A stretch of 64,000 nt of DNA from positions 1,302,001 through 1,366,000 of the forward strand of contig NZ_CP087714.1 of assembly GCF_039641995.1 (NCBI RefSeq), given 5' to 3'. This document shows positions 1 through 64,000 of this stretch, one piece after another. A program made the translations under genes and the position numbers. The notes beneath the pieces are model-generated. The model had not been told where the DNA came from and did not search any database. It saw nothing but the letters and a program-made list of their open reading frames with translations. Each line of letters starts with the position of its first letter. The first letter of the stretch is position 1. The DNA is from Geoglobus acetivorans. GTDB taxonomy: Archaea > Halobacteriota > Archaeoglobi > Archaeoglobales > Archaeoglobaceae.

Positions 1-690
1 GATGGTAGGTGGGATGGAGTTTACACGATGGAGGACTCCCCGTATCTTATGGAGGTGCTGACCGAACTGAGAGACAAAGAGACTGATTCAATTCCGTTCA
101 GAAAGGGTCTTGTAAAATTTGGGAGATTCATGGGCTACGAGATAATAAAAACGATGGAGATTGAGAAGATAACTGTTGAGACGCCTCTTGAGGAGACTGA
201 GGGAGTGGTCGTCAGAGACAGAAAAAATGTGGTAATAATAACTGTTCTGAGAGCCGCTGTTCCAATGATGGAAGGACTTGTGAAGGTTTTTGAACATGCC
301 AGAATAGGTATTGTCTCTGCTGTGAGGGGAAAGGCTCCTGAGTTCAGGGTTGAGATGAACTACATTAAGGTACCCCACATAAGCGACGAGGACACTGTCA
401 TAATTGCAGACCCAATGATTGCAACAGGCTCAACTCTCCTTGAAGTTATAGCCGAGATAAAGAAATACGGCAGTCCCAAGAGAATCATTGTGGCGGGAGT
501 TCTCGGTTCTCCTGAGGGCATATCGAGAATTAAAGAAAAACACCCTGACGTCGAAATATTCGTCGGAAAGGTCGATAGAGAGCTTAACGATGATGGATAT
601 ATCCTTCCAGGGCTGGGAGATGCAGGTGACAGGGCTTTTGGATTGCCGGTGAAGCTTTCAACGCTTCCACAGCTGAGGAGTATTGAATAA
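1..690 (+). CDS. upp: Uracil phosphoribosyltransferase, 5' end beyond window
   Basis: Converts uracil and PRPP to UMP in pyrimidine salvage (cytosol). The PRPP-binding loop reads [15 protein letters not shown] and the C-terminus has the family-typical uracil-binding stretch [15 protein letters not shown]. The first ATG in the window is at 28, but the frame is open to base 1 and the residues before that ATG (GVYT) align with the first beta strand of archaeal UPRTases, so the true start probably lies left of the window. A T-rich stretch at 709-727 follows the TAA stop and is a likely terminator. The next gene is about 390 bp away, so it is not co-transcribed with it. Confidence 0.93.
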
Positions 691-708
691 TTCACAAAAC
701 TGGATTAT

Positions 709-727
709 CGTATTTTTCGTTTTTTTT
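709..727 (+). terminator. T-rich archaeal terminator after upp
   Basis: Two runs of T (five and eight) follow the upp stop within 20-40 nt, the usual form of archaeal intrinsic termination. No strong hairpin is seen. Confidence 0.45.
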
Positions 728-865
728 GAAGAAATTTATTGTCTGGTGGGGTAAGGTCTCAATATGTTGCTTGTTCAAAAATGCGATCAAATGCTTGTAT
801 CGGGCTACAGTCCATTTTGAGGGTTGCTGGAATTATGTCCATGGCTCTCTGCTTGAAAATTATAT

Positions 866-879
866 GGAAATCTAATTCC
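866..879. promoter_or_regulatory. Distal NrpR-type operator, perfect GGAA-N6-TTCC
   Basis: GGAAATCTAATTCC matches the NrpR operator consensus known from methanogens (GGAA-N6-TTCC). It overlaps the downstream edge of a TATA-like element (AATTATATGG, 858-867), so a bound repressor would cover the start region of any promoter here. It lies about 140 bp upstream of the promoter-proximal site at 1021 in front of the acyl-CoA dehydrogenase operon. The rest of 691-1020 holds no supported gene. Confidence 0.5.
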
Positions 880-1020
880 AAAGATTCGATTGTTTTTCAT
901 ACTATGCTTCTGGAAATGTTACTTTATTCTGTGTTTTTTTCTGGGCATATTCTCTGTTATTATGACTTTTACAGTTTGGACGTGCAACATCAAACATTGC
1001 CTTAGTTAGCATCTACAATC

Positions 1021-1048
1021 GGAAGTTAATTTCCGAAAACTATATATT
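1021..1048 (+). promoter_or_regulatory. Promoter with NrpR-type operator for the acyl-CoA dehydrogenase-sucCD operon
   Basis: GGAAGTTAATTTCC (1021-1034) is a perfect GGAA-N6-TTCC palindrome flanked by C and G. Six bases later comes the TATA box TATATATT (1041-1048), with a BRE-like CGAAAAC between them, so the operator abuts the BRE. The same layout occurs at 6203-6232, 6264-6294 and 7385-7415. Transcription should begin near 1068-1072, giving a very short leader. Confidence 0.75.
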
Positions 1049-1081
1049 GGCATGCAGTGTCCCAACACATGGGTGATAAAC

Positions 1082-2272
1082 GTGTCCAGACCAGCAGACT
1101 TCTACAACATCGATGAACTTCTAACAGACGAGGAAAAGCTTGTAAGAAGCTCAGTTAGGGAATTCCTGGAAAAGGAAGTCAGACCTCTCGTTATAGATGC
1201 CTGGCATGAAGAAAAGCCCCTCAACTTCAGAGAACTCGGGAAGAAGTTCGGAGAACTCGGCATGCTCGGGGCGTTCATCCCCGAGGAATACGGCTGTCCG
1301 GGAATGAACTACACCACATTCGGGTTAATCTGCCAGGAAGTCGAAAGAATCGACAGCGCTCTCAGAAGTTTCGTGGCCGTAACATCCGGCCTCGTCATGT
1401 ACCCAATATGGAGGTACGGCAGCGAGGAGCAGAAGAAAAAGTACCTTCCCAAGCTTGCGAGCGGAGAGATCATAGGCTGCTTCGGCCTCACCGAGCCAAA
1501 CCACGGCAGCGATCCCGCAAGCATGGAGGCGAGATGCAAAAAAGACGGAGACGAGTGGATCCTCAATGGAACAAAAACCTGGATTACAGAGGCTGACATA
1601 GCAGACATTGCAATCTTCTGGGCGAGAGACGTTGACGACGGCAGGGTGAAGGGATTCATAGTGGAGAAGGGAACCAAAGGCTTCCACCAGAGCGCATTGA
1701 CTAAGAAAGGCTCAATGAGAGCAGGAGGCGTGGGTGAATTCTCGCTTGTCAACTGCAGAGTCCCGGATGAACAGAGGCTGCCTGAGGCAAAGGGCCTTGG
1801 CGCCCCTCTAAGCTGCCTCAATCAGGCAAGGTTCGGCATCTCCTGGGGAGCAGTAGGCATAGCCTTGGACTGCTTTGAGACAGTACTCAGCTATGTGAAG
1901 GAGAGGAAGCAGTTTGGAACCCCTCTCGCATCCTTCCAGCTCGTCCAGGAAAAGCTCGCCTACATGCTTATAGAGATCACAAAAGCCCAGCTCGTCGCAT
2001 GGAGACTGGGCAGACTCATGGATGAGGGCAGGGCAACAACAGAACAGATCTCCTTGGCCAAAAAGAACAACGTCAAAATCGCAAGGGATATAGCAAGACT
2101 GGCAAGGGAAATGCTCGGAGCCAACGGCATAAGCCTTGACTACTCCCCGATAAGACACATGGCAAACATCGAGTCAGTCTACACCTACGAAGGCACAGAC
2201 GACATCCACACCCTCATCCTCGGCAGAGCCATAACCGGAATCCAGGCCTTCAGAAGGGAGCTGAAAATATGA
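1082..2272 (+). CDS. Acyl-CoA dehydrogenase, glutaryl-CoA dehydrogenase type
   Basis: FAD enzyme oxidising an acyl-CoA; by family, glutaryl-CoA to crotonyl-CoA plus CO2. Family marks are strong: LRS followed by LVMYPIWRYGSEEQ, the FAD/substrate stretch GCFGLTEPNHGSDP, and YEGTDDIHTLILGRAITG with the catalytic Glu at about residue 370, as in human GCDH. The GTG at 1082 is chosen because GGTGAT at 1072-1077 is a good Shine-Dalgarno and the protein (396 aa) then has normal length; an ATG at 1052 would lie ahead of the predicted transcript. The stop overlaps sucC by ATGA. Codon choice is markedly richer in C-ending codons than in sucC/sucD, suggesting a different history. Substrate is inferred: no ETF genes are adjacent. 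Confidence 0.88.
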   Translation: MSRPADFYNIDELLTDEEKLVRSSVREFLEKEVRPLVIDAWHEEKPLNFRELGKKFGELGMLGAFIPEEYGCPGMNYTTFGLICQEVERIDSALRSFVAVTSGLVMYPIWRYGSEEQKKKYLPKLASGEIIGCFGLTEPNHGSDPASMEARCKKDGDEWILNGTKTWITEADIADIAIFWARDVDDGRVKGFIVEKGTKGFHQSALTKKGSMRAGGVGEFSLVNCRVPDEQRLPEAKGLGAPLSCLNQARFGISWGAVGIALDCFETVLSYVKERKQFGTPLASFQLVQEKLAYMLIEITKAQLVAWRLGRLMDEGRATTEQISLAKKNNVKIARDIARLAREMLGANGISLDYSPIRHMANIESVYTYEGTDDIHTLILGRAITGIQAFRRELKI

Positions 2273-3423
2273 GACTTCATGAGTATCAGGCGAAGAGGAT
2301 CTTTGAAGAGCATGGTATCTCAATACCGAAAGGGAGAGTTGCTGAAACCTCTGAAGAGGCAAGAGAGATAGCTAAGGAGCTTGGTGGAGAGGTTGTTGTT
2401 AAGGCACAAGTTCTTGTGGGTGGCAGGGGCAAGGCAGGAGGAATAAAGAAGGCAGAAAATCCTGATGAAGCTGGAAAGATTGCCGATGGGCTTATTGGGA
2501 GCTATATAAAAGGTCATAAAGTTGAAAAAGTTCTCGTAGAGGAGGCACTGGACATTAAGGCGGAGTACTACGTTGGCTATGTAATTGACAAAAGCAGAAA
2601 GAGGCCAGCATTGATTCTGAGCAGAAGAGGCGGAATGAATGTGGAAGAGATTGCAGAAAAATATCCTGATGATGTGATCAGAATTCATTTTGATCCCCTG
2701 TGGGGTTTGAGAGATTATCAGGTGAGGAAAGTACTGTACGAAGCAAATTTTGATAGCAACGAAATTCCGGAACTTTTGAAAATAGCCAAGAATCTCTGCA
2801 CAATAGCTTTTAAATTTGAAGCAGAGCTTACTGAGATAAATCCTCTTATTCTGACAGATGCCGGATTCGTTGCTGCCGATGCCAGACTGAACATAGATGA
2901 TAATTCTCTTTATCGCAATCCGGAACTTCTGAAACTCAGAGATGCAACAGAGGTCGATGAACTCGAAAGGGAGGCGGTGCTTAAAGGACTGAACTATGTC
3001 AGAATCGGGGGGGATATTGGGATTGTTGCCAACGGCGCCGGACTGGCAATGGCCACGATGGATCTGATACAGCTCATGGGAGGCAGACCGGCTAACTTTC
3101 TGGATACGGGTGGAGGTCTGTCAGATCCCCAGAAAATGAGGATGTGTCTGGAACATGTGGTCAGAGATGAGAATGTCAAGGTCGTTTTTGTAAACATTTT
3201 CGCCGAGATTACGAGATGTGAGAAGGTTGCTGAGGGGATAGTTCTTGCTATGGATACCAGCCGCAGAATCCCTCATGTTGTAAAACTTGCAGGAACAAAT
3301 GAAGAACTTGGAAAGCAATTGCTTCGGGAATTTGCAGAGAGGTCTGGAGCCGAGATTTACTTAGTTGACAGTATTGAAGAAGGGGCTAAAAAAGCTGTGG
3401 AGGTTGCGGGAGGTGGTGTTTGA
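2269..3423 (+). CDS. sucC: Succinyl-CoA synthetase beta subunit (ADP/GDP-forming acid-CoA ligase)
   Basis: ATP-grasp subunit of the acid-CoA ligase that interconverts succinyl-CoA and succinate with nucleotide phosphorylation. The start MRLHEYQAK, the ATP-grasp region (VVVKAQVLVGGRGKAGGIKK) and the C-terminal CoA-ligase part with GGGLSDP and NIFAEITRCEKVAEG are typical; 384 aa is the usual length. The ATG overlaps the stop of the upstream acyl-CoA dehydrogenase (ATGA), so the two are translationally coupled. In this setting the enzyme could activate a dicarboxylate other than succinate, which is inference. Confidence 0.95.
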   Translation: MRLHEYQAKRIFEEHGISIPKGRVAETSEEAREIAKELGGEVVVKAQVLVGGRGKAGGIKKAENPDEAGKIADGLIGSYIKGHKVEKVLVEEALDIKAEYYVGYVIDKSRKRPALILSRRGGMNVEEIAEKYPDDVIRIHFDPLWGLRDYQVRKVLYEANFDSNEIPELLKIAKNLCTIAFKFEAELTEINPLILTDAGFVAADARLNIDDNSLYRNPELLKLRDATEVDELEREAVLKGLNYVRIGGDIGIVANGAGLAMATMDLIQLMGGRPANFLDTGGGLSDPQKMRMCLEHVVRDENVKVVFVNIFAEITRCEKVAEGIVLAMDTSRRIPHVVKLAGTNEELGKQLLREFAERSGAEIYLVDSIEEGAKKAVEVAGGGV

Positions 3424-4293
3424 ATGGCAATACTTGTCGATGAACGCACAAGGGTGATAGTTCAGGGAATTACAGGGTTTCAGGGAAAATTTCAGACCAA
3501 AAGAATGCTTGAATACGGAACAAAGATTGTTGGAGGAGTCTCTCCGGGAAAGGGTGGCCAAGAAGTTTTTGGAATTCCAGTATTCAACACTATGGATGAG
3601 GCTGTTGAAGAAACGGGAGCCAACACTTCGATAATTTACGTACCTGCTAGATTTGCCTATGATGCAGTTCTAGAGGCTATAGATTCCGAACTGGATCTTG
3701 TGGTCTGTGTAACTGAAGGGATCCCCCTCTACGATGAAATGAGGGTCCATTTAAGGCTTGAGAATTCCAGAACCGTGCTCATCGGCCCGAACTGTCCCGG
3801 TGTTATCAGTCCTGGAAAATCAAAGGTGGGTCTCCTCCCAGACAGGTGTTTCGCTCCGGGGAGATTAGGTATAGTTTCAAGAAGTGGAACGCTCACCTAC
3901 CAGATTTCCGAGAATCTCACCAAGGCAGGAATTGGCCAGTCAACGGTCGTCGGAATAGGTGGGGATCCGATGCCAGGACTGACCTTCAGGGATGTTCTTG
4001 AGATGTTTGAGGAGGATGATGGGACGGATACTGTCCTGCTCATAGGTGAAATCGGGGGAAGTGCTGAGGAAGAGGCGGCAGAATACATTGCAACAAAAAT
4101 GAGCAAGCCTGTTGTAGGATACATAGCTGGCGTAACCGCCCCTCCTGGCAAAAAAATGGGTCATGCAGGTGCAATCATCGAAGGTCGAAAAGGAACGGCA
4201 GAGTCTAAAATAGATGCTTTGATGGATGCAGGAGTTACAGTTGTGCAGTCCCTTCAGGATGTGGTCGATGCTATAAGAAATATTATGCAATGA
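3424..4293 (+). CDS. sucD: Succinyl-CoA synthetase alpha subunit
   Basis: Partner of sucC; it carries the CoA-binding domain and the phosphohistidine loop. Visible are the CoA-binding start (VIVQGITGFQGKFQTKRM), GPNCPGVISPG, SRSGTLTYQ and GHAGAIIEG with the phosphorylated His at about residue 247. The start follows the sucC stop with no gap. It is the last gene of the operon that begins at 1082; a TTTTTC stretch at 4324-4330 may end transcription. Confidence 0.95.
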   Translation: MAILVDERTRVIVQGITGFQGKFQTKRMLEYGTKIVGGVSPGKGGQEVFGIPVFNTMDEAVEETGANTSIIYVPARFAYDAVLEAIDSELDLVVCVTEGIPLYDEMRVHLRLENSRTVLIGPNCPGVISPGKSKVGLLPDRCFAPGRLGIVSRSGTLTYQISENLTKAGIGQSTVVGIGGDPMPGLTFRDVLEMFEEDDGTDTVLLIGEIGGSAEEEAAEYIATKMSKPVVGYIAGVTAPPGKKMGHAGAIIEGRKGTAESKIDALMDAGVTVVQSLQDVVDAIRNIMQ

Positions 4294-4413
4294 TGTAGGA
4301 TCGGAAGCTGCACGGTTTCCCTACTATTTTTCTTCTAAAATTGTGTTTGTTCCGGAACGCGTCTTGATGTTTGCGATCGGACAGTGTGTTTTATCATAAA
4401 ATAAAAATAAAAT

Positions 4414-4662
4414 TCATATTCTTAAAGTATGCTCGCCTCGTATGTAGAATATCAGAAATCCCACAAGCACTCCCAGTGTTGCAACCTGAATTGACTTGGG
4501 AACAACCTGTTTCCATGCGAATGTCGCAATAGATGCCCCTGATTCTCCTCCTACTACGAAAGCTACGAGTATCATGAGGAATACCAGCAGTCCTGCGATC
4601 ATAGCAATTCCAAGAAGAGCTCCAAAGATGCTCTTCACCATTTCTTCGGTTTTTTCTTTCAC
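4414..4662 (-). CDS. Small two-helix membrane protein downstream of the TRAP permease
   Basis: 82-aa protein with two predicted transmembrane helices (about residues 14-36 and 56-73). It starts with GTG, preceded by GGGGGTGA, 12 nt after the stop of the permease gene, so the two form one operon. Its place suggests it stands in for the small DctQ-type subunit, but DctQ proteins normally have four helices and no DctQ motif is recognisable. Function unknown; the partnership is inferred from position only. Confidence 0.7.
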   Translation of the reverse strand: MKEKTEEMVKSIFGALLGIAMIAGLLVFLMILVAFVVGGESGASIATFAWKQVVPKSIQVATLGVLVGFLIFYIRGEHTLRI

Positions 4663-4674
4663 AGTCTCACCCCC

Positions 4675-6051
4675 TCATGCGAAAGCAATTGGCAGAATGC
4701 CTAAGAGCAATAGCAGCAGCACAATGACGTGGGCTCCCACCCACACGAGAGTTATCTTTGTGGTCTCTTTAAACCCTGATCCGGCAATTCCCATCGCCAC
4801 ATACATGCACAGTGCTAAAGGTGGAGTCATACCTTCCAGAGCTCCTGTAAGTGCTGGCAGAACTCCGGCGGCTACAACCGGACTCATTCCCGTTGCGACC
4901 AGCAGTGTGACCAGCGTTGGACCAAGTATTGCAATTTGTGAACTGCCTGGAAGAACCATTCCCAGTACAACACCTATGAAGACTATCAGAAGCACGAGAG
5001 CTACGATGCTGAGGTTCAGTGGCTCTATTGCAGCATTCACAGCCTGTCCCAGCTCCAGCTCTTTGAACACGTAGGCAATGGAATACGCAAAATAAACTGT
5101 GAGTGATACGGGCACAACACTGTGGTACGAGTTCTTGAACATTCTGGCGATGTTGTTGAAGAGGCCACCTTTAGATAGCTCCGAGCGGGAAATCAGGATT
5201 GCGTAGGCCATTGTGACAGGGGGTGTGAAGAACAGCACAGTCTTGGAAAAAGCTTTTGCTCCGTCGGCTCCTATCCTTGCTATTATCAGATCTTTCATTG
5301 TTGCATCTATCAGGAACGGCAGGAATATCATCAGGGGGAGTATCAGCACATACCAGCTGCCCTTCAGCGACTCTTTAAGCGATGGAAGTTCTTCCTTAGG
5401 TATTGGTTTCACATCATACACGTAGGTCATTGCAATCAGGGTTACAAGTCTCTGGAGAACGAACCAGATTCCTATTCCCCATACCACCAGCCAGAACTCT
5501 GAAAGCGTGAACATCTCGGGATACATTGCATCGAGCACTCCGAAAGCGAGCAGGATGGTTCCTGAGGGTGGAATCATAGGCCCCATTGCGCTTGACGCCA
5601 TTTCAACGGATGCTGCGAGGTGTCTCGGAAAGCCTGTTCGTATCATGGATGGGATGGTGAAGACACCCGTCGAGGCAACGTTACCCGGACCCGACCCTGA
5701 CAAAGATGCCATGAATGTACTTCCGAAAAGGCTGACGTATCCGGCACCACCCCTGAATCTGCCAACAGCTGCCAGTATTATTCCTATTATTTTATCAATG
5801 ACTCTGGTCTCTCCGAAAACATGTGCTAGCAGCAGAAATCCTACAATCGCATAGAACAGTGTGCTAGTCGAGGGCTTTATCAGGTACTTCAGAAACAGAT
5901 CGAACCTTCCGCTGAACACTATCAGAAGAACGTACGAGAGTGCCATCACTTCGTATATGGGCCTCCTGAATACAACGAACAGTATGGCGATTATTCCCAG
6001 CAGCAGCACTATATAGAGTATTGGCAGAGGGACTCCAAAAAGGGCGTTCAA
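4675..6051 (-). CDS. TRAP-type transporter large permease (DctM-like)
   Basis: Sodium-coupled carboxylate uptake permease of the cytoplasmic membrane, about 11-12 helices. The stretches GSGPGNVASTGVFTIPSM and SAMGPMIPPSGTILLAFG resemble the conserved substrate-site loops of TRAP large subunits of the TAXI/fused class. The start is taken as TTG 6051 (458 aa), not the GTG at 6060, because that GTG lies inside the Shine-Dalgarno AGGAGGTG. The TTG also overlaps the stop of a 38-codon upstream ORF (TTGA). No periplasmic binding protein gene is present nearby. Divergent from the NrpR-like regulator and preceded by an NrpR-type operator, so it is probably in the same regulon as sucCD. Confidence 0.85.
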   Translation of the reverse strand: MNALFGVPLPILYIVLLLGIIAILFVVFRRPIYEVMALSYVLLIVFSGRFDLFLKYLIKPSTSTLFYAIVGFLLLAHVFGETRVIDKIIGIILAAVGRFRGGAGYVSLFGSTFMASLSGSGPGNVASTGVFTIPSMIRTGFPRHLAASVEMASSAMGPMIPPSGTILLAFGVLDAMYPEMFTLSEFWLVVWGIGIWFVLQRLVTLIAMTYVYDVKPIPKEELPSLKESLKGSWYVLILPLMIFLPFLIDATMKDLIIARIGADGAKAFSKTVLFFTPPVTMAYAILISRSELSKGGLFNNIARMFKNSYHSVVPVSLTVYFAYSIAYVFKELELGQAVNAAIEPLNLSIVALVLLIVFIGVVLGMVLPGSSQIAILGPTLVTLLVATGMSPVVAAGVLPALTGALEGMTPPLALCMYVAMGIAGSGFKETTKITLVWVGAHVIVLLLLLLGILPIAFA

Positions 6052-6164
6052 TTTTCGCACCTCCTGGAAAGCGAGACTCTTGCAATCTCTGAAACCACTG
6101 CTCTCTTTTCCATTTCCATCGAGTTTCTCATTTCTGTGTGATACCTTCTTCGAGTTTCACACAT
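6048..6164 (-). CDS. 38-aa ORF translationally coupled to the TRAP permease
   Basis: Short reading frame beginning MCETRRRYHTEM, rich in Arg, Glu and Met. It is preceded by a strong Shine-Dalgarno (GGTGAGGTGG) with 4-nt spacing, starts just downstream of the predicted transcript start, and its TGA overlaps the TTG start of the permease in the form TTGA. No family is recognised. It may be a small structural protein, a leader peptide coupling translation of the permease, or chance; the SD and overlap argue that it is translated. Confidence 0.55.
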   Translation of the reverse strand: MCETRRRYHTEMRNSMEMEKRAVVSEIARVSLSRRCEN

Positions 6165-6202
6165 CCTACCACCTCACCGACGTTAAGTTTAACATCATTG
6201 AT

Positions 6203-6232
6203 AATATTAAAACTTTTTGGTAATTGATTTCC
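6203..6232 (-). promoter_or_regulatory. Promoter with NrpR-type operator for the TRAP operon
   Basis: On the minus strand GGAAATCAATTACC (6232-6219) differs from GGAA-N6-TTCC at one base. Six bases further on lies TTTTAATATT (6212-6203), a TATA box. Spacing and orientation copy the promoters at 1021 and 7385. Transcription should start near 6180, just ahead of the small ORF. Confidence 0.65.
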
Positions 6233-6263
6233 ATTAATTAAATGACCTATAAATGTGGTTTAT

Positions 6264-6294
6264 GGAATTGTGAATCCGTAATAAAATTTTAATA
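6264..6294 (+). promoter_or_regulatory. Promoter with NrpR-type operator for the regulator gene (autoregulation)
   Basis: GGAATTGTGAATCC (6264-6277) is one base from GGAA-N6-TTCC. It is followed by an AT-rich TATA element (AAAATTTTAATA, 6283-6294). The predicted transcript start falls at or next to the ATG at 6311, so the mRNA would be leaderless. Together with the divergent site at 6219-6232 this suggests the regulator controls itself and the TRAP operon. Confidence 0.6.
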
Positions 6295-6310
6295 GTAAAT
6301 TACCAAAAGC

Positions 6311-7318
6311 ATGTTTATGACCCGAAAGTACGGAGATCTTCCGAAAACTGCAGTGGAGATACTCAAGATAGTTTCAATGTCATCTAAGCTGACGAATTCA
6401 ATCGAAATAGCCAAAATCCTCCATAAGGAGAAGGTTTACGTTGACTCCAGAACGGTGAGATATCATCTCAGGCAACTGGAGGATCTTGGTTTTATCACTA
6501 AAATTGGAAGGAAAGGCTGCATCATCACACCTGAGGGTCTTGAGCAGCTGAAAAGGATAATGGTTTACGAGAGGCTTGGTATGCCATCCATTCAGGTGGA
6601 GAAGATGATCGCCAGCAGTACATTTAATCCTGAAACCGGTAAAGGAACTGTTCTTGCCAATGTTGCCGTGATACCAAAAGAGGATTTTGAAAGGGCGGCA
6701 GAGATCATAAATTTCGTATCCTCTCTGAATGTTTTTCCTTCACCGCTGATAGCCGTCGGTGACGAGGGGGAGAGTCTCGGGGATTTTCTCGTTCCGGAAA
6801 ACCATGTAGGTCTTGGGTGCATTTCCACCACCGTTTATGACAGCGTACTTCGTAAAAAAGGTATATTTGTCGAATCCATAGCGGCAGGAGTTTATGAGAT
6901 ACGAGACAGCAAACCAGTGGGATTTGTGGAGCTAATAACACACAACGGAGCGACTTTAAGTCCCGGTGAATTGTTTATCAAAGCTGGATGGACTTCTGTG
7001 AGGAAGATTGCGGAGACGGGCAATGGACATGTTACTGCAGCAATCAAAAGATTTCCCTTCTTCTTTTCAGATGTTGTTGAAAACACTGTTGAACAGTTTA
7101 GAAATATGGGTATAGATGGTGTCATAGAACTTTTCGCAATAACGCCAGAGATAGAGAGAATAGATGTCACCGATGCAAGCAAGGGGAGATTAATTGTTTT
7201 CGGGGGAGGTAATTATTTTGCTCCACTGGTTGAAGAAGGTATGGATGTTAAATTGACCATAAATGCTACACTGGTTGAAGTAAGCGAAATGAAACCTCCA
7301 GATAAAATTTTGAGTTGA
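6311..7318 (+). CDS. NrpR-like transcriptional regulator (winged helix plus DUF128/NRD)
   Basis: 335-aa DNA-binding protein. Residues about 10-75 form a winged helix-turn-helix (SRTVRYHLRQLEDLGFITKI); the remainder matches the NrpR regulatory domain (DUF128), with VGLGCISTTVYDSVLRKKGI and THNGATLSPGELFIKAG. NrpR represses nitrogen-assimilation genes in methanogens and is released by 2-oxoglutarate. Here there are no nitrogen genes; instead the four nearby promoters carry the NrpR operator form, so this paralogue probably controls the carboxylate locus and may sense a related dicarboxylate (inference). One regulatory domain only, as in single-NRD forms. Start at ATG 6311; ATG 6317 is an alternative. 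Confidence 0.88.
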   Translation: MFMTRKYGDLPKTAVEILKIVSMSSKLTNSIEIAKILHKEKVYVDSRTVRYHLRQLEDLGFITKIGRKGCIITPEGLEQLKRIMVYERLGMPSIQVEKMIASSTFNPETGKGTVLANVAVIPKEDFERAAEIINFVSSLNVFPSPLIAVGDEGESLGDFLVPENHVGLGCISTTVYDSVLRKKGIFVESIAAGVYEIRDSKPVGFVELITHNGATLSPGELFIKAGWTSVRKIAETGNGHVTAAIKRFPFFFSDVVENTVEQFRNMGIDGVIELFAITPEIERIDVTDASKGRLIVFGGGNYFAPLVEEGMDVKLTINATLVEVSEMKPPDKILS

Positions 7319-7384
7319 TTCTGTTTTAAGAATGGATATTTTATTCCATTTATCTAAAAATTTAATCTTTTTATTTTTCTACGG

Positions 7385-7415
7385 TTTTGGAAATTAATTT
7401 CCAAAAATTTAAATA
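7385..7415 (+). promoter_or_regulatory. Promoter with perfect 22-bp palindromic NrpR-type operator
   Basis: Bases 7385-7406 form a perfect 22-bp palindrome, four T, GGAAATTAATTTCC, four A, containing an exact GGAA-N6-TTCC (7389-7402). The TATA box TTTAAATA begins five bases later at 7408. It drives the AtuA-like/DUF4387 pair. This is the strongest operator of the set and can serve as the reference for searching the genome. Confidence 0.8.
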
Positions 7416-7459
7416 CTTGAAGAACCTTCGATTACAAAGCTAAAATAACAGGAGGGGTA

Positions 7460-8809
7460 ATGTTGAGGGAAATTAAAATACTGTCGCCTACCGGACATCT
7501 GGGTTTCACGCCCTTGGAAAAGGATAGTTTTTTGACTGGTGTTAGCAAAAAACCGGACTACATTGTTGCAGATTCGGGAAGCGCAGACATCGGCCCATAT
7601 TACTTGGGGGCTGATATGCCCTGCAGCCCTGAAATGTGGCAAAGGCACGATTTGGAACTGATTCTTAAAGCATCGAGAGATCTGGATGTTCCTATGATCA
7701 TAGGGAGCGCTTCCGATACTGGAACGAACAAGGGTGTCGATCAGTTTGTGCGTATAATCAAAGAGATAGCGAGAGAGAACGATCTGCACTTCAACCTTGC
7801 CTACATATACTCTCAGCAGGATAAAAACAGAATCAGGCGGATTCTTAATGAGGTTAGGGTTGAAGGGCTGGATGGTTTTGAAGACCTGAATTCTCAGATA
7901 CTGGACAGGACTGACAACATAGTTGCAGTGATGGGCCCTGAACCGATAATTCATGCACTGGATAATGGAGCAGATGTGATAATTGCGGGACGCAGTTCGG
8001 ATTCGTCGATCTTTGCAGCCCCCCTCATCCGGGAAGGTATTTCCAAGGCAACGGCATTTTATGCCGGAAAAGTGCTGGAGTGTGCGTCGTTCTGTGCGGA
8101 GCCCTTCATGGGTAAGGAAAGCGTTATGGGTTATGTGAAAGAAGGAGAAGTGATTGTTGAACCCATGCACCCCAAGCAGCGGTGTACAGTAGCTTCTGTG
8201 GCAAGTCACAGCATGTATGAGAGGGTTGATCCCTATTATGAGAGAGTGCCAGGTGGCGTGCTGGATATGAGCGAATGTGTGTACGAGCAGATAGATCACA
8301 GAAGAACGAGAGTTACGGGCTTTAAATTCATAGAAAGCGAACTCAAAATCAAGCTTGAAGGTGCAGGTAAGGTTGGTGAAAGATGTATATGTATTGTCGG
8401 ATTCAGGGATCCATATTTGATCAAACATATAGACAAGGTCATCGAATGGTCGAAAAAGAAGGTCGAGGAAAGGTACTCTGACAGGACATACCAGCTGTAT
8501 TACCACCTGTACGGCATTAATGGAGTGATGAAGGATCTTGAGCCAGTTAGGAATCCCTCATCTCACGAAATATGTCTGATCGTCGAATGTGTTGCAGAAA
8601 CTGCTGAAGATGCGAAGGAGATAGCTACCTTGGCAGCCAGAAACACATTCTATGCGAGACTGCCGGAGGTAAAGGGAACAGCAGGAACAGCGGCCATGAT
8701 GTCTGATGAGGCCATACTGACAAAACCAGCATACGAATGGACAGTAAATCATCTGATCCCGGTTTCAGACCCCTTGGAGCTGTTTGACGTCCACTTTGAG
8801 GATGTTTAG
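7460..8809 (+). CDS. AtuA-family protein (acyclic terpene utilisation / DUF1446-like)
   Basis: 449-aa protein of the AtuA-like family, recognised from the N-terminal ADSGSADIGPYYLG, the central GADVIIAGRSSDSSIFAAPL and by the DUF4387 gene that follows, its usual companion. The biochemical activity of the family is not established; AtuA itself lies in a citronellol/geranyl-CoA breakdown operon of Pseudomonas. GGAGGGGT precedes the ATG by a few bases; TTG 7463 is a possible alternative. Its promoter carries the best NrpR-type operator of the window, tying it to the neighbouring CoA-dehydrogenase and transporter units. Confidence 0.8.
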   Translation: MLREIKILSPTGHLGFTPLEKDSFLTGVSKKPDYIVADSGSADIGPYYLGADMPCSPEMWQRHDLELILKASRDLDVPMIIGSASDTGTNKGVDQFVRIIKEIARENDLHFNLAYIYSQQDKNRIRRILNEVRVEGLDGFEDLNSQILDRTDNIVAVMGPEPIIHALDNGADVIIAGRSSDSSIFAAPLIREGISKATAFYAGKVLECASFCAEPFMGKESVMGYVKEGEVIVEPMHPKQRCTVASVASHSMYERVDPYYERVPGGVLDMSECVYEQIDHRRTRVTGFKFIESELKIKLEGAGKVGERCICIVGFRDPYLIKHIDKVIEWSKKKVEERYSDRTYQLYYHLYGINGVMKDLEPVRNPSSHEICLIVECVAETAEDAKEIATLAARNTFYARLPEVKGTAGTAAMMSDEAILTKPAYEWTVNHLIPVSDPLELFDVHFEDV

Positions 8810-8819
8810 AGGTGATGGA

Positions 8820-9155
8820 ATGGCTGTTAAAAAGCTGGTTGAGCTGGCATCAACAATAAGAAGCAAGAATGCGGGAGTAAACAGCATAACATTCGACATA
8901 ATCTTTAGCAATCCAGACAACTATGAGAAGGTTAAGAAAAGTGGAATGCTGAACAAAAAGACCATTGCACGGTTATTTGGAATACCGGAGGAGCGCATCG
9001 TCAGTTTCGTGGAGTTCGATCCGGCAAACGCCATCAAGTTTACAATTCGAAGAGTCAGACCGAGTGGAAGTCCGGGCGAATCGGACATTTTTGGCAGCCA
9101 GCAATATGCTCCGCTCCTGGATTTGGAAATCGAAGTGGATGATACTACTGAATAA
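8820..9155 (+). CDS. DUF4387 family protein
   Basis: 111-aa protein with the DUF4387 signature: RSKNAGVNSITFDIIF near the start, DPANAIKFTI, and GSPGESDIFGSQQYAPLLDLE near the end (shown in parts). The ATG at 8820 is preceded by GAGGTGAT with ideal spacing, which excludes the longer frame from 8784. It sits 10 bp after the AtuA-like gene and is almost certainly co-transcribed. DUF4387 proteins are often encoded beside, or fused to, AtuA-like proteins; their role is unknown. Confidence 0.8.
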   Translation: MAVKKLVELASTIRSKNAGVNSITFDIIFSNPDNYEKVKKSGMLNKKTIARLFGIPEERIVSFVEFDPANAIKFTIRRVRPSGSPGESDIFGSQQYAPLLDLEIEVDDTTE

Positions 9156-9387
9156 ACTTCTCTTTTTTATAACCTTTTACTCGTGTTTCGATTGTAAAAC
9201 GGTCATGTGTGTTTCTCGCAGGCATCGTAGATTGCACTTACGTTCTAACTATGTTATTCACTTTCGACTTGCACCTGTTGCTTACTCATCTGTGTTTTCC
9301 TTGGGAGATTCTCTTCGGTCCACATGCAGTAGATGACAATGCATTCCAATTAAACACAAAAATTATATGGATTAGAAAAAATCTCTA

Positions 9388-10002
9388 ATGATGATATTGG
9401 ATGGTAGTACTCCAATTTCCGTTGGTGATTTGGCAAGGAGGCGCAAAACCGTCAGAAAGTTCAGCTCAGAAAGCTTCGATTTGAGTCTCATTGTCGAGTG
9501 TATAGACGTGGCAAAGGAAGCACCCTCAGGCAAAAACGCCCAGCCCTGGCATTTTGTAATCGTCAGCGACTCTGGATTAAAAAAGAGAATCAGAGAAGTA
9601 TGCGAGGATGGGGAGAAAAGGTTTTACTCTCACGTAAGAGGAGAACTCGCTGAATGGCTGAGGATCAAGGGGCTGAGCTGGGAAAAACCTTTCCTGACGG
9701 ACGCTCCATATATCATAGCTGTTTTCTCGCACAAGAAATCTCCGTTTTCGAGAGAATCAGTCTGGCTTGCTGTGGGCTATTTGCTCCTCGCGCTTGAGGA
9801 GAGAGGCATTGCAAGCCTTACCTACACACCACCCAACAGAGACGAGGTTGCTGAGCTGCTGGAATGCCCTGCTGAGTACAGGCTGGAGGTTCTGATACCG
9901 CTTGGCTTTTCGGAGGATGACAAGCCGAAGGAGCCGAGGAGAAGTGTTGAAGAAATCACGAGCATGAACTACTTTGGAGTAAAACTGAGCAGAGAAGGTT
10001 AA
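9388..10002 (+). CDS. Nitroreductase-family flavoprotein
   Basis: 204-aa FMN-dependent NAD(P)H oxidoreductase of the nitroreductase fold. Visible are RRKTVRKFSSE (phosphate/FMN-binding Arg residues), APSGKNAQPWHFVIV and the C-terminal IPLGFSEDDKPKEPRR. The substrate cannot be predicted. TATA-like AAAAATTATATGG lies about 25 bp ahead, so ATG 9388 or 9391 is probably leaderless. The 9156-9387 gap before it shows only a T-rich stretch after the DUF4387 stop and this promoter. A DsrE-like gene follows 25 bp downstream and is likely in the same operon. Confidence 0.85.
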   Translation: MMILDGSTPISVGDLARRRKTVRKFSSESFDLSLIVECIDVAKEAPSGKNAQPWHFVIVSDSGLKKRIREVCEDGEKRFYSHVRGELAEWLRIKGLSWEKPFLTDAPYIIAVFSHKKSPFSRESVWLAVGYLLLALEERGIASLTYTPPNRDEVAELLECPAEYRLEVLIPLGFSEDDKPKEPRRSVEEITSMNYFGVKLSREG

Positions 10003-10027
10003 ATAGCGAAGGCGGATGGTGAGATGT

Positions 10028-10345
10028 ATGAAAATCGGAATAGTGATTTACTCAAATGATCCCGAGACCGTCTGGAACGCATACAGGTTTGCAAACTTTG
10101 CTCTGAAGCAGGGAGATGAAGTCAAGGTTTTCCTGCTGGGAAAGGGTGTTGAGTGCGAGAGCCTGAGCGACGAAAGGTTCAATGTCAGAGAGCAGATGGA
10201 GGACTTCGTGGAACACGGCGGGAAGATTTACGCCTGTGGAACTTGTTTGAAAATAAGAGATTCTTCGCCTGAACTCTGCCCCATCTCGACAATGAAGGAT
10301 ATGTACGAGATCGTGAGGGAAAGCGACAGGGTTCTAACGTTCTAA
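10028..10345 (+). CDS. DsrE/DsrF-like sulfur-relay family protein
   Basis: 105-aa protein of the DsrE-like fold: starts MKIGIVIYSNDPETVWNAYR and carries a Cys pair in YACGTCLKIR, the position of the reactive cysteine in many family members. Such proteins relay sulfur or bind thiols, but the exact role is unknown. ATG 10028 is chosen because GGTGAG lies 4 bp ahead; the frame opens at 10016. Likely co-transcribed with the nitroreductase. The 330 bp after it (10346-10675) show no gene, only the promoter of the next pair. Confidence 0.8.
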   Translation: MKIGIVIYSNDPETVWNAYRFANFALKQGDEVKVFLLGKGVECESLSDERFNVREQMEDFVEHGGKIYACGTCLKIRDSSPELCPISTMKDMYEIVRESDRVLTF

Positions 10346-10675
10346 GGACTGTAAAATTGCTAACCGGTGGCTGAATCCAGTATCGTACAATTTTGGGTTG
10401 ACATCCACTGACCAGTTGTCCGGCTGGTAAGAAATGAGGGCTATTATCTCCTCTCAGATCCCGTTTCCCACATCATCGTAATTTTTACGTTCCTTGCTTT
10501 GATCTCCGAACCGTAGAACAGGCCTCAAATTTCGGCAATTGTTATGAGGTTCCTGAAATTCTTGAGCCGGTAATACTTCTGGGTTTGAGGTTTCTGCGGA
10601 GTGTACTTTGCTTCGGCTGGAGGTGTTACCAGTGGCAAAATGTTTTTATCAGATAGAAACAATTTTCGATTCGTA

Positions 10676-11056
10676 ATGAAGAGGGACATAGAGATTCTGC
10701 TGAGAAGAGCGGAGAGCTTCATGACAGACGCCCGATCGGACTATGACAGGGAGGATTTCGATCTTGCCATGTTCCATATAGAGCAGGCCTGCCAGCTCAT
10801 CATAAAGGCCAAGCTCCTCGATCTCACCGGATACTACGAAAAAACCCACAGTCTCAGGAGACTTCTTGAAGACCTGTCGGAGGTATTCAGGAGAGATGAG
10901 CTTAAATCGTTCGTGAGAGAGAATTGGACCACCCTCAGAAATCTGGAGTTTGCGTACATAGCCTCGAGATACCTGCCAGAGGAGTTTATGAGGGAAGAAG
11001 CTGAAGAGGCGTTCGATGTTTACGATAAGCTGAGGAATCTGTTATGGAGTTCCTGA
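10676..11056 (+). CDS. HEPN-domain toxin of a HEPN/MNT module
   Basis: 126-aa helical HEPN protein, typically the toxic RNase partner of a minimal nucleotidyltransferase (type VII toxin-antitoxin). The start MKRDIEILLRRAESFMTDA and HIEQACQLIIKAKLLDLTG are typical of the family; the ASRYLPEEF segment near residue 105 matches the C-terminal conserved region. ATG 10676 is taken because the protein then begins exactly like its relatives and a TATA-like TTTTTATC lies about 28 bp ahead (leaderless). It overlaps the MNT gene by 13 bp. Confidence 0.8.
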   Translation: MKRDIEILLRRAESFMTDARSDYDREDFDLAMFHIEQACQLIIKAKLLDLTGYYEKTHSLRRLLEDLSEVFRRDELKSFVRENWTTLRNLEFAYIASRYLPEEFMREEAEEAFDVYDKLRNLLWSS

Positions 11057-11379
11057 AGAGGATATACGAAAAGAGAAGGAGATACTTCGAGAATCTGGAT
11101 GAATACCTCAACAGCGTGAAAGAAATTGTTTTGAAAGATATTCCCGAATCTGAAATTTACGTCTTCGGGTCTGTTGTCGGGGGTGATTACTCGGTTGGCC
11201 TGTCTGACATTGATGTTGCAGTTGTTTCAGACAGCTTTTCTGACAGGGAGAAGAAGTTAGAGATGTTCGGAAAGCTCACGAAGGAGTTTTTCGACTCTCC
11301 CTTCGAGTTTCACGTGCTCACAAAGGAGCAGTGGAAGTTTTACAGGAGATTTGTGAAGGAGTTCAGAAAAGTTCTATAG
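11044..11379 (+). CDS. MNT-domain nucleotidyltransferase antitoxin
   Basis: 111-aa minimal nucleotidyltransferase with the Pol-beta motif GSVVGGDYSVGLSDIDVAV (the GS and the two catalytic Asp, about residues 40-58). In HEPN/MNT pairs the MNT enzyme adds nucleotides to the HEPN toxin and silences it. It overlaps the HEPN gene by 13 bp, consistent with a co-translated module. Fully intact, unlike the HEPN remnant at 14707. Confidence 0.85.
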   Translation: MEFLKRIYEKRRRYFENLDEYLNSVKEIVLKDIPESEIYVFGSVVGGDYSVGLSDIDVAVVSDSFSDREKKLEMFGKLTKEFFDSPFEFHVLTKEQWKFYRRFVKEFRKVL

Positions 11380-11442
11380 CTGCATACCTTTCCAATCCAC
11401 CAAGTAGAATTACTCAAATCCTGTTGCCGTTGTGGTTAAAGG

Positions 11443-12012
11443 CTATGAATGATTTTGTTTCAGCTTTTTCATTTTTTCACGCTCTCTTTTCAGACCGATA
11501 ATTATGACGGCATCCAGCAAGACCACAAGCCCGGTAAACCAGTTCTCCCCTTCGGCCAAATAGATATACAGCCCCACTGCCGTGACGAATACTGCTGCCG
11601 GAACAAACAGGAGGAGGAGCAGTATGAAAGAAATTCTCCTTTTTTCAGCGCTTGAATTGGTAATTTCTAGAGTGTAGCTGCCAAACCTTGCGGAATACCA
11701 GAGAATCAGGATGGCGAGAATAAATGGCAGTGTGTATTTTTCTGGATTGCTCAGCTGCTCAACGTAGTTCTGAATCTGCACTCTATCTGCCAGAAGAACT
11801 GGATTTCTGGAAATTTCGAGAAGAAATACCCAGCCTGTCAGAATCAGAAGCAGGACGGCTACGACATATCTGTGCAAACCCTCGTGCCTGATCTTAACAC
11901 CTATCAGCACCCCGCAATTTGGACATTCGATAAAGCGGGCACGTCCGAACAGGGGGACAATCTTCGCCCAGGCGGGCAGGTCTGCCCCGCAGTCTGGACA
12001 TTTTAGTGTCAT
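11443..12012 (-). CDS. Zinc-ribbon membrane protein, unknown function
   Basis: 189-aa protein. The N-terminus carries two CPxCG knuckles (CPDCG and CPNCG, about residues 5-33) that would bind one zinc, followed by about four hydrophobic helices and a basic, Lys-rich tail. ATG 12012 is preferred over the longer frame because the zinc ribbon starts right there. Members of this kind are widespread in archaea without an assigned role. It is transcribed divergently from ilvD. Confidence 0.65.
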   Translation of the reverse strand: MTLKCPDCGADLPAWAKIVPLFGRARFIECPNCGVLIGVKIRHEGLHRYVVAVLLLILTGWVFLLEISRNPVLLADRVQIQNYVEQLSNPEKYTLPFILAILILWYSARFGSYTLEITNSSAEKRRISFILLLLLFVPAAVFVTAVGLYIYLAEGENWFTGLVVLLDAVIIIGLKREREKMKKLKQNHS

Positions 12013-12199
12013 TGCAGCATTTTTCTCTTTATCATAATTAAATAATTTTTTGATAATTGGCCATAATAACCAGAAGATGAAAGAGAGTTTATAATCAAAC
12101 AGCTTTGCAGATTGAGCTGACGGCATGCCGGAACAAGAACATACTGTCAAACTTTCCCAAACGGGAAGGTTAAAATATGCCTCCTTGCCACTTCATGTC

Positions 12200-13840
12200 A
12201 TGCGAAGCGACACGGTCAAGAAGGGTGCTGATAGGGTGGCCCACAGAGCGCTTTTACGGGCTTTGGGTCTGACTGATGACGATTTTGACAAACCCTTCAT
12301 CGGGATAGCCAATGCCTACAATACAGTCGTTCCTGGCCACATGGCCCTTGATAGAATAACGGAGTACGTGAAGCAGGGCGTAATTGCCGCAGGCGGAGTC
12401 CCATTCGAGTTCGGAGTGATTGGGGTCTGCGACGGCATAGCAATGGGGCATGTTGGGATGAGCTATGCTCTACCCTCGAGGGAGGTTATAGCAGACTCCA
12501 TAGAGATCATGGTTGAGGCTCACAGGTTTGACGGTCTTGTTGTTGTGGGCAGTTGCGACAAGATAGTGCCGGGAATGCTCATGGCAATGCTCAGGCTCGA
12601 CATTCCTGCCATAGCAGTCACAGGAGGCCCAATGATCGCGGAAAAGGTTTACGGCAAGAAGGTTACGATAAAAGACGCCTTCGAGGCTGCAGGCCTCTAC
12701 AAATCAGGACAGCTCGATGACGAGGGGCTGAAGCTTTACGAGAACTTCTGTGCGCCCTCATGCGGGAGCTGTCAGGGGCTTTACACTGCAAATACCATGC
12801 AGATTCTGACCGAGACTCTTGGCCTGAGCCTGCCCTTCACCTCCACATCTCCATGCGGTTCATCGAGAAAACTCAGGATAGCGAAGGAGGCTGGGAAGAG
12901 GGTTGTTGAGCTGGTCAGGCAGAACATAAAGCCCTCGGACATCGTGACGGAGAAAAGCTTCGAGAACGCCGTGACGATGGACATGATGATTGGTGGTTCA
13001 ACAAACACAGTGCTGCATTTGCCCGCCATTGCAAGGGAAGCAGGGATAAAGCTCAGCCTTGACGTGTTCGAGGAGGTAAGCAGAAGGACTCCACATCTGG
13101 TCAAGCTCGACCCGGCGAGCAGTGATGTCGTCGTTGATCTTGACGAAAGCGGAGGGGTGCCCATGATCTTCAGGAAAGCCAGACAGTACTTCCACAACGA
13201 GCTAACTGTTAGCGGGCTGAGAATTCACGAGATTGCCGAGCTTGCGGTTAGGAGAGGTGTGGACATAATAAGGGAGCCGTCCAGCCCCCACAGCAGCGAA
13301 GGTGGAATAGCGATTCTGAAGGGCAACATAGCTGAAAGAGGAGCGGTTGTTAAGGCTGCCGCTGTTGAGGAGGACATGAGGGTATTCGAGGGTGAGGCAA
13401 GAGTCTTCGATTCCGAAAAGCTCGCTCTTGATGCGATTCTGGCAGGAGAGATTCAGGAGGGACAGGTTGTTGTAATCAGGTACATGGGTCCGAAGGCGGC
13501 GGGAATGCCGGAGATGCTTTTACCCACTGCAGCAATAGCAGGGATGGGGCTGCAGAGGGTTGCGCTGATCACTGACGGCAGATTCAGCGGTGCAACGAGA
13601 GGCCCGGCAATAGGCCACATCTCTCCTGAAGCGTTGGCAGGCGGAAACATCGCGCTGATAGAGGATGGAGACATCATTGAGATAAACATCCCAGAAAGGA
13701 GGCTGAACGTGAAGCTGAGCGATGACGAGCTTGCGGAGAGAAGGGAGGGGTGGAAGCCAAGGGAGATAGATCACAGAGGCTATCTCGCGAAGTACTCCAA
13801 GCTCGTGAGCGGGGCTGATGAAGGGGCTGTGCTCAAATAA
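12200..13840 (+). CDS. ilvD: Dihydroxy-acid dehydratase
   Basis: Iron-sulfur enzyme of branched-chain amino acid synthesis, converting dihydroxy-isovalerate and -methylvalerate to the 2-oxo acids. Cluster-ligand regions [20 protein letters not shown] and [13 protein letters not shown] are present, as is the C-terminal [19 protein letters not shown] 12200 gives the family start MRSDTVKKG and 546 aa; GTTAAAATATGC about 28 bp ahead is a TATA box, so the mRNA is likely leaderless. AT-rich T-runs after the stop (13843-13868) form the terminator. Confidence 0.95.
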
Positions 13841-13842
13841 AC

Positions 13843-13868
13843 TATTATTTTTTAATAAATTTTTTTAA
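13843..13868 (+). terminator. T-run terminator after ilvD
   Basis: Two T-runs (six and seven) directly follow the ilvD stop, between the convergent ilvD and PIN-domain genes. Confidence 0.4.
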
Positions 13869-13895
13869 TGAAAACAGTGTAGTGGCAGTATTGCC

Positions 13896-14339
13896 TTAGA
13901 TTTGGCCTTCTGCAGTCATTTCTAAAAATTCCTCCGGTCTCAGAATCTTAAATCTGTGTTCTTTGATCTGGAAATCCTTGCTCTCATTTCTCAGATCAAG
14001 CAAGTCTTTGTCAAGACTTATCAGAAAATTTGCCTTTGAAGCGTAGACTGCATTCAGGAACTTGTTATCATCTTTATCTCTGCAAAGGTCAAACTGTTCT
14101 TCTGGTTCTGTGATTCTGGATATACTCTCCAGAAAAGCGTAAAACTCTAATAAAACTTCTATGCTGTAGAAACCTGTCATCTTGGTTAGGAGAACCCGAA
14201 AATACTCATCCATAATTTCACTGCTAACAATGATCTCAAGCCTGCCATTGGCAAGGAGTGAAATGAGCTTGTAAGAACCACCTCTCTTCGATAACAGTGC
14301 TGCAGCAATGACTGATGTATCAATTACAACCTTTTCCAC
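13896..14339 (-). CDS. PIN-domain toxin (VapC-like RNase)
   Basis: 147-aa PIN-domain RNase. The N-terminal acidic residue in KVVIDTSVIAAALLSKRGG, the middle Glu in SEIMDEYFRVL and the C-terminal DKDDNKFLNAVYAS with SLDKDLLDL form the expected metal site. It overlaps the small upstream gene by 16 bp, the usual antitoxin-toxin arrangement. Predicted to cleave RNA when free of antitoxin; target unknown. Intact by length and motifs. Confidence 0.85.
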   Translation of the reverse strand: MEKVVIDTSVIAAALLSKRGGSYKLISLLANGRLEIIVSSEIMDEYFRVLLTKMTGFYSIEVLLEFYAFLESISRITEPEEQFDLCRDKDDNKFLNAVYASKANFLISLDKDLLDLRNESKDFQIKEHRFKILRPEEFLEMTAEGQI

Positions 14340-14542
14340 TCTTCTCTGACCTCCTTTACGATCCTGACAACATCTTCATCCGATAAAAGCTTGGCTTCGT
14401 ACTTTTTCCTGAGTTCGCCGATCTTATCAACAATTTTTTTTCCTTCGATTTTTTTTATTACGAGGTAATCTCCAATCTTCCAGACAATTACCTTCTCATT
14501 TGGATCTATAATCTTCCGAGCTTCCACTACCTGAGCTTCCAT
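14324..14542 (-). CDS. Antitoxin partner of the PIN-domain toxin
   Basis: 72-aa protein preceding and overlapping the PIN gene. Residues about 5-30 look like an AbrB-type beta-rich DNA-binding segment (VIVWKIGDYLVIKKIEG), the rest is a charged helix fit to wrap the toxin. Assignment rests on gene order, size and overlap more than on a clear domain match. Confidence 0.7.
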   Translation of the reverse strand: MEAQVVEARKIIDPNEKVIVWKIGDYLVIKKIEGKKIVDKIGELRKKYEAKLLSDEDVVRIVKEVREEWKRL

Positions 14543-14706
14543 ACGAAAATGTAGCCTTTAAAGTTAATAAAGATATCCTAATCGTGCTCTGATCCTGTAA
14601 CAGTGACTGGAATCCTCACCATTAACTTCTTTATCAGGGAAGCTCTCAATTACTGGGAGAATAAACCTAAATTCGTTGTTTATGGTTATCCTTACCAGAT
14701 GTTTGG

Positions 14707-15051
14707 ATGACTTCATTCTTGTGGGACGTGAAGCAGTGGAGCACGAAATTGCATGATGAGATTGCCGTGTCTGGTGGATAGTACCGTGGTGCGGCTTCAA
14801 GAGCTTATTATGCAATGTTTCATGCCGCAAAGGCAATGCTCCTTACGAGAGACATCTCTCCTAGGAGACATGCTGGCGTTTTGAGGATGCCCGGTATCGA
14901 ATTTGTCAATAAGGACAATCTTGAGGAAACCCATGCTGAAGCGTACAAACTTGCATTTGACATCAGAATGGACGCAGATTATGAAGGTGGACTTAAGTTG
15001 AGCAAAGAGATGGCTGAACAGGTGGTGCATGACGCTGAAGAATTCCAGTAA
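14707..15051 (+). pseudogene. HEPN-domain gene inactivated by an in-frame stop
   Basis: The frame from ATG 14707 reads 24 codons (MTSFLWDVKQWSTKLHDEIA, then VSGG) and meets TAG at 14779. It then continues in the same frame with the classic HEPN motif YRGAASRAYYAMFHAAKAM and on to AEQVVHDAEEFQ at 15051. Intact relatives have a sense codon at the TAG position, so one nonsense change broke it; the start also looks short and its nucleotidyltransferase partner is not seen. Nothing clear is found in 14543-14706. Confidence 0.7.
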
Positions 15052-15173
15052 AAAGTGAAAACCGTGTTTAGCAGATTATCGGTGGATGGGCTCCAGTTAA
15101 CACCCCGGCTCTTTCGCTATGACTTGCATTGCATAACAGCATGATTTTTATTTGTGCCGGACAAATAATGTTC

Positions 15174-15905
15174 ATGACACTCATTGACACCCACATCCAT
15201 TCCGAGGGGAGGAGTGTTGAGGATTTAAGGCACATGGCTGAAAACGGAATCAAGAAGGCGATAACCTGCGCCTTCTACCCGATAAGGCCGGGCTTTCCCG
15301 AAACCCTGATTGACCTTGCGAGAAAGCTGACAGAGTTCGAGCCTGAGAGGGGAAGGAAGGCCGGAATGGAGATTCATTCTGCGATTGGAATCCATCCGAG
15401 GTGTATTCCGCCAGACTGGCAGAGAGTTCTGGATTTCATCGAGAGCTATTCGGGATATGTTGCCATTGGAGAGGTGGGGCTTGAGGACGGCAGTGATGAG
15501 GAGAGGGAGGTTCTGAAGGCCCAGCTACAGCTTGCGAAGAAACTTGACATTCCGGCAATAATCCACACTCCCAGAAAGAACAAGGAGGCGATTCTCGAGA
15601 AGACCCTCGAAATCCTTGATGCTGTGTCATTCCCTGAAGAGCTTGCTCTGATAGATCACAACTCCGTCGGGACTGTGAGGGTTGTGCTTGAAAAGGGGTA
15701 TTGGGCCGGAATAACCGTGCAGCCCGGAAAGCTGAGTGTTGGAGAAGCAGTAATGATAATCGAGGAGTTTGGAGATGATAGGCTCATAGCCAACAGCGAC
15801 ACTGGTTTCAGCGAGTCTGACATGCTTGCGGTGAGAAAACTCCACGATGCATGCGGAAACGAGAGGGTTGTGAGGAAGAATGCGGAAAGGTTTTTCAAGA
15901 TTTGA
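15174..15905 (+). CDS. TatD-like metal-dependent hydrolase
   Basis: 243-aa TIM-barrel hydrolase. Metal-ligand motifs of the TatD class are present: DTHIHSEG at the start, GEVGL (bridging Glu), IIHTPR, IDHNS and SDTG near the end. TatD proteins act as DNases or phosphodiesterase-like hydrolases, but archaeal members of this branch are not characterised. ATG 15174 is chosen since DTHIH should lie near the N-terminus and a TATA-like TTTTTATTT lies about 28 bp ahead. Its 3' end abuts a decayed PIN gene on the other strand. Confidence 0.8.
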   Translation: MTLIDTHIHSEGRSVEDLRHMAENGIKKAITCAFYPIRPGFPETLIDLARKLTEFEPERGRKAGMEIHSAIGIHPRCIPPDWQRVLDFIESYSGYVAIGEVGLEDGSDEEREVLKAQLQLAKKLDIPAIIHTPRKNKEAILEKTLEILDAVSFPEELALIDHNSVGTVRVVLEKGYWAGITVQPGKLSVGEAVMIIEEFGDDRLIANSDTGFSESDMLAVRKLHDACGNERVVRKNAERFFKI

Positions 15906-16129
15906 GGGAGAACGAGCTCCAGAGCTTCGTCAACAGTAATGTAGAGTCCTTTCTCAAATTTGTTAATTGATTCTCTAAGTTTTTTGTCTCCAGTTACTAA
16001 GGTAATTTTTGGGGTATTCCTCACGCAGAATCAGAATATGTTCGAATATGTTTTTCCCTTATATCTCAGAGCTGAAAACAGGACATTGGTGTCAATTACA
16101 AGTCTAAACTCTCCCGAATTTTCTTTCAA
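15906..16129 (-). pseudogene. Decayed PIN-domain toxin gene
   Basis: Starting at a TTG (16129) inside the antitoxin gene, the frame reads RLVIDTNVLFSALRYKGK, a perfect PIN N-terminus, then hits TGA at 16031-16033. In the same frame it resumes with ITLVTGDKKLRESINKFEKG and VDEALELVLPQ, the PIN C-terminus. About 60 central residues that should hold the second acidic cluster are missing, so the gene suffered an internal deletion as well as a stop. The exact 3' end is unclear because it runs into the TatD gene. Confidence 0.7.
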
Positions 16130-16334
16130 TCAGCTCACTTGAAACCTTCTTCCCCTCTTCCTCGAATTTTTCAAGGTCGATTCCTTTCTCTTCAAGCATC
16201 CTTTCGATATCAGCTTTCATCATCATCCTGATTGCCTCTCTGACAAGTTCGCTCCTGCTTTTGTAGTATCCACTTTTGACCTTCCTTTCGACGTATTCGA
16301 GGAGTTCGGGAGTGAGTTCGACACTTATGTTCAT
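16104..16334 (-). CDS. Ribbon-helix-helix antitoxin (ParD-like), orphaned
   Basis: 76-aa protein: the N-terminal beta strand MNISVELTPELLEYVE and the helix pair KSRSELVREAIRMMM are typical of ribbon-helix-helix antitoxins, followed by a charged toxin-binding tail. It overlaps the start of the decayed PIN gene, which shows what its partner was. The antitoxin frame itself is intact. Between it and the next gene (16335-16611) only a TATA-like TTTTATAG is noted. Confidence 0.75.
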   Translation of the reverse strand: MNISVELTPELLEYVERKVKSGYYKSRSELVREAIRMMMKADIERMLEEKGIDLEKFEEEGKKVSSELIERKFGRV

Positions 16335-16611
16335 GCCTGTTAGTATGCTAATAGGAGTTTAAAACAGTTTTCCGAATCTGTCGTAATGTGTCTTTTCCTA
16401 AAATTATTTCCTGCCATCGAACCATCCCCAGCAGTAAACCTAACACAATTGTAGTGGGCAACTTTTTCGGTTTTTAAAGGTGGTTTTACCCTATTATAAT
16501 GTGCCAAAAGAGGAGTTAGAATCACACGCTCCAGAGAGTTGGCAAAAGAGAATGATTTTATAGCAGAACCTGAGTTTTCCAGAACAAAACTGCTTGCGGG
16601 ATGGAAGAACA

Positions 16612-17118
16612 ATGGCCGTAGAAAAGAAAATTGCCAGAGGCTTTGGGCTTGAAAGACCTGAGGACTGGATGAAACATGCAAATCCGTGGAGTGTGATTAC
16701 GAGGTTTATAACCCTGCCTCTTCTCGTGCTTGCAGTCTGGTCGAGGGTGTGGGTTGGCTGGTATTCGCTGGTTTTTGTGGTATTGGTTGTTGTATGGTCT
16801 CTAATCAATCCAACTCTTTTTCCAAAACAGACGGAAATCAGCAGCTGGTGGTCGAAGTGCGTGATTGGTGAGTACCTCTGGGCCAACAGGGACAGGTATC
16901 CAGTTGCCGAACATCATTACGGGGTCATCAGAATACAGACTCTTTTGCAGGCTGCTGGTGGCGTCGTTCTCGTGGCCGGAATGTTTCTGCTGGACGTGTG
17001 GATCACAATTGCCGGAGCTGTTTGGATTTACCTCAGCAAATTGTGGTTTCTGGACAGGATGGTGTGGATATACGAGGAGCTGAAAGATTGCGTCACTGAG
17101 CTGGAAAGAGACCGATAA
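16612..17118 (+). CDS. DUF6653-type membrane protein
   Basis: 168-aa protein with about four hydrophobic segments. HANPWSVITRFITLPLLVLA near residue 20 and INPTLFPKQ are characteristic of the DUF6653 family, whose function is unknown. ATG 16612 is chosen over the upstream TTG; a TATA-like TTTTATAG lies about 50 bp ahead. No partner genes. Confidence 0.65.
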   Translation: MAVEKKIARGFGLERPEDWMKHANPWSVITRFITLPLLVLAVWSRVWVGWYSLVFVVLVVVWSLINPTLFPKQTEISSWWSKCVIGEYLWANRDRYPVAEHHYGVIRIQTLLQAAGGVVLVAGMFLLDVWITIAGAVWIYLSKLWFLDRMVWIYEELKDCVTELERDR

Positions 17119-17280
17119 AAACTTATTTAAGGTGATAAGGAGTTCCGGAGAAGTCAATTTAGGTAGCATACAGTTTAACAAAACATAGTGGTGGAAATTA
17201 ATTGGTTAGCTTCCCAAATTGAAAATATTACTTTTGAATCCAAAACCATTTTATATTCCAGAAATTTAATACCAGTAACT

Positions 17281-18492
17281 ATGTCGCAGGCATTCAGAGC
17301 GGTAAAGTTTGATTATGACCAAATAAATGAATGGAAATACTACTTTTCATCCATCAAAGATCTAGCAAAAAGTTGCAGAAAAATAGGGGAATTTTGGAGA
17401 GAACTGAAAAGAAAATGTGATGGCATATCATTTAAAGAATTGCAAGAAGATTGGGACTACAGCAGCGTTCTGCTTGGTGGTGTTTCAGCAGATGGCATAT
17501 ACAAGGAGAGGAGTTTAGCCAAAGTTTACTGCGAGCTTTTTGGTTTCAAACCAGAAAACGTTCGTGATTTGATCGAGAAGTTGAAAGAAGAATTACCGCC
17601 AACAACAAAAGTTCTTGTAGAGGAAACGAAATTCATCTCGTTTGTGATGGATATATCAAGCAAAGTAGAAACTATTCTCGAGCAGGCTAAAGAAAATGAC
17701 TTGATATCGGACTGGGAAGCAGAGATAAAGTTAGAATATAACTATTATGAAATTCTTTCAGATTATAAAAAGCTGACGGAGATGTTATCAGATTTTATTC
17801 GAAGGTTGAAGGATATTCTCCCCAACTACAACCAGAGGTCTCTATTCATCTGGACGCTCGACAGGCTGACTTATCGATACATGACTGCTGCATATCCCAA
17901 ATTAAAAGCAAGAGAGGCTTTAGATATGATAAAAGACATCTTCGGGCTAGATGTTATTTTTTCACCGGAAATTGAGGGTGCCACTGAAGAAGTTAGAAAA
18001 AAGAAAGAGCAATACGAAGTTTACTCGTTTTTGGAGGGTTCGCTGGGTAGAAACTTGATTGAACTGTACAAGACGATTTGGGATGCTTTTAACGATGGTT
18101 TCAGAAAGAGTTTGACACTGGTTTTCCCAGAAGTCCCGAACCTCAAAGAGGAGTTCTACGAAATGGCAGCTCAGGCACTCAAGAGTATAGGCTGGAAGTT
18201 CCCAAGCTATACATGGGAAAATGAATTTGGGCACACTACTACTCACACAATATGTCGAGATAGGTATAAGTATCGAATTTCTGGAATACTGCTAACCTCG
18301 TATAACTATTGGACAACCAAAAAATACTGGTCAACTGAGCATAAATGCAATATTCCATTGCTTCAGCTTTTAGACGATATATCTCCAGCACTGTTCCTTC
18401 TAAGCGACATGTTATTCAAATTAAAGTTTGAAGGAGATATTCTTGAAATTGAGCCCACTACAAGAGCTTATGAGTGGATTCACCAGAGGTGA
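17281..18492 (+). CDS. Unrecognised 403-aa protein, first gene of an AT-rich cassette
   Basis: No family recognised. Soluble-looking and largely helical, rich in Lys, Glu, Tyr and Trp, with a charged helical middle and a C-terminal part containing His and Cys residues (FGHTTTHTICRDR, EHKCNIPLLQLL). ATG 17281 is preferred because TTTATATT lies about 28 bp ahead, giving a leaderless start; an in-frame GTG at 17188 would add 31 residues. The DNA is visibly AT-richer than flanking genes. The second gene begins 5 bp after its stop with a strong Shine-Dalgarno, so the two form one unit. Confidence 0.65.
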   Translation: MSQAFRAVKFDYDQINEWKYYFSSIKDLAKSCRKIGEFWRELKRKCDGISFKELQEDWDYSSVLLGGVSADGIYKERSLAKVYCELFGFKPENVRDLIEKLKEELPPTTKVLVEETKFISFVMDISSKVETILEQAKENDLISDWEAEIKLEYNYYEILSDYKKLTEMLSDFIRRLKDILPNYNQRSLFIWTLDRLTYRYMTAAYPKLKAREALDMIKDIFGLDVIFSPEIEGATEEVRKKKEQYEVYSFLEGSLGRNLIELYKTIWDAFNDGFRKSLTLVFPEVPNLKEEFYEMAAQALKSIGWKFPSYTWENEFGHTTTHTICRDRYKYRISGILLTSYNYWTTKKYWSTEHKCNIPLLQLLDDISPALFLLSDMLFKLKFEGDILEIEPTTRAYEWIHQR

Positions 18493-18497
18493 AATCG

Positions 18498-20204
18498 ATG
18501 ACTGAAGAGGGACTTAAAAAAATTTATCAGAGGGTAAACGTTACAAGATCTCTTGAAAGTGAGAGGAAACTTAAAAAACCAAAATTACGACTCCGAGTGA
18601 AGGAAGGTAAAAATGTCGAAAAGGTTAAAGAAGTCTTAAAAGATGGGTTACTCATACCTCAAGTATTGTATAAATCACCTATCTCGGAAACACCGGTTGA
18701 GTTAAAGTCAAGCGTAGAAGTTGGAAAGGACTTGTTGAAAATCCCACAATTGAACTGTAAGCATCACTTTTATGAGAGACATCACGACTTAGACACAAAA
18801 ACATTTATCGCGCCGAGAGCAGGGATAATACTTGTTCCAAACATGAAAACGGGAAATGTTACAGAACTGACTTGCTACGAACTCAACGCGTCTTTAGAAA
18901 GAGTATCATATAAAAAATCGATTAAAATCCCCCAGATATATATTAAAATTGCAAGGACTCCAATTCTTTATGAAAAGTTTTTAGATAAACCACCCATAGT
19001 GGGCAACGAGGGTCATAAGTTCATAAAGGGACAAGCTGTAACTGAGGATGGAGTGAAAAAGATAGAAAATAGATTCAAGCAAGAATTGACTGAAAAAGAT
19101 GAAGAGACCAGACTTGGACTATGTGAGGACATATTAGAGGAGATTTTACCGACACGAAAAGGTGATTGGAGGATAATTAGTTTACAACGCCCTTTCTGCT
19201 TAATTGTGGCTGGTGAACATGCAGACGGACTGGAGATGGTTGAGTACTTAGTGTCCACGAAATACACTTACCAAGGTCAATACAAGTTTGCTAAGGGTTT
19301 ACCTTGGCAAAGAGATGTTTTAGTAGAAGTTGCTGAGTGGATGAAGAGAAAAACGGGCGTTAGACACATTCCTGCCAGAAAAATAAGTAAAAAGGAAGAT
19401 CCATATTCGTCGATAATTTCTGAAGATCTGATAGTGCTGGTTTCAGCCAACGAAAATGATAAGGTAGAGATTGTGAGAGGGCTCAGAGAGATCTCAAAGA
19501 GAGGGTCGAAATGTATCATACTGTACGTTTCAAACATAAAACCCTTCGAGGACTTAGATAGGAGAGTGCTCGATGTTGACATTGCTATAGTCTCTCTTCC
19601 AGAACGTAGCGAGAAAATTCGAAAGTTAGTTGGGAAGTTGTTGGGTGTAGACCTTTTAGCAATTGGGGAGCCTGAGTGGGAGAGCATAGATGAGTTGTGG
19701 GCTGTAGCTGTTAGACTTTATGAGGAGGAACTAAAAAGACTCGATAAAGAGCTTCCTGAAGATGTAGAATACTTTCCAGATAGGGAATCCCGGTTTCACT
19801 ACTTAATGAAGAGAATTACGTATTCATACCTCAAGAAGAAGGGTTACAAAGATATCAGGGTAGAACAACAGATTCCCTTAATAGATGAAAATGGGTTTGT
19901 TGGTTACGTTATACCGGACATAGTAGCTGATGAGGAATACTGGGAAGTAGAGACCGGCTATCCTTCCAGTGATGAAAAAGAACTAATCATAGAGCACTGG
20001 AGTCCGCATGCAAGACTTGTATGGAAGTTATCCAAATATAAAGACAATCCAAGTAAAATAAGGGTCGTCTTTCCTGCAATTTATGCATACTTGTTTTACG
20101 ATGAAATACGAAAAATTAAAGCGTACTTCGAAAAGAGGGGATATGACATTAAATTCTACACAATCTACTTACGTGGAAAAGGAGAATTGCGGAGATTTGC
20201 ATGA
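18498..20204 (+). CDS. Unrecognised 568-aa protein with C-terminal PD-(D/E)XK-like motif
   Basis: ATG 18498 is preceded by GAGGTGA within the end of the upstream gene. Three regions can be told apart: a Lys-rich N-terminal part; a middle alpha/beta part (about residues 235-390) with alternating strands such as FCLIVAGEHADG, DLIVLVSANEND and KCIILYVSNIKP; and a C-terminal part (about 425-560) with RESRFHYLMKRITYSYLKKK followed by VIPDIVADEEYWEVETG. The last matches the E...PD...ExE pattern of PD-(D/E)XK nucleases, with Glu in place of Lys. Suggests a nuclease effector; the function is not established. Confidence 0.65.
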   Translation: MTEEGLKKIYQRVNVTRSLESERKLKKPKLRLRVKEGKNVEKVKEVLKDGLLIPQVLYKSPISETPVELKSSVEVGKDLLKIPQLNCKHHFYERHHDLDTKTFIAPRAGIILVPNMKTGNVTELTCYELNASLERVSYKKSIKIPQIYIKIARTPILYEKFLDKPPIVGNEGHKFIKGQAVTEDGVKKIENRFKQELTEKDEETRLGLCEDILEEILPTRKGDWRIISLQRPFCLIVAGEHADGLEMVEYLVSTKYTYQGQYKFAKGLPWQRDVLVEVAEWMKRKTGVRHIPARKISKKEDPYSSIISEDLIVLVSANENDKVEIVRGLREISKRGSKCIILYVSNIKPFEDLDRRVLDVDIAIVSLPERSEKIRKLVGKLLGVDLLAIGEPEWESIDELWAVAVRLYEEELKRLDKELPEDVEYFPDRESRFHYLMKRITYSYLKKKGYKDIRVEQQIPLIDENGFVGYVIPDIVADEEYWEVETGYPSSDEKELIIEHWSPHARLVWKLSKYKDNPSKIRVVFPAIYAYLFYDEIRKIKAYFEKRGYDIKFYTIYLRGKGELRRFA

Positions 20205-20237
20205 TGTTTAGATTCTTATCTTAATACGGACTAAAAT

Positions 20238-21221
20238 TTAACGTATTTTCCTGCACACGTATACTCTTCTGGTAAGGCTCTTGTGCAGCCTCTGGTAAAG
20301 CTTGTACTCGATCTCAAAATGCTTTTTAACAAGAGCATCGACATCCAGATTTGTTAAAAAAACCGCTCTGCTGTTCCCTTTCAGCACTCTCTCAAACTCT
20401 GCAAAAGCGCTGCTGTAAAGCTCGTGAATCTCACCGAGGCTCTTTGTGGACTGCAGGTAGGGGAAGTCGGTGACTATGCCGTCGACGCTCTCTTCTCTGA
20501 GACCCATGCTCTTCACGTCACCGATTATTACGTTCTTTGGAATCCCGTAGTACTGCAGGTTAACTCCGCAGCCCTCCGCTATAACTCTGTAGGCCTCGAT
20601 TCCTATGAACTCCAAACCCATAAGGCCTGCCTCAACCAGAATCGTGCCCGTGCCGCACATGGGATCGAGCACCACGCCCTCCTTAATTCCCGCGATGTTG
20701 ACGAGACTCCTCGCAATCCTTGGCAGAATCGCTCCGGGCCTGAAGAACGGCTTCAGGTCAGGCCTTCTCAGCAGAAACTGCTTCCTGTCAGTCTCGTGCA
20801 GAAGAACTCCGGTGTGAATTCTCCCAGAGAAGTAAACCTTTATGACATGGTCTGGCTTTGAAACGCTTATCTTTGCTCCCCTCCTCCAGAGAACTGCCCC
20901 GAGTTCTCTCTCGAGCCTGAGGGAGTCCACCTTTCTCTTACCGATGTTCCTGACCCTCACGCAGATCTTTCCATCAGGAATTTTAATGCTCTCAAAGCGC
21001 CCTTTCAGCTCTTCGAGACTCGTGCATGAGAATAGATGCTCGCTCACCTCGTGGATGAGTCCGAACCTGTTGAAGTATCCGGAGATTTCTTCGGAACATT
21101 CTCCGACCACAATCTGGTTGTCTGTGCTTTCAGTGTGGCCATCAAAAACGTTCAGGAACGTCTCGGCTTCTATTCTGGCAAGCTCCTCGAACTCTCCGCT
21201 CAGGTAGAATATCAGCCTCAT
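20238..21221 (-). CDS. tRNA (guanine-10-N2) methyltransferase, Trm-G10 type
   Basis: 327-aa THUMP-domain plus Rossmann SAM methyltransferase that modifies G10 of tRNA in archaea. The SAM loop VLDPMCGTGTILVEAGLMG and IVTDFPYLQSTK (catalytic motif, DFPY where DPPY is usual) are visible, and VFLTNLD lies near the end. ATG 21221 overlaps the srp19 stop as ATGA and gives the family start MRLIFYLSGE. Last gene of the four-gene minus-strand operon. Confidence 0.88.
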   Translation of the reverse strand: MRLIFYLSGEFEELARIEAETFLNVFDGHTESTDNQIVVGECSEEISGYFNRFGLIHEVSEHLFSCTSLEELKGRFESIKIPDGKICVRVRNIGKRKVDSLRLERELGAVLWRRGAKISVSKPDHVIKVYFSGRIHTGVLLHETDRKQFLLRRPDLKPFFRPGAILPRIARSLVNIAGIKEGVVLDPMCGTGTILVEAGLMGLEFIGIEAYRVIAEGCGVNLQYYGIPKNVIIGDVKSMGLREESVDGIVTDFPYLQSTKSLGEIHELYSSAFAEFERVLKGNSRAVFLTNLDVDALVKKHFEIEYKLYQRLHKSLTRRVYVCRKIR

Positions 21222-21508
21222 CCTCGCATTTCCTTTATTTTTTCCGCGAGCCTGATCATCAGTTCGGTTTTTTTCAGTTTCTTCTCGACTCTGATCCTTC
21301 CCCCCTCTTCCCACCAGCACCGGGGATACTTTTTCTGCTCCACATCATAGCTGAGGCCGAGAGCTTCGCATGCTCTTGCAAGCTCGTCCAGCTTCACGTT
21401 GGGGACAGCAAACCTTCTGGGGATTTTTCTCCCCTCGTTCCTGCTCTTCTTTTTGTCAATGTTGACAGTCCAGATTACGTAACTACTTCCTCCTTCTTGC
21501 AAGCTCAT
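21218..21508 (-). CDS. srp19: Signal recognition particle 19 kDa protein
   Basis: 96-aa protein that binds SRP RNA and prepares it for SRP54. VIWTVNIDKKKSRNEGRKIP, FAVPNVKLDELA and KYPRCWWEEGGRI are diagnostic. The ATG at 21508 lies within the end of hisE and has GGAGG 9 bp ahead. The N-terminus is a few residues longer than usual before VIWTVN; no better start exists. SRP54 is encoded elsewhere in the window, at 39247. Confidence 0.92.
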   Translation of the reverse strand: MSLQEGGSSYVIWTVNIDKKKSRNEGRKIPRRFAVPNVKLDELARACEALGLSYDVEQKKYPRCWWEEGGRIRVEKKLKKTELMIRLAEKIKEMRG

Positions 21509-21761
21509 CGTAAACTTCCTCCAGACTTATTTCCAGTTTTGACAGCAGAACGAGGAGGTGGTAAAGCAAATCCGCCACCTCGTAAACAATCTCTTCTTTT
21601 TTCCCGTCCTTTACAGCCAGGATCACCTCTGTCGTCTCCTCTCCGAGCTTCTCAAGTATTCCGTTTACTCCCTTTTCACCGTAGAGGAGCCTTGAAGTGT
21701 ACGAGCCCTCAACCGGGTTTCTCTTCCTGTCCTCTATGATCTCGTAAAGCTCTTCCAGCAT
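21483..21761 (-). CDS. hisE: Phosphoribosyl-ATP pyrophosphatase
   Basis: 92-aa all-alpha MazG-like enzyme of histidine biosynthesis, hydrolysing PR-ATP to PR-AMP. The metal-binding EKLGEETTEVILAVKDG and YEVADLLYHLLVLL are typical. ATG 21761 has GTGAT just ahead; a GTG at 21770 overlapping the previous stop as GTGA is a possible alternative. It sits in an operon with srp19 and trmG10, not with other his genes; hisH is at 32257. Confidence 0.92.
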   Translation of the reverse strand: MLEELYEIIEDRKRNPVEGSYTSRLLYGEKGVNGILEKLGEETTEVILAVKDGKKEEIVYEVADLLYHLLVLLSKLEISLEEVYDELARRRK

Positions 21762-21766
21762 GGCAA

Positions 21767-22546
21767 TCACTTTGAGTTCTTGAACGTTATCTCGACAAGG
21801 GGGTGGGGAACATCTTCGATAATCTCGATGTCCCTGATGGATTTAATCTTTTTCTTCCTGACGAGCTTTTCCATGCCAAGCTCCACATTTTCGGGAACTT
21901 CGAGAATGTATGCATCGAGTCTGTCCATGCCGATCTTTTTGGCTGCAACCGCTCTGTGGTGTCCATCAACCAGAAAGAGCTTGCCACCCTTTTTTATTAC
22001 CACAACTGGCTCAGCCAGACCTCTCCTCAGCTCGTATATTCGGCCCCTCAGTTCGTCTGCGTAAATCTTGGTCTGGGTGGGAATCAGCCTGTCCACCTCA
22101 ACTTCTCCGTTGTAAACCTTTACCTCTGTGCCGTGAACCTTTTCTATCGTCTCCTTCAGCTTCGACACCTTTGTCGGATCGGCTCTCTCAATCTGACTGC
22201 GGATTATGTCTGTGTTTGTGATTATGCCCTTTATTCTGCCCTCGTCATCGACAACAGGTAACTTGGAGTGTCCCGTTCTAAACATGACTCTCGCGGCATC
22301 CTTCAGGTCCATGTACTCTCTTGCCACATAAAGGGATCTGGTCATCACGTCCTTTATCTTTGCGTTCAAGTCCTTCCTGAGCAGGTCCATCGAGGAGATG
22401 TATCCCACAAGCTTGCCGTTCTCGTCGACAACGGGAAAACCGTCATGACCGGTCTTTTCTATTATATCTATTGCCTCCTCAACAGTATTGTCGGGTCTGA
22501 GCGTGATAACGTTTCTCGTCATGTATTCTGCCACTTTCTGCTTCAC
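21767..22546 (-). CDS. CBS-domain pair fused to a ParB/sulfiredoxin-like domain
   Basis: 259 aa. Residues 1-120 hold two CBS motifs (TVEEAIDIIEKTGHDGFPVV and RTGHSKLPVVDDEGRIKGI, the latter ending in TNTDIIRSQ), likely adenine-nucleotide sensors. Residues about 140-230 hold a ParB/Srx-like fold with LFLVDGHHRAVAAKKIG, the signature loop of that superfamily. The substrate is unknown. First gene of the operon with hisE, srp19 and trmG10. Confidence 0.8.
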   Translation of the reverse strand: MKQKVAEYMTRNVITLRPDNTVEEAIDIIEKTGHDGFPVVDENGKLVGYISSMDLLRKDLNAKIKDVMTRSLYVAREYMDLKDAARVMFRTGHSKLPVVDDEGRIKGIITNTDIIRSQIERADPTKVSKLKETIEKVHGTEVKVYNGEVEVDRLIPTQTKIYADELRGRIYELRRGLAEPVVVIKKGGKLFLVDGHHRAVAAKKIGMDRLDAYILEVPENVELGMEKLVRKKKIKSIRDIEIIEDVPHPLVEITFKNSK

Positions 22547-22586
22547 AGGTGGTATAAAAAATAGGAGATATATTTAGTTTCTCATG

Positions 22587-24182
22587 TCAGGAAATCGTGG
22601 TGATGTCCGATGCGATCACCGTAGCTGGACTTATTCTGGAGAAACCGTCCAGAAACTCGTTCACCTCTGGAGTATCCATACTTTCCAGGTCTTTCAGGAA
22701 GCGATATGAAACAGACTGGTAGAGCAGCTCCACTTTTACCTCAAATGGGCCCTTGTATCCAGCAACATTGATTATGTAACTGACCGTATCTTCTCCGCCT
22801 GTGAAATCGGAATCTTCTGATGCCTTGCCCTTAACAGCTATATCCGGAATGGCTTTTGCGACATCGAACCCCTTGGGAGGGATGCGGTTGTCCTTGATGT
22901 AGTCTGCGGCCCTGAGAAGAGTAGATGTTACCTTTCCATTGACATCGACCATCACGGCTTCGTAAATCTGAACGTCATCCTCGCTGGTTATGATGTCGTG
23001 ATGGGGTTCGTAGGGTTCACTTTCTCCGGCAATCCTGCTACCCTCCAGCTTGCCCGACTCGAAAATGATATTGCCCTCTCCATCGGTTACGACCAGGTGG
23101 ATCCACGCCCTTCTTGATGGAAAACCTGTTGGGAACTTGTGGCCGGCACCGTTTTCCACCTTTACATCGACCTTAAGCTCGTCCCCGTCTCTGCTGGCAG
23201 AAACTATCTTCACGTTTATGTGTGACCTGAGCATCTCTCCGGCTTTATCTGCACCATTCTGTGCCCCGAGCATATCGAGCATCTGGACATTCGCTCCGGC
23301 AAACACATGCCTGAAAAATGGACTCCGTTCGGGCAGGTTTGGAGGCATGGATGAAATCCTTACACCATCAGTCTGAGGCATGTGGCACTTCTGACATGGA
23401 GTGTCCGGGCTGTATTTGCTGTTCAGCCATTCCAGATATGGCGTCTGTTCGGGAAACTCTCCGGCAACCTTTCCATCATCGTCAAGGAATGGAGTGTACA
23501 GCGTGTGGCACGTGGCACATAACTCGGCCTTTTCAATGTGTCTGCCAAGCTGTGGTATGTATCCTACGCTGTTTATCATTGGCCTCACCCTTACCGGGTC
23601 GAAGGGTCCGAAGATGATTCTGTCCGGCTTTCTGGTCTTCGTGTCTATCTTATACTTTCCGCTGAAGCTCTCCTTCTCTCCGAAATTGTCCGGGAGTATC
23701 TGGTGGCACAGTGTGCACGAAACCCCTTCGATGGCGAGGGAGTGCATTCTGCTGTCTGCATTCAGGAACGACTTCACATTCACTTCAATTCCATCCGCAT
23801 GTGCCTGAACGCTGGCCATTGGCATGTGGCATCTGGCGCATTTCTCGTTGATCACTTCGGCGAGCTCCGGGAACTTTGCAAGCTCGGAACTAACCTTGGC
23901 CCTCCAGTATGGGTCCTTTGACGCAAATGACATCATGCTCTGACCCCATTCTCGCAGAATGGACACGTCTGTACCGTTCCGATCTCTCAGATCACTGTGG
24001 CAGAAACACGATGCTGACTGTGCAAAAAGTTCGATTTTCTCCGCTTTCACTGCCTCTGTCGGGGTCTTTTCTGGAGCTGTTTTTGTTTTTTCGGGCTCCG
24101 CAGACTTTTCTGCTGGTTGCTGGCAGCCGGAAATGAAAATTGCAAGAGCAATAAGAACGGCGAAGACCAGAAGTTTCTTCAT
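22587..24182 (-). CDS. Multihaem c-type cytochrome lipoprotein
   Basis: 531-aa exported electron-transfer protein. The N-terminus MKKLLVFAVLIALAIF then ISGC is a lipobox signal peptide, followed by a Pro/Lys/Glu linker. Four haem motifs are canonical (CARCH, CTLCH, CATCH, CQKCH, about residues 110-280); a fifth near residue 65 reads CFCH, one residue short. Several further His residues can serve as distal ligands. The C-terminal 200 residues look beta-rich. ATG 24182 is favoured because TTAAATA lies about 28 bp ahead. Probably on the outer face of the membrane and involved in respiration or metal reduction; no reductase partner is adjacent. Confidence 0.82.
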   Translation of the reverse strand: MKKLLVFAVLIALAIFISGCQQPAEKSAEPEKTKTAPEKTPTEAVKAEKIELFAQSASCFCHSDLRDRNGTDVSILREWGQSMMSFASKDPYWRAKVSSELAKFPELAEVINEKCARCHMPMASVQAHADGIEVNVKSFLNADSRMHSLAIEGVSCTLCHQILPDNFGEKESFSGKYKIDTKTRKPDRIIFGPFDPVRVRPMINSVGYIPQLGRHIEKAELCATCHTLYTPFLDDDGKVAGEFPEQTPYLEWLNSKYSPDTPCQKCHMPQTDGVRISSMPPNLPERSPFFRHVFAGANVQMLDMLGAQNGADKAGEMLRSHINVKIVSASRDGDELKVDVKVENGAGHKFPTGFPSRRAWIHLVVTDGEGNIIFESGKLEGSRIAGESEPYEPHHDIITSEDDVQIYEAVMVDVNGKVTSTLLRAADYIKDNRIPPKGFDVAKAIPDIAVKGKASEDSDFTGGEDTVSYIINVAGYKGPFEVKVELLYQSVSYRFLKDLESMDTPEVNEFLDGFSRISPATVIASDITTIS

Positions 24183-24263
24183 GTTAAATAATTTTTTCAA
24201 AAGAGATATTTAAGATTTCTTGAATTGTTCCTTTCCTTTTCAGGACGCCTGCCGGGTGCACTT

Positions 24264-25055
24264 TCACCGCTGTCCATGAACATTTTTCAGGAATTCAATC
24301 ACAGCGCTGTTGAACTCATCAGGATTTTCCAGCATTGCGAGATGAGCGGCATTGCTTATCCTTCTTGCAGTCGAGCCAGGTACAAGTCTGGCTATTGCCT
24401 CGCCGAATGCAGGTGGTGTTGTAACGTCATGCTCTGCTGTTATTACAAGCACCGGAACGCGTATGTTGGGCAGCAGGCTTTCATAATCTGCCTTCGCAAG
24501 CTCTGATGTTGCGGCGGTGTATGCATCCTTGTTGTTTTTCCTTATGATTGTCTCAACGAGCTCTCTAAGCTCTTCTCTTTTCTGGTAGAGCGATATTTCG
24601 GATATGAATCTGGCAATCTGGGTCATGTCCGGGCTTGCTTCGAGGATTTTCAGCCTCTGCTCAAACTCCTTTCTCACCTGTTCAGGGAGTTTGTGGAATG
24701 TGTTTGCGAGGATGAGCGATTTCACCCTCTCTGGATACTTCCTGTAGAATTCCATGCACACTATGCCCCCCATTGAATGACCGAGAATTGTGGCCCTCTC
24801 AATGCCGAGGTGGTCCATCAGGTGGTGAATATCGTCTGCAAAATCCTCGATTGAAATCCTCTCCGGCACGTCAGACATCCCGAAACCCCTGAGGTCGAGT
24901 GCGATGACTCTGAATTCTCTGGCGAAATCCTCGAGCTGAGCAGTCCAGGCCTCGATGCATCCTCCGAGACCATGAACGAGAATCAGTGGCTCACCTACTC
25001 CAGATTCAAAGTATCTCAGTTTGAGCCCATCCGAGTCGAAGAACCCAAATATCAT
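24264..25055 (-). CDS. Alpha/beta-hydrolase fold enzyme
   Basis: 263-aa hydrolase. Catalytic elements: oxyanion loop HGLGG, nucleophile elbow GHSMGG, Asp in TAEHDVTTPP and His in NAAHLAMLE. Closest in style to lactone/ester hydrolases such as 3-oxoadipate enol-lactonase, but the substrate cannot be read from sequence. ATG 25055 is chosen because AAATTTAAATG lies about 28 bp ahead, giving a leaderless mRNA. Divergent from the phosphoribosyltransferase gene. Confidence 0.85.
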   Translation of the reverse strand: MIFGFFDSDGLKLRYFESGVGEPLILVHGLGGCIEAWTAQLEDFAREFRVIALDLRGFGMSDVPERISIEDFADDIHHLMDHLGIERATILGHSMGGIVCMEFYRKYPERVKSLILANTFHKLPEQVRKEFEQRLKILEASPDMTQIARFISEISLYQKREELRELVETIIRKNNKDAYTAATSELAKADYESLLPNIRVPVLVITAEHDVTTPPAFGEAIARLVPGSTARRISNAAHLAMLENPDEFNSAVIEFLKNVHGQR

Positions 25056-25164
25056 GATTATTTGTTGTAGTATGCCACATTTAAATTTTCGGTAATGGAC
25101 AGGTTGAGGGAACATGGACAAAAAACATTATATTTCAGATGCATTAGATTGGGAGGGTGATAAG

Positions 25165-25869
25165 GTGGATGCTTTTCCTGATAAGTTCAAATGCGTTGTG
25201 ACAAACTGGGAATACATGGACGGGCTCTGCAGGAGGGTGGCAGAGCAGATAAGAGAGGATGGTTTTGAACCAGAAATCATTGTTGCGCTCGCAAGGGGTG
25301 GATGGTTTGCAGGCAGAGTTCTGTGCGATTTGCTCGGCCTTGATGACCTGACAAGCCTGAAAATTGAGCATTATGTCGGCACTGCAAAGCAGAGTGGAGA
25401 GGTGAAGATAAAGTACCCTCTGCCTGAGGACAGCGTTAAGGGCAAGAAGGTGCTGATAGTTGATGACATAGCCGACACAGGAAAGAGCCTTATGAGGGCC
25501 AAGGAGCACGTCGAGGAGAACGGAGCAAGTGAGGTCAAGACCGCAACCCTTCAGCTCCTCTACACGTCCCGCTTCACCCCCGACTACTTCGGCGAGTACA
25601 TGGAGGAGTGGGCGTGGGTTATCTTCCCCTGGAACTTCGTCGAGGATATGATTGAGCTCACGACAAGACTGCTCGCAAGGGATAGGGATAAGCTCTGGGG
25701 AGAATGGGATATAAAATGGGGCCTGCACGAGTACCATCAGATTGATCCGATTTATCTTGAAATTGCCCAGCCCAGAAGATTCTTTGAGGTCATGGATGAA
25801 ATGGAGAGACGGGGAATTGTCGAGAGGGTGGTTAAGGACGACAAGACCTTCTGGAGGCTGAAAGAATGA
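25165..25869 (+). CDS. Purine-type phosphoribosyltransferase
   Basis: 234-aa type I phosphoribosyltransferase (Gpt/Hpt-like, salvage of a purine base with PRPP). The PRPP loop KVLIVDDIADTGKSLMRAKE and the upstream IIVALARGGWFAGRVL are clear. The C-terminal extension of about 90 residues is typical of the archaeal group. GTG 25165 is chosen because GGGAGGGTGAT ends four bases ahead. Its stop overlaps the ATG of the MTA phosphorylase gene, so the pair likely handles adenine or hypoxanthine released from methylthio-nucleosides. Confidence 0.82.
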   Translation: MDAFPDKFKCVVTNWEYMDGLCRRVAEQIREDGFEPEIIVALARGGWFAGRVLCDLLGLDDLTSLKIEHYVGTAKQSGEVKIKYPLPEDSVKGKKVLIVDDIADTGKSLMRAKEHVEENGASEVKTATLQLLYTSRFTPDYFGEYMEEWAWVIFPWNFVEDMIELTTRLLARDRDKLWGEWDIKWGLHEYHQIDPIYLEIAQPRRFFEVMDEMERRGIVERVVKDDKTFWRLKE

Positions 25870-26714
25870 ATGCCGAGATCGCCATAATCGGTGGTACTGG
25901 AGTGTATGACAGCGATGCGTTCGAAAATGTTCAGGAGGTCGAGATTGAAACTCCATTTGGAAAACCATCGGATAAGATCCTGATCGGAGATTTCGAAGGC
26001 AGGAAAGTTGCTTTTCTTCCAAGGCACGGAAGGGGACACGTTTATTCTCCCACCAACCTGCCATACAGGGCCAACATCTACGCCCTCAAAAAGCTGGGCG
26101 TCAGCAGGATCATAAGCATCGCAGCAGTGGGCTCGCTGAAAAAAGAGGTAAAGCCGCTTGACATAGTGATTCCAGATCAGATTTTCGACAGAACGAAGCA
26201 CAGAAAGGACACCTTTTTTGAGGATGTTGTTGTGCATGTTGGCATGGCTGAACCGTTCTGCAGTGAGATGCGGGATGTGGCGATAAGAACTCTTGATGAA
26301 CTCGGGCTTTCGTACCATCCAAACGGAACCTATGTATGCATTGAAGGTCCTCAGTTTTCCACCAAGGCTGAATCGAACGTTTACAGGCAGCTTGGTTTTG
26401 ATATCATTGGCATGACTGCTCTGCCAGAGGCTAAGCTTGCGAGGGAGGCTGAGATGTGCTATCTGACAATAGCGACGGTCACAGACTACGACGTCTGGAA
26501 AGATGAGCCGGTTGATGTCAAAACTGTACTGGAGAATGCTGCAAAGAATGAAGAAAACGTGAAAAAAATCCTCAGAAAGCTCATACCGGCCATTCCTGAC
26601 AGGAGAGAATGCGAGTGCGGAGATGCTCTGAAATTTGCGATAACCACGAGTCCCGATAAAATTACGGATGAGGCGAAAGAAAAATTAGGAATTTTCCTGG
26701 ACAAATACCTCTAA
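25866..26714 (+). CDS. mtnP: S-methyl-5'-thioadenosine (or -inosine) phosphorylase
   Basis: 282-aa purine nucleoside phosphorylase family enzyme: phosphorolysis of methylthioadenosine from polyamine synthesis. Shows IIGGTGVYD, LPRHGRGHVYSPTNLPYRAN, CIEGPQFSTKAES and MTALPEAKLAREAEMCY. The last motif is near that of archaeal methylthioinosine phosphorylases, so the exact base is uncertain. Overlaps the previous gene as ATGA and converges on the cobD-like gene with a 30-bp 3' overlap. Confidence 0.88.
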   Translation: MNAEIAIIGGTGVYDSDAFENVQEVEIETPFGKPSDKILIGDFEGRKVAFLPRHGRGHVYSPTNLPYRANIYALKKLGVSRIISIAAVGSLKKEVKPLDIVIPDQIFDRTKHRKDTFFEDVVVHVGMAEPFCSEMRDVAIRTLDELGLSYHPNGTYVCIEGPQFSTKAESNVYRQLGFDIIGMTALPEAKLAREAEMCYLTIATVTDYDVWKDEPVDVKTVLENAAKNEENVKKILRKLIPAIPDRRECECGDALKFAITTSPDKITDEAKEKLGIFLDKYL

Positions 26715-27683
26715 TTCTCTCAGCAAAGCCCTGTTTTCTTCTCTTTTTTTGACAGCAATTCTGAAGTGGCGGTTGTTGAGCCACTTAAAGTCGCTGCACG
26801 TCCTTATCAGAATGTTTTTTCGCTCCAGGAACCTGAAAACGTCTTCAGCCTGAAATTCACCTTCGCACAGCAGGAAATTGGCTTTTCCCCGGCACTCAAA
26901 ACCAAGTTTTTTAAGGTTGCGTACCAGATGATTTCTTTCCGTTTTTATTCTTGCTCTCACATACCTTGAAAACGCTCCCAGTCTTGGCAGGTATTTTTCG
27001 GCCACGAATTTTGCAACCCCGTTAACGCTCCACGGTATCCTTGTATCGTGAAACTTTTCTGCATACTCCTCAGGAAAGCATCCGTACCCGAACCTCAATC
27101 CCGGAATGCCGAGAATTTTCGTGAGAGATCGAATCTGGAACGCATCAACATCATGGGTCTTTACAAAGTCTATGAATGCCTGATCGACCATCAGCTTAAC
27201 GTTCTTTCTTTCACAGGTCTCGGATATTTCCTCCATCACGGCTTTTCTGAAAAACTCTCCGGTGGGATTGTTCGGGTTGCAGATCACGATTCCCTCAGGT
27301 TTTCTGCTCTCGATGAATTCCAGAATCTTTTCAACGCTCCACGGAACATCGTGAACCCTGAGTCCGTAGATTTTCGCAAACCTCTCGTATTCGGTGAATG
27401 TTGGCTGGACTATCGCCACGCCCTTCCTCAGCGTCCTGAAGAAGAATTCGATAAGCTCGATTGAGCCATTTCCGAAAACGATATTTTTTGAGTCCCATCC
27501 CGTGGAGCCAGAGATGACCTCAACCAGAGACCTGTAGCTGTTCTGAGGATAGTAGTAGGCACTTTCAATGGCCTCAGTGAGAGTTTCGTGCAGATCTCCC
27601 GGTCTGAACGGATTGATGTTTGAGGCGAAGTCCAGCGGTTTCAACCCCTTTTTCAGGTAACTTTCGTAGTAATCTCCGTGCAC
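26685..27683 (-). CDS. cobD: CobD-like PLP enzyme (threonine-phosphate decarboxylase)
   Basis: 332-aa class I/II aminotransferase-fold enzyme. The start MHGDYYESYL with LDFASNINPFRPG is the hallmark of L-threonine-O-3-phosphate decarboxylases that make aminopropanol phosphate for cobamides. PLP-site features: NPNNPTGEF, VDQAFIDF and the Lys in RSLTKILGIPGLRFGY. GTG start with a weak AGGAAG ahead. Histidinol-phosphate aminotransferase is a related alternative, but the N-terminus favours CobD. Cobamides serve the corrinoid protein CdhD/E encoded later in this window. Confidence 0.8.
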   Translation of the reverse strand: MHGDYYESYLKKGLKPLDFASNINPFRPGDLHETLTEAIESAYYYPQNSYRSLVEVISGSTGWDSKNIVFGNGSIELIEFFFRTLRKGVAIVQPTFTEYERFAKIYGLRVHDVPWSVEKILEFIESRKPEGIVICNPNNPTGEFFRKAVMEEISETCERKNVKLMVDQAFIDFVKTHDVDAFQIRSLTKILGIPGLRFGYGCFPEEYAEKFHDTRIPWSVNGVAKFVAEKYLPRLGAFSRYVRARIKTERNHLVRNLKKLGFECRGKANFLLCEGEFQAEDVFRFLERKNILIRTCSDFKWLNNRHFRIAVKKREENRALLRELEVFVQENS

Positions 27684-27783
27684 AGACTTCCTATGGCGAG
27701 TGTGTGATAAGCTTTTTCAAATGTGTGGATGCTGTCCGGCTGCAGTAACAAAGCCGCTTTTTGCAATATCTGGCCACACCATT

Positions 27784-28164
27784 TCATGGTGGTCTGGACT
27801 GGAAAACAACTTCAACTTCGAGTTTCTCATTGACCCACAATCCCGCTATTCTCGCATTTTCGAAATGCTTTCTCAGCTTTTCAACAGCAGTTTTTAGCTG
27901 TTCAATCTGCCTCCCTTTTTCTACCGGGTTTCCGGCACAGTCGTGATGCGCCACAACTGCGATCGAACTGGATCCGTGTTTTTCAACGGAGATTTTTATT
28001 TTTTCGATGAGTTTTTTGAGACTTTTTTCATCCTCAAATAGCTTCACGATTCCCGGTTCGGTGATCATGTCAGCAAAATCCACTTCAAAGTTTTCCTTCA
28101 TCCACTCTATAACCGGAATCTGCGCTCTTCCATCGATACAGTTCACGGCACAGCCAAATTTCAT
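27784..28164 (-). CDS. Beta-carbonic-anhydrase-like protein
   Basis: 126-aa protein with the zinc-site pattern of beta-class carbonic anhydrases: Cys/Asp/Arg in NCIDGR near residue 10 and His-x-x-Cys in VAHHDCAGNPV near residue 74. It is shorter than typical enzymes (about 170-220 aa), and belongs to a small archaeal/bacterial branch. May hydrate CO2, which would suit the acetyl-CoA pathway; activity not shown. The ATG follows a TATA box (GATTTAAATTGG) by about 28 bp. Confidence 0.75.
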   Translation of the reverse strand: MKFGCAVNCIDGRAQIPVIEWMKENFEVDFADMITEPGIVKLFEDEKSLKKLIEKIKISVEKHGSSSIAVVAHHDCAGNPVEKGRQIEQLKTAVEKLRKHFENARIAGLWVNEKLEVEVVFQSRPP

Positions 28165-28262
28165 GTTCGGGCTCTGTTAATTGCCAATTTAAATCTTGCC
28201 TCGTCACGGGTTCCAGCAGGCACCGCAATGCTTAAATTCAATTTATTGGACAGTGGATTGCT

Positions 28263-28336
28263 GCCGCCGTAGCTCAGCTGGTCAGAGCGGGTGACTTGTA
28301 ATCACCAGGCCGCGGGTTCGAATCCCGCCGGCGGCT
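28263..28336 (+). tRNA. tRNA-Thr (TGT)
   Basis: Full cloverleaf: acceptor GCCGCCG/CGGCGGC, D-arm with AGCTCAGCTGGTCAGAGC, anticodon arm GGTGA-CTTGTAA-TCACC with anticodon TGT at 28297-28299, T-arm GCGGG-TTCGAAT-CCCGC, discriminator T. No intron and no encoded CCA. Confidence 0.96.
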
Positions 28337-28459
28337 CTCTGGATTTTTTCAGATGAGGGTATTGGCGGCTCCCTATTTCTGATTGGGTCAATTTAGAACC
28401 ATTTAAATACTTGTTACATGAATGAGTTCGTAAGAGACGTCTGACATACAGGTGAAAGC

Positions 28460-29662
28460 ATGGAGAAATGGGTTTACGAGCTCATCATTGAAAAAATCCC
28501 ACCATTCTCTCTCATAAGTGATAGAAATGTGGTGCTCGTGCAGCTCCTCTTAATGCTTGCCGCAGGTATTCTCATAGCAATACTGGCAAAATTGCCGCTG
28601 GTCTCTCTGCTGATGGGATCTCTGGCGATCCTGGTTGTTGTTGTCTGGAGCAGACTGACCCTTATCGTTGCACCGTCGATAAGGTCTTTCAGACCGTCAA
28701 TGAGTGAGGCAGAGAATGTTGTGATTGAGGAGTACAAACAGCTGCTTTTCAGCAGAAGGAGACCTGAGCTTTTCACGGGCATACTGATCTTTATTCCTTT
28801 TCTTTACAGGATTTTCACCCATAAAGCATTACTTGAATTCTATCACCTTGAAAACTGGATTGTGATACTATTCGCCCTTATTCTTGCGTGGGATGTGGTT
28901 TACCGCGCAGGAATTGGTATATGGGTTTTTTCTTTGAGCCTTTTCAGGTCATACAGGCTCTTCAAACTCTCAAAAAGGAGGAAGGAGCTTGAACACGTCC
29001 TTCTCTATGATCTGAAAGCAATGGAGAGTATTGACAGGAGGGGAATTGCCTACGCATTCACGTCTCTCATGCTCTATCCTGTCCTCTCTCCGGACAAACT
29101 TCTGGCTTCTGCCGTTCTGGCTTACTTTCTGGTGATTTTCCTGCTCTCATCTGCTTCGGTCTGGCTCATCAGGATGGTTCCGTGGCTTCCTCCGGACATA
29201 ATGAAGCTGCTGGAAGAGGCAAAATTTGCGTATGTGGGGCATAATGGAGATTACTACCCGCATGTCACTCCTGTTGTGCAGGTCTTCGATGGCAGAAGCA
29301 TATACTTTTTCACCTCGAGGAAAAGCAAGAAACTTCGCCTGATTGAGAAAGACAATACCATCACGGTGGTTGTCGACGTCAGGGATTCGAGAGACTTTTT
29401 CAATAACAGGGCCGTGATGATATCGGGGAAAGCAAAACCGTACTATATCTGGAGGGCTTTATTCAACCTTCCAAAAATTTTAAAGCTTTTCTATTTAACG
29501 AGGAAGAAGTACTCGGTGTATCTCTCAAAATACAGGGAAAGCTACAGTGAACTTCCTGAAGCCTGGAAGCTTACGCCTTTCCTCACCAGAATCCCTATTG
29601 AGGTCGAGCCTGAGAGGGTTATTTACTGGAGAGGTGCCAGAAAAATAAGGATTGGGTTGTGA
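28460..29662 (+). CDS. Membrane protein with C-terminal PNPOx-like flavin-binding domain
   Basis: 400 aa. The first about 245 residues hold six or so hydrophobic helices; the last about 150 form a pyridoxamine-phosphate-oxidase-like split barrel (YYPHVTPVVQVFDGRSIYFFTS, KLRLIEKDNTITVVVDVRD, MISGKAKPYY). Such barrels bind FMN, F420 or haem; the ligand is unknown. ATG is preceded by CAGGTGA, and the TATA box ATTTAAATAC lies at about 28402. The next gene encodes only the barrel and is clearly a paralogue, so the pair arose by tandem duplication or fusion. Confidence 0.75.
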   Translation: MEKWVYELIIEKIPPFSLISDRNVVLVQLLLMLAAGILIAILAKLPLVSLLMGSLAILVVVVWSRLTLIVAPSIRSFRPSMSEAENVVIEEYKQLLFSRRRPELFTGILIFIPFLYRIFTHKALLEFYHLENWIVILFALILAWDVVYRAGIGIWVFSLSLFRSYRLFKLSKRRKELEHVLLYDLKAMESIDRRGIAYAFTSLMLYPVLSPDKLLASAVLAYFLVIFLLSSASVWLIRMVPWLPPDIMKLLEEAKFAYVGHNGDYYPHVTPVVQVFDGRSIYFFTSRKSKKLRLIEKDNTITVVVDVRDSRDFFNNRAVMISGKAKPYYIWRALFNLPKILKLFYLTRKKYSVYLSKYRESYSELPEAWKLTPFLTRIPIEVEPERVIYWRGARKIRIGL

Positions 29663-29666
29663 TAAC

Positions 29667-30113
29667 ATGATCCCGTATGAGGTAAGGTCTCTGCTTAACA
29701 CAACGTACTTTGGATATCTCTGCACGAGGGCAACATATCCCCACATAACTCCTGTTTTCTTTGTGTACGATCAGAGGGATGGCGTGTATTTCATGTCGAC
29801 TTTTGGATCAAGAAAAATCAGAAATATTGCCAGTGATCGGCGTGTCTCTCTCGTAATTGATGTAAGGGATGAAAATGATCCCTTTAACAATGAGGGGGTC
29901 ATGATCTCCGGCATCGCAAGACTCTATCTGCCGGATCAGTTCAAATCTCAGGATTATGGTTCTTTGATAACTGTCTACAATCTTTTTAGAGAGAAGTATG
30001 CTGAGTTTGTTGAACCGGTTCATGGAGATGATGACGTTCTGGTTAGGATAGAAATGAAGAGACTGAGCTACTGGAAGGGACCACGGTTTATGAACATCAG
30101 ACTTCACGACTGA
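29667..30113 (+). CDS. PNPOx-like split-barrel protein
   Basis: 148-aa flavin- or F420-binding split-barrel protein. YPHITPVFFVYDQRDGVYFMST, RKIRNIASDRRVSLVIDVRD and MISGIARLY parallel the C-terminal domain of the upstream membrane protein; both end in YWKG/YWRG followed by a basic tail. ATG 29667 has GTGAT 4 nt ahead and follows the upstream stop by 4 nt, so the two are co-translated. Substrate unknown. Confidence 0.78.
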   Translation: MIPYEVRSLLNTTYFGYLCTRATYPHITPVFFVYDQRDGVYFMSTFGSRKIRNIASDRRVSLVIDVRDENDPFNNEGVMISGIARLYLPDQFKSQDYGSLITVYNLFREKYAEFVEPVHGDDDVLVRIEMKRLSYWKGPRFMNIRLHD

Positions 30114-30127
30114 TCCGAATCCCTGGA

Positions 30128-30601
30128 TCAGTAGGATCTCCAGATTTCTCTGACGATTCCCATGTGACGTTGCTTACCTTTCAGTATTGTTTCAAGACAA
30201 GAGGTCACTCTTTCTGCAACAGAGCCATTTATTGTGCCCTCAGCCACTGCGTGCTCAACATCTTCCAGGAGATAGGTGTGGAAATCCCGGAGTACCAGCA
30301 CCACTTTTCTCAAAATTGCGGCTTTTTCAGCGTAAAGCATGTCTTCAAATTCATACTGCTTGAATTTTACAGGCTCAGCTTCTTCGCCGCCTTTTATTGT
30401 TCTGAGACACTCCATAAGCCTGACTTTGTGGTATTCGGAGTCCCTCAAAAGCTCATATAGCTTTTTTCTCCCGCTTTCATCGTCTTCTGCCACGAACAGC
30501 TTTAACAGTATGTTTATGTTTGCCTCTTCCATGCTTATGGCTTTCTCAAGCAGGCGGATCAGCACCTCTTCATTTATGACGGTGCTATCTTCTCTGGACA
30601 T
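30128..30601 (-). CDS. Ferritin-like four-helix protein, unknown
   Basis: 157-aa all-helical protein. Spaced Glu and ExxH patterns (SMEEANIN, DSEYHKVRLME, YAEKAAIL, then CLETILKGKQRHMGI) suggest a ferritin-like di-metal bundle, but not every ligand can be assigned. ATG 30601 is favoured over the upstream in-frame start; AAATATTT lies upstream. It converges with the PNPOx-like gene. The region 30602-30973 shows no further gene. Confidence 0.55.
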   Translation of the reverse strand: MSREDSTVINEEVLIRLLEKAISMEEANINILLKLFVAEDDESGRKKLYELLRDSEYHKVRLMECLRTIKGGEEAEPVKFKQYEFEDMLYAEKAAILRKVVLVLRDFHTYLLEDVEHAVAEGTINGSVAERVTSCLETILKGKQRHMGIVREIWRSY

Positions 30602-30973
30602 AACAAAATTAACTGTCCTTACCAAAATATTTATCTTTTTCCCTGCTATTTTTTAATCTCTCTACTGTGGTTTTTTATCAGTGCGTTTCTGGCAGGCTGT
30701 GCGGTGTTTCACAATGTGCGAGCATTTGCTTTCCTGTCGTCCAGGCTCTGGAGATGTCTTACACCTGCGTGATCTGGAGCGGAAACATTAGGGCTGTCAT
30801 TTGTTGTTGGAGGTCGAATGCTGTTTTCTGTGGGAGAATGCCTTTTTAGTGCCATATCCGGTTCTGGCACATGGCCAACATAGTTTTTAGATTGTTATAA
30901 TGGCTAAGCTTAATGAAATTCAGAAACACAAATCATATAAACACTTCTTTTTAAGCTATTATTTGTGTCTGCT

Positions 30974-31699
30974 ATGATGTCGGAAAAAATGGTCTTGGTG
31001 TGCCTTGTCCTCGTCATCCCCTCTGTGCTCAGCCCGGGGTGTGCTTCCTCTGATCTGCACAGTTCGGTGGGTGGTGGGGAGGCTCTGATACCCATGCCTC
31101 CAGAGGTAAAGGAGAGATACGAATTTCCGACAGAGGTGAGTGAAATCGAGTCGCTAACAGCCGATCTGAATGCAGGGGTGAGTTCGCATGACCCTGTTGT
31201 GATGTCTCTTGCACGGCGGATCGTTCAGGATGCTGGGGAAGGAGGTCAGGACATGATGGCTGTGCAGGCCATTTACTCTTACGTGGCATCCAACTGGACG
31301 TACGTGGAGGAATCCGAGAACTTTGGTCGGGTATCGTCTGCACCGGAAATTATTGAAAGGGGGCTTAGAGGCGGATCGCTCGACTACTCTGTGGTTATGG
31401 CATCTCTGCTTGAGGCTGCGGGATTCAGAACAAGGATTGTATTTGGGTGTGATGTGAATGATGGAATCTGCAGAGCCTGTCCGGAGGTGTTTGTAGGAAC
31501 TGAAGAGGAGGCGAAGCAAATCCTTGCGGGGTTATCGGAAACCTTTCAGGACAGAATATACTATACGCATGATTCAAAAGGTGGCTACTGGCTCAGTCTG
31601 GACCTGGGATGTGAACACATCGGAGGAAAGCCATCGTTTGAAAGAGTGTATCTGATTATTTATCCGGCAGAAAAGAGATGGGAGATTGTGACAGGATAG
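30974..31699 (+). CDS. Transglutaminase-like lipoprotein lacking the catalytic Cys
   Basis: 241 aa with a lipoprotein signal (hydrophobic run ending LSPGC). The fold of transglutaminase/protease homologues is recognisable from AVQAIYSYVASNWTY and SLDYSVVMASLLEAAGFRTR. At the position where active family members have Cys, this protein has Ser (RGGSLDYS), and the usual His region reads GGYWLSLD. It therefore is probably a binding or structural protein outside the membrane. ATG 30974 or 30977 is near the expected transcript start; the frame also opens at a GTG at 30965. Confidence 0.65.
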   Translation: MMSEKMVLVCLVLVIPSVLSPGCASSDLHSSVGGGEALIPMPPEVKERYEFPTEVSEIESLTADLNAGVSSHDPVVMSLARRIVQDAGEGGQDMMAVQAIYSYVASNWTYVEESENFGRVSSAPEIIERGLRGGSLDYSVVMASLLEAAGFRTRIVFGCDVNDGICRACPEVFVGTEEEAKQILAGLSETFQDRIYYTHDSKGGYWLSLDLGCEHIGGKPSFERVYLIIYPAEKRWEIVTG

Positions 31700-31751
31700 A
31701 GTATGCTGATTGTGTTTTTTGTTCGTGAAGAACAATTGACCGGGTGAAATC

Positions 31752-31805
31752 ATGATTGAATTCACCACTCATGCCGGAGAAAGGATGGAAAAGGCAGGTG
31801 GGTGA
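31752..31805 (+). pseudogene. Remnant of a DUF4258 toxin gene
   Basis: Seventeen codons reading MIEFTTHAGERMEKAGG, the N-terminal signature of DUF4258 proteins, with GGTGA ahead of the ATG. It stops at once instead of continuing for about 70 more residues. It precedes a broken DUF2283 gene, its usual partner, so a deletion removed the rest. Confidence 0.6.
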
Positions 31806-31809
31806 AGGT

Positions 31810-32022
31810 ATGAAGGTCAGGTGTGACCCTGAGGCTGACATCTTTTGCATTTCAATAAAGGATGAAGAAGTCATGGACATGGATGAGATAGGCGAAGATG
31901 TGTTTGTTGAGCTGAATGAAAAAGGAGAAATCATATGGTATTGAGATCTGGGATGGGAGGCCAGAAAGTCTGTTGTTCCTGAGATACTGAGGTTTATCAA
32001 ATCTGCAGGGCAGGTTGGTTAG
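31810..32022 (+). pseudogene. DUF2283 gene broken by a short insertion
   Basis: ATG 31810 (GGTGAAGG ahead) reads MKVRCDPEADIFCISIKDEE and on to EKGEII, typical DUF2283. The next codons give W-Y and TGA at 31942-31944. In the same frame, WEARKSVVPEILRFIKSA follows to 32022, the normal C-terminus. Relative to the family six extra bases lie around the stop (31936-31952), best explained by two small insertions that shift and then restore the frame. DUF2283/DUF4258 pairs act as toxin-antitoxin-like modules; this one is dead. Confidence 0.65.
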
Positions 32023-32138
32023 CTCATCACAGCTGCATGTTTGTAATAGCGCTGAACAGGCTGGTTTTGAGAAATGGGATTTGTGGTCCCACAGATTTTC
32101 GGACGTGGTTATGTGATAAACTGAACCAGAATAACAAC

Positions 32139-32211
32139 TGCCGAGGGGGGGATTTGAACCCCCGACCTCCTGATTATGAGTCAGGCGCCCCGCCAGCTAG
32201 GCTACCTCGGC
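32139..32211 (-). tRNA. tRNA with CAT anticodon, probably elongator tRNA-Met
   Basis: Cloverleaf on the minus strand: acceptor GCCGAGG/CCTCGGC, anticodon stem around CTCATAA, T-arm GGGGG-TTCAAAT-CCCCC, discriminator A. The G1-C72 start and lack of the three G-C pairs of initiators argue for elongator Met. The second CAT tRNA at 44098 looks more like tRNA-Ile2. Assignment between Met and Ile2 needs identity-element comparison. Confidence 0.85.
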
Positions 32212-32256
32212 CTGTGAACCTGCATTTGGGAAAGGATTATTAAAATTTTTGGCGGG

Positions 32257-32838
32257 TTAAATCATAGATATGAAGTTTTCAAGAACCTTCAGACCATTTT
32301 TACCGCTTTTTTCGGGATGGAACTGGAGGCCTATGAAATTGCCCTTTGCCACTGCCGAAGGAAATTTTATACCATATTCTGTCCAGGCTATTACGTTTTC
32401 CGCCTTTGTTTTGAAATAGTACGAGTGGACGAAGTAAAAGTAGCGGCTCTCTATTCCCTCAAAGATCGGATGGTCCCCGGGTTCTATCTCATTCCACCCC
32501 ATGTGGGGTATTTTTCCTGAATCCTTCGGGAACCTGACAACCCTGCCTTCAATCACGTCAAGCCCCCTGTGCAGCCCGCCCTCCTCGCTGTAGGTGGCAA
32601 AAAGCTGCATTCCGAGGCAGATCCCTAGGACAGGAACCTTGGAGTCCTTGATGTGGTCAGAGATGTTCTGCAGGTTATTGATGGCGGTCTCAAAAGCCCC
32701 AACACCGGGAAGTACGACCGCATCAGCGGATTCGATTTCCTCAAGTTCGGAGGTAATCTTCACAACAGCACCTGCTTTTTCAAGAGCCTTACTGATACTT
32801 CTCAGATTGCCTGCGCCGTAATTTATTATTGCAATCAC
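32257..32838 (-). CDS. hisH: Imidazole glycerol phosphate synthase, glutamine amidotransferase subunit
   Basis: 193-aa glutaminase that feeds ammonia to HisF in histidine biosynthesis. Catalytic Cys in LGICLGMQLFA, His and Glu in LQFHPEKSG; INYGAGNLRSI at the start and LPGVGAF are typical. GTG start with family-like N-terminus. Other his genes are not adjacent (hisE at 21483). Confidence 0.94.
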   Translation of the reverse strand: MIAIINYGAGNLRSISKALEKAGAVVKITSELEEIESADAVVLPGVGAFETAINNLQNISDHIKDSKVPVLGICLGMQLFATYSEEGGLHRGLDVIEGRVVRFPKDSGKIPHMGWNEIEPGDHPIFEGIESRYFYFVHSYYFKTKAENVIAWTEYGIKFPSAVAKGNFIGLQFHPEKSGKNGLKVLENFISMI

Positions 32839-32924
32839 AATTTTAATGGGTTTTTTCAGGCTTTAAATATTTCTCAGTGAAAACTCGTAAGAGATAAATA
32901 TCTGTATGCACAACAGGTGATGGA

Positions 32925-33248
32925 ATGATCTCTCTCGACGATGAGATTTCAGGCAGTATTGAATCCGAGGTAAATAAAGTCTGCTGCAGAGTCTTCGAAA
33001 AGTACAGCATTGATCAGCTCATGGAGATGGTCAGGGGCCGCGAAAACGTCTATCTTCTGCTTCACAGAGATGATAGAGAGTTCGTTGATATTTATGTCAG
33101 CAACAATGGGGTAGATTCCTCAGAATTTATTGCCGTGCCGGTACCAAAGAGATTCGCAGTTCTGGAGCCGGATAAAAATTATTTTGAAATAACTCTAAAG
33201 GCAAATATTGCTCTTGCACTGAGGGGAGAGAGGGACTTTCACCTCTGA
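32925..33248 (+). CDS. Unrecognised 107-aa soluble protein
   Basis: No family recognised. A mixed alpha/beta, acidic protein with a hydrophobic C-terminal helix (TLKANIALALRG). ATG preceded by GGTGATGG at good spacing and a TATA-like GATAAATATC further up, so it is likely a real gene. Overlaps the convergent membrane gene by 10 bp at the 3' ends. Confidence 0.6.
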   Translation: MISLDDEISGSIESEVNKVCCRVFEKYSIDQLMEMVRGRENVYLLLHRDDREFVDIYVSNNGVDSSEFIAVPVPKRFAVLEPDKNYFEITLKANIALALRGERDFHL

Positions 33249-33538
33249 TCTATTTTGAAGGCAGTTATGAGGCCCGAAACGGCTCCTATCACCACTGCGA
33301 AAAATATACTCAGTGCGAACAGCTGACCCGTCTGTGTGGCTTTTTCGAAAATGCCTTCAGAGGATAGGTAAGCAACGAAAGCCAGCCATACGAGCAATCC
33401 GCCAAATGCTCCATACAGTACCTTGGACTTTATTGAATTTCCGTAGAGTGACAGTCCTGCTCCGGCGATAACTATCCCGATCCAGTGGAATGCCGAGATC
33501 ATAACACCGATAATAAATATTGGAAATCCGAGGTTCAT
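33239..33538 (-). CDS. Small membrane protein downstream of the penicillin acylase gene
   Basis: 99-aa protein, three hydrophobic helices (about residues 5-25, 35-55, 65-90). ATG 33538 overlaps the upstream stop as ATGA and has GGAGGTGGGAGA ahead, so it is coupled to the acylase gene. Function unknown. Confidence 0.7.
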   Translation of the reverse strand: MNLGFPIFIIGVMISAFHWIGIVIAGAGLSLYGNSIKSKVLYGAFGGLLVWLAFVAYLSSEGIFEKATQTGQLFALSIFFAVVIGAVSGLITAFKIDQR

Positions 33539-35865
33539 TCTCCCACCTCCATCTCTATGTATCTGCACTCCTTCCACATTTCAAGCAGGTCGTGGTAGTG
33601 CTTGGAGAAGTAGTTTCCAGAATTTCCACCCGGAATGATCCCATACATTATGCCCTTAGCATCGTCGAACGTTGTGATCATTCTCCAGCTGCTTCCTGCC
33701 TGGTCTGGCCTGTAATCGTATCTGAAATTGTAAACGGTGTATTTTGAGCCGTTCATTTCCATAATTGGATAGTTCATGAAAGCAACCTTCGGATAGAATG
33801 GGTGAACGGCTATGAATCTGTTTATGTCGCCGTATCTTGTCCATCCCTTCTCCTCGATTTTCTCGGCAACTTTGTCCATGGCTCTTGCAATAATGTCGTA
33901 TCTGTTCTCGGTCTTTTCAGTGTTTATGTCGTCAAACCATTTGCTGTTTTCAGGCAGGTTTTGCAGAACCCACAGTTTGGGATAGTAGCTTTCGTCAAGC
34001 CCTGCCGAGCTGAATTCGTCGTGGAAGGTCTCGTTCATGAATTCATCTATGAAAAGCGAGAATATCAGTGCCGCTTTGGAGTCATACGTCATCCTGTAAT
34101 CCCAGTTGAGCAGTTCTTCTGCATATTCTTTTGCTCTATCTGAGAACGGAATTCTGTCAAAGTTTTTCCTGATGTCGTTCACGAAGAACTCTGCGGGCTT
34201 GGAATAGACGTCTTTCTGCATGTCGATGAAGTCTTGGACTGTGAGCTTCCTTCCGTCTTTCGTCTTCTCTTTAAGCATCTCATAAATTCTCATCCCTCTG
34301 TATGGGTCTGCAAAATACCCGCTATCTCCTATGTAATGTTTGAAGTTCAGGACGGGTCTCTGGTTTGCTGTGGCAACGTAATCCGGGTCTATGAGGTGCG
34401 GGATCTCTTCAAATGGTACAAACCCCTCCCAGCTTGAGATTCCGTATGGTGTAAATCCCACCCATTCGCCTTCACCTCTGCTTCCGTTGAAAATAACATT
34501 TCCTGGAACTTCTTTTCCGTCTGTGTATCTGATCGGGTACTTTCCTGCCGGATAGTATGCAGTATGGCCTTCCCTGTCGATTATCACAAAATTCTGGGCT
34601 GGAACGTAAAACCATTTCAGCGCATCTATTGCTTCCTGAACGTTTCTGGCTTTATTCAGCTTGAAGATTGCTCTGAGTTCTGTGGTTGCGCTCAGTCCTG
34701 TCCATGCCACCGCAACTTTGGTACCGTATTTTTCGATCAGTGGTCCGTGGACGGTTTTTTCAACCACGATCTTTTTCTCCTTGATGCCTTCGTCTGTTAG
34801 CATCTTCAGGGTTTTTACTTCCTTACTGACTTCTCTCCATTCTCCCTTGTAGAGGTATTTATCCCCATCAAACTTGTAGGTGTAGAAGTCAATAACGTCA
34901 GCACCCACATTCGTAACGCCCCATGATATGTACTTGTTCTGTCCAATGACTATTACCGGGATTCCGGGGAAAGTGACACCCTGGACTTCGAAGTCGCCAG
35001 CTTTCAGGTGCATCATGTACCACACAGGCGGAACACGCAGCGACAGGTGGGGGTCGTTGGAGAGCATGGGCTTCCCGTTCTTCGTGTATTTGCCGGAGAC
35101 AAGCCAGTTGTTTGAACCCGCCGAATCGTCTTTTTCGAAGTTGCTGAGCCAGTCAACGAGACTTTTGTTTATGTTTGGTATATCGCTGTATATTATCTGG
35201 TAGGTGTGGTTGAGGTAGTCTGGATAAAGTTCTTCAGCATCAGGGAGGTTTTTGAGGATCACTGCTCTTTTCAGGTCCCAGAAATCTCCTGTTAAACCCC
35301 ATGCTATCAGCTTGTTTACGAGAAATGTATCTACTGGGGTCCATGGCTTTGGAGTATATCCGAGGAGCTTGAATTCTGGCTGGAGTTCCCCATCTTCAAT
35401 GTATTTGTTCACACCGTCACAGTAGGCCTGCAGAAGTGGAGCGTATTCGCTATTTTTGAAGTATTCCCAGGTTGCCCTGGCCGCACCCTCGAAGTCCATT
35501 TTGATGTAAAATTCGTCAGTTTCGTTTAAAGACTCTCCAAAAACCTCCGAAAGCTGGCCTTTCATCAGTCTACGCTGTAAATCCATCTGAAAGAGCCTAT
35601 CCTTGGCCTGAGCATATCCTGTAGCATAAAAAAGGCTTTCAAGGTTATCGGCTGTAATGTGAGGCACACCATACTCATCGTATTCGATTACTGCTTTGCC
35701 ATACGGGGTTGAGAGTTCTATTTTATCGACCTCGTGGAACTTCCAGAACTGTCCAAATGGCGCAAAAAGATTCATGTAATCGTACATTGGTGAGATCAGT
35801 ATCAGCAAAATCGCTACAGATAGAAGGGAGAAAAATTCTCCTCTTCTGAGGGGTCGCAGTCTCAT
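33535..35865 (-). CDS. Penicillin-acylase-family Ntn hydrolase
   Basis: 776-aa amidohydrolase matured by self-cleavage. One N-terminal hydrophobic anchor (about residues 12-32) places it at the outer membrane face. The new N-terminal Ser nucleophile is in DDSAGSNNWLVSG; other family marks are DEYGVPHITADNLESLF, LSNDPHLSLRVPPVWY and GWTRYGDINRF near the end. In archaea and bacteria the relatives cleave acyl-amides, including acyl-homoserine lactones and beta-lactams; the natural substrate here is unknown. ATG 35865 lies about 28 bp after AATATATTTATT. Confidence 0.88.
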   Translation of the reverse strand: MRLRPLRRGEFFSLLSVAILLILISPMYDYMNLFAPFGQFWKFHEVDKIELSTPYGKAVIEYDEYGVPHITADNLESLFYATGYAQAKDRLFQMDLQRRLMKGQLSEVFGESLNETDEFYIKMDFEGAARATWEYFKNSEYAPLLQAYCDGVNKYIEDGELQPEFKLLGYTPKPWTPVDTFLVNKLIAWGLTGDFWDLKRAVILKNLPDAEELYPDYLNHTYQIIYSDIPNINKSLVDWLSNFEKDDSAGSNNWLVSGKYTKNGKPMLSNDPHLSLRVPPVWYMMHLKAGDFEVQGVTFPGIPVIVIGQNKYISWGVTNVGADVIDFYTYKFDGDKYLYKGEWREVSKEVKTLKMLTDEGIKEKKIVVEKTVHGPLIEKYGTKVAVAWTGLSATTELRAIFKLNKARNVQEAIDALKWFYVPAQNFVIIDREGHTAYYPAGKYPIRYTDGKEVPGNVIFNGSRGEGEWVGFTPYGISSWEGFVPFEEIPHLIDPDYVATANQRPVLNFKHYIGDSGYFADPYRGMRIYEMLKEKTKDGRKLTVQDFIDMQKDVYSKPAEFFVNDIRKNFDRIPFSDRAKEYAEELLNWDYRMTYDSKAALIFSLFIDEFMNETFHDEFSSAGLDESYYPKLWVLQNLPENSKWFDDINTEKTENRYDIIARAMDKVAEKIEEKGWTRYGDINRFIAVHPFYPKVAFMNYPIMEMNGSKYTVYNFRYDYRPDQAGSSWRMITTFDDAKGIMYGIIPGGNSGNYFSKHYHDLLEMWKECRYIEMEVGE

Positions 35866-35962
35866 AGTATGTAATTTAAATGCCAAATAAATATATTTTT
35901 CGGATTAATAATGAAAATTAAAATGGCAACTGTTAAAAAACCACGTTAACCTCCTCTGAAAC

Positions 35963-36574
35963 ATGGTTGACAGAGCGGAAAATCTGACGAAGGTGTCGAT
36001 GGCAGTGATCATGGCAGCGATTATTGCGTTGTCTGCTCAATTGAGCTTTAAGATAGGTCCAGTACCGTATACCATGCAGAATTTCGCCATAATGCTTTCG
36101 GGATTCCTGCTCGGACCTTATTACGGAGCAATGGCTGTCATCATCTATCTCGGGATGATCGCCGTTGGACTTCCTTTTGGGGCAGGTGGTGGAGGTCCCG
36201 GTGTTCTCATGGGATACACTGCGGGATATTTGTTCGGTTTCGTCTTCTCTGCGAGCCTGGCAGGCATATTCGGCAGGAGATTTGGGGACAGGCCGATCCT
36301 TCTATGGATATCCACGTTCGTGGCAGCTTTACCGGCATACCTTCTTGGTTTCGCTGTCTTCTACAAATTTGCTCTTGGAAGTGCCGGTCTTTCGGAATGG
36401 GCCCAGAGTGCTGTTGAGAGATTTGGTATTCCTGCCATATCCTTCCCGTTCGTGATATTCGCTGCAACCGTTCTGATCTATATCCCACAGGACATGCTTG
36501 TTGACCATTTGCTTGCAGTTGTTGTCTTCAGGTATGTTAGAGAACTGATGAGGCAGAGGGGTGTTCGAATCTGA
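35963..36574 (+). CDS. bioY: Biotin ECF transporter substrate-binding subunit
   Basis: 203-aa membrane S-component of an ECF vitamin transporter, about six helices. Biotin-type marks are GPVPYTMQNFAIMLSGFLLG, YLGMIAVGLPFGAGGGGPG and YIPQDMLVDHL. It is followed by the two energising subunits, giving a complete operon. The TGA stop overlaps the likely CTG start of the ATPase gene. Confidence 0.93.
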   Translation: MVDRAENLTKVSMAVIMAAIIALSAQLSFKIGPVPYTMQNFAIMLSGFLLGPYYGAMAVIIYLGMIAVGLPFGAGGGGPGVLMGYTAGYLFGFVFSASLAGIFGRRFGDRPILLWISTFVAALPAYLLGFAVFYKFALGSAGLSEWAQSAVERFGIPAISFPFVIFAATVLIYIPQDMLVDHLLAVVVFRYVRELMRQRGVRI

Positions 36575-37668
36575 TTGAGTTCCAGATTGAGGAATACGTG
36601 TATCCCAGCGGGCAGAAAGGGCTTGCTGGTGTTGCAGGAAGGATAGATGAAAGCTGCTTCATTTCTGGAGGTACGGGGAAGGGGAAAAGCACGCTGCTCA
36701 GGACTTTCAATGGCCTAATTCCCGATTTTTATGCAGGGGTATTCAGGGGTAAGGTGAAGGTTCTGGGGGAAAAACCCAGTGCCAGGGTAGCGTACCTGGT
36801 TATGCAGAATCCCTACGAGCAGATAACGTCCCTGAAAGTGATTGATGAACTGGTATTTCCAGCAGTACAGGGTGGCGTGAAATATCGGGATGCAAAAAAG
36901 GATGCTGAGGCTCTTGCTGAGGAGGTGGGCATCGGACATCTGCTTGGCAGGACAACACACTCTCTCTCGACAGGCGAACTGCAGATCGTGGAAATACTCT
37001 CTGCAATCCTCTCTATGAAGAAAGTCCTTCTCATGGATGAACCCTTTGCCCATTTAAGCACAAGGAACGTCAAAAACCTTGTCAAGATAATTGAAGACCT
37101 CTTTGCTGTGATTTCAGATCACAGGGTCGAGTTCCGGGAGTTGTTTCCCCAGCACATAGACCTGGGTGCTGACAAAGTGGTCTATCCTGATGTTCCGGCA
37201 GAAACTGGTGAGGCAATCTTTGACGGTTCGCTGAGACTGAGAAAAGGCGAAATTATTGCTGTAACCGGTGATAATGGATCGGGGAAAACAACAATGCTGA
37301 AAAGGCTGGCAGGGGAGATGAAAAAAGCGAAAATGGATTTTGGAATGGTTCTTCAGAACCCGAATTATCACCTGACTGAAAGAACAGTTGCCCGGGAAGT
37401 GGGTGATGAAAGATTTCTAAGAGATTTCGGTCTTGAGGGGCTGAAAGACAGACACCCACACGCTCTGAGCTATGGTCAGGCCAAACGCGTAAGTATTGCA
37501 AGGGCGTTCAAACACGACATCCTGCTTCTTGATGAACCTACGGCAGGACAGGACATGTCATTCCGGATGAAACTGATTCATCTGCTGAGAAAATATGGGA
37601 AGACTGCCGTGATAGCGACCCATGATGAAAACCTTGCAAAATGCTGTGACGGGGTCGTCAGGCTATGA
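36571..37668 (+). CDS. ECF transporter double ATPase (EcfA-EcfA' fusion), probable CTG start
   Basis: 365-aa protein with two ABC ATPase domains in one chain. Domain 1 (about residues 1-185): Walker A GGTGKGKSTLL, signature LSTGELQ, Walker B VLLMDEPFAH, SDHR switch. Domain 2 (about 190-365): GDNGSGKTTML, LSYGQAKR, ILLLDEPTAG, ATHD. The first ATG/GTG/TTG-type codon is GTG 36598, but residues encoded ahead of it (IEFQIEEY) are the expected first strand of an ABC ATPase. The only suitable codon is CTG 36571, which overlaps the bioY stop as CTGA with GAGGGGTG seven bases ahead. It energises BioY together with EcfT. Confidence 0.82.
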   Translation: MIEFQIEEYVYPSGQKGLAGVAGRIDESCFISGGTGKGKSTLLRTFNGLIPDFYAGVFRGKVKVLGEKPSARVAYLVMQNPYEQITSLKVIDELVFPAVQGGVKYRDAKKDAEALAEEVGIGHLLGRTTHSLSTGELQIVEILSAILSMKKVLLMDEPFAHLSTRNVKNLVKIIEDLFAVISDHRVEFRELFPQHIDLGADKVVYPDVPAETGEAIFDGSLRLRKGEIIAVTGDNGSGKTTMLKRLAGEMKKAKMDFGMVLQNPNYHLTERTVAREVGDERFLRDFGLEGLKDRHPHALSYGQAKRVSIARAFKHDILLLDEPTAGQDMSFRMKLIHLLRKYGKTAVIATHDENLAKCCDGVVRL

Positions 37669-38309
37669 TTCTGCAGAATCTGAACCTTGCCTTAAGTGAG
37701 GGAGATCTGGAGGGCAGAACAGCACTCACGTCATCAGTAATGCTCTCCATCTCCATATATCTTTCCGGTTTCAGCCTTTATGTGTCCTTTGCAGTTATTG
37801 CGGTTTCCGCACTTTTTTCTGGGGCGAGAAATCTCAGACTGGTTCTGTCTTTTTCTCCGTTTATTGCCCTTATTTTGCTTTCCGGACTGTTCTTCAATAT
37901 GGGTTATGCGGTCAGGTCTTCACTTGCATTTGCCGGGATACTGTCAACCGGGGCGATAGTCTACTCTTCCAGAATTTCTGAAGTTGCCGGGGCACTTCTC
38001 TGGTTGAGGATCCCGCAGAAATACGTGTCTCTCATACAGCTCGCTCTCGCGTCGTTACCTCTTCTGGCAAAGGACCTTGCTGAGATTTTCTGGGCAGTTG
38101 ATGATTCCGGATTTGCAAAATACAGTAAGGTGATGAAGGCTTTCGTATCTACCTCAGTTCTGCGTTCGATTTCGCTATCCGAAGCGCTTTACTCGAAAAA
38201 TTTCGCTTACAACCCTGTAGGAGAATTAAGGAAACCGACCGGGAAAGACTCTGTCCTCACTGCAGTATCTCTGCTTTTACTTCTTTCCACAGTTCTTCAA
38301 GTTCTCTGA
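37665..38309 (+). CDS. ecfT: ECF transporter transmembrane subunit
   Basis: 214-aa T-component, about five helices, coupling the ATPase to BioY. The cytoplasmic coupling region with SISLSEALYSKNF and AVDDSGFAK is visible but less canonical than the Ala-Arg-Gly motifs of many EcfT proteins. Starts in an ATGA overlap with the ATPase stop and overlaps the convergent MBL gene by 53 bp at its 3' end. Confidence 0.82.
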   Translation: MILQNLNLALSEGDLEGRTALTSSVMLSISIYLSGFSLYVSFAVIAVSALFSGARNLRLVLSFSPFIALILLSGLFFNMGYAVRSSLAFAGILSTGAIVYSSRISEVAGALLWLRIPQKYVSLIQLALASLPLLAKDLAEIFWAVDDSGFAKYSKVMKAFVSTSVLRSISLSEALYSKNFAYNPVGELRKPTGKDSVLTAVSLLLLLSTVLQVL

Positions 38310-39207
38310 CTTCGCCTCTTGCAGTGTATGCTCCATCTGTTTTTTCAACGAACCCTTTATCGTGCAGAAAGTCCAGATGGGCTATGACTTCTGACATTGC
38401 CAAGAAAAGCTGATCTTTCCTCCTGAAATGCTCCACCGCTATTTCGTAAGCAGTTTTTCCCTTACAGAGCTTGAAGATTTCGATGCTTCTTCTCTCAAAT
38501 CCGTTAAGGTATTCTGAGATGAGTTCTCTGTGGTTTTCTATGTGTTTTCTGTGACCTGGGAAAACTTTCTCTATTTCAAGCCCGTAAAGGTATCCGAGCG
38601 TCCGTAGGTAATGCTGGAGAACCGGCTTTCTTTTATACCTGCCGTCAGGCTCTATGACCGGATTTGGGGTGATGCCGTTGAGCAGGGTATCTCCTGAGAA
38701 GAGGATGCCATGTTCCTCGTTGTACAGCGCAATATGGGAGAACGAATGACCTGGAATGTGAATCACTTCGAATTCATCATCTCCAGCCCTGATCTTTTTT
38801 CCCACTTTGGAGCAATTTTTGCACGGGCGTATCAGTTTTGAATACTCCTTGAGGGCGTTTTCCTTCATTTTCCTGGATACCTCTAACGGCATTCCTTCCT
38901 CTCCAAAGTGATGATATATGAGCTCAAAATAACTTTTTTCAGCATCATGGATCCTCTCACAGGCGATTTCGTGAGCATACACGTTTTTGAACATATAGGC
39001 GGAACCAAAATGGTCAACATGGGGGTGCGTGAGTATGAGCTTGGAACTCTCAAAGTCCATATCCGATTTTTCGAGTTCATTTTTGAGATCATTGATGGAT
39101 ATGGGGAGGTTAATTCCTGCATCAACAACGATTTCGTGGTTTATTATGTACACGTTGGTGTCTCCTACGGGATAAGGGCTGAAAATTTTTGCAAATCTGA
39201 TTTCCAT
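38257..39207 (-). CDS. Metallo-beta-lactamase fold hydrolase with winged-helix tail
   Basis: 316 aa. Zinc motif LTHPHVDHFG, then IHIPGHSFSHIALY, FSGDTLL and FPGHRKHIENH, so both metal sites are complete. The last about 80 residues (AMSEVIAHLDFLHDKGFVEK) resemble a winged helix, as in RNase-BN/LACTB2-like hydrolases. Substrate unknown. Convergent with ecfT. Confidence 0.83.
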   Translation of the reverse strand: MEIRFAKIFSPYPVGDTNVYIINHEIVVDAGINLPISINDLKNELEKSDMDFESSKLILTHPHVDHFGSAYMFKNVYAHEIACERIHDAEKSYFELIYHHFGEEGMPLEVSRKMKENALKEYSKLIRPCKNCSKVGKKIRAGDDEFEVIHIPGHSFSHIALYNEEHGILFSGDTLLNGITPNPVIEPDGRYKRKPVLQHYLRTLGYLYGLEIEKVFPGHRKHIENHRELISEYLNGFERRSIEIFKLCKGKTAYEIAVEHFRRKDQLFLAMSEVIAHLDFLHDKGFVEKTDGAYTARGEVRELEELWKEVKAEILQ

Positions 39208-39246
39208 GAAAGGAAAGTTTATAATTTGACTTATTAAACTTACTCC

Positions 39247-40545
39247 ATGGCTCTCGACACTCTGAAAGATGTTGTTCGAAAAATCGCAAGATCATCCTCA
39301 ATTGATAAACATCTCGTTGATGAGGTTGTTAAGGACATTCAGAGGGCTCTGATCAGGGCCGATGTTAACGTGAGGCAGGTTAAGGAGATAACCGACGCCA
39401 TCAAGAAGAGGGCTCTGAGCGATGAGCCCCTGAAGAGCCTGAACCCGAGGGAGCACATAATCAAGATCGTTTATGAAGAGCTGCTTAAGGGGGTTGGAGA
39501 TGGCCTCGAGATACCTCTCGAGAAGGCCAGAATAATGCTCGTCGGTCTTCAGGGGAGCGGTAAGACAACAACCACCGCAAAGCTCGCCAAGTACTTCAAG
39601 GACAGGGGGATGAAGACTGCTGTCATAGCCGCAGACACATGGAGGCCCGCAGCCTACGATCAGCTCAAGCAGCTGGCTGAGAGTATCGGCGTCGGCTTTT
39701 ACGGTGAGAAGGGAGAGAAGGATGCGGTAAAGATTGTAAAAAGAGGGCTTGAGGAGCTGAAAGACTACGACATGATAATTATCGACACCGCAGGAAGACA
39801 CGCGCTTGAGGATGAGCTGATAAAAGAGATGGTCGAGATCGAGAAGGTTGCGAAGCCGGACTACAAGTTTCTGGTGCTAGACGCTGCAATAGGTCAGCTC
39901 GCCTCAAAACAGGCGCAGGCGTTCCACGATGCAATAGGCATTGATGGTATTGTGATCACCAAGTTCGACGGAACCGCCAAGGGTGGAGGTGCTTTATCTG
40001 CAGCAAGGCAGATTCAGATACCCATTGCCTTCATAGGCTCTGGAGAGAGGGTTGACGACCTGGATCGCTTCGATCCTGCTGGTTTCATCTCGAGACTGCT
40101 CGGGATGGGGGACATAAAGGCGCTGCTGGAGAAGATAGAGCGGATCACTCAGGAGGAGGAACTCGATCCGGAGAAGTTCCTCAAGGGTGAATTCACGCTG
40201 AAGGACGTTTACAAGCAGATTGAGGCGATGAACAAGATGGGGCCGATAAGGAAGGTCTTTGAAATGCTCCCGCTGGGCATGTCAATGAAGGTGGATGATG
40301 ACGCGCTGGAGATGACCCAGGAGAAGATGAAGAGGTTCAGGGTGATAATGGACTCGATGACTGAGGAGGAGCTTCTCAACCCCAAGATAATAGACGGTTC
40401 GAGAATTAGGAGAATAGCCATCGGCAGCGGAACGTCTCCGCAGGAGGTCAAGGAGCTGCTGAAGTACTACAACACCATGAAGAGCCTGATGAAGAGGATG
40501 AAGAAGGGCAGGCTGCCGATAAAGGGGCTGAAGATGGGGTTCTGA
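39247..40545 (+). CDS. srp54: Signal recognition particle 54 kDa GTPase
   Basis: 432-aa SRP54/Ffh. N domain (residues 1-95), G domain with GLQGSGKTTTTAKLAKYF, DTAGRHALEDEL and TKFDGTAKGGGAL, and the methionine-rich M domain (MNKMGPIRKVFEMLPLGMSM) that binds SRP RNA and signal peptides. Targets proteins to the Sec translocon. Codon use is biased to C/G-ending codons as in highly expressed genes. TTTATAA about 30 bp ahead suggests a leaderless mRNA. Confidence 0.97.
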   Translation: MALDTLKDVVRKIARSSSIDKHLVDEVVKDIQRALIRADVNVRQVKEITDAIKKRALSDEPLKSLNPREHIIKIVYEELLKGVGDGLEIPLEKARIMLVGLQGSGKTTTTAKLAKYFKDRGMKTAVIAADTWRPAAYDQLKQLAESIGVGFYGEKGEKDAVKIVKRGLEELKDYDMIIIDTAGRHALEDELIKEMVEIEKVAKPDYKFLVLDAAIGQLASKQAQAFHDAIGIDGIVITKFDGTAKGGGALSAARQIQIPIAFIGSGERVDDLDRFDPAGFISRLLGMGDIKALLEKIERITQEEELDPEKFLKGEFTLKDVYKQIEAMNKMGPIRKVFEMLPLGMSMKVDDDALEMTQEKMKRFRVIMDSMTEEELLNPKIIDGSRIRRIAIGSGTSPQEVKELLKYYNTMKSLMKRMKKGRLPIKGLKMGF

Positions 40546-40885
40546 TGTTCTTTTTTAGGTATAACCAACACTTTTTAAACGAAAGGACCAAATCAGAAAT
40601 GGTTGCCAGGGCGATTATAGGTACTGTGCCTGTTACTGGGCATAGCGATCTGGGATGAACTTGCAGAATTCTGAGGGGGACTTTGTCTGGGGATGGGTTC
40701 AGTCCAATCACCAAGTCCGTTAAACCATTGGCGAGAGTCTCAAAGGTTATTCTGGTTTGAGATTTATTTACCGTGGGCAATTCTGGTTATTTTCGTTCAT
40801 GTTATCCCGAGCCTGTGTTGGCAATACTCGGCAGTTATTACTCAAAAATTTTATAAATAAAAGCCTTCGTATTAAAGAAACAGAT

Positions 40886-41632
40886 ATGCCGGCGTTTAAT
40901 ATACTCATGGCGGCTATCGGAATCGCGGGTATCATATCCTCGGCCATCCCGATATATATTATTGGAACAGAAAAAGAAAACTTTAAAAATATTTATGCCT
41001 CTTGGCTTAAGTTCAGTCGGTATTTTGCGATATTTGCATTTATCGTCACTTTGATTAGTGTTATGGAGGGCTTTGAGCTATTTTCCGAACATTTGGGTAT
41101 ACATCCTGGAAATTTGGAGATCGTGCACAACATATTTACTCTGGTCATCGGGATAATAATAATCGCATTTTTGATTCCGCTTTCCATTTCAATTTGGAAA
41201 GAAAGTGAAAAAACACAGCTGCTGGACAGCTCAGTTTTTTACGGTAAGTTTGGAATTACTCTATTGTATGTTTCAGTTTTTGCGATTATAAGTCATACTT
41301 TGAGCAACAGTCCTGATATTGGGCATTTTATCGTAAAGATTTCTGAGATCCTGTACATAGGGTTTTTCCCGACATTCGTATACATTCTCTTAAGATTAAT
41401 GAAGTACAATGCCATGATAAAAGAGGGAAGGATAATCGTCCCCGCCCATACAATTAATGTGTTTATTGGGGTCGCCGCATCGTTTCTGATGTTTTTTATT
41501 GGAGTTGTATTCGAGGCTTTCGGAAATCATTTGATGTATGATTTGATGGAAGTCGGGTCTCTTGCTGTATTTGTTCTCGTGGGTCTGTCATATGGAGCAG
41601 AGATGGAAAAAATTTTGAGTATTTCGGAATAA
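40886..41632 (+). CDS. Polytopic membrane protein, unknown
   Basis: 248-aa protein with about seven hydrophobic helices (MAAIGIAGIISSAIPIYII at the start). No family recognised. ATG 40886 is chosen because TTTTATAAATAA lies about 28 bp ahead and the first helix begins right after it; the longer frame from 40757 is unlikely. The gap 40546-40885 holds a T-run after srp54 and this promoter, nothing else seen. Confidence 0.6.
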   Translation: MPAFNILMAAIGIAGIISSAIPIYIIGTEKENFKNIYASWLKFSRYFAIFAFIVTLISVMEGFELFSEHLGIHPGNLEIVHNIFTLVIGIIIIAFLIPLSISIWKESEKTQLLDSSVFYGKFGITLLYVSVFAIISHTLSNSPDIGHFIVKISEILYIGFFPTFVYILLRLMKYNAMIKEGRIIVPAHTINVFIGVAASFLMFFIGVVFEAFGNHLMYDLMEVGSLAVFVLVGLSYGAEMEKILSISE

Positions 41633-41726
41633 CAGTCGGGGAGACGCGATTCAATGTTACTTTTCCTTCCTGTCGACTGGAAGAATGAATAATCTTTATC
41701 AAACTTGGAATTTTGATGTCATTGGA

Positions 41727-42362
41727 ATGAAAATCGCAGGAATTGATGAGGCAGGAAAGGGCCCGGTTATCGGTCCACTTGTGGTTTGCGGCGTTGCATG
41801 TGATGAAGAATCCCTGAAAAGGCTATCCGAGATAGGAGTCAGGGATTCAAAGAAGCTCACGCCGAAGAGGAGAAGGGAGATTGCTGAGGAGCTGAAAAAA
41901 CTCGTGAACTGGGAGACAGTAGTTATTCAACCCTCAGAACTTGACAGGATGATGGAGGAGAAGACGATAAATGAAATTCTGAAGGAAACCTGTGCCAGAA
42001 TCATTTCAAGGCTCAATCCTGACATGGTCTTTGTGGACAGCTTTGATGTAAAACCAGAAAGGCTTGCGAAAGAGCTTGAACGACTGACCGGGAAGAGGGT
42101 TGTTGCCAAGCATTATGGCGAAGAAGAGCCTGTTGTTGCCGCGGCTTCAATCATCGCCAAGTGCCTGAGAGATGAAATGGTTGAAAAGTTGAAGGAGGAA
42201 TATGGCGATTTCGGGAGCGGGTATGCCTCAGACGAGAGAACAAGGAAGTGGCTGGAGGAGAGACTGAAAAACGGCGAGGTTCCGGATATAGTTCGAAGGA
42301 AATGGAAGACCGTTGACAGGATGATGCAGGGTTTGAAGCAGAAGAGCCTGTCTGAGTTCTGA
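41727..42362 (+). CDS. rnhB: Ribonuclease HII
   Basis: 211-aa RNase removing RNA from RNA-DNA hybrids and single ribonucleotides. Active-site acidic residues lie in IAGIDEAGKGPVIGPLVV, DSKKLTPKRR and VFVDSFDVKPE; HYGEEEPVVAAASIIAK is also typical. ATG 41727 gives the normal N-terminus; the upstream ATG at 41685 would add unusual residues. Confidence 0.94.
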   Translation: MKIAGIDEAGKGPVIGPLVVCGVACDEESLKRLSEIGVRDSKKLTPKRRREIAEELKKLVNWETVVIQPSELDRMMEEKTINEILKETCARIISRLNPDMVFVDSFDVKPERLAKELERLTGKRVVAKHYGEEEPVVAAASIIAKCLRDEMVEKLKEEYGDFGSGYASDERTRKWLEERLKNGEVPDIVRRKWKTVDRMMQGLKQKSLSEF

Positions 42363-42477
42363 TCCAATTCTCTGCTGATCTGGCATGCTGGTGTGTTAGT
42401 TTTAAAAACTTGTAAAACTTGGCTAAGCCTTTCGTCCTGTGGCAAGTTTTTTAACTGAACTGACTTAAAACTCAACC

Positions 42478-43929
42478 ATGGCCTACGAAGACCTCAGGGA
42501 ATTCATTGCCAGACTCGAGCAGGAGGGCGAGCTGGCGAGGATAAGCAGGGAGGTTAGCGTTGAGCTTGAAATCACCGAGATTGCGGACAGAGCAGTCAAG
42601 CAGAACGGGAAGGCTCTGCTCTTTGAAAACCCGAAGGGCTACGACATCCCCGTTTTGATAAATGCATTTGCCAGCGAGAAGCGCATCAGGCTCGCCCTTG
42701 AGACTGAAAGGCTCGAGAGCATTGGAGAAAAGCTTGTGGAGCTTGCGAGAATGAAGCCCGAGTCGGTTCTCGATGGCCTCAGGGCACTATCCTCGGCAAA
42801 AGACCTGGTGAGCTTCATACCGAAGAAGGTGAGGAGCGGGCCGGTGAAGGAGGTTGTAGATCGTAACCCCAACCTGCTGAAATTCCCGATTCTGAAGTGC
42901 TGGCCCCAGGACGGCGGGAGGTTCATAACGTTCCCGGTTGTAATAACCAGGGACCCTGAAACTGGTGTGCTCAATGCGGGAATGTACAGGATGCAGGTTT
43001 TTGATGAAAGAACAACGGGAATGCACTGGCAGATCCACAAGCACGGAGCCCTGCACTACAAAAAGCTGAAGGAGATGGGAGTGGACAGGTTAGAGGTTGC
43101 GGTTGCAATTGGCGTTGATCCAGCCACTCTCTACGCCTCAACCGCACCACTGCCGGAGAACATGAGTGAGTTCATGCTCGCTGGCTTCATCAGAAAGAAG
43201 AGGCTGAAGATGGTGGACTGTGAGACAGTGGATTTGCAGGTACCTGCTACTGCCGAGATTGTGCTTGAAGGCTACGTGAAGCTGGATGAGTTCAGAGTGG
43301 AGGGACCTTTCGGCGATCACACCGGCTACTACACGCCAGCAGAGCCATATCCCGTGTTTCACGTGGAATGCATAACCCACCGCGAGAATCCGATTTACCA
43401 CGCCACCATCGTCGGAAAGCCCCCTATGGAGGATGCCTGGCTCGGCAAAGCCACGGAGAGGATATTCCTGCCCATGATAAGGATGATTCACCCTGAAATT
43501 GTGGACATAAATCTGCCAGTATCGGCCACATTCCACAATCTGGCCGTAGTATCCATAAAGAAGCGCTATCCGGGACATGCGAGGAAGGTCATGTTCTCGA
43601 TATGGGGCACGGGGATGCTCAGCCTGACTAAGGTCGTGATAGTTGTGGATGAGGACGTGAACGTGCACGACATGAATGAGGTGATGTGGGCTGTCACAAG
43701 CAGGTTCGATCCTGCGAGAGATGTTGTGGTAATCCCGGACTCACCCCTCGACAGCCTTGATCATGCCTCATACAAACCAAACCTTGGAGGAAAGCTGGGC
43801 ATTGATGCAACGAAGAAGTGGAGAGAAGAGGGCTACGAGAGGGAGTGGCCGGACGTTGTTGAGATGGATGAGGAGACCAAGAAGAGGGTGGATGGGTACT
43901 GGGATGAGATAAAGAGGATGATTTTCTGA
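42478..43929 (+). CDS. UbiD-family prenyl-FMN decarboxylase
   Basis: 483-aa decarboxylase. UbiD features are GMYRMQVFDERTTGMHWQ, the Glu-Asp site in EGPFGDHTGYYTP and PMEDAWLGKATERIF. In archaea one UbiD branch decarboxylates trans-anhydromevalonate phosphate in the modified mevalonate pathway; others act on aromatic acids. The single-gene setting and strong expression-type codon bias fit the housekeeping role, but this is inference. Needs prenylated FMN from UbiX, not encoded here. Confidence 0.88.
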   Translation: MAYEDLREFIARLEQEGELARISREVSVELEITEIADRAVKQNGKALLFENPKGYDIPVLINAFASEKRIRLALETERLESIGEKLVELARMKPESVLDGLRALSSAKDLVSFIPKKVRSGPVKEVVDRNPNLLKFPILKCWPQDGGRFITFPVVITRDPETGVLNAGMYRMQVFDERTTGMHWQIHKHGALHYKKLKEMGVDRLEVAVAIGVDPATLYASTAPLPENMSEFMLAGFIRKKRLKMVDCETVDLQVPATAEIVLEGYVKLDEFRVEGPFGDHTGYYTPAEPYPVFHVECITHRENPIYHATIVGKPPMEDAWLGKATERIFLPMIRMIHPEIVDINLPVSATFHNLAVVSIKKRYPGHARKVMFSIWGTGMLSLTKVVIVVDEDVNVHDMNEVMWAVTSRFDPARDVVVIPDSPLDSLDHASYKPNLGGKLGIDATKKWREEGYEREWPDVVEMDEETKKRVDGYWDEIKRMIF

Positions 43930-44097
43930 GTAGTGAGAGGGCAATAGCTGACTTTTGCCCAATATTTTTCCCGTTTCTCTAACATTGCCTCAGAACACGC
44001 TAAGGCCCAGTGCAGGAAGTATTCTTCAGCTACTCTTTGAAAACTGCATCCTTATGTTTTCAGGTGGGTACGCTATCCATTAGCATCTTTTAAGGTA

Positions 44098-44172
44098 TGG
44101 GCCCGGAGGGATTTGAACCCTCGACCGCCCGGTTATGAGCCGGGCGCTCTGACCTGGCTAAGCTACGGGCCC
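44098..44172 (-). tRNA. tRNA with CAT anticodon, probably tRNA-Ile2
   Basis: Minus-strand cloverleaf: acceptor GGGCCCG/CGGGCCC, anticodon stem CCCGG-CTCATAA-CCGGG, T-arm GAGGG-TTCAAAT-CCCTC, discriminator A. GGGCC-type acceptors with CAT are typical of archaeal tRNA-Ile2, whose C34 is converted to agmatidine; elongator Met is the alternative. Bases 43930-44097 upstream show nothing else. Confidence 0.85.
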
Positions 44173-44420
44173 TCGGCTTAACGATACTGAGTAGATTTGT
44201 TTATAAGGGTTTTGGGTGCTTCGAATTTAACAAGTGGTTTTTCGGGCTGATATTGTAGGAGATCATGGTGGTGCACGCCTCGGATTGTACAGTCTGTGAT
44301 TGCCGGTTTAATAGTGCGTATGACAGTAATGGAAGGTTGAAATTCGGTTTGAGCAGTCATAATGGTTTTGATACACTTTTGCAGGATTCCTCCAAACTGT
44401 AATCACATTAATCAAAAGGA

Positions 44421-44428
44421 TTATATAG
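44421..44428 (+). promoter_or_regulatory. TATA box of the candidate ncRNA
   Basis: TTATATAG preceded by a BRE-like AAAAGGA. It is placed 25-28 bp before the first helix (44449) of the structured region, and no protein-coding start follows. Confidence 0.5.
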
Positions 44429-44448
44429 TATGAAAACCAAGATATACT

Positions 44449-44580
44449 GGGGACGAAGGTCAAACTTCCAAGACTAAAAGCCCAAGGGTTTAGAGCCTAA
44501 GGGTTTTTAAATCTCGAAGTTTGACTGAGAGTGGTAAGCACTCGTTGCTGGTGGTGAAAGCTACCAGCAATGTCCCCCCA
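44449..44580 (+). ncRNA. Candidate structured non-coding RNA, unknown class
   Basis: About 130 nt that fold into a closed multi-branch structure. Outer helix GGGGAC (44449-44454) with GTCCCC (44572-44577); inside it a perfect 10-bp helix GTCAAACTTC (44459-44468) with GAAGTTTGAC (44516-44525); a small hairpin GAGTG (44529-44533)/CACTC (44539-44543); and an 8-bp hairpin TTGCTGGT (44545-44552)/ACCAGCAA (44563-44570). A TATA box is correctly placed for a start at the outer helix. It is neither tRNA, 5S, SRP RNA nor RNase P by length and motifs. The rest of the 44173-44682 gap shows no gene. Confidence 0.5.
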
Positions 44581-44682
44581 TTACTTGTTACATGCTGTTT
44601 GCGTGTGTCTTCAGTTGATATGTCTGGCAGGTTGTTTTTCTTTATTGCTGTATGTTTTTTCTGAGAAATTGACGCTTTACGG

Positions 44683-45843
44683 TCAAACATCCTCTTCGTA
44701 AATTTTCTGCACGATCCTCCTATCGAGTACAAGCTCTTTATCTTTTACGACCAGCCTTTCTAATTTGTTGAGGGCAGTATGGATCGCAAATTCCACGCCC
44801 CAGGATTCACTCGTAACAAAGAAGTCCCCCTGATCGCTCCTGAGCCTCATTCTCACGTAGATGAGGGGCAAGTCTCTGTAATACTTCTTGAGCTTTTTTA
44901 CATATATGAATAGATGCGCCGTCCCGAGAGAATCTTCGAACTTCCTTAGGAATCTCTCCAGATCATTCAGGAGTCCCTCCACTTCAGAGCTTCTCAGGGT
45001 TATGCCTTTGGAGATAATCTGTACATTCTGTTCTTTTGAGGTCGTCATCTTTAGGTAATATTCTAGAAAGTCCTTCTTAACGACAATTCCCCCTGCCACG
45101 TCGTTTTCCATGACCACGAGGCTCGAAACATTCTTTTCGATCATCAGATTAATAGCTTTGATAACCCTGTCGTTTTTATTGACTGTTACAACTGGTCGAC
45201 TCATTATACTATCTACCGGTATGGAAAGCGCTTTCTCCCTTTCCTTCATGCTTAAATGTCCGAGTCCCTCGTCTTTTTTGAGAGAAACCACCCGGTCTAT
45301 TATATCTTTACCGGTGATGATCCCGGTAACCTTGTTTTCTCTATTAACCACAACAACTCTGCTTATGCCATGATTCCTCATGATTGCCAAGGCTTTTGAT
45401 GCACCATCGCTTGTTTTAACGGTGATGACTTCTGGACTCATAACACTCTGGATTTCAGCGTCTTCAAATACGTCCTTTATACTTTCCAGGAAATCATTAA
45501 TACGTATTATTCCTATTTCTCCGTTAAGTTTTACAGGAACAAATGGCGTGGAATCCTCTATAAATCTTCTTGCCAATTTTTCCGGAGTCAGTTCGCCAAG
45601 ACGAACTATTCCAGTTTTTGCGGTAAATCTTCCAATTTTTGTTTCGTCAGGGTTCGTCATCAGGCTCCCTCTGATAAGGTCTTTCTCTCTTATGGCTCCT
45701 ATGATCTCCCCATTCTTCTCGACAAGCATGGGTCTTTCGTGTTCTGATTCGGCCAGTAGTGAAATTGCCTTTGAAATCGTCTCATCTGCATTAATAATGC
45801 TGTAGTCGTCTGTAATAATCTCCAAAAGGCTTTCGTCATTCAT
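44683..45843 (-). CDS. Four-CBS protein with HPF/RaiA-like C-terminal domain
   Basis: 386 aa. Four CBS repeats fill about residues 1-275 (for example MSPEVITVKTSDGASKALAI and MSRPVVTVNKNDRVIKAINL). The last about 95 residues (GITLRSSEVEGLL, then TAHLFIYVKKLKK, ESWGVEFAIHTALNKLERLV) resemble the ribosome-hibernation (HPF/RaiA) fold. CBS proteins are known to act as hibernation factors in some archaea, so an energy-sensing ribosome-binding role is plausible, though inferred. ATG 45843 has GAGGAGGA with ideal spacing. Confidence 0.8.
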   Translation of the reverse strand: MNDESLLEIITDDYSIINADETISKAISLLAESEHERPMLVEKNGEIIGAIREKDLIRGSLMTNPDETKIGRFTAKTGIVRLGELTPEKLARRFIEDSTPFVPVKLNGEIGIIRINDFLESIKDVFEDAEIQSVMSPEVITVKTSDGASKALAIMRNHGISRVVVVNRENKVTGIITGKDIIDRVVSLKKDEGLGHLSMKEREKALSIPVDSIMSRPVVTVNKNDRVIKAINLMIEKNVSSLVVMENDVAGGIVVKKDFLEYYLKMTTSKEQNVQIISKGITLRSSEVEGLLNDLERFLRKFEDSLGTAHLFIYVKKLKKYYRDLPLIYVRMRLRSDQGDFFVTSESWGVEFAIHTALNKLERLVVKDKELVLDRRIVQKIYEEDV

Positions 45844-46052
45844 GATGTTCCTCCTCGTATGTTTCTGTATGTATTATGAAGTATAAAAATTTAACTATTT
45901 ATTATCTATTTTGTATTATTTTAATTCTCGATCCTTGAAATTTGTTAAGGATTTGCCGAATTTGCTTCAAAGCCTATAAAGACGAACACATCTCTGGAAG
46001 TCGTCATGATGCCACTCTGAACACCACGAAAACTCAGTACTTCAGCAAAATG

Positions 46053-46067
46053 GTGTTGGAGGGAATC
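46053..46067 (+). repeat. Left target-site duplication of the IS element
   Basis: GTGTTGGAGGGAATC, repeated exactly at 47034-47048 on the other side of the element. A 15-bp duplication without mismatches indicates a recent insertion. Confidence 0.9.
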
Positions 46068-47033
46068 TGTAGTATCCCAAAATTATTTCACAACCCTAAA
46101 CCCAACTCTTGTGAGAAAACTAACTAACAAGAAAATCAAATGGATCATCAAGCAGCTCAACAAGGGAACTCCAGTAAAGGAAATAGCGGCTGTGATGAGA
46201 ATAACACCAAGAAGAATTTACCAGATCAAGAAGCAGTACAAAGAAACAGGAGAAATTCCTGAACTAAAACAACCGGGAAGGAAACCAAAGCTAATACCCA
46301 AAGAAACAGAGCAGATTATCCTGCAAGCCTACCAAAAGTACAAACTAAGTCCAGTTCCACTGGAAAAGCTGATAGAAAGAGATCACAGCATCCACATCCC
46401 CCACAACACCATATACAGAATCATGCTGAAACACAACCTCGTGGTTGAGAACATGAACAAGAAGAAGAGGAGGAAATGGGTTCGATTTGAAAGAACTCAT
46501 TCCATGAGTCTGTGGCAGGGAGACTGGAAAATGCTTGGAGAGGAGTGGATAATAGCCTTCATGGATGATGCTTCTCGCTTCATAACCTGCCACGGTGTTT
46601 TTGATTCTGCAACAACTGAGAACACAGTCAGAGTTCTGAGAAAGGGATTCGCTGAATATGGCATTCCAGATGAGATTCTTACCGATCACGGAACCCAATT
46701 TGTTGCTGCAAAAAGCAGAAAGAAGGCCAGGCACAGGTTTAAAGAATTCCTGAAGGAGAATGGAATAAGGCACATCGTTGCCAGAGTAAACCACCCTCAA
46801 ACCAACGGGAAGATAGAGAGGTTCTTTGGCCTGATGGAGCAGAAGCTAAGCTTGTTTAATTCTGTTGAGGAGTTTGTTTACTGGTACAATCACGTGAAGC
46901 CTCACATGAGCCTGAATTTTGATGAGCTTGAGACTCCTTATCAGGCGTTTCTGAGAAAGTTGCCTGCCGAAAGGGTGTTCGAGTTTAGCAGGAGGTGGTT
47001 GATTGAGGAGTGAAATTATTTCAGGATACTACA
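46068..47033 (+). mobile_element. IS481-type insertion sequence, 966 bp, apparently intact
   Basis: Bounded by inverted repeats TGTAGTATCC (46068-46077) and GGATACTACA (47024-47033), with imperfect pairing continuing inward (AAATTATTTCA at the left, TGAAATTATTTCA region at the right). It contains one transposase gene and is flanked by perfect 15-bp direct repeats. It sits 32 bp from the 3' end of tRNA-Phe. Confidence 0.9.
46111..47013 (+). CDS. IS481-family DDE transposase
   Basis: 300 aa. N-terminal helix-turn-helix (TPVKEIAAVMRITPRRIYQI) and an rve/RNase H-fold core with the DDE residues in WQGDWKML, LTDHGTQF and GKIERFFGLMEQ. GTG start just inside the left inverted repeat; no frameshift or stop, so it may be active. 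Cuts and rejoins DNA at the element ends. Confidence 0.92.
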   Translation: MRKLTNKKIKWIIKQLNKGTPVKEIAAVMRITPRRIYQIKKQYKETGEIPELKQPGRKPKLIPKETEQIILQAYQKYKLSPVPLEKLIERDHSIHIPHNTIYRIMLKHNLVVENMNKKKRRKWVRFERTHSMSLWQGDWKMLGEEWIIAFMDDASRFITCHGVFDSATTENTVRVLRKGFAEYGIPDEILTDHGTQFVAAKSRKKARHRFKEFLKENGIRHIVARVNHPQTNGKIERFFGLMEQKLSLFNSVEEFVYWYNHVKPHMSLNFDELETPYQAFLRKLPAERVFEFSRRWLIEE

Positions 47034-47048
47034 GTGTTGGAGGGAATC
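47034..47048 (+). repeat. Right target-site duplication of the IS element
   Basis: Exact copy of 46053-46067. Removing the element and one copy rejoins a short reading frame ending KMVLEGIEPE-stop, described under findings. Confidence 0.9.
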
Positions 47049-47064
47049 GAACCAGAATAAATAG

Positions 47065-47138
47065 TGCCCGGAGCCGGATTTGAACCGGCGACTATGCGGT
47101 CTTCAGCCGCACGCTCTCCCAAGCTGAGCTACCCGGGC
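47065..47138 (-). tRNA. tRNA-Phe (GAA)
   Basis: Minus-strand cloverleaf: acceptor GCCCGGG/TCCGGGC, anticodon arm TGCGG-CTGAAGA-CCGCA with anticodon GAA, T-arm GCCGG-TTCAAAT-CCGGC, discriminator A, no intron or CCA. Confidence 0.96.
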
Positions 47139-47307
47139 GTGTATTCTATCATACACACGAAGGGTATTTTTAATTTTTGGTAGAATCGCTCTCGTTTAGA
47201 GCATGGCGATTGGATAAAACACCTACAAGATGGCGGAATTGGAGTTGGAATATGCCGCAAATCTCGATTTATTTTGACTTTCAAAAGAAAAAATTTGAAA
47301 TTGTGGT

Positions 47308-48255
47308 TTATTCTGTGACTATCTGATAGCTCTTCAGCAGAACTTCTGAGTTCAGCTTTCCGTGCACGTATGTTTTTCCAGTAGATTTGTCATTGATGAC
47401 AATCTGAGCAGGGGCGAAAAGGTGCGGGTCTATCTTGTAGAAATCGTAGTTTGCATCCTTGAATATTTCATAAAATGGCTTGCCGTAGTCTCTGCTCGTG
47501 TTGCTCGGGACGTTTTTCAGTATCTCATCGTATTCTGTCACAGTCAGATACACGCTTCCGTAATACAGCATGCTATCGTTTGTGGCCCCCATCGCTTTGA
47601 GGTCATTTTCCAGGATTGGTGCTATGGGACATTTTCCTGCCCCATAGAGTATTTTCTTTGGATCGTATCCGATTTCCGCCATCTTGTATATTCCGGTCTC
47701 GACGATTCTGCCTGAAATCTGAACGCTGCCGACGATGCTTGCTGTTGGTGCAACAACCGCATAGAGGTCTTCTGGGTCCACATCGCACTCCTTTGCTATG
47801 TGTTCCATGACCTTTTCATCTGGCAGTTTGTTCGCCTCAAGTGCTATGACTGCATAGCTGGCATCGTCTTTGTAGTCAATCAGCTCGTAAGTCTTCTTCG
47901 GTTTCAGTGCCAGAGCCCTTGCAGGGCCACTTCCCATGGCGAAGTACTTGTCAACGCTAATGGCCCATCCTGCCTTCTGGCTTCCGAGGCATGCAACTGC
48001 GGGATGGTCTGTATACTCGGTAATGAACGCAAACGGTATGTCGTTCACATAGTCCACAACTATGTCGATCTTGGCGAGACCTCCCATGCAGATTTCAGTG
48101 TACATTATTCCGGCTTCATAGCTGCCGGGTACATTCACACCGCAGTCTATGACCGTGGCACCGTTTTCAAGCTTCTTTGACTCAATTCTAAGCTCTTCCT
48201 CAAAATCAAGCATGTCTTCAACTATGTTCAGAGCCAGCTCATTTACGCTTATCAA
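47308..48255 (-). CDS. mch: Methenyl-tetrahydromethanopterin cyclohydrolase
   Basis: Interconverts formyl- and methenyl-H4MPT in the C1 pathway that joins the CODH/ACS complex encoded at 55859-64000. [50 protein letters not shown] and [14 protein letters not shown] are diagnostic and very close to the Archaeoglobus enzyme. The TTG at 48255 is chosen: the GTG at 48264 lies inside the Shine-Dalgarno GAGGTGG, and the TTG gives the family start [16 protein letters not shown] (315 aa). Confidence 0.96.
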
Positions 48256-48292
48256 TTCTACCACCTCTTTTCATCTCTCGCATTTTTAATGT

Positions 48293-48955
48293 TTAAACCT
48301 TGTGCTTTTTTTCGAGATAGTTGATGAGATTGTCTACCATAATCTCGCACAGCCTGTTGTGCTCTTCGATTCTTTCCTTACTTTCTTCGATTATACTCTC
48401 TGGCACACCTTCCGTTGTTTTAACCCATTTCTCAATTAATTCCAGCGTCATTTCGATGTGGAACTGTATTCCCACAGCTTCTCCAATTCTGAAGCCCTGG
48501 TTTGGAACTTCTTTTCCACTGAAAAGCATTGTTGCGTTGTCTGGTATGTCAAACGTGTCTCCATGCCACTGGAATACTTCCAGCTTTTCTGGAAAACCTC
48601 TGAAAAGCTCGTCTTCACGGACTTTATCAATCCAGAACCACCCTATCTCCTTCCTGTAGGGGTATACTCTCTTTCCAAAAGAGCCAGCAATAAGCTGGGA
48701 TCCGAGACACACTCCAAGAATTGGCTTTTTATCATAGTTCTTGGCTATTAGATCCATTTCCCATTTCAGGAACGGGTACTTTTCAGCCTCATAAACTCCC
48801 ATCGGTCCCCCAAGGATTATATATCCATCTCCATCGACTTTTCTCTCCCCATTCCAGGCTTCGCAGTACTCATATTCGACACCCTTCTCCCTGAAAAGTT
48901 CCTCGATGTATCCGAGGCCCTCTGCCCTGTGATTTTTTATGGCGAGAATTTTCAT
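48293..48955 (-). CDS. Class I glutamine amidotransferase-like protein
   Basis: 220-aa GATase1-fold protein of the GMP-synthase-like group. Catalytic Cys in GVCLGSQLIAG, His in VGIQFHIEMT; GGPMGVYEAEKYPFL is typical. Stand-alone members hydrolyse gamma-glutamyl compounds or supply ammonia; the substrate is unknown. It ends 29 bp before the mch start region on the same strand and may be co-transcribed with mch. Confidence 0.83.
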   Translation of the reverse strand: MKILAIKNHRAEGLGYIEELFREKGVEYEYCEAWNGERKVDGDGYIILGGPMGVYEAEKYPFLKWEMDLIAKNYDKKPILGVCLGSQLIAGSFGKRVYPYRKEIGWFWIDKVREDELFRGFPEKLEVFQWHGDTFDIPDNATMLFSGKEVPNQGFRIGEAVGIQFHIEMTLELIEKWVKTTEGVPESIIEESKERIEEHNRLCEIMVDNLINYLEKKHKV

Positions 48956-49221
48956 GGTCTGATTTATCGGCAGCCCAAATATAAATGTACTCCCGAAAAG
49001 ATTACACTCGTGGGGGTTAGATTGAATTTGGAATGCTTATCTTCGTCACTGTGCAGTCAGTGGGGGGCAGTTCATAGATTTACAGGCTCTGAAATGCATA
49101 TTGAGTTGTGTGGACAAAACTCCGAAGGTGACTGAAAAATTGAACACATGCTATTCTGTTAGGTATGGGGTGCGCCAAAATGGGCGACATCGAACAGAGT
49201 ACTATGGCTGTGACAGCCTGC

Positions 49222-49377
49222 TCACCTTCTCTGTATCATTTTGCCAATCAAGTCAAACAGATGTATATTTGTTTTTCTTGGGTATACTCTGTTTAGAGAC
49301 CAGATCCTAATCAGGGTAAAACCGCTCTGAACCCTGAAAATCCCTTTCAGCAATCTATAAATTCTGTTTCTGTCCAT
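49222..49377 (-). CDS. Possible 51-aa basic protein
   Basis: Weakly supported ORF starting MDRNRIYRLLKGIFR with GGGGTGAGG about 5 bp before the ATG, very basic. No family recognised and no clear TATA box. Otherwise the 48956-49587 interval shows only the promoter of the next gene. Could be a remnant or chance. Confidence 0.25.
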   Translation of the reverse strand: MDRNRIYRLLKGIFRVQSGFTLIRIWSLNRVYPRKTNIHLFDLIGKMIQRR

Positions 49378-49587
49378 TATGGCCTCACCCCTGTTTTCAG
49401 TTTTATTCGACGTCTCCAAATTTGTTGTCTGCATGGATATTCAAATGGATGTAGAATATAAGGTTTTTCGGCATCTGTATGCTTCAGAGTCTATATTATG
49501 TTCAGGGTCTCTGCAGTTTTAAGCTCTCTTTCGCATTACGTTTGCTCAGGATTCTTCTTTTTTATCGGAATGCCCAACAAAAACTTA

Positions 49588-50805
49588 ATGACCACTTTTC
49601 CAGAATGCACCTCTGTGAAATTCACTATAATCGCAGAGGATGGGATGGCAAGAAGGGCCGTTCTGAAAATAAATGGAAAGAGGCTTGATACGCCCGCATT
49701 CGTCCCGGTGGCAACTCTTGCAAGCGTCAGGGGGCTGGATGTGAGGGATCTGAGGGAAATGGGAGTCCAGGCGGTGATATCGAACACGTACCATCTGCAC
49801 ATGAAGCCAGGTGATGAGCTCATCAGGCAGTACGGTGGTATTCACAGATTCATGAACTATGATGGTATTGTTATGACTGACTCCGGAGGTTTTCAGGCGT
49901 TCTCTCTCGGTTTTGGGATGGAGCATGGAGTTGGAAAGATTGCCGACAACATCTTCCTCGAAGGTTTGAAATCAGCAGAATACAGGGGCGAAAGGTGGGC
50001 GTTCGTGGATGATGACGGTGTTACGTTCAGGGACCCACTTTACAGCAGGAAGGCGAGATTCACTCCGGAAATCAGCATGAGGATACAGTCCAATCTTGGC
50101 AGTGACATCATATTTGCCTTCGACGAATGCACGTCTCCCCTTTCAAACTACGATTACACAAAAAAGGCCCTTGAGAGAACCCACAAGTGGGCACTGAGGT
50201 GCCTTGAGGCTTATGACCGAAAGCAGAAAATATTTGGTATAGTTCAGGGTGGGGAGTACAGGGATTTGAGGGAAAAATCTGCCAGGTTCATAAACTCTCT
50301 GCCCTTTGACGGTTTCGGCATCGGTGGCTCACTTGGGAAGAGCAAGAGAGACATGCTCAACATTCTCGAGTGGGTCATTCCACTGCTTGACAGAGAGAAA
50401 CCTGTCCATCTTCTCGGCATTGGAGGTGTGGAAGATATTTTCGAGGGTGTGGAGCGCGGGGTTGATACATTTGACTGTGTAACTCCGACAAGGTGGGCAA
50501 GGAGAGGAGTTCTTTTCGTATCCCCTTTCAGCGGAGGAAACAGAAGAAACAAGTTCAGGGTGCACATCAAAAGGAGTGAGTTCAGGCTTGATGACAGACC
50601 TCTCGACGAGTGGTGTGATTGTTTTGTGTGTCAGAACCACTCGAGAGCATATCTGCGACACCTTTTCAAGGCCAACGAATTAACGTTTTTCAGACTTGCG
50701 TCATACCACAACGTTTATTTTATGGTGAAGCTTATGCGAGAAATTAGAGAGAGCATCGTTTTAGGCAGGTTTTTTGAGCTTAAAAAAACATGGCTTGGTG
50801 CCTGA
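49588..50805 (+). CDS. tRNA-guanine transglycosylase, bacterial-type motifs, no PUA domain
   Basis: 405-aa TIM-barrel enzyme exchanging a guanine in tRNA for a deazaguanine. ISNTYHLHMKPGDELI, MTDSGGFQAFSLG, GIGGSLGKSKRDM and GVDTFDCVTPTRWARRG follow the bacterial queuine/preQ1 type rather than the archaeosine type. The zinc site is CDCFVCQNHSRAYLRHL. Archaeal ArcTGT usually carries C-terminal PUA-containing domains, absent here. ATG 49588 lies about 28 bp after TTTTTTATC; GTG 49615 would give the shortest family-like start. Confidence 0.85.
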   Translation: MTTFPECTSVKFTIIAEDGMARRAVLKINGKRLDTPAFVPVATLASVRGLDVRDLREMGVQAVISNTYHLHMKPGDELIRQYGGIHRFMNYDGIVMTDSGGFQAFSLGFGMEHGVGKIADNIFLEGLKSAEYRGERWAFVDDDGVTFRDPLYSRKARFTPEISMRIQSNLGSDIIFAFDECTSPLSNYDYTKKALERTHKWALRCLEAYDRKQKIFGIVQGGEYRDLREKSARFINSLPFDGFGIGGSLGKSKRDMLNILEWVIPLLDREKPVHLLGIGGVEDIFEGVERGVDTFDCVTPTRWARRGVLFVSPFSGGNRRNKFRVHIKRSEFRLDDRPLDEWCDCFVCQNHSRAYLRHLFKANELTFFRLASYHNVYFMVKLMREIRESIVLGRFFELKKTWLGA

Positions 50806-50808
50806 TTC

Positions 50809-51549
50809 CTATCTTTTTAAAGATCTGGCCAGCCTGCAGAGCTTCTCCACTTTTTCAACGGATATCTCATCTCCTGCTTTAAAGTAGCTGCCGACAATAA
50901 ATCCATCAGCGTACTCTGCAAACCGAGCAATATTTGATGGATTGACGCCGCTTCCAGCAAAGACCGGAATGTTAACTGACTCTTTAATCTCTTTCAGTTC
51001 AGTTAGGTCAGGAGCCATGCCCGTCTTCTTTCCGGTTACAATGAGCGCATCCGCAAATGTCCTTTCGATGTTTTCGAGATAGTCCTCAATGGCCGCAAAA
51101 TGCACTGCATGTTTCACGTTTATGTCCGCATAAACCTCTGCCTTCAGATCAATCATTCGCATGTATCTTGCGAGCGTGGCTGCTGCAGGCTCGAGGAAAC
51201 CCTCCGGTGCTGCCGATGGAAATGCTGCCTGGTTCACCCTTATGAACTCTGCCCCAACAGCCTTTGCAATTGCGCAGGATGCGATAGCGTCGTTTCTCAG
51301 CACATTTACGCCTACGGGTATGTGGGTCTCTCTCTGGATTTCTTTTATCACGGCAGTCATGCATGCCACAGTCTCTTTTCCGACTTCTTTGAGATATGGA
51401 GAATCTCCGTAGTTCTCCACGAGAATCGCAGAAACCCCTCCTTCTTCGAGCCTCCTTGCGCTTCTGACCGCATGCTCAATAACCTCGCTAAAATTGCTGT
51501 AGCGCGGTGATCCCGGCAGGGGTTTTAAATGAAGTACTCCAATTATCAT
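50809..51549 (-). CDS. BtpA-family TIM-barrel protein
   Basis: 246 aa of the BtpA/SgcQ family: MIIGVLHLKPLPGSPRY, ILVENYGDSPY, PVGVNVLRNDAIASCAIA and FAGSGVNPSNIA. BtpA was linked to photosystem I stability in cyanobacteria; archaeal function is unknown. The ATG overlaps the stop of the small regulator gene as ATGA. It converges with the transglycosylase gene with a 3-bp gap. Confidence 0.85.
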   Translation of the reverse strand: MIIGVLHLKPLPGSPRYSNFSEVIEHAVRSARRLEEGGVSAILVENYGDSPYLKEVGKETVACMTAVIKEIQRETHIPVGVNVLRNDAIASCAIAKAVGAEFIRVNQAAFPSAAPEGFLEPAAATLARYMRMIDLKAEVYADINVKHAVHFAAIEDYLENIERTFADALIVTGKKTGMAPDLTELKEIKESVNIPVFAGSGVNPSNIARFAEYADGFIVGSYFKAGDEISVEKVEKLCRLARSLKR

Positions 51550-51752
51550 TCTAAGAACTTTTCTCCTTCTTCAGTTATCACGTAAACGCCTTTTTCAGGG
51601 GAATCAAGCAGACCCTTTTTTCTTAGTGGTGCAAGTCTGCAGGACACCTTCGAAGTGGGAACTCCAAGCTTTTCTGCTATCTCCTTGGCTTTTGCAGGTT
51701 TGCCGAGTTCGGCAAGGGCTTTCAAAATTGCCCTGTTCATATCCTCTGCCAT
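51546..51752 (-). CDS. Small winged-helix DNA-binding protein
   Basis: 68-aa wHTH: AEDMNRAILKALAELGKPAK then AKEIAEKLGVPTSKVSCRLA and GLLDSPEKGVYVITEEGEKFL. It could regulate itself and the BtpA-like gene, with which it overlaps. ATG 51752 lies about 28 bp after AATTTATATCC, so the longer frame is rejected. Divergent from argG. Confidence 0.78.
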   Translation of the reverse strand: MAEDMNRAILKALAELGKPAKAKEIAEKLGVPTSKVSCRLAPLRKKGLLDSPEKGVYVITEEGEKFLE

Positions 51753-51834
51753 ACTGCTAAATTGGTATGCTTGGATATAAATTTTGTCAGAATGATAAGG
51801 AAACTGATTTAAATCTGTGTGCCTTCTGCATAAC

Positions 51835-53013
51835 ATGAGCAAGGTTGTGCTGTGTTATTCAGGTGGCCTTGACACCACCGTTTGCATTCCTCTGCTTAAA
51901 GAGCGCTACGGTTTTGCTGAGGTGATCACGGTTACGGTTGATGTGGGCCAGCCAGAGAGTGAAGTCAGGAGGGCTGAGGAGAGGGGTAAGAGATACGCTG
52001 ACAGACATTACACCGTGGATGCCAAGGAGGAGTTCGTAAATGCCGTTTTTCAGCTTGTAAAGGCCAACGGAGACTATGAGGGTTATGTGCTTGGTACTGC
52101 ACTCGCAAGGCCGATAATTGCTGAAAAGGTTGCTGAGGTTGCGAAAAAGGAGAATGCAGATGCTGTGGCTCACGGAGCTACCGGAAAGGGAAATGATCAG
52201 CTCAGGTTCGATAACATTTTCCTTCAGCACGGGTTCAAGGTCATAGCTCCTATGAGAGAGCTTAACCTTACACGGGAGTGGGAGATAGAGTATGCGAATG
52301 AGCATGGTATCGACATTCCCGTAACGAAGGACAAGCCCTGGAGCATTGATGAGAACATCTGGAGCAGGAGTATAGAGGGTGGGAAGCTTGAGGACCCATC
52401 CTATGTTCCCCCTGACGAAATATACGAGTGGACTAAGGGCGGTAAAACGGAAGAAGAGATAATAACTATAGAGTTTGAAAAGGGAATACCGGTAGCTCTC
52501 AACGGTAAGAAAATGAATGGGATAGAGCTGATTATGGCGCTCAATGAAATCGGAGGAAAGCACAGGATTGGCCGGACTGACATGATGGAGGACAGGGTTC
52601 TTGGTCTCAAGGCGAGGGAAAATTACGAGCATCCCGCGGCCACAATCCTCATCACCGCACATAGAGATCTCGAAAAGCTGGTTTTGAGCAGAAGAGAGCT
52701 GAAATTTAAGAGATTCGTGGAGGAGGAGTGGGCGGAACTTGTTTACTACGGTTTGGTAAACGATCCTCTCTTCCACGCTCTCAACGCCTTCATAGACAAA
52801 ACTCAGGAGAGGGTTACCGGCTGGGTGAAACTGAAGCTCGGAGATGGATATGTTATGCCCGTAGCGAGAGATTCGGAGTATTCACTGTATGACGAGGAAC
52901 TAACGTCCTTTGACTCCATTGTCGTGGATCAGTCACTCGCAGAGGGTTTCTCTATGTTTCACGGTCTTCAGGGGAGAGTGTTTTACCGGGTTGTGAAAAA
53001 CAGGAGAAATTAG
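51835..53013 (+). CDS. argG: Argininosuccinate synthase
   Basis: 392-aa enzyme joining citrulline and aspartate in arginine synthesis. PP-loop [33 protein letters not shown] and [20 protein letters not shown] are typical. ATG 51835 lies about 25 bp after TGATTTAAATC, a leaderless start. Converges with archease (4-bp overlap). Confidence 0.96.
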
Positions 53014-53420
53014 ATATCAACAACGACGAAAGCATACCAGGCATCTTTTCTTTTTTCAACAGTGAAATTGTGGAGCGTTATGGCTTTTGGCTCCATTTTG
53101 ACCTTCTCCGGACTGAGAATATCTCCTTTAAGAACTCCTCTCGCTGTAAATCCATCACTCTCCTCGACTTCCACCTCTACAAGTTTCCCCGCAAATTTCT
53201 CGGTGTCGAAAAGGTACAGCAGTTCATTGAGCCATGAGTACAGCAGGTAGTCCACCGAATCCTCATGGACATGGACTTCCCTGATAGTATCTGCCTTCAA
53301 TTCTTCGACATAGGCAAAGGCATCGTAAAAAGCGAGAGATGCATCTCTCAGAAGCTCTGAGATCGTCTCTGCTACAATCTCAAATGCGGTATCTGCGGTG
53401 TGGTCGATGAACCGGTACAT
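53010..53420 (-). CDS. Archease
   Basis: 136-aa cofactor that activates the RtcB tRNA ligase and some tRNA methyltransferases. [14 protein letters not shown] (metal-binding Asp/His region), [16 protein letters not shown] and [12 protein letters not shown] are typical; the C-terminal Asp of DI completes the metal site. Monocistronic by spacing. Confidence 0.93.
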
Positions 53421-53494
53421 ACTGGTACTGGCTGAAGACGTTTAAAAAATGTTGGCAGAAGTTTAATTAGCAATCGTGCCCGAGAATCTCTGCC

Positions 53495-54136
53495 ATGATT
53501 CGGAAACTCAACTTCAAGGGATGTAACTGCTACCTGATAGATGATTCCGGAAAGACCTATCTTGTGGACACGGGAACTCCTGGAAACCTGAAAAGGGCTA
53601 AGAAGTGCATAGGAAATCTGGACGGGATCATCCTGACCCATGCCCATTACGATCACGCTGGCAGCGCTTTTGAGATCTCGGAGTTTTTCTCGTGTGAGGT
53701 GTATGCGCACATTGCAGAACACCCATATCTTGAAGGCAGGGGGGAGTTTCAGTTCAATGGATTTGTGGGCAGGATGATAAAAAGGCTTGAGTCGCTAAGA
53801 CCGATGAAATTGATTCAGGCTGAGGACGTTGAAAAGCTCAGGCTGAGAGAGTTTGATGTTGTCCATGTTCCCGGTCACACTCCTGGAAGCATCATGCTTC
53901 TGAAGGGGAATGAGGCGATCGTGGGAGATCTCATCAGATTGAGAAAGAAACGCTTTATTGCGGGGGAGTATGTTGTGAGACCATCCTCAAGAAACTTCAA
54001 CTGGAACCAGAGTGAGTATGTCAAAAGCCTTGAGAAACTGGGAAACCTCACACCTCTGAAAGTTTATCCCGGTCATGGTGTGAGCATCACTCTGGAAAGG
54101 AGCTTCATGGAAGGGCTGGGAGTCCGGAGAAGATGA
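53495..54136 (+). CDS. Metallo-beta-lactamase fold hydrolase
   Basis: 213 aa. Full dinuclear metal set: LTHAHYDHAGSA, HVPGHTPGSIMLL, VGDLI and YPGHG. Glyoxalase II-like branch, substrate unknown. Its stop overlaps the ATG of taw3 (ATGA), so they are co-translated; whether this reflects a shared tRNA function is unclear. Confidence 0.85.
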   Translation: MIRKLNFKGCNCYLIDDSGKTYLVDTGTPGNLKRAKKCIGNLDGIILTHAHYDHAGSAFEISEFFSCEVYAHIAEHPYLEGRGEFQFNGFVGRMIKRLESLRPMKLIQAEDVEKLRLREFDVVHVPGHTPGSIMLLKGNEAIVGDLIRLRKKRFIAGEYVVRPSSRNFNWNQSEYVKSLEKLGNLTPLKVYPGHGVSITLERSFMEGLGVRRR

Positions 54137-54690
54137 ACTGGAATAGGTTTCGGGAAGAGACTCTGGAAAAGTACAGAAAAGCGGAAATTGATGGGTGGAT
54201 CAAACCCATAACCGATGATATTAATTCGGCTGAGTGTTTTGTTACTCTCTCGAGCTGTGCTGGACGGTTTGCGGTAATGGATATGCCCGAGTTTGGAGAT
54301 AAGAGAAACTCTGTTTTTCTCGGAAAGTGGCACGATGTGCCGGCAGTGGAGGATGTATTGAATGCCATTCGAAGAGGTGTCATGGAGACGTGGTTCATGC
54401 TCCATCCACCAATACTTCACGTGTCCTGCAAAGATCTGGAATCTGCCCGCATTTTGCTCGATATTCTCAGAAAATCAGGGTTCAGAAGGGCAGGAATAAT
54501 ATCCTTAAAAAGGATGGTTGTGGAGATTGCCGGGCAGGAAAGGATTGAATTCATAGCGGCGAGAAACGGACAGGTTTTCACGGATGCTGTTGTTCTCAGA
54601 GAGAACTACCTTGAGGCGGTGAAAAAGCTGGAAATGGGCAGAAAGAGGTTTGAAAAATTCCACAGCATTTTCAGAGAAGTTTTTCTATAA
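54133..54690 (+). CDS. taw3: tRNA wybutosine-derivative methyltransferase Taw3
   Basis: 185-aa TYW3-family enzyme methylating the tricyclic imG/yW base at G37 of tRNA-Phe. TLSSCAGRFAVMDMP and WFMLHPPILHVSCKD are characteristic, as is IISLKRMVVEI. tRNA-Phe is encoded at 47065. Converges with thrC with a 20-bp overlap. Confidence 0.9.
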   Translation: MNWNRFREETLEKYRKAEIDGWIKPITDDINSAECFVTLSSCAGRFAVMDMPEFGDKRNSVFLGKWHDVPAVEDVLNAIRRGVMETWFMLHPPILHVSCKDLESARILLDILRKSGFRRAGIISLKRMVVEIAGQERIEFIAARNGQVFTDAVVLRENYLEAVKKLEMGRKRFEKFHSIFREVFL

Positions 54691-55828
54691 TCTCCGGGTT
54701 TGCCGAAACCTCCATCGGCTTCTCGCATACTCTTATTATCTCCTCAGGATCCTTCAGCAGGTTCCCAGTTGCTATGCATACAACAGTGTCATAATCCAAC
54801 TCTTCTTTCAGGAACCCTGCGAGACTCGAAGCACTGGCTGGTTCCACTCCCACGCCCTGCTTTGCAAGGAATTTCTGTGCCTCGACTATTTCGCTGTCAG
54901 TAACTCTGAGAACTCTCCCGCCAGAATCATAGATCGCCTGAAGCGCTTTTTTCGCGTTCACGGGATTTCCTATCCTGATAGCCGTTGCAATGGTCTCCGG
55001 GTTGCTGACTGGCTCAATTTCATCCTTATTCTGGACAAATGCTTTGTACACGGGATCTGCACCTTCTGCCTGAACGCCAACCATTTCGGGAATGTTGTCA
55101 GTGTATCCAGCCTCTTTTAGTTCTCTGAATCCTTTGTATATTGCTGAGATATTGCCTGCATTTCCTATGGGGACAAATACTGCATCCGGAACGTATCCGA
55201 GCTGGTCCACTATTTCATACGCTATGGTTTTCTGACCTTCAAGCCTGAACGGGTTGATCGAATTCAGAAGGTATATTTCATTCCTTTCAGTAAGCTTTCG
55301 AACGATTTTTAATGCAGCGTCAAAATTGCCCTTTATTGCTATGACTCTGGCTCCGTGCATCATTGCCTGGGTCAGTTTTCCCAGAGCAACCTTGCCCGAT
55401 GGAAGAATGACGTATGCTTTCAGTGAGGCTCTTGCAGCATACATCGCCATTGAGGCAGAGGTATTTCCTGTAGAAGCGCACATCACGCTTCTTTTTTTCA
55501 ACTCCAAGGCTTTCGTTATTCCGACGGTCATGCCTCTGTCCTTGAACGATCCTGAGGGGTTGAGGCCTTCGTGTTTGATATAGACCCTGGAGCTTTTGCC
55601 TGTTTTCAGTGAATACAGAGGAGTACCACCTTCAAATAATGTTACGGGGTCAGTTTTAACGGGAATAAGGCTTCTGTACTTCCATAACGTGATGTTGTTA
55701 CCATCAAGCCTGAAGTCTGCATTGCTCAGGTCGACAATGACCTCTAACAGCCCTCCACACTTCGTGCAGGTGTACAGAGAATCTGTTTCGTATTCTTCCC
55801 CACATTCAATGCATCTGAGTAGATACAT
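54671..55828 (-). CDS. thrC: Threonine synthase
   Basis: 385-aa PLP enzyme turning O-phosphohomoserine to threonine. N-terminal zinc-ribbon-like CIECGEEYETDSLYTCTKCG, PLP Lys in NPSGSFKDRGM, CASTGNTSASMA and IGNAGNISAIYKG. A TATA box (AATTTATAAAA, about 55847-55857) lies between cdhE and the ATG, so it has its own leaderless transcript despite lying behind the cdh operon. Confidence 0.94.
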   Translation of the reverse strand: MYLLRCIECGEEYETDSLYTCTKCGGLLEVIVDLSNADFRLDGNNITLWKYRSLIPVKTDPVTLFEGGTPLYSLKTGKSSRVYIKHEGLNPSGSFKDRGMTVGITKALELKKRSVMCASTGNTSASMAMYAARASLKAYVILPSGKVALGKLTQAMMHGARVIAIKGNFDAALKIVRKLTERNEIYLLNSINPFRLEGQKTIAYEIVDQLGYVPDAVFVPIGNAGNISAIYKGFRELKEAGYTDNIPEMVGVQAEGADPVYKAFVQNKDEIEPVSNPETIATAIRIGNPVNAKKALQAIYDSGGRVLRVTDSEIVEAQKFLAKQGVGVEPASASSLAGFLKEELDYDTVVCIATGNLLKDPEEIIRVCEKPMEVSANPEIIEKLL

Positions 55829-55858
55829 GAAAAAAGGAAAGGAGGGTTTTTTATAAAT

Positions 55859-57277
55859 TTACTCTTTTGACTCGGGTGGCCAGTTCTTTTCCAGCCAGCC
55901 CTTTATTCTTCCGGAATCCATTGGTCCAACGAAAACGCTCCAGCCTGTTTCGTCTTCAATGGCACCCTGCAATCTCGCAGCAAGTCCGGGGATCACCAGG
56001 TTTTTGTGGTTCACCTTCTGCTCTATGCCGGTCTGCTGAATCAAATCCTTGACTTTTGCAGCGGTGAACTGTCCTCCTGCAACACTGACCTCAACACCGA
56101 GACCTTCGGTGTCAAGCACGAGGAGCCATCCCTTTATGTTGTTGCTGGAAAGGTCGCTCTCCACGGTATAGTATGTCAGGGCAAAGTTTGTGGTTATGAA
56201 TACTGGGTCCTCCGGTCCTGGGCTGTTGATCTCTCTGAGGCCAGGCTCGACCTGCACTGGTGTCCTCGGGTCAGTGTATATGTTGTATCTGAGGATGACT
56301 GAAGGCATGACTGTGTACTGCTCGAGGTTTCTGAATATCATGATGTCTGCATACTTTACAATGAATGTTCCTGCGATAACTGCCTCCCAGTAACCTTTCG
56401 TAACCTCATCTCCCTCAACAAGCCATGCCGCTATTGGTGTGACCATTATCGGATATGCTACGTCCTTATCCTCTCCGAGAATTCCCGTCCTTCTGAGCTG
56501 CACGACTCTCTCGAATGTACCTCTCAAGCCATCTCCGAGAGGTTCGGTAACCGGATCGAGGACTATCTCCTTCACTCCCGCATCTTTGAAGGTTTTTGCC
56601 ATGCTCTTCAGAGTGTCGAGGTTCTTGCTTCTCAATGTAACCGGGACATTGAATTCAAGAGCAAGCTGGAGGAAATCCTTCCAGTTATCTTCTGTTGCGG
56701 CGTAGATCAGAGGTTTCTTATCTGCAACCTCTTCAAGTGCTGCTCTCATGCATTCTGGATTCAGGCTTATCAGGATCATTGGTTTTCCATATTCGGAGAC
56801 CTTCTTTGCAACACTTCTGAATTTCTCCGGGTCGTTGGAGGTGCATCTTACGGCGATACCTTCAAGAGTTATGTAATCTCCAACGTAGAATTTCCTGTAT
56901 TCAACAACTTTCTTACATCTCTCATCGATCTGGGCTTCATCCAGCGTATCCCATACGTCGAAGAAGAACGGTGGTGGGTTGAAGAATGTGAGCTCATGTC
57001 TGTGAAGCACGTCTTCTCCGCCTATTTTTACGGCAGACTCACCTGTTCCTATTACAACCTCGGCAACCTCGGGAGATGTTAATTCGATAAGCTCGTTAAG
57101 TTTTTTCTCAAATTTTTTGTCCGTTTTTGCCTTTTCGACAAGAGGTGGGCAGTCTGTGGGCTTGACACTTCTGTCTATGATTTGGGCAGCAAAGCTCATG
57201 CAGGTATCATATCCACATTCACCGCAGTTTGTCTGTGGAAGGAATTTGTAAACCTCAAGGGGACTTTTTACCTTCAT
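55859..57277 (-). CDS. cdhE: CODH/ACS complex gamma subunit (corrinoid iron-sulfur protein, large)
   Basis: 472-aa subunit that accepts the methyl group from methyl-H4MPT. The N-terminal [4Fe-4S] motif is NCGECGYDTC with a fourth Cys in DCPP; the central TIM barrel and the C-terminal corrinoid-binding domain (GLGVEVSVAGGQFTAAKV) are present. ATG follows GGAGGTG formed by the end of cdhD, five bases from its stop. Last gene of the cdh operon. Confidence 0.95.
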   Translation of the reverse strand: MKVKSPLEVYKFLPQTNCGECGYDTCMSFAAQIIDRSVKPTDCPPLVEKAKTDKKFEKKLNELIELTSPEVAEVVIGTGESAVKIGGEDVLHRHELTFFNPPPFFFDVWDTLDEAQIDERCKKVVEYRKFYVGDYITLEGIAVRCTSNDPEKFRSVAKKVSEYGKPMILISLNPECMRAALEEVADKKPLIYAATEDNWKDFLQLALEFNVPVTLRSKNLDTLKSMAKTFKDAGVKEIVLDPVTEPLGDGLRGTFERVVQLRRTGILGEDKDVAYPIMVTPIAAWLVEGDEVTKGYWEAVIAGTFIVKYADIMIFRNLEQYTVMPSVILRYNIYTDPRTPVQVEPGLREINSPGPEDPVFITTNFALTYYTVESDLSSNNIKGWLLVLDTEGLGVEVSVAGGQFTAAKVKDLIQQTGIEQKVNHKNLVIPGLAARLQGAIEDETGWSVFVGPMDSGRIKGWLEKNWPPESKE

Positions 57278-57281
57278 CTGC

Positions 57282-58664
57282 TTACACCTCCATGGTTATC
57301 CAGGCATCGACATCCTTGATGGACTCTTTCACGGCTCCCGAAAGCATGCCCATCCAGTCTTTTACCACTGCCACAGCACCCGGATGCATCATCATGAAGA
57401 GATCCACGCCTGCGAGAGCAAGTGTCATTCCGGTGATTATCTCCCAGATCGGACCTCTCAGTTCTCTTGGGCCCCACGGGGTATCTCCCTCTATCGGAGA
57501 GTCAATCATCCAAGACTCTCTTGCACCCCATGCATTTGTGGTTCCACTCGAAATCGGGAAGTTGAGGTCCTGATCGCCCCTCAGTCCTGAAATTCTGATC
57601 CTTTCCATGTTGGTGAACGCGTAATCAAGACCGTATCCGAGAGCAGCGGTTGTTGGGTCCATAACTAAGCTATCTCTCTCAATTCCGACTCTCTTCAGCA
57701 GGTATCTGTTAAGGGTCTTCTGGTTGTTGATGTCCATCTGGGTCCAGCTGAGGATAACATGCCCGTGTTTCTTCGCTGCGTTGCCGATTCTCTCCCAGTC
57801 CATGTCGAGTGTTGCGCTTGCAAGCATCACTCTCTCTCCTTCAGCAACTTCAGCTGCTTTCTCTAGCACTTCGGGATCTTTTTCCTTGTTACCTGATCCA
57901 CCTATGATGAGTGGGACCTTTACGGCCTGGAGAACCTCTTCAACAACCTTTACTGCCTCACTTGCAGGAGTATCCTCGAGGAGCGGGTCTGTGCTTATGA
58001 GGTGGAGCGTTACAAGGTCCGCACCAAAATCTTTCACGGCCTTTCTTGCCCACTCTGCCGGATCGTCAAGCACGTCTTCGTAGTGTTCTCTCACGGCCTT
58101 TGCCAGCATTGGTCTTCTGTCAAATATGTCTATTGCAATCACTGGTGTGTGTGGATTCTGGGCGTCGAAGTTGTAGAATGCAAGACTTCTCTCGCCGCCT
58201 ATTGTTACCACGCTCTCTCGTGTACCGCCGTCCGCTCTTGTAGCACCGAGTGTTACCTCTTCAATGACTCCAGGATATTCCACTTTGTATGGTTCAAACC
58301 TGGCCGGGGCAAGGCTTTCTGGAATTTCAAACCTGGGCTTTTCGAGGATCTCTGCTGGCTGAATCTGCTGTGCAGGTACTGCAGGCTGCGCCATACCGAC
58401 TGGCAGCTGGATTCCAAGTGCGTTTGAGAGTCTCTGCAGATAGGTGAAGGCCATGCTTGTGTGGTAGAGGAAGTTTCCAAATTCCTGTATCAGCTGTGTA
58501 TATCCTGCCAAAGCGGCTAAAGCCTGGATAACGTTTGCATCCAAACCACTACCCGGTTCAATCTCAATTTCGAGGTCACCCTCAATTCTTACTCCTTCAA
58601 GCTCTTCGACATTATACTTTTTCAGCTTTTCAAAAAATTCTTCAAGGGTAAATTTATTTGCCAT
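57282..58664 (-). CDS. cdhD: CODH/ACS complex delta subunit (corrinoid iron-sulfur protein, small)
   Basis: 460-aa partner of CdhE in methyl transfer. MDWERIGNAAKKHGHVILSW, MDPTTAALGYGLDYAFTNMER and GTTNAWGARESWM are typical of the TIM-barrel subunit; a Pro/Gln-rich linker (AVPAQQIQPAE) separates the N-terminal region. ATG 58664 is chosen since the upstream GTG is part of the Shine-Dalgarno GGAGGTG. Confidence 0.95.
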   Translation of the reverse strand: MANKFTLEEFFEKLKKYNVEELEGVRIEGDLEIEIEPGSGLDANVIQALAALAGYTQLIQEFGNFLYHTSMAFTYLQRLSNALGIQLPVGMAQPAVPAQQIQPAEILEKPRFEIPESLAPARFEPYKVEYPGVIEEVTLGATRADGGTRESVVTIGGERSLAFYNFDAQNPHTPVIAIDIFDRRPMLAKAVREHYEDVLDDPAEWARKAVKDFGADLVTLHLISTDPLLEDTPASEAVKVVEEVLQAVKVPLIIGGSGNKEKDPEVLEKAAEVAEGERVMLASATLDMDWERIGNAAKKHGHVILSWTQMDINNQKTLNRYLLKRVGIERDSLVMDPTTAALGYGLDYAFTNMERIRISGLRGDQDLNFPISSGTTNAWGARESWMIDSPIEGDTPWGPRELRGPIWEIITGMTLALAGVDLFMMMHPGAVAVVKDWMGMLSGAVKESIKDVDAWITMEV

Positions 58665-58681
58665 TCTCACACCTCCAGAGA

Positions 58682-59464
58682 TTATTTAGTGGTAGATTTA
58701 GCATGAAGTTCGATAAACATCTCGGCTATTTTCCTTGCTTTTTGGTAATATTCTGAACTTTCAGGGAGGTTCACCACAGGTTCTCCCTTCAGATCAAGTT
58801 CAGCAATTTTTTCATCAAACGGTAGAAAGTCCAGCACTTTCATCCCTATCTCGTCTGCGAATTTTCTGATAGTCTCTTCTGCCTCTTTACTGGTTATTCT
58901 ATTTCCCACGAGGAATATGTCTTTAAATTTGAGATCCAGTTCTTCACTGAGTTCCTTTATTCTCTTTGCTGTTGCAAGTCCCTTCTTGGACATGTCAGTT
59001 ACAACAACAATGTAGTCTGCGCTGTCGATTGTCTTTCTGCTGAAGTGTTCAAGTCCTGCTTCGCTGTCGATGATGATGTATTCATAGTGTCTCATGAGCT
59101 TTCTCAAAACCCCTCTGAGGAGGCTGTTGGCATAACAGTAGCAGCCCTCTCCTTCAGGTCTGCCCATCACTATCAGGTCATAATTGTCGCATTCACAAAT
59201 CGCTTCGCCGTATATCCTCCCCTCGAGCCACTGCTCTTTGTTGGCGGTACCCATTTCGTCTCTGCTTACCTGAAATGTTTCTCTTACTTCTCCAAGCGTT
59301 TTCTCCACAAGCTCAGCTACGCCCAGTGCGTCCGGAAGGTTGCTGTCCGGGTCAGCGTCAACCGCCAGCACCTTGCTTGTCGTCTGAGAAATAAAATGGG
59401 TGAGGAGCGCTGAAAGTATTGTTTTTCCTGTCCCTCCTTTCCCTGTAACTGCTATCACTGTCAT
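58682..59464 (-). CDS. cooC: CODH nickel-insertion ATPase (CooC/AcsF-like)
   Basis: 260-aa MinD-type ATPase that matures the nickel sites of CODH/ACS. Deviant Walker A AVTGKGGTGKT, VDADPDSNLPDALG, and the metal-binding Cys-x-Cys in EGEGCYCYANSLLR at the dimer interface. Lies between cdhC and cdhD within the operon, preceded by a 29-codon ORF ending 2 bp before its ATG with GAGGAG ahead. Confidence 0.92.
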   Translation of the reverse strand: MTVIAVTGKGGTGKTILSALLTHFISQTTSKVLAVDADPDSNLPDALGVAELVEKTLGEVRETFQVSRDEMGTANKEQWLEGRIYGEAICECDNYDLIVMGRPEGEGCYCYANSLLRGVLRKLMRHYEYIIIDSEAGLEHFSRKTIDSADYIVVVTDMSKKGLATAKRIKELSEELDLKFKDIFLVGNRITSKEAEETIRKFADEIGMKVLDFLPFDEKIAELDLKGEPVVNLPESSEYYQKARKIAEMFIELHAKSTTK

Positions 59465-59466
59465 GA

Positions 59467-59556
59467 CTACTCCTCTATGATCATCTCACTGATCTTAATT
59501 TCTGCGCCTTTTAAAGTAATTTTAATAAATTTTGGTTCATCTTTTTTGTCGGTCAT
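59467..59556 (-). CDS. 29-aa ORF between cdhC and cooC
   Basis: ATG overlaps the cdhC stop as ATGA and has GGGAGGGAA ahead; the stop is 2 bp before cooC. The peptide begins MTDKKDEPKFIKITLKGAEI and continues KISEMIIEE. Its core FIKITLKGAEIKISEMII resembles the extreme C-terminus of CdhC (GIKLIIKDAKIVIDKIIV), suggesting a small beta-hairpin module duplicated from, or shared with, CdhC. Function unknown; its position argues for a role in assembly of the complex. Confidence 0.6.
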   Translation of the reverse strand: MTDKKDEPKFIKITLKGAEIKISEMIIEE

Positions 59557-61118
59557 TTCCCTCCCTTCTTCTCCTCGCTTTTAACAATTATCTTGTCGAT
59601 AACGATTTTTGCATCCTTGATTATCAGCTTGATTCCAGCGGTTGCCGGCTGTGCTGCCGGGAGCTGAATCTGCGGCATCTGGAATGCAGGCATCTGTGGC
59701 ATCATGGGCATCTGTGCCGGCTGTACCACCTGCTGTGCGGGCTGCGCCTCGGCAACCTCAGCCTCTGCTGGAGCCTCCTCTACCTCTTCGACCTCTTCTT
59801 CTTCCTCTTTCCAGCCCTCTGTTATTTTCTTACCGTCTACGGGTCTTGTAACTCCGGTAACGACGGGGTGGTTAACCTTCTTGAGGAACTCCTTGAGTTC
59901 ATCAATCGTTCTCGCGTCCTCTTCAGTTGCGATCTTATCTCTCACATCCTCTGGAATGTATTTTTCGATTCTCTGTTTCAGCTCCTTTGGCATCCAGACA
60001 GTCCTGTACCATCCACCATCGGCCTGAATGAACTTCTTGCTCCTGAAGTAGCTTATTCCGATACCGAGGAAACCAATAACCTGCTTTCCTCCACCGGTCT
60101 GACCGGCCATTGTTGAGAACGTGAGTCCGTTTGGTGCAGGTTCGGGATACCCTCTGTGGACCCAGCCTATACCATCAACTTCTGGCATATAGAATCCTAT
60201 GACCTCAAAGCATCCGCATGAGGTGTGTGGATACTCGAAGAAGCTGTGGAGCTTGATTCTGTCGTATTCTCCACCGCTCTCCTCTTTTGCGAACTCATTA
60301 ACTCCACTGTACTCTCCACCTACTGGATCTACGACATCTCCTTTCGGTATGGCCTTGTTCGGCCCCTCCGGATCAACTCTTGCAGCAGCCCTGCCATCAA
60401 ACCAGCTTATAGCACCGCAGAGTGATGGTCTGTCCGGGCTGACAACACATACGTTTGTTGGTGCGAAGCTCTGGCAGAGTGTGCATGAATAGAATTCGTC
60501 GACGTCTTCATCATGGAGTGTCTCAACTCTTGCATCTCTCTCCTCGTAAATCGGCATTGCGACCTCGTTCAGGATCTTTTCCACAAGATCCTTGTCTGTG
60601 ATGTAAACTGCCTCGATCTTCTCTATGAAGGGCAGCTCGTTCTTGAACAGGAACATGGTCGCATGAGCGATCTCGGTCAGGCTTTTGAGCCCCTTCTTCA
60701 GCGCACCCTTGCTCAGCCTGATCCATATATCATATCTCTGATTAAGGTGCATGTATCCCTCGATGTAGTTCTGGAAATCGTGGTTTCTTCTTTCAATAAC
60801 CGGCTCGAGATCCTCTTCAACCTGGCTGCCTGCGATGTAGTAGATCATGGCATATGGGTATGCCTTCCCCTCTTCCATCTCATCAAGGTCTGGGCCAATC
60901 AGCGTAACCTTCATGTCTTCAACCTGATCTTCAGGAAGGGCGAGCACAAGCTCGAATCCTGGCTGTGATGGACCTCCAAGCTCCACAAACATGTCTCCCT
61001 TTCTGACCCTCTCTCCTTCAAACATTGGGGATATATCAAACGGAAACTCCGCCTCAGTCCCCTGAACTTCCTTTATTTTCGCACCTTCAGGAATTTCCAC
61101 CCTTTTTCTTTCTGCCAT
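59553..61118 (-). CDS. cdhC: CODH/ACS complex beta subunit (acetyl-CoA synthase)
   Basis: 521-aa subunit carrying the nickel-iron A-cluster that joins CO, methyl and CoA. Cluster cysteines are in YSCTLCQSFAPTNVCVVSP, SLCGAISWFDG and TSCGCFEVIGF. An Ala/Glu/Pro-rich linker (about residues 415-475) leads to a small beta-type tail. ATG has GGGGGTGAT ahead and follows cdhB by 17 bp. Confidence 0.96.
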   Translation of the reverse strand: MAERKRVEIPEGAKIKEVQGTEAEFPFDISPMFEGERVRKGDMFVELGGPSQPGFELVLALPEDQVEDMKVTLIGPDLDEMEEGKAYPYAMIYYIAGSQVEEDLEPVIERRNHDFQNYIEGYMHLNQRYDIWIRLSKGALKKGLKSLTEIAHATMFLFKNELPFIEKIEAVYITDKDLVEKILNEVAMPIYEERDARVETLHDEDVDEFYSCTLCQSFAPTNVCVVSPDRPSLCGAISWFDGRAAARVDPEGPNKAIPKGDVVDPVGGEYSGVNEFAKEESGGEYDRIKLHSFFEYPHTSCGCFEVIGFYMPEVDGIGWVHRGYPEPAPNGLTFSTMAGQTGGGKQVIGFLGIGISYFRSKKFIQADGGWYRTVWMPKELKQRIEKYIPEDVRDKIATEEDARTIDELKEFLKKVNHPVVTGVTRPVDGKKITEGWKEEEEEVEEVEEAPAEAEVAEAQPAQQVVQPAQMPMMPQMPAFQMPQIQLPAAQPATAGIKLIIKDAKIVIDKIIVKSEEKKGGK

Positions 61119-61135
61119 TTAAATCACCCCCATAC

Positions 61136-61681
61136 TTACAGATTATTCACAACCTCTTCAAGCATCTGATAATGCATTTCCTTATTTGCGGTTAGGTTTG
61201 TGAAACTGAATTTTGCGTGTGGCTGGTAAAATTCGTCCAAGCTTATTGTGGTTATCTTGGAGAAGTGCTTCAGTGCTGAAAGCATCCTCGAGAGGTAGTA
61301 TGGCAGGAAACCCAGGTAGAGAACGACATCATAGGATCCCTTACCATCGAACCCCTGCCACTCTTCGTCGAGCATGAACTGGGTTACGTAGTGCAGAGGG
61401 AATACGGCTGACTGGGGCTTAACTCCCTTTTCAATAAGTGGCTTGCTTGATCCTCCAGTGGCTATGATTGGAATCCCCTTCTCGTGAAACTTGACTGCAA
61501 ATTCAACAAGCTTCGGATCCTTCAGGAGCTGACCTCCTGTGACGAGTACTGGATGTTTTGCCTTCTTTACGAGATTTACAACCACATTTGGTTTTACTGC
61601 TGTGGCCTCTCTGCTCACCTGAATATCGGCAACCTGATATCTCCTCGCAGCCGGATATTTATCTTCCTTCTTTACTGCCAT
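61136..61681 (-). CDS. cdhB: CODH/ACS complex epsilon subunit
   Basis: 181-aa subunit bound to CdhA, thought to assist electron transfer with FAD. KKAKHPVLVTGGQLLKDPKLV, IIATGGSSKPL and VVLYLGFLPYYLSRMLSALK are typical of the DHS-like Rossmann fold. ATG preceded by GGAGGTG, 22 bp after the cdhA stop. Confidence 0.95.
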   Translation of the reverse strand: MAVKKEDKYPAARRYQVADIQVSREATAVKPNVVVNLVKKAKHPVLVTGGQLLKDPKLVEFAVKFHEKGIPIIATGGSSKPLIEKGVKPQSAVFPLHYVTQFMLDEEWQGFDGKGSYDVVLYLGFLPYYLSRMLSALKHFSKITTISLDEFYQPHAKFSFTNLTANKEMHYQMLEEVVNNL

Positions 61682-61703
61682 TATAACACCTCCAAAAAAT
61701 TAG

Positions 61704-64000
61704 TTACTGTGGGGGCTTTTCCCCCGCGTATTTTTCATAAACCTCCTCAACGAGCGTCGGGTTAAATCCTGCATCAAACGGTCTTATTGGCCCTTCAAGT
61801 ATCTTCTTCTTGTCCCAGTCAATCTTCCAGCCGTAGTCACTTTCGAGAATCTGCAGGAGCTGGTCTTTCATCTTCAGTGGGAGGTCTGCCTCGCTTCTGA
61901 CATACAATGGCCAGTCATCTGGCAGTGTGCCGAGGTACTTCTGGCTCAGTTCGAGGTAGTGCGTGAGCTTGATCTGTCTTCCCTGGCTGGTGTCGTTGGG
62001 TCTCAGCGCGAGCCTTGCCAACTGGACGATTGCCTCTTCCTTGGTCTCGACTGCAACAAGCAGTGAATCTGGGGCAGGTTCGATGTTCATCTTCTTTCTG
62101 GTCTTTATGTCATATGCCCACCACTTTTCAGGCTTGTAGTATCTGCCTATGTATGCCCTTCTGTATTTGGCACCATGCGGTCCAACAACGACCGGAACAC
62201 CGAGTCTGTTGAAGCCTGTTGCAATACTTGCAGCCTTGTGGCTGTACGGTCCCCAGCTGAATCCAACAGCACCAACTCTGTTCAGGATGTAGTCTGCAAT
62301 TTCGGCATAGTTTCCTCTGAGCGGCCTCATTGCGAAAATGCTCGCAACCTTCATTGCCACACCGCTTATGTGTGAGTTGGACACGCAGCTTCCGGTGTTG
62401 ACGAGACCACCTGCATCGAATATGCCAGGATATTTCTCAAACAGGGTCTGCCCCTCTTCATCCTTGAGCATGCCTATGTCCATTGCGTGGCAACCTGATG
62501 TTACCACGATATATCTTCTCTTGAGGAATTCCTCAAGTATCTCTCTTATCGACTGCATTTCGTCCGGGAAGTTTATGCAACCAACAGCTGCAATAATTCC
62601 GGGAATCTGACCCATGACAATGGGCTGACCGACGTTTCTCACTTCAGTATCCTGTATCGGACCTCTGCCGACTCTGGTCTTACCGCTTTTGTTGTAGAGC
62701 TTTTCAAAGTTGCTTGCCATTATCACGTTAATGATTTTAATGTTCTTCGGGCATGCCTGCTCACACTTTCCACATGCAAGACACTGTTCTTCAAGATATC
62801 CGAGCTTGCTCAGGTCTTTTGTCTTCTGGGCGTGAGCCATTCCCTGGTCGATTCTCAGGTTGTGTGGGCAGGTGAACACACAGCTCATGCACTGCGTACA
62901 CTTGTTGATCTCACCCCAGAGGTCCTCGTCCGTTTCGAAGAATCTGTATTTTCTCTCGCCACCGTGCTTCTTGAACACCGCCTCAGCAACAAGTGGAGCA
63001 ACCTGACCAACCTTTTCAGGATCTGACAGGAAAACGCCCGGAAGCTTTCCGCTTACGAGAGCATCGACAATCTTGTCAACTGGCCAGTCGCTCACGTCCG
63101 GCAGCCCTCTTATTGCTGCATCGCTTGTGGCGATGAGCGGGATTCCAACGGCCTTACATGCCTCGAGCAGGTCTGCCCTAATGCACTGCTCGTCGCTTAT
63201 CAGCACATCCGGCAATCCAGACCTTATAACTCTGAGCTGATAGCTTATTGGCCCGAAAATCTTTGTTTTTGAACTGACTCTCGTCATGTCATGCGCCGTA
63301 CAGCAGAGTCCGGCAATCTCGAAGTCATCGATTCTTCCCTGCTCTTCAAGATATTCCACAACCGGCCTTGAATACATCACGTTATGGCCAACAACGACAA
63401 TAACTGGTTTGCTCTTGTCGACAATCCCAAATCCGGTATCTACAAGAGGAGTATCCTGCTCGGCTTTAGGCAGGTTATATGCCACGATCTGGGCAATGTC
63501 AGCCACTTCCATACCTATGTGGTCTGCCATACCTACATGCATGGCCTTGCTTTCGTAATCTATGAAGCTCTCCTCATTTCCTATGTGTGTTGCGTGCAGT
63601 ACTTTGACGATCTCTTTTTCAGCCCAGTCGAGAGCTTCTCTCAGATCTCCGAGAGTTCTTGGCTTTATGCCGATGATCGTCCTAATATTTGGAGCCTCTA
63701 CATTTATGTCTCCACCCAGGTCTATTGGAAGGTCCTCACCATAATCCTCAATCAGGTGATCAAGAAGGTGCCTTGCATGGGCTGTGTGGGCGGCAGCACC
63801 AATACAGCATGCGATAGTAACGAGTCTTGCCTTGGCTGTTTTCAGGTCAATGCCGCACGCACCCCTCTTGTTCATGGATAGGTCACATGGGCCCATCGTA
63901 CAGAGGTTGCAGTAGTCAGACATCGGAGCATAGAAAGGTTCAAACCTTTCGAGCAGTTTGTGATCCCACTTCCTCAGTTCAAGAATACCGGGCTTTGGTG
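61704..64000 (-). CDS. cdhA: CODH/ACS complex alpha subunit (carbon monoxide dehydrogenase), 5' end beyond window
   Basis: Nickel CO dehydrogenase subunit that reduces CO2 to CO. N-terminal cluster motif CNLCTMGPCDLSMNKRGACG, C-cluster region with GLCCTAHDMTR and TSGCHAMDIG, and two ferredoxin-type motifs CTQCMSCVFTCPHN and CLACGKCEQACPKN. The ATG at 63923 is not the start: the frame stays open to the window edge and reads PGILELRKWDHKLLERFEPF ahead of it, as in full CdhA proteins (about 800 aa). First gene of the cdh operon in the visible part. Confidence 0.96.
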   Translation of the reverse strand, partial: PKPGILELRKWDHKLLERFEPFYAPMSDYCNLCTMGPCDLSMNKRGACGIDLKTAKARLVTIACCIGAAAHTAHARHLLDHLIEDYGEDLPIDLGGDINVEAPNIRTIIGIKPRTLGDLREALDWAEKEIVKVLHATHIGNEESFIDYESKAMHVGMADHIGMEVADIAQIVAYNLPKAEQDTPLVDTGFGIVDKSKPVIVVVGHNVMYSRPVVEYLEEQGRIDDFEIAGLCCTAHDMTRVSSKTKIFGPISYQLRVIRSGLPDVLISDEQCIRADLLEACKAVGIPLIATSDAAIRGLPDVSDWPVDKIVDALVSGKLPGVFLSDPEKVGQVAPLVAEAVFKKHGGERKYRFFETDEDLWGEINKCTQCMSCVFTCPHNLRIDQGMAHAQKTKDLSKLGYLEEQCLACGKCEQACPKNIKIINVIMASNFEKLYNKSGKTRVGRGPIQDTEVRNVGQPIVMGQIPGIIAAVGCINFPDEMQSIREILEEFLKRRYIVVTSGCHAMDIGMLKDEEGQTLFEKYPGIFDAGGLVNTGSCVSNSHISGVAMKVASIFAMRPLRGNYAEIADYILNRVGAVGFSWGPYSHKAASIATGFNRLGVPVVVGPHGAKYRRAYIGRYYKPEKWWAYDIKTRKKMNIEPAPDSLLVAVETKEEAIVQLARLALRPNDTSQGRQIKLTHYLELSQKYLGTLPDDWPLYVRSEADLPLKMKDQLLQILESDYGWKIDWDKKKILEGPIRPFDAGFNPTLVEEVYEKYAGEKPPQ

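Follow-up and report, generated by a model that had tools for sequence, protein, structure and literature searches.

NrpR is the textbook nitrogen regulator of archaea. In the window analyzed here, a 64,000-nucleotide stretch of the Geoglobus acetivorans genome, a gene for an NrpR-like protein (NrpRL) stands in a cassette with genes for a dehydrogenase, an acyl-CoA ligase, and a dicarboxylate permease, and a preliminary description of the sequence assigned to this protein GGAA-N6-TTCC operators at four neighboring promoters, none for nitrogen genes. The locus raises the question of what such a regulator controls, through which sites, and in response to which ligand. Our comparative genomics suggests that an entire clade of the NrpR family most probably controls carbon catabolism in Archaeoglobales; it points to an operator, a set of target genes, and a candidate ligand.

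Genes and candidate operators of the cassette

The cassette contains the following features, given with the evidence for each.

866 to 879, no strand assigned: auxiliary operator GGAAATCTAATTCC; the main GCDH operator follows 155 bp downstream (conserved island)
1021 to 1034, plus strand: main operator GGAAGTTAATTTCC of the GCDH-sucCD promoter (among the top two palindromes genome-wide; conserved; composite match)
1041 to 1048, plus strand: TATA box TATATATT after a BRE-like GAAAA (sequence; conserved in relatives)
1082 to 2272, plus strand: glutaryl-CoA dehydrogenase, GCDH (phmmer against PDB; GTG start inferred from relatives and the ribosome-binding site)
2269 to 3423, plus strand: sucC-like ADP-forming acyl-CoA ligase beta subunit (NCBIfam NF001913, above cut-off)
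3424 to 4293, plus strand: sucD-like acyl-CoA ligase alpha subunit (NCBIfam TIGR01019, above cut-off)
4414 to 4662, minus strand: small protein of 82 aa after DctM, hydrophobic by inspection (83 to 87% identical in two syntenic cassettes)
4675 to 6060, minus strand: DctM-type dicarboxylate transporter permease (PF06808, E 5.6e-50; 95 to 96% identical in relatives)
6205 to 6212, minus strand: TATA box TTTTAATA of the DctM promoter (sequence; conserved in relatives)
6219 to 6232, minus strand: operator GGAAATCAATTACC, read on the minus strand, of the DctM promoter (two relatives; composite match)
6264 to 6277, plus strand: operator GGAATTGTGAATCC before the regulator's own TATA box at 6287 to 6294 (two relatives)
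6311 to 7318, plus strand: NrpR-like regulator with a winged helix (HTH_12) and one NRD domain (Pfam, family profile, tree)
7334 to 7347, no strand assigned: auxiliary site GGATATTTTATTCC; the operator at 7389 follows 55 bp downstream (conserved; absent from the preliminary description)
7389 to 7402, plus strand: main operator GGAAATTAATTTCC, a perfect 14-bp palindrome, of the AtuA-DUF4387 promoter (conserved in relatives)
7408 to 7415, plus strand: TATA box TTTAAATA of the AtuA-DUF4387 promoter (sequence)
7460 to 8809, plus strand: AtuA-family protein (PF07287, E 1e-37)
8820 to 9155, plus strand: DUF4387 protein (PF14330, E 3e-38)

The first gene had been described as an acyl-CoA dehydrogenase. 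The family was right, and the best PDB matches are more specific: phmmer retrieved 2eba at E 2.9e-133 and the GCDH 1siq at E 2.5e-117, and nine of the ten best matches are glutaryl-CoA dehydrogenases, the other being an unnamed acyl-CoA dehydrogenase. Identification of this gene as GCDH gives the regulon a metabolic meaning. The NCBIfam model matched by SucCD is that of succinate-CoA ligase. What had been called a TRAP operon keeps its DctM permease; the rest of it is the 82-aa protein, which has no Pfam match, and no DctP or DctQ gene accompanies DctM in the cassette. For DUF4387, a partial literature search found no paper. The AtuA-DUF4387 pair is without a known place in glutarate catabolism, which counts against the glutarate reading developed below.

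Perfect copies of GGAA-N6-TTCC are indeed found at 866, 1021, and 7389, and one-mismatch copies at 6219 and 6264; the earlier site list left out further perfect copies at 4949, 9681, 34505, and 48504, as well as the conserved site at 7334. The operator-TATA geometry claimed for the four promoter-proximal sites, about 5 to 9 bp, agrees with the gaps that we read from the sequence: 6 nt at 1021, 6 nt at 6219 (minus strand), 9 nt at 6264, and 5 nt at 7389. The sites lie upstream of BRE/TATA, with the last C of the operator palindrome abutting BRE. In this genome, no copy of the site was found within 1.2 kb of either amt gene or of glnA, in keeping with the claim that no nitrogen gene is among the targets.

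The regulator and its family

The protein encoded at 6311 to 7318 had been described as a DUF128/NrpR-domain winged-helix protein, and Pfam bears this out with matches to PF01995 (NRD1_2; E 6e-59; 199.6 bits against a cut-off of 25) and, over residues 15 to 80, to PF08461 (HTH_12; E 7e-12). A profile built from 18 sequences of the regulator's family retrieved the NRD structure 3nek (MJ0159) from PDB at E 8.6e-37; with the regulator as lone query, the same database returned just winged-helix noise from ribosomal protein S19e. An AlphaFold2 model based on three input sequences had a mean pLDDT of 42 and was too poor to read the pocket. The genome, a single contig of 1,903,522 bp, encodes one other PF01995 protein and no NRD-only partner protein.

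In a tree of 57 NrpR sequences, assembled without that of M. maripaludis, the regulator and the GCDH-linked NrpRLs fall into an Archaeoglobi-only group of 31 rows with support of 100/100. Methanogen-type NrpRs sampled from the same phylum fall outside it, as does another group of Archaeoglobi that resembles NrpRI, and within the 31-row group the regulator's subclade (with G031, G011, G010, and G055) is sister to the remaining members. By this phylogeny, the regulator belongs to a clade of NrpR-family transcription factors that is specific to Archaeoglobi and separate from the methanogen NrpRs sampled; the earlier term paralogue needs correcting in that the protein is no recent paralogue of NrpR. 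Among the sampled methanogen NrpRs the motif VCS is invariant and SIDP typical; the Archaeoglobi clade has VIS or CIS and TLSPG, changes that are compatible with an altered ligand.

Site counts and what they support

The bare consensus is found about as often as chance would have it. With up to one mismatch, GGAA-N6-TTCC occurs 43 times in the window against 39.6 expected, and perfect copies number 65 genome-wide against 57 in the reversed control; where checked, they lie mostly inside ORFs. We therefore rejected the bare consensus as evidence for a regulon, and the perfect or near-perfect match on which the preliminary description relied gives no excess. The genome-wide scan that it proposed was informative for two stricter patterns, the extended palindrome and the composite of operator, BRE, and TATA box, both of which exceed chance. 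Across 1.9 Mb, GGAAATTAATTTCC is found without mismatch only at 7389 and with one mismatch only at 1021. The palindrome GGAARYYRRYTTCC has two copies in this genome, both in the cassette, two in G031, and four in G011; seven of these eight copies lie in the same cassette, and the reversed control of the three genomes has 0. Outside the cassette, palindromes with two mismatches (L006, L020, L021, and L023) fall within ORFs.

The composite pattern, GGMANNNNNNTWCCRMAWNNTWWWWW, has four matches in the 1.9-Mb genome (1021, 6219 on the minus strand, 7389, and C1:645139) and 0 in the control, and all four are at catabolic or regulator-linked promoters. Across 57 Archaeoglobales genomes it has 32 matches, compared to 3 for the control, and by our own classification 22 of the 32 are at regulon promoters. 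A position weight matrix trained only on the relatives placed 1021, 7389, 6219, and 866 at ranks one to four in the window. Because 1 of 30 Markov windows also reached a score of 22.3 with this matrix, the site score alone is not decisive.

One could hold that GGAA-N6-TTCC is simply common and its presence at four promoters coincidental, as the chance-level counts of the bare consensus would allow. We regard this as extremely improbable, given the exclusive extended palindromes, the islands of conservation, and the 22 of 32 composite matches at regulon promoters; conservation and co-occurrence, described below, already contradict it. On sequence evidence, support for the regulon comes from the extended GGAARYYRRYTTCC-type palindrome, promoter geometry, and conservation, not from the bare consensus.

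Conservation in syntenic relatives

The whole cassette is present, with gene order kept, in Archaeoglobus sp. JdFR-37 and UBA234, both of them MAGs. When the three loci are aligned, the six operators (866, 1021, 6219, 6264, 7334, and 7389) appear in both relatives as conserved islands within diverged intergenic DNA, as do the TATA boxes of the operators and the translation starts, so the preliminary description's suggestion to look for conserved sites beside this regulator in related genomes was borne out. Substitutions in the operators stay within the palindrome class; the GCDH site, for example, reads GGAAGTTAATTTCC, GGAAGTTAACTTCC, and GGAAACCAACTTCC. Spacing within the pairs is kept as well, at 155, 156, and 153 bp for 866-1021, 45, 45, and 46 bp for 6219-6264, and 55 bp in all three loci for 7334-7389. 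This suggests that paired sites cooperate, possibly by DNA looping between them. A parallel is the cooperation of two nif operators in M. maripaludis, named in the title of Lie et al. 2005 as cited in PMC2723118.

The proposed regulon beyond the cassette

A second operon, 657 kb away in the same genome, consists of genes for GCDH, a Liv-type ABC transporter, a CoA-transferase III (CaiB-type), and an NrpRL, the last, at C1:652701, being the genome's only other NrpR-like gene. The operon's promoter, at C1:645139, reads GGAAAACAAATTCC-GAAAAATTAATA. For this CaiB and the corresponding proteins of G026 and G032, the best NCBIfam model is succinate-glutarate CoA-transferase, with scores of 313 to 326 that remain far below the cut-off of 750 bits; these low scores and the succinate-CoA ligase model of SucCD count against the glutarate reading. 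With its two operons, the genome would have both obvious routes to glutaryl-CoA, by ligase and by transferase, each accompanied by GCDH, a transporter, and an NrpR-like gene.

Among the 57 Archaeoglobales genomes, 23 have GCDH and 28 have NrpR-like proteins, and the neighbors of the NrpR-like genes recurrently include those for GCDH and SucCD, for a CoA-transferase of the glutarate type, and for transporters of the dicarboxylate or ABC kind; GCDH and NrpRL are adjacent or share an operon in at least 10 genomes. All 16 GCDH promoters that we read, from 15 NrpRL-bearing genomes, have a GG-N10-CC palindrome with RMAA and a TATA box behind it; 14 fit the strict pattern, and the remaining two (G032 and G046), in which one extra base precedes the TATA box, were recognized by eye. 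The half-sites vary by clade (GGAA/TTCC, GGCAA/TTTCC, GGAAA/TTACC, and GGT/GCC). The palindrome is absent from the GCDH promoters of five NrpRL-lacking genomes (G047, G048, G050, G051, and G053) and from that of G008, which is 54% complete and was excluded from the comparison. Both states occur within genus g13, where palindrome and NrpRL are present or absent together. A naive Fisher test of the association gives 5e-5, a value uncorrected for kinship; the genomes surveyed are kin, and the counts are not numbers of independent events. A TGA noted inside the G054 GCDH gene proved to be its own stop codon. Like the sites, their conservation, and their exclusive placement, this co-occurrence of regulator, site, and GCDH was computed.

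Genomes in which the genes are dispersed speak most strongly for the site itself, rather than gene neighborhood alone, as what delimits the regulon. In G001, GCDH, sucCD, and NrpRL occupy three separate chromosome regions, and composite matches occur only at the GCDH promoter and at the divergent sucCD/MFS promoter; the same holds for G004, where NrpRL is also unlinked. The four promoters proposed in the preliminary description are all supported, and they are too small a set: the second GCDH operon and GCDH or sucCD in other genera have to be added, some of them in trans.

It is conceivable that the palindromes belong to another transcription factor and that the NrpR-like gene is a passenger of the cassette. 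Binding by the regulator is a prediction, and the motif matches the known NrpR operator in the outer half-sites only, which occur at chance frequency. The site at the GCDH promoter nevertheless goes with NrpRL, even inside a single genus and where the genes are unlinked, and diverged members of the clade also have sites, of the GGTAA-N4-TTTCC type, in their NrpRL promoters, so that we consider a passenger role very improbable. The latter sites, seen in the relative G010 and in distant members of the clade, are consistent with autoregulation.

Proposed mechanism

We propose, with a probability of about 70%, that the Archaeoglobi NrpRL clade binds the extended palindrome and runs a regulon for the catabolism of C5 dicarboxylates, most likely glutarate. 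Binding by the regulator, the ligand, and the sign of control are the parts of this proposal that we infer. The regulator would bind the 14-bp GGAARYYRRYTTCC-type palindrome at the promoters of GCDH-sucCD, DctM, its own gene, and AtuA-DUF4387, probably assisted by the auxiliary palindromes at 866 and 7334 through cooperative binding or looping. The regulon would serve to take up a C5 dicarboxylate, most likely glutarate, which SucCD here and the CaiB-type CoA-transferase in the sister operon would convert to its CoA thioester, and GCDH would then oxidize glutaryl-CoA. The NRD domain, which reads 2-oxoglutarate in methanogen NrpR, would here recognize glutarate or a closely similar C5 compound, and the pathway genes would be on when the acid is present. 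Glutarate is 2-oxoglutarate minus the keto group and makes an attractive but unproven ligand.

A rather unlikely alternative keeps the same regulon and sites and makes the inducer another dicarboxylate or 2-oxoglutarate, with the regulator a general switch for carbon and nitrogen status instead of a glutarate sensor. Some NrpRLs of the clade adjoin TRAP-TAXI transporters or FAD oxidoreductases, which makes other dicarboxylates possible, and in G010 the NrpRL and AtuA-DUF4387 genes face a D-glutamate-cyclase-like gene with TRAP DctPQM, two palindromes lying in between. Close NrpRLs are present in G055 (58%) and G010 (52%), yet neither genome has a GCDH at the threshold applied. Methanogen NrpR responds to 2-oxoglutarate, and glutarate leaves AtuA-DUF4387 unexplained. 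However, it is GCDH, an enzyme acting on glutaryl-CoA, that recurs as a target from genus to genus, and the replacement of VCS and SIDP fits a changed ligand.

In the glutarate regulon that we favor, control could be activation by recruitment of TFB/TBP or repression by blocking TFB. Since the operators lie upstream of BRE/TATA, for which TrmBL1 is a precedent, activation would be at least as likely as repression, and we give it about even odds. By the same analogy, it is unsafe to presume that this regulator represses and that 2-oxoglutarate lifts the repression, as TrmBL1 activates from sites upstream of BRE. More tentatively, and at somewhat less than even odds, the large Archaeoglobi NrpR clade as a whole may consist of sensors of exogenous dicarboxylates, glutarate foremost, that activate catabolic operons from directly upstream of BRE. 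If so, the sole NrpR homologue of A. fulgidus would not be a nitrogen regulator at all.

These results caution against annotating PF01995 proteins by default as nitrogen regulators. Few ligand-responsive catabolic regulons have been predicted in hyperthermophilic archaea that reduce sulfate or iron, and this is one of them; it also offers a natural test of whether an archaeal regulator switches sign when its site shifts from downstream to upstream of BRE/TATA. A search with partial literature coverage found no paper linking NrpR to glutarate, which is weak evidence of novelty.

Comparison with known systems

The closest known systems are NrpR of M. maripaludis, a repressor that 2-oxoglutarate releases, and NrpRI of Methanosarcina. 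Shared with them are the winged helix and NRD, GGAA and TTCC half-sites at a spacing of 6 (PMC2723118), and operators near core promoters. The regulator described here differs in its predicted catabolic regulon, its Archaeoglobi-only clade, and its one NRD per protein; its operators differ in that the inner spacer is also palindromic and the sites lie upstream of BRE, and its ligand is probably other than 2-oxoglutarate. In Pseudomonas putida, GcdR activates gcdH-gcoT, encoding GCDH and glutarate-CoA transferase, upon glutarate, and CsiR responds to glutarate and L-2-hydroxyglutarate (PMC6667623); these are functional analogues only, unrelated proteins of the LysR and GntR families acting at bacterial promoters. 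TrmBL1 of Pyrococcus furiosus, whose effect depends on site position, with repression when the site is downstream of TATA and activation when it is upstream of BRE/TATA (PMC4706686), is likewise an archaeal palindrome-binding catabolic regulator with sites upstream of BRE/TATA, although it belongs to the TrmB family and acts on sugars, and we claim no homology with it.

The glutaryl-CoA dehydrogenase (GCDH) gene of the cassette (window 1072-2264) and a second GCDH gene of the same genome (C1:645191-646387, read in L086) differ at only 1 of 1,193 bases. This near-identity extends from the ribosome-binding site to near the stop codon. Because the promoters of the two genes are unrelated to each other and the cassette GCDH shares only ~80% protein identity with the orthologous cassette GCDHs of relatives, these sequence comparisons indicate that gene conversion or gene replacement took place recently and with sharp boundaries.

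Two perfect GGAA-N6-TTCC sites away from the cassette, at window 34505 and 48504, are identical (both GGAACTTCTTTTCC). Given that the 34505 copy falls within a 783-aa ORF (33535-35886), the two probably represent paralogous coding sequence rather than operators.

At window 4414-6060 the cassette holds a DctM permease, accompanied by an 82-aa protein conserved in all three cassettes, and no DctP or DctQ genes. The two proteins possibly constitute a dicarboxylate transporter that works independently of a binding protein.

In two other Archaeoglobales genomes (G022 and G006; L083 and L089), a TAXI-type TRAP transporter is immediately followed by an NrpR-like gene from a different branch of the clade to which the cassette regulator belongs, with fumarate reductase-like genes close by; these loci are candidates for a further dicarboxylate regulon. 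In G031 and G030 (L081 and L087), genes for a GlcD/D-2-hydroxyglutarate-dehydrogenase-like FAD oxidoreductase and an Fe-S subunit lie near the NrpR-like gene.

The AtuA-DUF4387 pair (window 7460-9155; L079 4039-7103) was repeatedly found with NrpR-like genes. In G010, a D-glutamate-cyclase-like gene and a TRAP DctPQM operon lie divergently to the pair, a hint that the substrate may resemble glutamate or hydroxyglutarate.

Follow-up and report, generated by a model that had tools for sequence, protein, structure and literature searches.

Structured RNAs transcribed from genes of their own are already known as a kind, and to our knowledge archaea have few classes of structured RNA that act in trans apart from the universal ones. 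A CGAAGGU motif at the base of the closing stem and a tRNA-like piece are features of Y RNAs, a group to which bacterial YrlA, with its tRNA-like module, belongs. The raiA-motif RNA, now called ModT (RF03072, from Bacillota and Actinomycetota), is a standalone, pseudoknotted structured RNA whose gene often lies by that of a hibernation factor, next to raiA in 66% of cases (PMC11706538), and HibA, which joins a CBS module to an HPF/RaiA domain, belongs to a family of ribosome hibernation factors (PMC13324472). Here, we describe a predicted RNA gene in a stretch of 64,000 nucleotides of Geoglobus acetivorans DNA (the window) that very probably represents a new structured RNA family, which is, as far as our sequence searches reached, confined to the Archaeoglobaceae and matches none described.

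Rfam 15 returned nothing over positions 44180-44690, neither at the gathering threshold nor at E ≤ 5, in line with the preliminary description, which had recognised no known RNA there; on seven loci of relatives it returned none but a tRNA close by and some weak matches of the kind expected by chance, and we found no description of this RNA in the literature. Like ModT, the RNA is standalone, structured and, by prediction, pseudoknotted, but it is archaeal, has a different and simpler fold, gives no match to RF03072 even at E ≤ 5, and is adjacent to hibA in some of its copies only. It shares with tRNA a four-way junction in which the last arm passes directly into the closing stem; one subtype has a first and a last arm for which a kissing contact like that of D- and T-loops is predicted, and another has a T-arm-like hairpin that ends in ACCA. 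Unlike in tRNA, the arms have other lengths and the T-arm is a fifth hairpin placed after the closing stem, outside the cloverleaf and without an acceptor stem, and neither ARAGORN nor the Rfam tRNA model (RF00005) recognises the RNA. Archaeal H/ACA and C/D guide RNAs are likewise small and structured, but there is no Rfam match to them, and in the alignment we saw neither a guide pocket nor C and D boxes that form pairs. The CGAAGGU motif at the base of the closing stem and the tRNA-like piece recall Y RNAs, an idea that we rejected as a TROVE/Ro60 gene was found in 0 of 57 genomes of the order with a positive control.

Locus, promoter and predicted fold

The RNA gene, delimited by a covariance-model match at 44446-44579 on the plus strand, lies in a gap of 510 bp that is indeed free of genes, as first described, between the end of a tRNA-Met gene (44172) and the near end of a CBS-domain gene (44683). 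The TATA box TTATATAG can be read at 44421-44428, where it had been reported, and starts 28 nt ahead of P1, the closing stem; together with a BRE-like CAAAAGGA it forms a predicted promoter at 44413-44428 (plus strand) that would place the transcript start just upstream of P1, at about 44445-44449. The earlier proposal of an own promoter gains weight from the relatives, where the TATA box is kept at a fixed distance: of the 20 copies able to carry one there, 18 have a TTATATA-like box with at most one mismatch that starts 27-31 nt ahead of P1. In G028b and G028d, the latter of which bears a deletion, a TATA-like box lies 22 nt before P1; the promoter region of one further copy is lost to a contig end, and G030b has no recognisable promoter.

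RNAfold predicts that positions 44449-44577 of the plus strand form a four-way junction from which the closing stem and three arms, P2-P4, extend, with a folding energy of -69.8 kcal/mol against -41.2 ± 4.0 kcal/mol in 200 dinucleotide shuffles (z = -7.17), none of which folds as well. P1 is a stem of 6 bp, in which GGGGAC (44449-44454) pairs with GTCCCC (44572-44577), exactly the outer helix that had first been described; it is supported by covariation, as relatives carry GGAGGC/GCCUCC, which amounts to two compensatory pairs. The junction GAA (44455-44457) leads into P2, whose strands 44458-44468 and 44516-44526 form a helix of 11 bp, and a GA junction (44527-44528) connects it to P3, a hairpin of 5 bp (44529-44533 with 44539-44543). 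P4 follows at 44544-44571 with 12 bp (44544-44555 with 44560-44571) and a GAAA tetraloop. Both RNAfold and covariation support P2, P3 and P4. The two main helices are where the preliminary description had them, perfect over 8 and 10 bp, but they are slightly longer, at 11 bp (with G-U at one end) and 12 bp. P2 continues into an upper extension (44471-44514) of three helices, 44471-44473/44512-44514, 44475-44483/44501-44509 and 44486-44490/44494-44498, predicted by RNAfold; this extension is lineage-specific and shorter in every relative but G001. The linkers are GAA between P1 and P2, kept in nearly all copies (AAA in one, missing in a deleted one), GA between P2 and P3, and zero nucleotides elsewhere, and what is unpaired consists of the junction and small hairpin loops. 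An 11-nt receptor for the GAAA loop of P4 was considered and dropped, as it is not kept in G001.

Relatives, covariation and subtypes

DNA searches of 60 genomes gave a match of 95% in G001, of the same genus, and one of 71% in G027, of another, which as a second query led to matches in G028, G063 and G019. With covariance models built from six sequences (R1) and from 18 copies (R2), DNA and covariance searches together collected 22 copies from 14 of the 57 genomes of the order and 6 of its 15 genera, all of them Archaeoglobaceae and with at most four copies per genome. The other 43 genomes yielded no copy in a search that scored a limited number of candidates per genome, so that absence from them is likely; with a presence in only 14 of 57 genomes, the RNA is not universally needed. 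Outside the family, neither R1, run against 394 genomes from the phylum, nor a pattern scan across 84,980 species gave a convincing match, those in G341 and G190 and four bacterial pattern matches being rejected with scores at chance level, and viral contigs and plasmid or phage records gave no match. The copies fold with z-scores from -2.5 to -12.4, the plus strand better than the minus strand in all 22. Some may be dead, as suggested by the lack of a recognisable promoter in G030b and by the deletion in P2 of G028d.

As the preliminary description had anticipated for a genuine RNA, the relatives keep the helices through compensatory change instead of breaking them. In a plain MAFFT alignment of six sequences, nine predicted pairs, including two of the six in P1, have changed on both sides and still pair. 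In the model alignment of 18 copies, 95.1% of the pair cells are paired (82.6% when shuffled), and two-sided changes are found in 30 of the 45 pairs and in 119 cells where 41 are expected, values that none of 500 shuffles reaches; when the partner is slid by 1-3 columns, pairing falls to 31-47%. Since this alignment is fitted to the structure, we counted a second time, on ten copies of the second subtype in a plain MAFFT alignment, where 97.1% of the cells are paired and 24 have changed on both sides against 8.9 expected, again matched by none of 500 shuffles. Two-sided changes affect P2, P3 and P4 in both sets, while P1 covaries in the six- and 18-copy alignments and is nearly invariant among the ten second-type copies. 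The compensatory changes exceed both the shuffle and the slide controls, and it is by this excess that we recognise a new family. The pair cells of the plus strand further contain 94 G-U against 12 A-C combinations, which points to the plus strand as the functional RNA, as a functional opposite strand should give the reverse ratio. Together with the fold, the conserved promoter spacing and the lack of an Rfam match, this leaves the original suggestion of a new structured RNA mostly upheld. The covariation behind the family is strong, and its fold is of a simplicity that suits probing.

The copies fall into three main subtypes, none of which fits G028b well. The window type (G000, G001, G027, G028a, G063 and G019a) has a long P2, capped in most members by a UACG tetraloop; another hairpin on P2 and a GAAA loop on P4 are found in G000 and G001. 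The second type, amplified in two genera (g3 and g9), comprises 11 copies including the deleted G028d and has a shorter P4, whose CCGU loop can pair with ACGG of the P2 loop; of the ten copies aligned, nine allow a contact of at least 4 bp and G024 one of 3 bp. As this contact is conserved and does not covary, the kissing loop between P2 and P4 is a prediction. Upstream of their TATA box, second-type copies share TTGACAA-N13-TTGTCA, which is not recognisable in G008 and lost to a contig end in G066a; this palindrome (TTGACAAC-N13-GTTGTCAG, at L054:9490-9530 and other second-type loci) is found in the searched genomes at RNA copies only, which led us to reject a regulon that shares it, and could be a dedicated activator site or an end of the unit. 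In the third type (G010, G021, G030a and G030b), P1 is directly followed by CCGGGTTCGAATCCCGGGGTACCA, a hairpin that resembles a T-arm, ends in ACCA and is kept to its last bases while the flanks diverge. This sequence is contained in no tRNA of G010, G030 or G021. The idea that it is an att site of an integrated element was discarded: the 23-mer occurs at RNA copies only and matches no tRNA in G010, G030, G021 or G028, and the tRNA-Glu nearby has a different acceptor end. These lineage-specific swaps of loop contacts (a predicted kissing loop, UNCG and GNRA caps, an added T-arm-like hairpin) form a natural experiment in RNA architecture.

Gene contexts and candidate functions

In several genera, the window-type locus has acs, UPF0182 or hibA as companions and, as these neighbours are kept across genera, it is old and vertically inherited. 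The other copies are dispersed over unrelated gene contexts. The two in G014 are 96.6% identical over 177 bp that cover exactly the promoter and the RNA, between unrelated flanks; G028c and G028d have 283 bp in common; and the similarity of G030b (L059:3256-3376, minus strand) to its sister copy runs from the inferred transcript start into the T-arm-like tail, as far as its ACC. The copies could have been spread by transposition, by retroposition or by gene conversion.

We consider it probable that the gene encodes a standalone, trans-acting scaffold RNA, a non-coding gene under its own promoter. Archaeal RNA polymerase would start from the TBP/TFB-type promoter at 44413-44428 and produce a transcript of about 130 nt with its 5' end at or just before P1. 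This would fold into a cloverleaf closed by P1, in which, as covariation indicates, P3, P4 and P1 follow each other without linkers and GAA and GA join P1 to P2 and P2 to P3. Acting in trans, it would most likely serve as a rigid scaffold or decoy for protein, possibly tRNA-like, and not by base-pairing with mRNAs; outside the junction and loops nearly everything is paired, which suggests a protein- or ribosome-binding scaffold and makes an antisense RNA unlikely. Extra copies of the unit of promoter and RNA have reached new loci, where, as covariation shows, they are kept under structural selection.

Chance hairpins in intergenic DNA, or a cruciform that acts at the DNA level, would agree with perfect inverted repeats that form on the other strand too, but can practically be dismissed in view of the covariation, the strand-specific G-U pairs and the promoter on the same strand. 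That the RNA works in cis, as the leader or riboswitch of a gene downstream of it, is hardly any more credible: acs begins 95 bp after the G027 copy and a P-type ATPase gene about 250 bp after G014a, but the gene that follows the RNA in the window is on the opposite strand, the downstream genes vary among copies, no alternative terminator or ribosome-site arm common to the copies was seen, and their unrelated gene contexts speak against a riboswitch of one gene. A mobile element of the MITE or SINE kind, in which the conserved unit moves and the fold serves its own spread, would account for the dispersed copies and the sharp 177-bp boundaries in G014, for an upstream box tied to second-type copies, for the proximity of some copies to tRNA genes, and for G030b, which starts without a promoter at the inferred transcript start like a retroposed copy. 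We deem it improbable, as by inspection we noticed no terminal inverted repeats or target duplications, no PF00589 integrase lies near any copy, there are no phage, plasmid or viral-contig matches, no genome holds more than four copies, the 283 bp common to G028c and G028d show that the unit is not fixed, and the window-type locus keeps acs, UPF0182 and hibA across genera by vertical inheritance. The flanks are too diverged for a comparison with empty sites, and short fragments suspected to be integrase remnants gave no significant family match.

A partner in ribosome hibernation, an archaeal analogue of ModT that works on or with the ribosome or HibA, is suggested by the gene that faces the RNA tail to tail (44683-45843, minus strand). 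Its product has four CBS domains, the only ones that Pfam shows, and a C-terminal HPF/RaiA-like domain, and it matches Pyrococcus abyssi HibA over its full length (PDB 9sr9_H, residues 7-383 to 7-386, E = 3.5e-39), by which we take the gene to be an ortholog of this archaeal ribosome hibernation factor. In G000 and G001, some 100 bp separate the RNA from hibA, and in G028 two copies, G028a and G028b, flank the gene, one 0.76 kb upstream of the start and the other 2.65 kb past the stop. DNA searches found no hibA ortholog in G002, G004, G005 and G006, of the same genus, which also lack the RNA, and a cloverleaf with a T-arm-like tail would suit a tRNA site. Still, the copies near hibA stem from one ancestral neighbourhood and are not independent, and most copies lack this neighbourhood, none of the second and third types having been seen near hibA, so that we hold the functional link to be doubtful; moreover, a distant HibA-like gene (48% identity) is present in G003, which has no RNA, and even for ModT the association with a neighbour is itself no proof of function. 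Somewhat less likely again is the more specific idea of an RNA in the shape of a tRNA, bound in dormancy to the ribosome or to HibA, as a convergent archaeal counterpart of ModT, in which the P2-P4 kissing loop would imitate the tRNA elbow and one lineage would have added the T-arm-like hairpin and ACCA end. As against these alternatives, we favour the trans-acting scaffold RNA, for whose function the hibA neighbourhood is a concrete first lead.

An end of an insertion sequence, which the preliminary description had named as a possible outcome, did not turn up: the nearest transposase, an intact member of the IS481 family (46111-47013, plus strand; NCBIfam NF033577), is 1.5 kb off, and no transposase is common to the copies. 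A frame-broken IS481 relative lies 155 bp from G035a (L062:1736-2633), the only copy among the relatives with such a neighbour, and the proximity in both places is probably a coincidence. Upstream of the RNA promoter, a further conserved region is found at about L055:2220-2560 and also ahead of G019a, G028a and G027; decayed reading frames upstream of window-type copies gave no clear result on translation, and in several genomes LAEYYKKLSxxxEWLKQN can be read, in broken frames, from the minus strand of the conserved region. The RNA copies in L062, L061 and L068 lie downstream of, and point at, the same tRNA-Arg(GCG) gene at distances of 76 to 1993 bp, a site that is possibly an integration hot spot.
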